Source: Candidatus Tectimicrobiota bacterium (GTDB lineage: Bacteria > JACPSX01). From it: DNA of 10,755 bases. Every line of letters starts with the position of its first letter. Position 1 is the stretch's first letter. The stretch is taken from positions 1 through 10,755 of the forward strand of contig JACPSX010000260.1 of NCBI GenBank assembly GCA_016193065.1, in the 5' to 3' direction. The position numbers and the translations under genes are program-made. Under the pieces are notes generated by a model. It worked only from the letters and a program-made list of their open reading frames with translations. It was not told the origin of the DNA and ran no database searches. Positions 1-10,755 of the stretch are shown piece by piece.

Positions 1-837
1 GGCAAATTCGGCATGAAAGCTCTCGAAGTCCTTCAGCTCAAAGAGCCCACCCGTTCTTTTCGAGAAGTCCACGATCTTTCTCGCAATGGGCCCCCGGTAG
101 AAGTAGTCGCTCGCCGCCTGCAGAGCTTCCTTCCTGCCTTTCCCTAGATTCTTCCGTTCGACTTCCACAAGCTCGCGGTACGTTTTCGCCATGTCCTTCT
201 GGTAAATGATGTCGCCCACTTTATAGGGCTTGCCGTCCTTGAGATAAATGGCGGCCGTGTCGGGCATCGTCGCGATCTCGTCCTTGAGCCTGGCGTTCCA
301 TTCAACGAAATCAGGGTCCACAGGGACTCCGGTTTCGGCCAGCTCAATGGCGGGGGCAAGAATGTCTTTGAGGCTGAGCTTGCCGAACTCCTTGAGGAGC
401 TGCATCCAGCCGTCCCAGGCTCCGGGGACATTCGCCTGGTGCATCCCGTACCCGGCGAGATCCGGGTTCCGGAAGAACTCCGCGGTCGCATGGGTTGGGG
501 CGGGGCCTACGCCCTCCAGAGCGGTCACATTGCCGGTTTTCCGGTCGTAATGAAGCGCCCAGGTTCCACCGCCGAGGATGTTTGAAAACCAGGGTTCCAC
601 AACCCCCAGCACAGCCGCCGTTGCCACCGCGGCATCGGCCACAGTACCTCCCTTTTGCAGAATGCGCAGCCCGGCTTCGGAGGCGAGATAATGATTTGAC
701 ACCACCATGCCGTGCGTACCCGAGACGGGGCGTTTCGCCCAGGATATGCCGGTCGTCGCAAAGGCAAGAATCAAAGAAACCACGAACAGACCAAGCAGGA
801 TTCGAACAATTCCCCGTTTGCTGAAATATGTCTCCAC
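1..837 (-). CDS. ggt: Gamma-glutamyltransferase family protein, N-terminal part (cut by left edge)
   Basis: 279 codons are visible and the frame runs off the left edge, so only the N-terminal half of the large subunit is present; the catalytic Thr of the small subunit lies outside. The start is read as GTG at 835-837, preceded by GGAGG with an 8-base spacer; no in-frame ATG has a comparable site. Residues 10-34 are hydrophobic and end in SWA, which fits a signal peptide or anchor and an extracytoplasmic location. Family signatures are NHYLASEAGLRIL (48-60), GGTVADAAVA (63-72), LGVVEPWFSNILGGG (77-91) and VPGAWDGW (137-144). Members hydrolyse or transfer the gamma-glutamyl group of glutathione or related amides. 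The segment that carries the substrate-binding Arg (FRE-type motif) in E. coli GGT reads ALEGVGPAP (106-114) here, so the exact substrate is uncertain. It is divergent from the phosphofructokinase remnant upstream and appears to be transcribed alone. Confidence 0.88.
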   Translation of the reverse strand, partial: METYFSKRGIVRILLGLFVVSLILAFATTGISWAKRPVSGTHGMVVSNHYLASEAGLRILQKGGTVADAAVATAAVLGVVEPWFSNILGGGTWALHYDRKTGNVTALEGVGPAPTHATAEFFRNPDLAGYGMHQANVPGAWDGWMQLLKEFGKLSLKDILAPAIELAETGVPVDPDFVEWNARLKDEIATMPDTAAIYLKDGKPYKVGDIIYQKDMAKTYRELVEVERKNLGKGRKEALQAASDYFYRGPIARKIVDFSKRTGGLFELKDFESFHAEFA

Positions 838-890
838 TTCTCCATCCTCCCTACAAAGAGAATTTGTTCTCTTCTCACGTTTTGACTTTC

Positions 891-919
891 AATATAATTT
901 CCGCCTCCCTCTGGATAAA
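891..919 (-). promoter_or_regulatory. Possible sigma-70-type promoter of the gamma-glutamyltransferase gene
   Basis: On the minus strand a TATATT (-10-like, 5 of 6 matches, at 891-896) is preceded after exactly 17 bases by TTTATC (-35-like, only 3 of 6, at 914-919). It would give a 5' leader of about 50 bases ending in the GGAGG ribosome-binding site. The -35 half is weak, so this is a candidate only. Confidence 0.28.
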
Positions 920-1031
920 TAAGCTGTTTCATCTGTCCGGTTTTTCTACACCTCCGAGATCTCTCATAGCCGGGTTCACTCGGCGTGACGGGCAGCTCGT
1001 TGGGAAGAAGTGTTGACAATTTGAACAATGA

Positions 1032-1309
1032 ATCGAGCCTTCAGAGACGGCCCTATATTTCGATGGATTTCATCACCGCGTTGCGGACGGTGGCGCGATC
1101 AGTTTTGCGAACCTCGCCACGGATCTCGCCTTGAAGAAGGAATACGGAAAGGGAAAGATGGTGGCCCTGAGGGAGGGCAAGTACACTACCGTGCCCATCG
1201 AGACGCTGACGCAGGGAGTGAAGCGCGTAGACGTCGACGAGCTTACAACGTGGAAAACTACAAGCCGAAGGTGGCCCGCGTTCTCAACAAGCCCATGTTC
1301 CTATACTGA
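1032..1309 (+). pseudogene. C-terminal remnant of a 6-phosphofructokinase (PPi-PFK/group III type), frameshifted
   Basis: Reading frame 1032 onward gives SFANLATDLAL, KGKMVALREGKYTTVP and TQGVKRVDVDEL. A shift of one base near 1242-1244 then continues with YNVENYKPKVARVLNKPMFLY up to TGA at 1307-1309. GRMVALxxGxYTxVP, GxKRVDVDxLY and the terminal GKPMFLY are typical of the C-terminus of group-III phosphofructokinases (often pyrophosphate-dependent). An intact gene would need one extra base after GAGCT. The N-terminal catalytic domain, several hundred residues long, is absent: a TGA at 1029-1031 closes the frame upstream, there is no plausible start, and similarity is clear only from about 1098. 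It is therefore a truncated, frameshifted relic rather than a gene. The single-base change alone could be a sequencing error, but the missing N-terminus could not. Confidence 0.75.
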
Positions 1310-1646
1310 GGATGACGGAACAAGCCGGAGTCAACGTTGCTTGACTAATCTGCGGCCTCCCTCTGATGCGGTAGTCCCCCAGGCGACTTGAGTTGCAGAA
1401 AGGAGACCGGGTGTGCCTCGTAGGGCGACTTACCTGTCTGCGTGTCCGCACAGGCAGGAAGTTTTGCAGGCGCCGCACTGTCCTTCCCGAGGGGTTGCCC
1501 CCGTAGGCGATCTAAGCGGTTGCGAGGAAGAGAACTCTCAATCCGGCCCACAGGATTCACGTCGCAAGCGCTTCGTGAGCCCAAGGGGGCACCCCGAGGA
1601 ATCTGCGAGAGAATCAACTCAGCGAGGAAAAATCGACCCTGGCAAT
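1310..1646. other. Gene-free stretch between the PFK remnant and the AOR gene
   Basis: I find no convincing gene, tRNA or terminator in these 337 bases. Frames open here on either strand are low-complexity and continue antisense into the AOR gene. It holds the hairpin repeat at 1433-1458 and a weaker interrupted palindrome at 1557-1578 (TCACG...CGTGA around AAGCGCTT). The AOR gene ends at 1647 reading leftward, and I see no U-tract terminator after it. With the neighbouring PFK remnant it looks like a degraded region. Confidence 0.5.
1433..1458. repeat. Hairpin: CCTGTCTG / CAGGCAGG inverted repeat
   Basis: CCTGTCTG (1433-1440) pairs with CAGGCAGG (1451-1458), with one G-T pair and a 10-base loop. 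There is no T-run after either arm, so it is not an obvious intrinsic terminator. It has the look of a dispersed palindromic repeat, but only one copy is in this window. Confidence 0.45.
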
Positions 1647-3494
1647 TTATACGGATGTCGGCCACAGGGTGCGGGCCACCTGATCGAGGCCGAACTTGCG
1701 CAAGGTCCCGGCGGCGGGTTTTCCGGTCTCCAGGTCCCAGCCCATGGCCCGATAGAAATCATCCTTCAAGGGCTCCAGGTTTATGACTTCTCCGGCACTG
1801 GGACCATCCGGGAGTTTCTCTTTCAGAAGACGGTCTGGAAGCCGATCGCCAGCCCGGGTCAATCCATCACGTACCTGCAGTGCCCTCTCCAGGTTCAAGA
1901 CGCGCTCCCCGATCTCCAGAAGACCTTCCGCAGTATATTTCTCCCCGGTGATGGCGGTCAGCGCTCGGGCCACGACCTCCTCGCTGTAAACGGAGCGGGA
2001 AAAGGTGCACAGGACGGCGGAATCAAAGACAATTCGCGACAGGGCCAGCCGGCGGGTGAGATCCCCCTTGCCCGCCATCTCGGCTCCCTTGCCGCCGACG
2101 GTCTCCGTGCGGGCGGGAAGCCCGAGATCGTGATGGCAGCCTCCCCGGGTTCCCACGGAGTACTGGATTGCCTGTCCTTTGGCTCCCCGGCACTCGTAGC
2201 CCCCCAGCTCCAGCCCCTTGCCGTGCATGGCGAAAGCCTGCGAGCCCTGCCCGATCTTGGCGGCAGCCCGCATGACTCCTTCCCCCAAAAGCTCCCCAAG
2301 CCCCTGGCGCTCGCCGATGCGGCGCACCATCTCCACCATCTCCCGGTGGTTGCCGAAATAAAGTCTCAAGCCGTCGGCGTCGTGTTCCTTTAAGATCCCC
2401 CGCTCATAACACTCCATGGCGAAGCTGATGGCGACCCCGGTCGAAATGGTATCCATCCCGTACTCGTCACAGAGCTTCTCGGCCGCCATAATGGCGTCAA
2501 AGCGGTCCACGCCGCAGTTGGAACCAAAGGAATAGATCGTGTCGTACTCGGGCCCTTCCACGACGGTTCCCGCGTACTCCCCCTCCTTGACCACGTCGTG
2601 GTGGCTGCAAGGCATGACACACAGGGGCCCGCAGACGGAGTTCTTCACGCTGTATTTAGGTCTCTGGTGATGAGCGGAAATCCCCTGGGCTCCCTCAAAG
2701 GAGCCCCTCTGCCAGTTCCGGGTCGGCAGCATGCCCAGCTCGGACAGGGACTCCACATCGGAACCGAGCCCGTAGCGGGCCCGCTCCATGGTCACCGGGT
2801 GCCGGCTCGCCATTTCGATCATCTCCGCCAGCGCCTTCATGAGAGCCTGAGGGTCCTTCGCCGGAATGACGCCGTCGCCGCAAATCACGAACCCTTTCAG
2901 CTTCTTGGTCCCCAAAACGGCTCCGGAGCCCCCGCGGCTGAAGCTGCGATGGTTCGGCCCGCCGCTGATCGTGGCGGCAAAGCGCACCAGCTTTTCCCCG
3001 GCGGGTCCAATGACCACGGTCTCCTGATCCCTGAACCCGGATTCCCGGGCCATGATCTCCTGGGCTTCCCCGGTCATCTTTCCCCAGAGATGGCCGGCGC
3101 CCCTGAACTCCACGCGGTTGTTATGGATCCAAAGGTAAGTGGGCTCCGCCGCAGCCCCTTCAATCAGGATGGCAAAGTAGCCGCAACGCCGCAGGTGGTC
3201 CCCCAGGGCTCCCCCTCCGGAGGCGTAGCTGTAGTAACCCGTAGCGGGAGACTTGAAACTGACGATGGACTTGCTGGTCATCACCATGCCGGCACCCTGG
3301 GCTGGACCAATGGCAAAGACGACCCGATTTTCATCTCCCAGGGGTTCGGCCCCCACCGGTAGATGATCCCAGAGAAGCTTTGCCCCCAGACCTCTTCCCC
3401 CCAGGAAAAGGGGGATTTCCCGAGCATCGAGTTCAACGTCGGCTGCTTCCCGGCGACTGAGATCCACCCTGAGGATTTTTGGTTTTCCGATCAT
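1647..3494 (-). CDS. aor: Aldehyde:ferredoxin oxidoreductase (tungstopterin AOR family)
   Basis: A complete 615-residue protein, the usual AOR length. The ATG at 3492-3494 follows AGGTGGAG about five bases upstream. AORs reversibly oxidise aldehydes to carboxylates, passing electrons to ferredoxin through a bis-pterin tungsten centre and one [4Fe-4S] cluster in the cytoplasm. Visible features are the N-terminal pterin-binding domain with LGGRGLGAKLLW (31-42) and KSPATGYYSYASGGGALG (81-98), EGPEY (313-317, the Glu equivalent to the P. furiosus AOR active-site Glu313), DEYGMD (343-348, DxxGxD pterin motif), RGGCHH (450-455) and DSAVLCTF (491-498). Cluster ligands are read as Cys288, Cys292, Cys296 and Cys496. 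The first three are spaced Cx3Cx3C, against Cx2Cx3C in the P. furiosus enzyme. No ferredoxin, pterin-biosynthesis or tungstate-uptake gene adjoins it, and it is divergent from the kinase gene. The substrate cannot be inferred. BamB-type subunits belong to the same superfamily, but no Bam partner genes are present. Confidence 0.93.
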   Translation of the reverse strand: MIGKPKILRVDLSRREAADVELDAREIPLFLGGRGLGAKLLWDHLPVGAEPLGDENRVVFAIGPAQGAGMVMTSKSIVSFKSPATGYYSYASGGGALGDHLRRCGYFAILIEGAAAEPTYLWIHNNRVEFRGAGHLWGKMTGEAQEIMARESGFRDQETVVIGPAGEKLVRFAATISGGPNHRSFSRGGSGAVLGTKKLKGFVICGDGVIPAKDPQALMKALAEMIEMASRHPVTMERARYGLGSDVESLSELGMLPTRNWQRGSFEGAQGISAHHQRPKYSVKNSVCGPLCVMPCSHHDVVKEGEYAGTVVEGPEYDTIYSFGSNCGVDRFDAIMAAEKLCDEYGMDTISTGVAISFAMECYERGILKEHDADGLRLYFGNHREMVEMVRRIGERQGLGELLGEGVMRAAAKIGQGSQAFAMHGKGLELGGYECRGAKGQAIQYSVGTRGGCHHDLGLPARTETVGGKGAEMAGKGDLTRRLALSRIVFDSAVLCTFSRSVYSEEVVARALTAITGEKYTAEGLLEIGERVLNLERALQVRDGLTRAGDRLPDRLLKEKLPDGPSAGEVINLEPLKDDFYRAMGWDLETGKPAAGTLRKFGLDQVARTLWPTSV

Positions 3495-3648
3495 GGGTAC
3501 TCCACCTTTTCAAATCACGGGAGTTTCACCTTGAACCTAGGAAGCACCCCTAAGTTCTGTCTTCACAATCTGCCCCAGTATCAAATCCCCCTTCCAGAGA
3601 AGCAATGGAGCATTTTCCCCATTTTCCTGGGGTTCCAGACCAGGTCTT

Positions 3649-3664
3649 GGGAACGCTTCTTGCT
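3649..3664 (+). promoter_or_regulatory. Candidate sigma-54 (-24/-12) promoter before the histidine kinase gene
   Basis: GGGAACGCTTCTTGCT has GG (3650-3651) and GC (3662-3663) separated by the required 10 bases and matches TGGCACG-N4-TTGCW except at positions 1 and 4. Transcription would begin near 3675, about 90 bases before the chosen kinase start. If real, the adjacent NtrC-type regulator could control its own operon. I see no clear copy of the 6956-6982 inverted repeat upstream, so confidence is limited. The rest of 3495-3767 also holds a weak AOR promoter candidate on the minus strand: AAGCAA at 3600-3605 and AGTATC at 3577-3582 (plus-strand spelling), 17 bases apart. Confidence 0.35.
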
Positions 3665-3705
3665 TCGTTGTTGCCTGCGGGGGTCTGTGTTATGTTGAGG
3701 CGTTG

Positions 3706-3729
3706 AGCAGTCAGCAATGAGCTGTCAGC
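3706..3729 (+). repeat. Short imperfect direct repeat AGCAGTCAGC / AGCTGTCAGC
   Basis: AGCAGTCAGC (3706-3715) recurs with one change as AGCTGTCAGC (3720-3729), a 14-base period. A related GTCAGCACTCAGC lies at about 8551. The repeat covers the ATG at 3717, which argues against that codon as the kinase start. Confidence 0.5.
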
Positions 3730-3767
3730 CAGAAGGGAACAGACGGATCCCAAGAAACAGGAAACAG

Positions 3768-5588
3768 ATGAGCAGAAGGTTTCGGTTCATGAATGGGTTT
3801 TTTAAGGATCGGCGCACCAGCCGCTATTTTCTTGCCTCCCTCGCCGTTCTCCTGCTGGCCATCGCAGGAATCGGCCTGCTCGCGGCCGTGAAGCAGAGGG
3901 ACAACCTGACCCGGGTCCTCATGGAGGAAGGGTCCTCCCTGGCCGCGGTCTTGCAGGTCGGCGGCCGCAATGCAGTGGCCGCCAACCGGGCGCTGGAAAA
4001 CTTGATCGCCCAGCGCCTTCTGGACAACGCCCGCCTGATCGACGAGCTGGCCGGCAACGGCAGAATCTCGGAGGGGGACCTCTTGGAAATTGCCCGGGAG
4101 AACCGTCTCCAGAAGATCGAAATCCTCAATGAGCGGGGAGAGCCCGAGGAACTTCGGCCGGGGCGGGGGCCGTTTGCATGGGGTGAGATGATGCGCAGGC
4201 TGGGCCCCGGTTCGCCGGATCCAGAGAGGAGGCGGGGTCCCTTCGGCCGCATGATGGAGCAGATACCTCGGGAGATGCGTGAGGAGATGCGCCAGCACAT
4301 GCGACAGCACTTTTACTCCCCCCTCCTGGAAGGAAAGGCCAAGGAAGCTCTACAAGGTTTTGGAGAAAGGCAATTCTGGCAAGGACGTCAGTTCGGAGTG
4401 GCCGTGCGGCGCAAGAGCGCCCCGGGAGCGATTGTCATCACCGCCAACGCCGACTATATCTTAAGCTTCCGTGAGGAGGTGGGCCTGCAGAAGCTCATGG
4501 ACGACCTGCGCTCCGACCCGCGGCTGCGCTACGTCTCCCTGCAAGACGCCAACTTCAAGGTGGTCACATCCAGCGACCGCAGCCGCCTTGGCCAAGAAGA
4601 AAAGAACCCCTTCCTGGAAGGGATTTTGAAATCCGGCCGTGAGGCCAGCCGAGTCCTGGATTCCCCCGAGGGCAGAAAAACACTGGAGGTGGCGGCGCCC
4701 TTCCTCGTCGAAGGGGCTCCCCTGGGACTCTTTCGCATCGGGCTCAGCATGGACCACGTGGAAGCCGCCTGGCAAAACGCCCTGCGCTCCCTGTTCCTCT
4801 ACGGAGCCGCCGTTCTCCTGGTGGCGGCATTCGCCGTGGGGACGATTTTTTCCGAGCAGCAGGCCCAGATGCGGCGCGCCCGCGTATTGGAAAAGGAAGC
4901 GGAGGAGCGCCATCGCCTGGCTTCCCTCGGAAATCTCGCCGCAGGCGTGGCCCACGAGGTGAGAAACCCCCTCAATGCCATCGGCATGGGGCTGCAGAGA
5001 TTGCAGCGCGAATTCCGCCCGGGCTCTGCGCAGGACGGCGCGGAGTATCAGGAGATCTTGCGGGTGATCCGGGACGAGGTGAACCGCTTGAACGGGATCA
5101 TTGAAAACTTTCTCACGCTGGCCCGCCCCATGAACCTGCAAAAGGAGCCGGTTTCCCTGTCCACGGTCGTCTCCGAACTGGAGACCTTGCTGCGCGAGGA
5201 AATCCGGGCCAAGGGCCTGCACTGGGAGACCCGCCTGGAGCCGAATCTTCCCGCCGTCGCGGCCGACCCCAGGCAGCTCAAGCAAGCCCTCATGAACCTC
5301 ATCTTGAACGGAATCCAGGCCACCCCTCCCGAGGGAAGCCTGGAGCTCCTCGCCACCCCCAATGATAGAGGTATTCTGCTCTCCGTGAGGGATTCGGGGG
5401 CGGGGATCAGCCCGGAAGACCGGGAGAGGATTTTTGACCCTTACTTCACGACCAAACAGGGCGGAACCGGCCTGGGGCTCACCCTGGCCCGCCAGATCAT
5501 CGAAGCCCACGCAGGGAGGATCAGCGTGGAGAGTTCTCCGGGACAGGGGAGCACGTTCACCTTGTGGCTCCCCACAGGGGATGAATAG
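3768..5588 (+). CDS. Membrane sensor histidine kinase (NtrB/ZraS-like architecture)
   Basis: 606 residues from ATG 3768, preceded by AGGA with a five-base spacer. An alternative ATG at 3789 also has an AGAAGG site; ATG 3717 lies in a repeat and is disfavoured. Transmembrane segments at about 20-41 and 341-362 enclose a roughly 300-residue extracytoplasmic sensor region of no family I recognise. Within it, 138-183 is rich in Met, Arg and His (RRGPFGRMMEQIP, EEMRQHMRQHFY). The cytoplasmic part has a HisKA domain with HEVRNPLN and phospho-acceptor His396, an N-box LMNLILNGIQA (508-518), a G1 box DSGAGI (542-547), FDPYFTTK (556-563) and a G2 box GGTGLGL (565-571). It should autophosphorylate in response to an envelope signal and pass phosphate to the regulator encoded five bases downstream. 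The signal is unknown; the Met-rich segment hints at metal or oxidant sensing (inference). Confidence 0.93.
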   Translation: MSRRFRFMNGFFKDRRTSRYFLASLAVLLLAIAGIGLLAAVKQRDNLTRVLMEEGSSLAAVLQVGGRNAVAANRALENLIAQRLLDNARLIDELAGNGRISEGDLLEIARENRLQKIEILNERGEPEELRPGRGPFAWGEMMRRLGPGSPDPERRRGPFGRMMEQIPREMREEMRQHMRQHFYSPLLEGKAKEALQGFGERQFWQGRQFGVAVRRKSAPGAIVITANADYILSFREEVGLQKLMDDLRSDPRLRYVSLQDANFKVVTSSDRSRLGQEEKNPFLEGILKSGREASRVLDSPEGRKTLEVAAPFLVEGAPLGLFRIGLSMDHVEAAWQNALRSLFLYGAAVLLVAAFAVGTIFSEQQAQMRRARVLEKEAEERHRLASLGNLAAGVAHEVRNPLNAIGMGLQRLQREFRPGSAQDGAEYQEILRVIRDEVNRLNGIIENFLTLARPMNLQKEPVSLSTVVSELETLLREEIRAKGLHWETRLEPNLPAVAADPRQLKQALMNLILNGIQATPPEGSLELLATPNDRGILLSVRDSGAGISPEDRERIFDPYFTTKQGGTGLGLTLARQIIEAHAGRISVESSPGQGSTFTLWLPTGDE

Positions 5589-5593
5589 CAGCC

Positions 5594-6955
5594 ATGGATT
5601 CGCTTTCAATCCTCGTTGTCGACGACGAGAAGGCGCAGCGCGACATGGTGTGCGGCTTCTTGCGCAAGGAGGGGTTTCAGGTTCTGGGCGCGATAAGCGG
5701 AGAAGAGGCCCTGGAGATCCTGCGGTCCCGGAGCATCGACATGGTCCTCTCCGATTTCCGTATGCCGGGCTTGAGTGGCCTCGAACTCCTTCAGGGAGCC
5801 AAGAAGATCAACCCGGAAACCCCGGTTGTCATCGTGACCGCTTATGGAACCGTGGACAGCGCCGTGCAGGCCATGAAAGAGGGGGCCTACGATTACCTGA
5901 CCAAGCCGATCCAGCTCGACGAGCTCCTCCAGCTCATCCGCCGCATTGAAGAGCGCCAACACCTGGTGCGAGAGGTCAAAGAGCTGAAGGAAAAACTGCT
6001 GGATCGCTTCCGTTTCGACAACATCGTGGGCAGCAGCGGAAAGATGCAGGAGGTGCTTAGTCTGGTCGCCCGGGTGGCGGCCAGCGACTCCACAGTCCTC
6101 ATCCGGGGAGAAAGCGGCACCGGGAAGGAACTCATCGCCAAGGCGCTCCACTACAACAGCCCTCGCAGCCGCGGCCCTTTCATTAGAGTAAACATTGCCG
6201 CTCTCCCGGAAACCCTTCTTGAAAGCGAACTTTTCGGGCATGAAAAAGGCGCCTTTACGGGGGCGGCGGAAACGCGCCGGGGCCGGTTCGAGGTGGCCCA
6301 CGGTGGGACTCTGTTCCTGGATGAAATTGGGGACTTAAGCTCCTCCCTCCAGGTCAAGCTCCTGCGGGTCTTGCAGGAAAGGGAGTTCGAGCGCCTGGGA
6401 AGCACGCGCCCGATCAAGGTGGACATCCGGATCCTCGCCGCCACCAACCAGAATCTGGAAGAAGCAGTGCAGGAAAAGCGCTTTCGGGAGGATCTTTACT
6501 ACCGCCTCAACGTGGTCCCCATCTTCCTGCCCCCTCTGCGGGAACGGCGGGAGGACATCCCCGACTTGCTGGACCATCTCCTCCGGAAGTTCTCGCAAGC
6601 GCAAAGAAAGAAAGTGGAAGGGATCAGCCGGGAAGCCCTGGCCCTCCTGCTCAAGTACAACTATCCGGGAAACGTGCGGGAGATGGAGAATCTCATCGAG
6701 CGGGCAGTGATCTTGACCCGCCACAACGTGATCATACCCGAAGACCTGCCCTCGTACCTGCGAGAATCCCCGATCACAGAACAGCCGGAGCGAGCGGATA
6801 CCGGCAAAAGCCTCACTGGCGCAGTGGAGCAAATTGAAATGCAAATGATCCGGCGGGCTCTGGAGGTCCACGGGGGCGTGCAGGTGCGGGCCGCCGAAGA
6901 ACTCGGGATCAGCGAGCGCGTTTTACGGTACAAAATTAAAAAGTACGGACTCTAA
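5594..6955 (+). CDS. NtrC-family sigma-54-dependent response regulator
   Basis: A complete 453-residue regulator, the standard length. The receiver domain (about 5-117) has acidic residues Asp10/Asp11, phospho-acceptor Asp54, Thr82 and Lys104. The central AAA+ domain (about 144-385) has Walker A GESGTGKE (172-179), the sigma-54 contact loop GAFTGA (219-224), Walker B GGTLFLDEIG (237-246) and FREDLYYRLNV (297-307). A Fis-type helix-turn-helix closes the protein (about 428-453: VRAAEELGISERVLRYKI). When phosphorylated it should oligomerise and drive open-complex formation at sigma-54 promoters. The start at 5594 is five bases after the kinase stop; the nearest purine run (AGGGGATG) lies inside the kinase end and is distant, so translation is probably coupled. 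The likely target lies immediately downstream: half-sites at 6956-6982 and a -24/-12 promoter at 7068-7083. Confidence 0.95.
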   Translation: MDSLSILVVDDEKAQRDMVCGFLRKEGFQVLGAISGEEALEILRSRSIDMVLSDFRMPGLSGLELLQGAKKINPETPVVIVTAYGTVDSAVQAMKEGAYDYLTKPIQLDELLQLIRRIEERQHLVREVKELKEKLLDRFRFDNIVGSSGKMQEVLSLVARVAASDSTVLIRGESGTGKELIAKALHYNSPRSRGPFIRVNIAALPETLLESELFGHEKGAFTGAAETRRGRFEVAHGGTLFLDEIGDLSSSLQVKLLRVLQEREFERLGSTRPIKVDIRILAATNQNLEEAVQEKRFREDLYYRLNVVPIFLPPLRERREDIPDLLDHLLRKFSQAQRKKVEGISREALALLLKYNYPGNVREMENLIERAVILTRHNVIIPEDLPSYLRESPITEQPERADTGKSLTGAVEQIEMQMIRRALEVHGGVQVRAAEELGISERVLRYKIKKYGL

Positions 6956-6982
6956 TGTCGAAAGTTCGACAAAGCTGTCGGA
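6956..6982 (+). promoter_or_regulatory. Three TGTCGRA half-sites: probable activator binding site (UAS)
   Basis: TGTCGAA (6956-6962), inverted TTCGACA (6965-6971) and TGTCGGA (6976-6982) follow one another directly after the regulator stop codon. The first two form TGTCGAAAGTTCGACA, a perfect 7-bp inverted repeat around AG. The second and third can also pair as a stem with an AAGC loop. The cluster centre is about 125 bp before the predicted start point near 7094, the usual range for enhancer sites of NtrC-type activators. No T-run follows, so it is not an intrinsic terminator. Binding by the adjacent regulator is inference. Confidence 0.55.
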
Positions 6983-7067
6983 CCAACCGTGAGGTCCTCT
7001 TCCCCTATTACCCCATCAAGCAAGGCAACTCTTTGGAAAGCGAGCACTTTCCTTGTCTCCGTCGCAA

Positions 7068-7083
7068 TGGCACAACCCCTGCA
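7068..7083 (+). promoter_or_regulatory. Sigma-54 (-24/-12) promoter of the small Met/Gly-rich protein gene
   Basis: TGGCACAACCCCTGCA matches the consensus TGGCACG-N4-TTGCW at all positions but two (A for G at 7, C for T at 12). GG (7069-7070) and GC (7081-7082) have exact 10-base separation. Transcription would begin near 7094, leaving a 50-base leader with AGGAGG before the ATG at 7144. The location between a sigma-54 activator gene and a small secreted protein supports the call. Confidence 0.72.
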
Positions 7084-7143
7084 TTTAGTGAAGGCAGAAC
7101 GACATCCCCAAGGTGGGGATGAGACGGACAGGAGGAAAGGAAA

Positions 7144-7575
7144 ATGAAGAAAGGGATCATCGCAGTCGCTGTGGCAGCCATCCTGGCTGCCGGCACCCTG
7201 GCCTACGCTCAAGGCTTCGGTTACGGCAGAGGATACGGCCCGGGTCACGGCATGGGACCCGGCATGATGAGAGGGGGGATGATGGGCGGCCAGTGGGGCC
7301 AAGGGCCTAGGGGATTTGCCGGCCCGGGGGCAGGTTATGCGGGTGATCACCCCTGCTGGCAAGCCGCGAGCGCGACGGGGCAGCCTCTGACCAAGGAACA
7401 AGCCACGGCCCTCGTCCAGAACCGGCTCACCCGCTCCGGCAACCCGAACCTGAAGATCGGCAATGTGACCGAGAAGGACGGCATCTTTGAAGTGGAGATC
7501 GTGACCAAGGACAATTCCCTGGTGGAAAAAGTTCAGATCAACAAGCAGACCGGCTGGACACAGAGAGCCTTCTAA
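7144..7575 (+). CDS. Small secreted Met/Gly-rich protein with PepSY-like C-terminal region
   Basis: 143 residues with a clear signal peptide (MKKG, hydrophobic 5-20, AYA then Q23), so the mature protein of about 121 residues is periplasmic or exported. Residues 24-66 are Gly, Met, Tyr and Arg rich (GHGMGPGMMRGGMMGG at 34-49). One Cys (71) follows in DHPCW. The C-terminal half (81-143) has PLTKEQATALVQNRL, FEVEIVTKDNSLVEKV and INKQTGW, which resembles a single PepSY-type unit (helix, then strands ending in K-x-TG). AGGAGG sits just upstream of the ATG. The gene lies under a sigma-54 promoter, directly after the kinase and regulator genes, and ends in a strong terminator, so it is probably a one-gene output of that system. 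The position parallels ZraP of the ZraSR system, but the sequence is not obviously ZraP. Metal binding through Met is inference. Confidence 0.8.
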   Translation: MKKGIIAVAVAAILAAGTLAYAQGFGYGRGYGPGHGMGPGMMRGGMMGGQWGQGPRGFAGPGAGYAGDHPCWQAASATGQPLTKEQATALVQNRLTRSGNPNLKIGNVTEKDGIFEVEIVTKDNSLVEKVQINKQTGWTQRAF

Positions 7576-7593
7576 ACCCCTGCGCCAACGAAG

Positions 7594-7635
7594 AACTCCC
7601 CCGGGATAAATCAACCCCGGGGGAGTTTCATTTTT
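7594..7635 (+). terminator. Intrinsic terminator after the Met/Gly-rich protein gene
   Basis: AACTCCCCCGGG (7594-7605) pairs perfectly with CCCGGGGGAGTT (7616-7627) around a 10-base loop, followed by a T-rich run (to 7635). It lies 19 bases after the stop codon and separates this unit from the reductase-thiolase pair. Confidence 0.9.
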
Positions 7636-7685
7636 CGCAGTTTTGGTTGGAGCAGGCGCTACAGGCAAATGATGCGATTTCCTCA

Positions 7686-7714
7686 TTTACATCAGTCCAG
7701 CCTGGCCCCAATAT
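7686..7714 (+). promoter_or_regulatory. Possible sigma-70-type promoter of the reductase-thiolase operon
   Basis: TTTACA (7686-7691, 5 of 6 matches to -35) is followed after 17 bases by CAATAT (7709-7714, a poor -10). The palindrome ACAATTGT lies directly after it at 7718-7725. A promoter is expected here because a strong terminator lies upstream, but the -10 is weak. Confidence 0.3.
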
Positions 7715-7792
7715 GGGACAATTGTTCAAAGCGCCCAAAGGGTGCGAGGAAGGGAAGGATCACCACCCTAGGACGGAAGGAGGAATCTGCAC

Positions 7793-8536
7793 ATGGTGTT
7801 AGATGGGAAGGCCGCAATCGTTACCGGTGCCAGCATGGGGATCGGAGCCGCCATGGCCATCGATCTCGCCGAGAACGGGGCCGATGTGGCCATTAACTAC
7901 CGCAAGCACGACGCCGAAGCCCGGGAAATTGCCAACAAGATCGAGGCGGCGGGGCGCCGCTGTCTGGTCATCAAGGCCGATGTCTCCTCCTTCACGGATG
8001 CCGAAAAAATGGTGGCCGAAGTGAGGGAGAAATTCGGCCGGCTGGACATCCTGGTGAACAACGCGGGGATCAACTGGGACGGGGTCATCTGGAAGATGAC
8101 CGAGGAGCAGTGGGACACGGTGCTCACCATCAACCTGAAGGGCTACTTCAATTATGCCCGGGCGGTGGCGGGAATTTTCCGCGAGCAAAAATCGGGGAAG
8201 ATCGTGAACATCACCTCCATCAACGGCCTCAGGGGAAAATTCGGGCAGACCAATTACTCGGCCGCCAAAGCAGGAATCATCGGCTTCACCAAGGCCCTGG
8301 CCAAGGAACTGGGCCGCTCCAACGTGAATGTGAACGCCGTGGCCCCCGGCTTCATTCTGACCCCCATGTACGAGTCAGTTCCCGAAGACGTCAAGCAGCA
8401 GGCGATCAACGAGATCGCGCTGGGGCGCCCGGGGAAGCCCGAAGAAGTGGCCGCCGTGGTCACCTTCCTGTGCTCCGAAAAGGCCCGCCACATCCACGGA
8501 GAAATTATTAAGGTGGACGGCGGGCAATATATATAA
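7793..8536 (+). CDS. Acetoacetyl-CoA reductase / 3-oxoacyl-ACP reductase (PhaB/FabG-like SDR)
   Basis: A complete 247-residue classical short-chain dehydrogenase; the ATG is preceded by GGAGG with an 8-base spacer. The Rossmann motif TGASMGIG (11-18), NYRKHD (35-40, with Arg37 favouring NADPH), NNAG (89-92) and the catalytic tetrad Asn114, Ser142, Tyr155 and Lys159 are all present, with a C-terminal VDGGQYI. SINGLRGKFGQTNYSAAKAG (142-161) resembles acetoacetyl-CoA reductases of the PhaB group more than housekeeping FabG. The thiolase gene 98 bases downstream supports reduction of acetoacetyl-CoA to 3-hydroxybutyryl-CoA, as in polyhydroxybutyrate synthesis. No PHA synthase, phasin or acyl carrier protein gene is in the window, so a fatty-acid or other 3-oxoacyl role remains possible. 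Confidence 0.9.
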   Translation: MVLDGKAAIVTGASMGIGAAMAIDLAENGADVAINYRKHDAEAREIANKIEAAGRRCLVIKADVSSFTDAEKMVAEVREKFGRLDILVNNAGINWDGVIWKMTEEQWDTVLTINLKGYFNYARAVAGIFREQKSGKIVNITSINGLRGKFGQTNYSAAKAGIIGFTKALAKELGRSNVNVNAVAPGFILTPMYESVPEDVKQQAINEIALGRPGKPEEVAAVVTFLCSEKARHIHGEIIKVDGGQYI

Positions 8537-8586
8537 CGGCAAGCATTCAACCGTCAGCACTCAGCAAAATATCACCTCCACCCATT

Positions 8587-8609
8587 CCCTCCCCCTGCGA
8601 GGGGGAGGG
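8587..8609. repeat. GC-rich hairpin between the reductase and thiolase genes
   Basis: CCCTCCCCCT (8587-8596) and AGGGGGAGGG (8600-8609) form a perfect 10-bp stem around GCG. It is followed by a G-rich run rather than a T-run, so it is not a standard terminator. The surrounding C/G-biased block (about 8574-8631) looks like an inserted dispersed palindromic repeat that lengthens an otherwise short intergenic gap. It could stabilise or attenuate the message between the two genes. Confidence 0.55.
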
Positions 8610-8634
8610 TTGGGGAGGGGGCACGGAGGAACAC

Positions 8635-9825
8635 ATGGAACTGAAAGATATCGTCGCAGTGAGCGCCGTGCGGACTCCCATGGGCCGCTTTGGAGGAACA
8701 CTGAAAGACATCCCGGCCTGGGATCTGGGCGGCATTGCCATTGCCAGCGCCCTCAAACGTGTCGATCTGAGAGGCGACCAGGTCAGCGAGGTGATTTACG
8801 GCAACTGCCGCCAGGCCGGCAACGGGCCTAACCCTTCCCGGACCGCCTCCATCAAAGGGGGAATCCCCCGCTCGGTTTCCACCCAGACCATCAACATGGC
8901 CTGTCCCTCGGGGATGAAGACCATTGCCCTGGCCTCACTGTCCATTCGAGCCGGCGACTCGGAAATCGTCGTGGTCGGAGGCATGGACAGCATGAGCACG
9001 ATCCCCTACCTCCTGAAGGGAGTGCGCTGGGAAGGGTTCAAGATGGGGGACAAGACCCTCCTGGACGGCTGGAGCGACAGCATCGATCCTTTGTGCAACA
9101 TGGGGATGGGACAGACCGCCGAAAACCTGGTGGAGAAATACGGGATCAGCCGCCAGGAGCAGGATCAGTTTGCCGTCGATAGCCACCAGAAAGCGGCCCG
9201 GGCCCAGGACGAGGGCTGGTTTGACAACGAGATCGTCCCCGTGGAGATTCCACCCCAGGGGAAAACTCCGGGAATCAACTTCACGAAGGACGAAAGCATC
9301 CGCCGCGACACCACCCTGGAGAAGATGGCCACTCTGCCCGCCGCCTTTAAGAAAGGGGGCACGGTCACTGCTGCAAACGCCTGCGGGATGACGGACGGGG
9401 CTACGGCTCTGATCCTCATGTCGCGGGATAAGGCCAAGTCCCTGGGGCTGAAACCGCTCTTCTCTCTGCTGGCTTATTCCTCTACCGCCGTGGACCCCGA
9501 GACCATGGGGGAAGGGCCGGGCGTCGCCATCCCGCTGGCCCTAAAGCACGCGGGCATGGCGCTGAACGACATGGACCTGATCGAGGTCAACGAGGCTTTC
9601 GCCGTCCAGATCCTGGCCAACGAGCGGGTTCTGCAGTGGGACCGCAGCAAGTTGAACGTCCACGGCGGGGCCATTGCCCTGGGCCACCCCACGGGGATCA
9701 GCGGGGCCCGCATCGTCGGCACCCTGTACAACGCCCTGAGCCGCCTCAACAAGGAGCTGGGCATCGCCTCCATTTGCGGAGGCGGGGGAGTGACGATGGG
9801 AATGATCATCCGGCGGGAAAACTAG
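8635..9825 (+). CDS. Acetyl-CoA C-acetyltransferase (thiolase)
   Basis: A complete 396-residue thiolase, the usual length; the ATG is preceded by GGAGG. Thiolases condense two acetyl-CoA to acetoacetyl-CoA or cleave 3-oxoacyl-CoA. The nucleophile Cys90 is in NMACPSG (87-93), followed by the VNEAF motif (318-322), His351 in GGAIALGHPTGISGAR (344-359) and Cys381 in CGGGGVT (381-387). The His loop has T-G-I where IGASG is common, and the last motif is CGGGGVT rather than CIGGGMG; both catalytic cysteines and the histidine are kept. Pairing with the upstream PhaB-like reductase suggests the biosynthetic direction, but beta-oxidation specificity cannot be excluded. The stop codon TAG (9823-9825) lies inside the left end of the palindromic element, so the last residues may have been altered by that insertion. 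Confidence 0.93.
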   Translation: MELKDIVAVSAVRTPMGRFGGTLKDIPAWDLGGIAIASALKRVDLRGDQVSEVIYGNCRQAGNGPNPSRTASIKGGIPRSVSTQTINMACPSGMKTIALASLSIRAGDSEIVVVGGMDSMSTIPYLLKGVRWEGFKMGDKTLLDGWSDSIDPLCNMGMGQTAENLVEKYGISRQEQDQFAVDSHQKAARAQDEGWFDNEIVPVEIPPQGKTPGINFTKDESIRRDTTLEKMATLPAAFKKGGTVTAANACGMTDGATALILMSRDKAKSLGLKPLFSLLAYSSTAVDPETMGEGPGVAIPLALKHAGMALNDMDLIEVNEAFAVQILANERVLQWDRSKLNVHGGAIALGHPTGISGARIVGTLYNALSRLNKELGIASICGGGGVTMGMIIRREN

Positions 9826-9960
9826 CAGGCTGCTGAAAAAGTCCCTTTCGTGGTTCGACAAGCTCACCACGAACGGAGAAACTTCCAGAATTTCAATGCG
9901 TGCTCCGTTCGCCCTGAGCGCGTCGAAGGGTGAACGGAGGGTTTTTCAGCAGCCTGCTAG
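9822..9960. mobile_element. 139-bp palindromic REP/MITE-like element between convergent genes
   Basis: Perfect 19-bp terminal inverted repeats (CTAGCAGGCTGCTGAAAAA at 9822-9840; its complement at 9942-9960) enclose two inner hairpins. The first is TTCGTGGT/ACCACGAA (9847-9854 and 9866-9873). The second is a 13-bp stem with one G-T pair (9903-9915 and 9927-9939). The loops, TCGACAAGCTC and GAGCGCGTCGA, are approximate reverse complements, so the whole unit is two related hairpins in inverted orientation, like a BIME or small MITE. AAAA flanks both ends (9818-9821 and 9961-9964), a possible target duplication. It encodes no transposase. It lies between the convergent thiolase and thioredoxin-like genes and could serve as a two-way terminator. 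Confidence 0.8.
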
Positions 9961-9966
9961 AAAACA

Positions 9967-10563
9967 TTATTTCCCCAAACCGCTGACGATTTCCGCCCGG
10001 AGATCATCGTACGACACGGCACCATCAATCCGCTTGCGAACGATTCCCTGACGGTCAATCAGGATCGTGATGGGATAGCCGTCGACCTTGTAAGCGCTCA
10101 TGTCTCGACGGTTCCCCAGGAGATGGGGCCAGGCGCTGAAATGAGACTTGGCGAAGCGCTCAACGAGCGCCGGTGTGTCGCGGGAATCGGCTGCAATGGT
10201 AAAAAACGCCATTTGATCCTTGTAGCTCTCATAGGCTCGACCCACGGTCGAGGCGAATATATCGCAGTAGGGTCACCCGGTCCAGATGAACTCGACCAGC
10301 ACAGGCTTTTTGCCAATGTAGTCGGCCAGCGCGTAGCGCTTCCCCGAGAGGTCGGGAAGCTGAAAGTCGGGGGCCTTTGCCCCCACAGCGGCACCTTCTG
10401 CTACACCCCCCGACCCTGAACCGGAAAGCCATCCGGATTGGTACAGCACCACTCCGATTCCCACGGCCACGAGCCCCAAGATGCCGAAAGCCCAGAGGGG
10501 GAATTTGCGCTTCGGGGCGCTCTTTGCCCGGGAACCTTGTTTGCGCTTCTTCTTCGATGCCAC
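9967..10563 (-). CDS. TlpA/thioredoxin-like selenoprotein, UGA read as selenocysteine (UPYC active site)
   Basis: Read with TGA 10273-10275 as selenocysteine, this is a 198-residue protein starting at GTG 10561-10563, five bases after GAAGGAGG. A Lys/Arg-rich N-terminus (1-20) and one membrane segment (about 22-41) place a thioredoxin-fold domain outside the cytoplasm. GAKAPDFQLPDLSGK (61-75) is the AhpC/TlpA entry motif. Then comes VEFIWTG-U97-PYC100, with the selenocysteine at the first position of the CxxC redox centre. FFTIAADSRDTPALVERF (120-137) and VDGYPITILID (160-170, cis-Pro164) complete the fold. The frame is unbroken on both sides of the TGA, and a hairpin follows where a bSECIS belongs. 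Its likely job is periplasmic thiol-disulfide exchange together with the VKOR encoded 11 bases upstream. Conventional calling would give two fragments. The alternative, a nonsense-mutated pseudogene, is less likely because the TGA sits exactly at the catalytic site. Confidence 0.87.
10236..10252 (-). promoter_or_regulatory. Candidate bacterial SECIS hairpin for UGA 10273-10275
   Basis: In the mRNA sense, CUCGACC (nucleotides 21-27 after the UGA) pairs perfectly with GGUCGAG (31-37) around a GUG loop. Bacterial SECIS elements place a short apical stem with a G(U)-containing loop roughly 16-37 nucleotides after the UGA for SelB binding. The position and loop G/U fit. The lower stem is poor and the loop is small, so structure prediction should be checked. 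Confidence 0.6.
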
Positions 10564-10574
10564 TTGATCCTCCT

Positions 10575-10755
10575 TCAATGTTCGAGAACAGCGACCCGGG
10601 TACCCGGCTTCCGGGTGCTCGGAACCCGGGAGGTCGCCCGCAAGGATAACAGGAAAATAGCAATAATGAATGCGAAAACCGTCAGGCAGTACGGACAAAA
10701 CGTTTTGAGGACAAAAGCTTCCACCGAGGTTAAATAACATTCAAATACCAGGGCG
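10575..10755 (-). CDS. Vitamin K epoxide reductase (VKOR) family membrane protein, C-terminal end (cut by right edge)
   Basis: The last 59 residues are visible, entering from the right edge and ending at TGA 10575-10577. YLTSVEAFVLKTFCPYCLTV is the typical VKOR transmembrane segment with the quinone-side CPYC redox motif, followed by a hydrophobic helix (FAFIIAIFLLSL) and a basic tail (RATSRVPSTRKPGTR). Bacterial VKOR is the functional counterpart of DsbB: it reoxidises a periplasmic thioredoxin-like partner and passes electrons to quinone. The N-terminal helices and the loop cysteines are outside the window. Its stop is 11 bases before the start of the selenocysteine-containing thioredoxin-like gene, so the two are almost certainly co-transcribed. 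The frame is too short and lacks a start here, so it is easily missed. Confidence 0.85.
   Translation of the reverse strand, partial: ALVFECYLTSVEAFVLKTFCPYCLTVFAFIIAIFLLSLRATSRVPSTRKPGTRVAVLEH

Follow-up and report, generated by a model that had tools for sequence, protein, structure and literature searches.

A probable membrane-anchored TlpA/ResA-like selenoprotein in an uncultured bacterium

Within the window, the whole 10,755-nucleotide stretch of Candidatus Tectimicrobiota DNA analysed here, a gene of 198 codons on the minus strand (9967-10563) most probably codes for a thiol-disulfide oxidoreductase of the TlpA/ResA (AhpC-TSA) fold that is anchored in the membrane, faces the periplasm and has selenocysteine (Sec) in place of its attacking Cys. 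We put the probability of this reading at about 0.93. The preliminary description had proposed a membrane-anchored TlpA/thioredoxin-like selenoprotein from the letters of the DNA, and this remains the best reading by far, given that TGA recurs at the catalytic Cys of related genes, that homology runs across the TGA, and that the genome contains selB and selD. This recurrence is the strongest evidence for Sec.

Reading frame and fold across codon 97

The gene, all of whose features lie on the minus strand, begins with a GTG codon (10563-10561) and ends with TAA (9969-9967). The Shine-Dalgarno sequence AAGGAGGA (10568-10575) is located 4 nt upstream of the GTG start. When TGA is translated as U, the TGA of codon 97 (10273-10275) is the sole internal stop in the frame; the preliminary description had placed both the frame and its one interruption at the correct coordinates and had left the minus strand unstated. 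GC content by codon position is 0.64/0.50/0.73 before the TGA and 0.58/0.45/0.67 after it, a pattern that is alike on the two sides and similar to that of the other genes in the window. The residues flanking codon 97 read VEFIWTG-U-PYCD, which places U97 within WTGUPYC. Since homologues have either Cys or TGA there, codon 97 is the probable Sec codon, at position 1 of a U-P-Y-C motif, and codon 100 (10264-10266) would, from the frame translation and alignment, encode the resolving Cys of the same UxxC motif.

With Cys substituted for U, the product matched the Pfam families AhpC-TSA (PF00578; residues 60-177, 54.3 bits against a cut-off of 26) and Redoxin (44.2 bits against a cut-off of 26.6). 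Its top NCBIfam match was ResA, at 65.1 bits and far below the cut-off of 170, and the NCBIfam model NF041054 (WAxxUGC), whose cut-off is 300, gave 22.9 bits, the motif here being UPYC and not UGC. Two solved structures aligned across the TGA: the thioredoxin family protein 3hdc_A (E=1e-13), which has Cys at position 97, and ResA 3c71_A (E=2e-12), whose first active-site Cys falls at that position. Because the AhpC-TSA and ResA-like alignments span TGA97, both sides of the codon are homologous to one continuous domain. These alignments bear out the earlier proposal that the TGA replaces the attacking Cys of the redox motif, and the thioredoxin-fold sequence that had been recognised on both flanks, including YPITILID, is accounted for by the AhpC-TSA match and by the alignment of Pro164 of that motif (10072-10074) with the proline in ResA's LPTTFLI-type segment. 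Judged from this alignment, Pro164 would occupy the usual cis-proline place and is presumed to face the active site. AlphaFold, run on this sequence alone, predicted the structure poorly (pLDDT 48).

Residues 23-41 (LWAFGILGLVAVGIGVVLY; 10441-10497) have a mean hydropathy of 2.29 and are predicted to form an N-terminal membrane anchor. Since this hydrophobic stretch stands behind a Lys/Arg-rich N-terminus, the thioredoxin domain most likely lies outside the inner membrane.

TGA at the catalytic Cys of related genes

A search of the same genome with the AhpC-TSA profile recovered 11 genes, and translation revealed exactly one in-frame TGA in seven of them, each at the catalytic Cys. Six of the seven have UxxC motifs, namely WTGUPYC (the gene under study), TWUPSC, TWUHSC, HTUDSC, FGUIFC and LTUPYC, and the remaining gene is of the peroxiredoxin type (TGGUTKE). 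We conclude that the product of the gene under study is almost certainly one of at least six UxxC-type AhpC-TSA selenoproteins in this bacterium. The loci L210, L214, L217 and L220 (contigs C184, C145, C287 and C104) hold further probable selenoproteins: the peroxiredoxin of TxxU type (TGGUTKE) and the UxxC AhpC-TSA proteins with HTUDSC, FGUIFC and LTUPYC.

The protein was also searched against 58 other genomes. Among the matches listed, 17 homologues from eight other genomes have one TGA, in all 17 at the equivalent of position 97, and the Cys three residues further on is kept in 14 of them. Neither TAA nor TAG was found at the catalytic Cys site in the family members of the same genome or in the homologues listed from the 58 genomes. 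Homologues in two genomes (G046 and G020) have a TAA in the aligned stretch; these were discounted, as the stop lies at the very start, well before the thioredoxin domain. TGA-bearing homologues were listed for 7 of the 28 SelB-positive and 1 of the 30 SelB-negative other genomes (one-sided Fisher p=0.02). The SelB-negative exception, G056, is an assembly of 650 contigs with 5% contamination. Its TlpA homologue (TTTUPNC; L090, G056:C306) comes from a genome in which SelA, SelB and a true tRNA-Sec were not found, for which the likely explanation is a contaminating contig or an assembly gap.

Homologues with Cys at position 97 had been named in the preliminary description as a check, and they do occur, both in solved ResA-like chains and in family members on contigs C145 and C226 of the same genome. 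Identity to this protein is low, about 25-37%, among the homologues that span the domain, and the other genomes compared share only the domain with it. A scan of the named genomes with the protein returned no relative, and the plasmids searched gave nothing beyond distant ResA-like matches.

With seven of the 11 family members and 17 homologues having TGA at the catalytic Cys and none having TAA or TAG there, the pattern is not due to chance, and the repeated hits to the same codon make random mutation or error unlikely. A sequencing or assembly error for TGC or TGT would leave an ordinary CxxC TlpA-like protein, and it is true that TGA is one base from both Cys codons and that Cys homologues are common. 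However, the same error would be needed at the same codon in six more family members and in 17 homologues elsewhere, and the genome also has selB and a Sec-type selD; we consider such an error very improbable. Even less probable is a nonsense mutation in a gene that is now decaying. The failure to find a close intact relative would fit decay, but the gene has no other lesion: the start with its Shine-Dalgarno sequence and the frame after the TGA are intact, the codon pattern is even, and decay would not hit the catalytic codon seven times over within one family.

Another way to explain the TGA inside several genes of the genome would be a genome-wide change of its meaning to a different amino acid, for example Trp or Gly (code 4 or 25). 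In-frame TGA is, however, limited to catalytic Cys sites in AhpC-TSA genes, and the anticodon of the tRNA-Trp seen is the usual CCA. TGA also comes directly after the region of homology in a CxxC TlpA gene and in one selD, the copy beside a transporter, and so works as a stop; this use argues against reassignment across the genome, the least probable of the explanations weighed here.

Selenocysteine-decoding genes in the host genome

Decoding of TGA as Sec is in keeping with the content of the genome (2.9 Mb, 294 contigs, 86% complete). It contains selB (370.6 bits against a cut-off of 242.25) and two copies of selD (410.5 and 382 bits against a cut-off of 125), each with a TGA at its own N-terminal Sec site (GAGUGCK and CAGUAGK; L063 8400-9452 and L064, C120). 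Among named SelB records, the closest come mostly from Deltaproteobacteria/Desulfobacterota metagenome bins, with 44-49% identity, which makes a Desulfobacterota-like host no more than a guess. Desulfobacterota are known to be rich in selenoproteins, some having 40 or more (PMC12013277). Phosphonate-type ABC transporter genes adjoin one selD, and the binding protein of this transporter has 'putative selenate ABC transporter substrate-binding protein' as its top NCBIfam match. The gene for this putative selenate-binding protein (L063, G000:C175, 4970-5748) consists of two overlapping ORFs in different frames, a split that points to a frameshift or to faulty assembly.

The search for selA with two profiles returned nothing in the 86%-complete genome, and tRNA-Sec (selC) was found there neither with the Rfam covariance model nor with a pattern of anticodon and T-arm; the Rfam tRNA-Sec matches were tRNA-Trp, tRNA-Ser, tRNA-Leu and other ordinary tRNAs. 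Of the four genes that the preliminary description had proposed to look for, selB and selD (in two copies) are thus present, and selA and selC are missing from the assembly. Only 260 bases of contig C175 precede selB, and they contain no recognisable gene. Elsewhere, selA adjoins selB (within about 2 kb) in 17 of the 27 other genomes with selA above the cut-off, and tRNA-Sec lies near selB in several other genomes. Given the 86% completeness, the contig break at selB and the adjacency of selA and selB elsewhere, an assembly gap is the simplest reason for the absence of selA and tRNA-Sec, and such a gap is likely, far more so than a true lack. The lineage could instead be truly without SelA and a recognisable tRNA-Sec, and might charge an unusual tRNA with Sec in some other way while keeping SelB and many Sec thioredoxin-fold proteins; we give this as little credence as decay of the gene. 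Absence of selA, selB and selC had earlier been named as what would speak against Sec, and this holds literally for part of the set, but selB, the Sec-type selD, the six other TGA-bearing genes and the contig break favour a gap. A tRNA-Sec gene and a TlpA-like homologue lie about 600 bases apart in another genome (L096, G057:C1:402500-407500).

A candidate bacterial SECIS hairpin is located just 3' of the UGA (10236-10252), with a 7-bp stem (CUCGACC/GGUCGAG) and a GUG loop separated from the UGA by 27 nt. The bacterial SECIS rule calls for a loop of 3-9 nt with G in the first two positions, a stem of 4-16 bp, a spacing of 16-37 nt and an MFE of at most -7.5 (PMC13188914). The hairpin, at about -10 kcal/mol, lies within all four of these limits, yet about 28% of codon positions score equally when all codons of six genes in the window are scored under the same rule. 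Because of this background, the hairpin is compatible with Sec but adds little and is not proof. The segment directly upstream of TGA97 folds as stably as the hairpin, and no RNA family was matched when the 3' end of the window was searched against Rfam.

Proposed activity, relatives and gene context

On established bacterial Sec biology, SelB bound to the hairpin would deliver Sec-tRNA(Sec), and the ribosome would insert Sec97 rather than terminate. If the protein acts as its fold suggests, the U97 selenolate would attack a partner's disulfides or oxidised thiols, with C100 then resolving the mixed selenosulfide, as in the C-x-x-C of ResA. We infer the actual insertion of Sec at residue 97, the outward topology, the substrate and the direction of electron flow, the last being most likely reductive. 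By analogy, the protein would be likely either to reduce the disulfides of exported proteins, apocytochromes or oxidised thiol enzymes for example, or to carry out thiol-dependent removal of peroxide.

The neighbouring genes in the window encode a thiolase, a short-chain dehydrogenase, a sigma-54 response regulator, a histidine kinase, an aldehyde:ferredoxin oxidoreductase and a gamma-glutamyltranspeptidase, and they give no pointer to the selenoprotein's substrate. Between the thiolase and selenoprotein genes lies a 139-bp element (9822-9960) with an inner inverted repeat and with terminal inverted repeats of 19 nt that match perfectly (CTAGCAGGCTGCTGAAAAA). Related copies or pieces of it are present at about 45 places in the genome, and it resembles a MITE or other dispersed palindromic element.

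Prx-like UxxC and thiol-disulfide isomerase-like UxxC selenoprotein families have been known since 2005, when they were described from the Sargasso Sea (PMC1088965), and a 2026 review catalogues both together with UGC-type TlpA selenoproteins (PMC13188914). The Prx-like thiol:disulfide oxidoreductase selenoproteins (PF00578) have the same AhpC-TSA domain, UxxC in place of CxxC, and Cys homologues; the gene described here belongs with them by fold and motif only, and differs in WTGUPYC and in the N-terminal anchor. With the thiol-disulfide isomerase-like (cd02966, UxxC) and UGC-containing TlpA (cd02966) selenoproteins it shares the TlpA-like fold and Sec at the attacking position, although the spacing differs from that of the latter (UGC, against UPYC here). 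ResA (PRK03147; PDB 3c71, 1st9), an oxidoreductase of cytochrome c maturation, has in common with it the membrane anchor, the fold and the xPxC active site. In contrast to ResA, the protein here would have Sec for Cys, and cytochrome maturation genes are absent beside its gene.

The selenoprotein is a new, divergent member of an already catalogued kind, and the biochemical principle is known. Automatic annotation is likely to give two fragments or a pseudogene at this locus, which the selenoprotein reading corrects. For this uncultured bacterium, the reading means that Sec is used in the majority of the AhpC-TSA proteins recovered (7 of 11).
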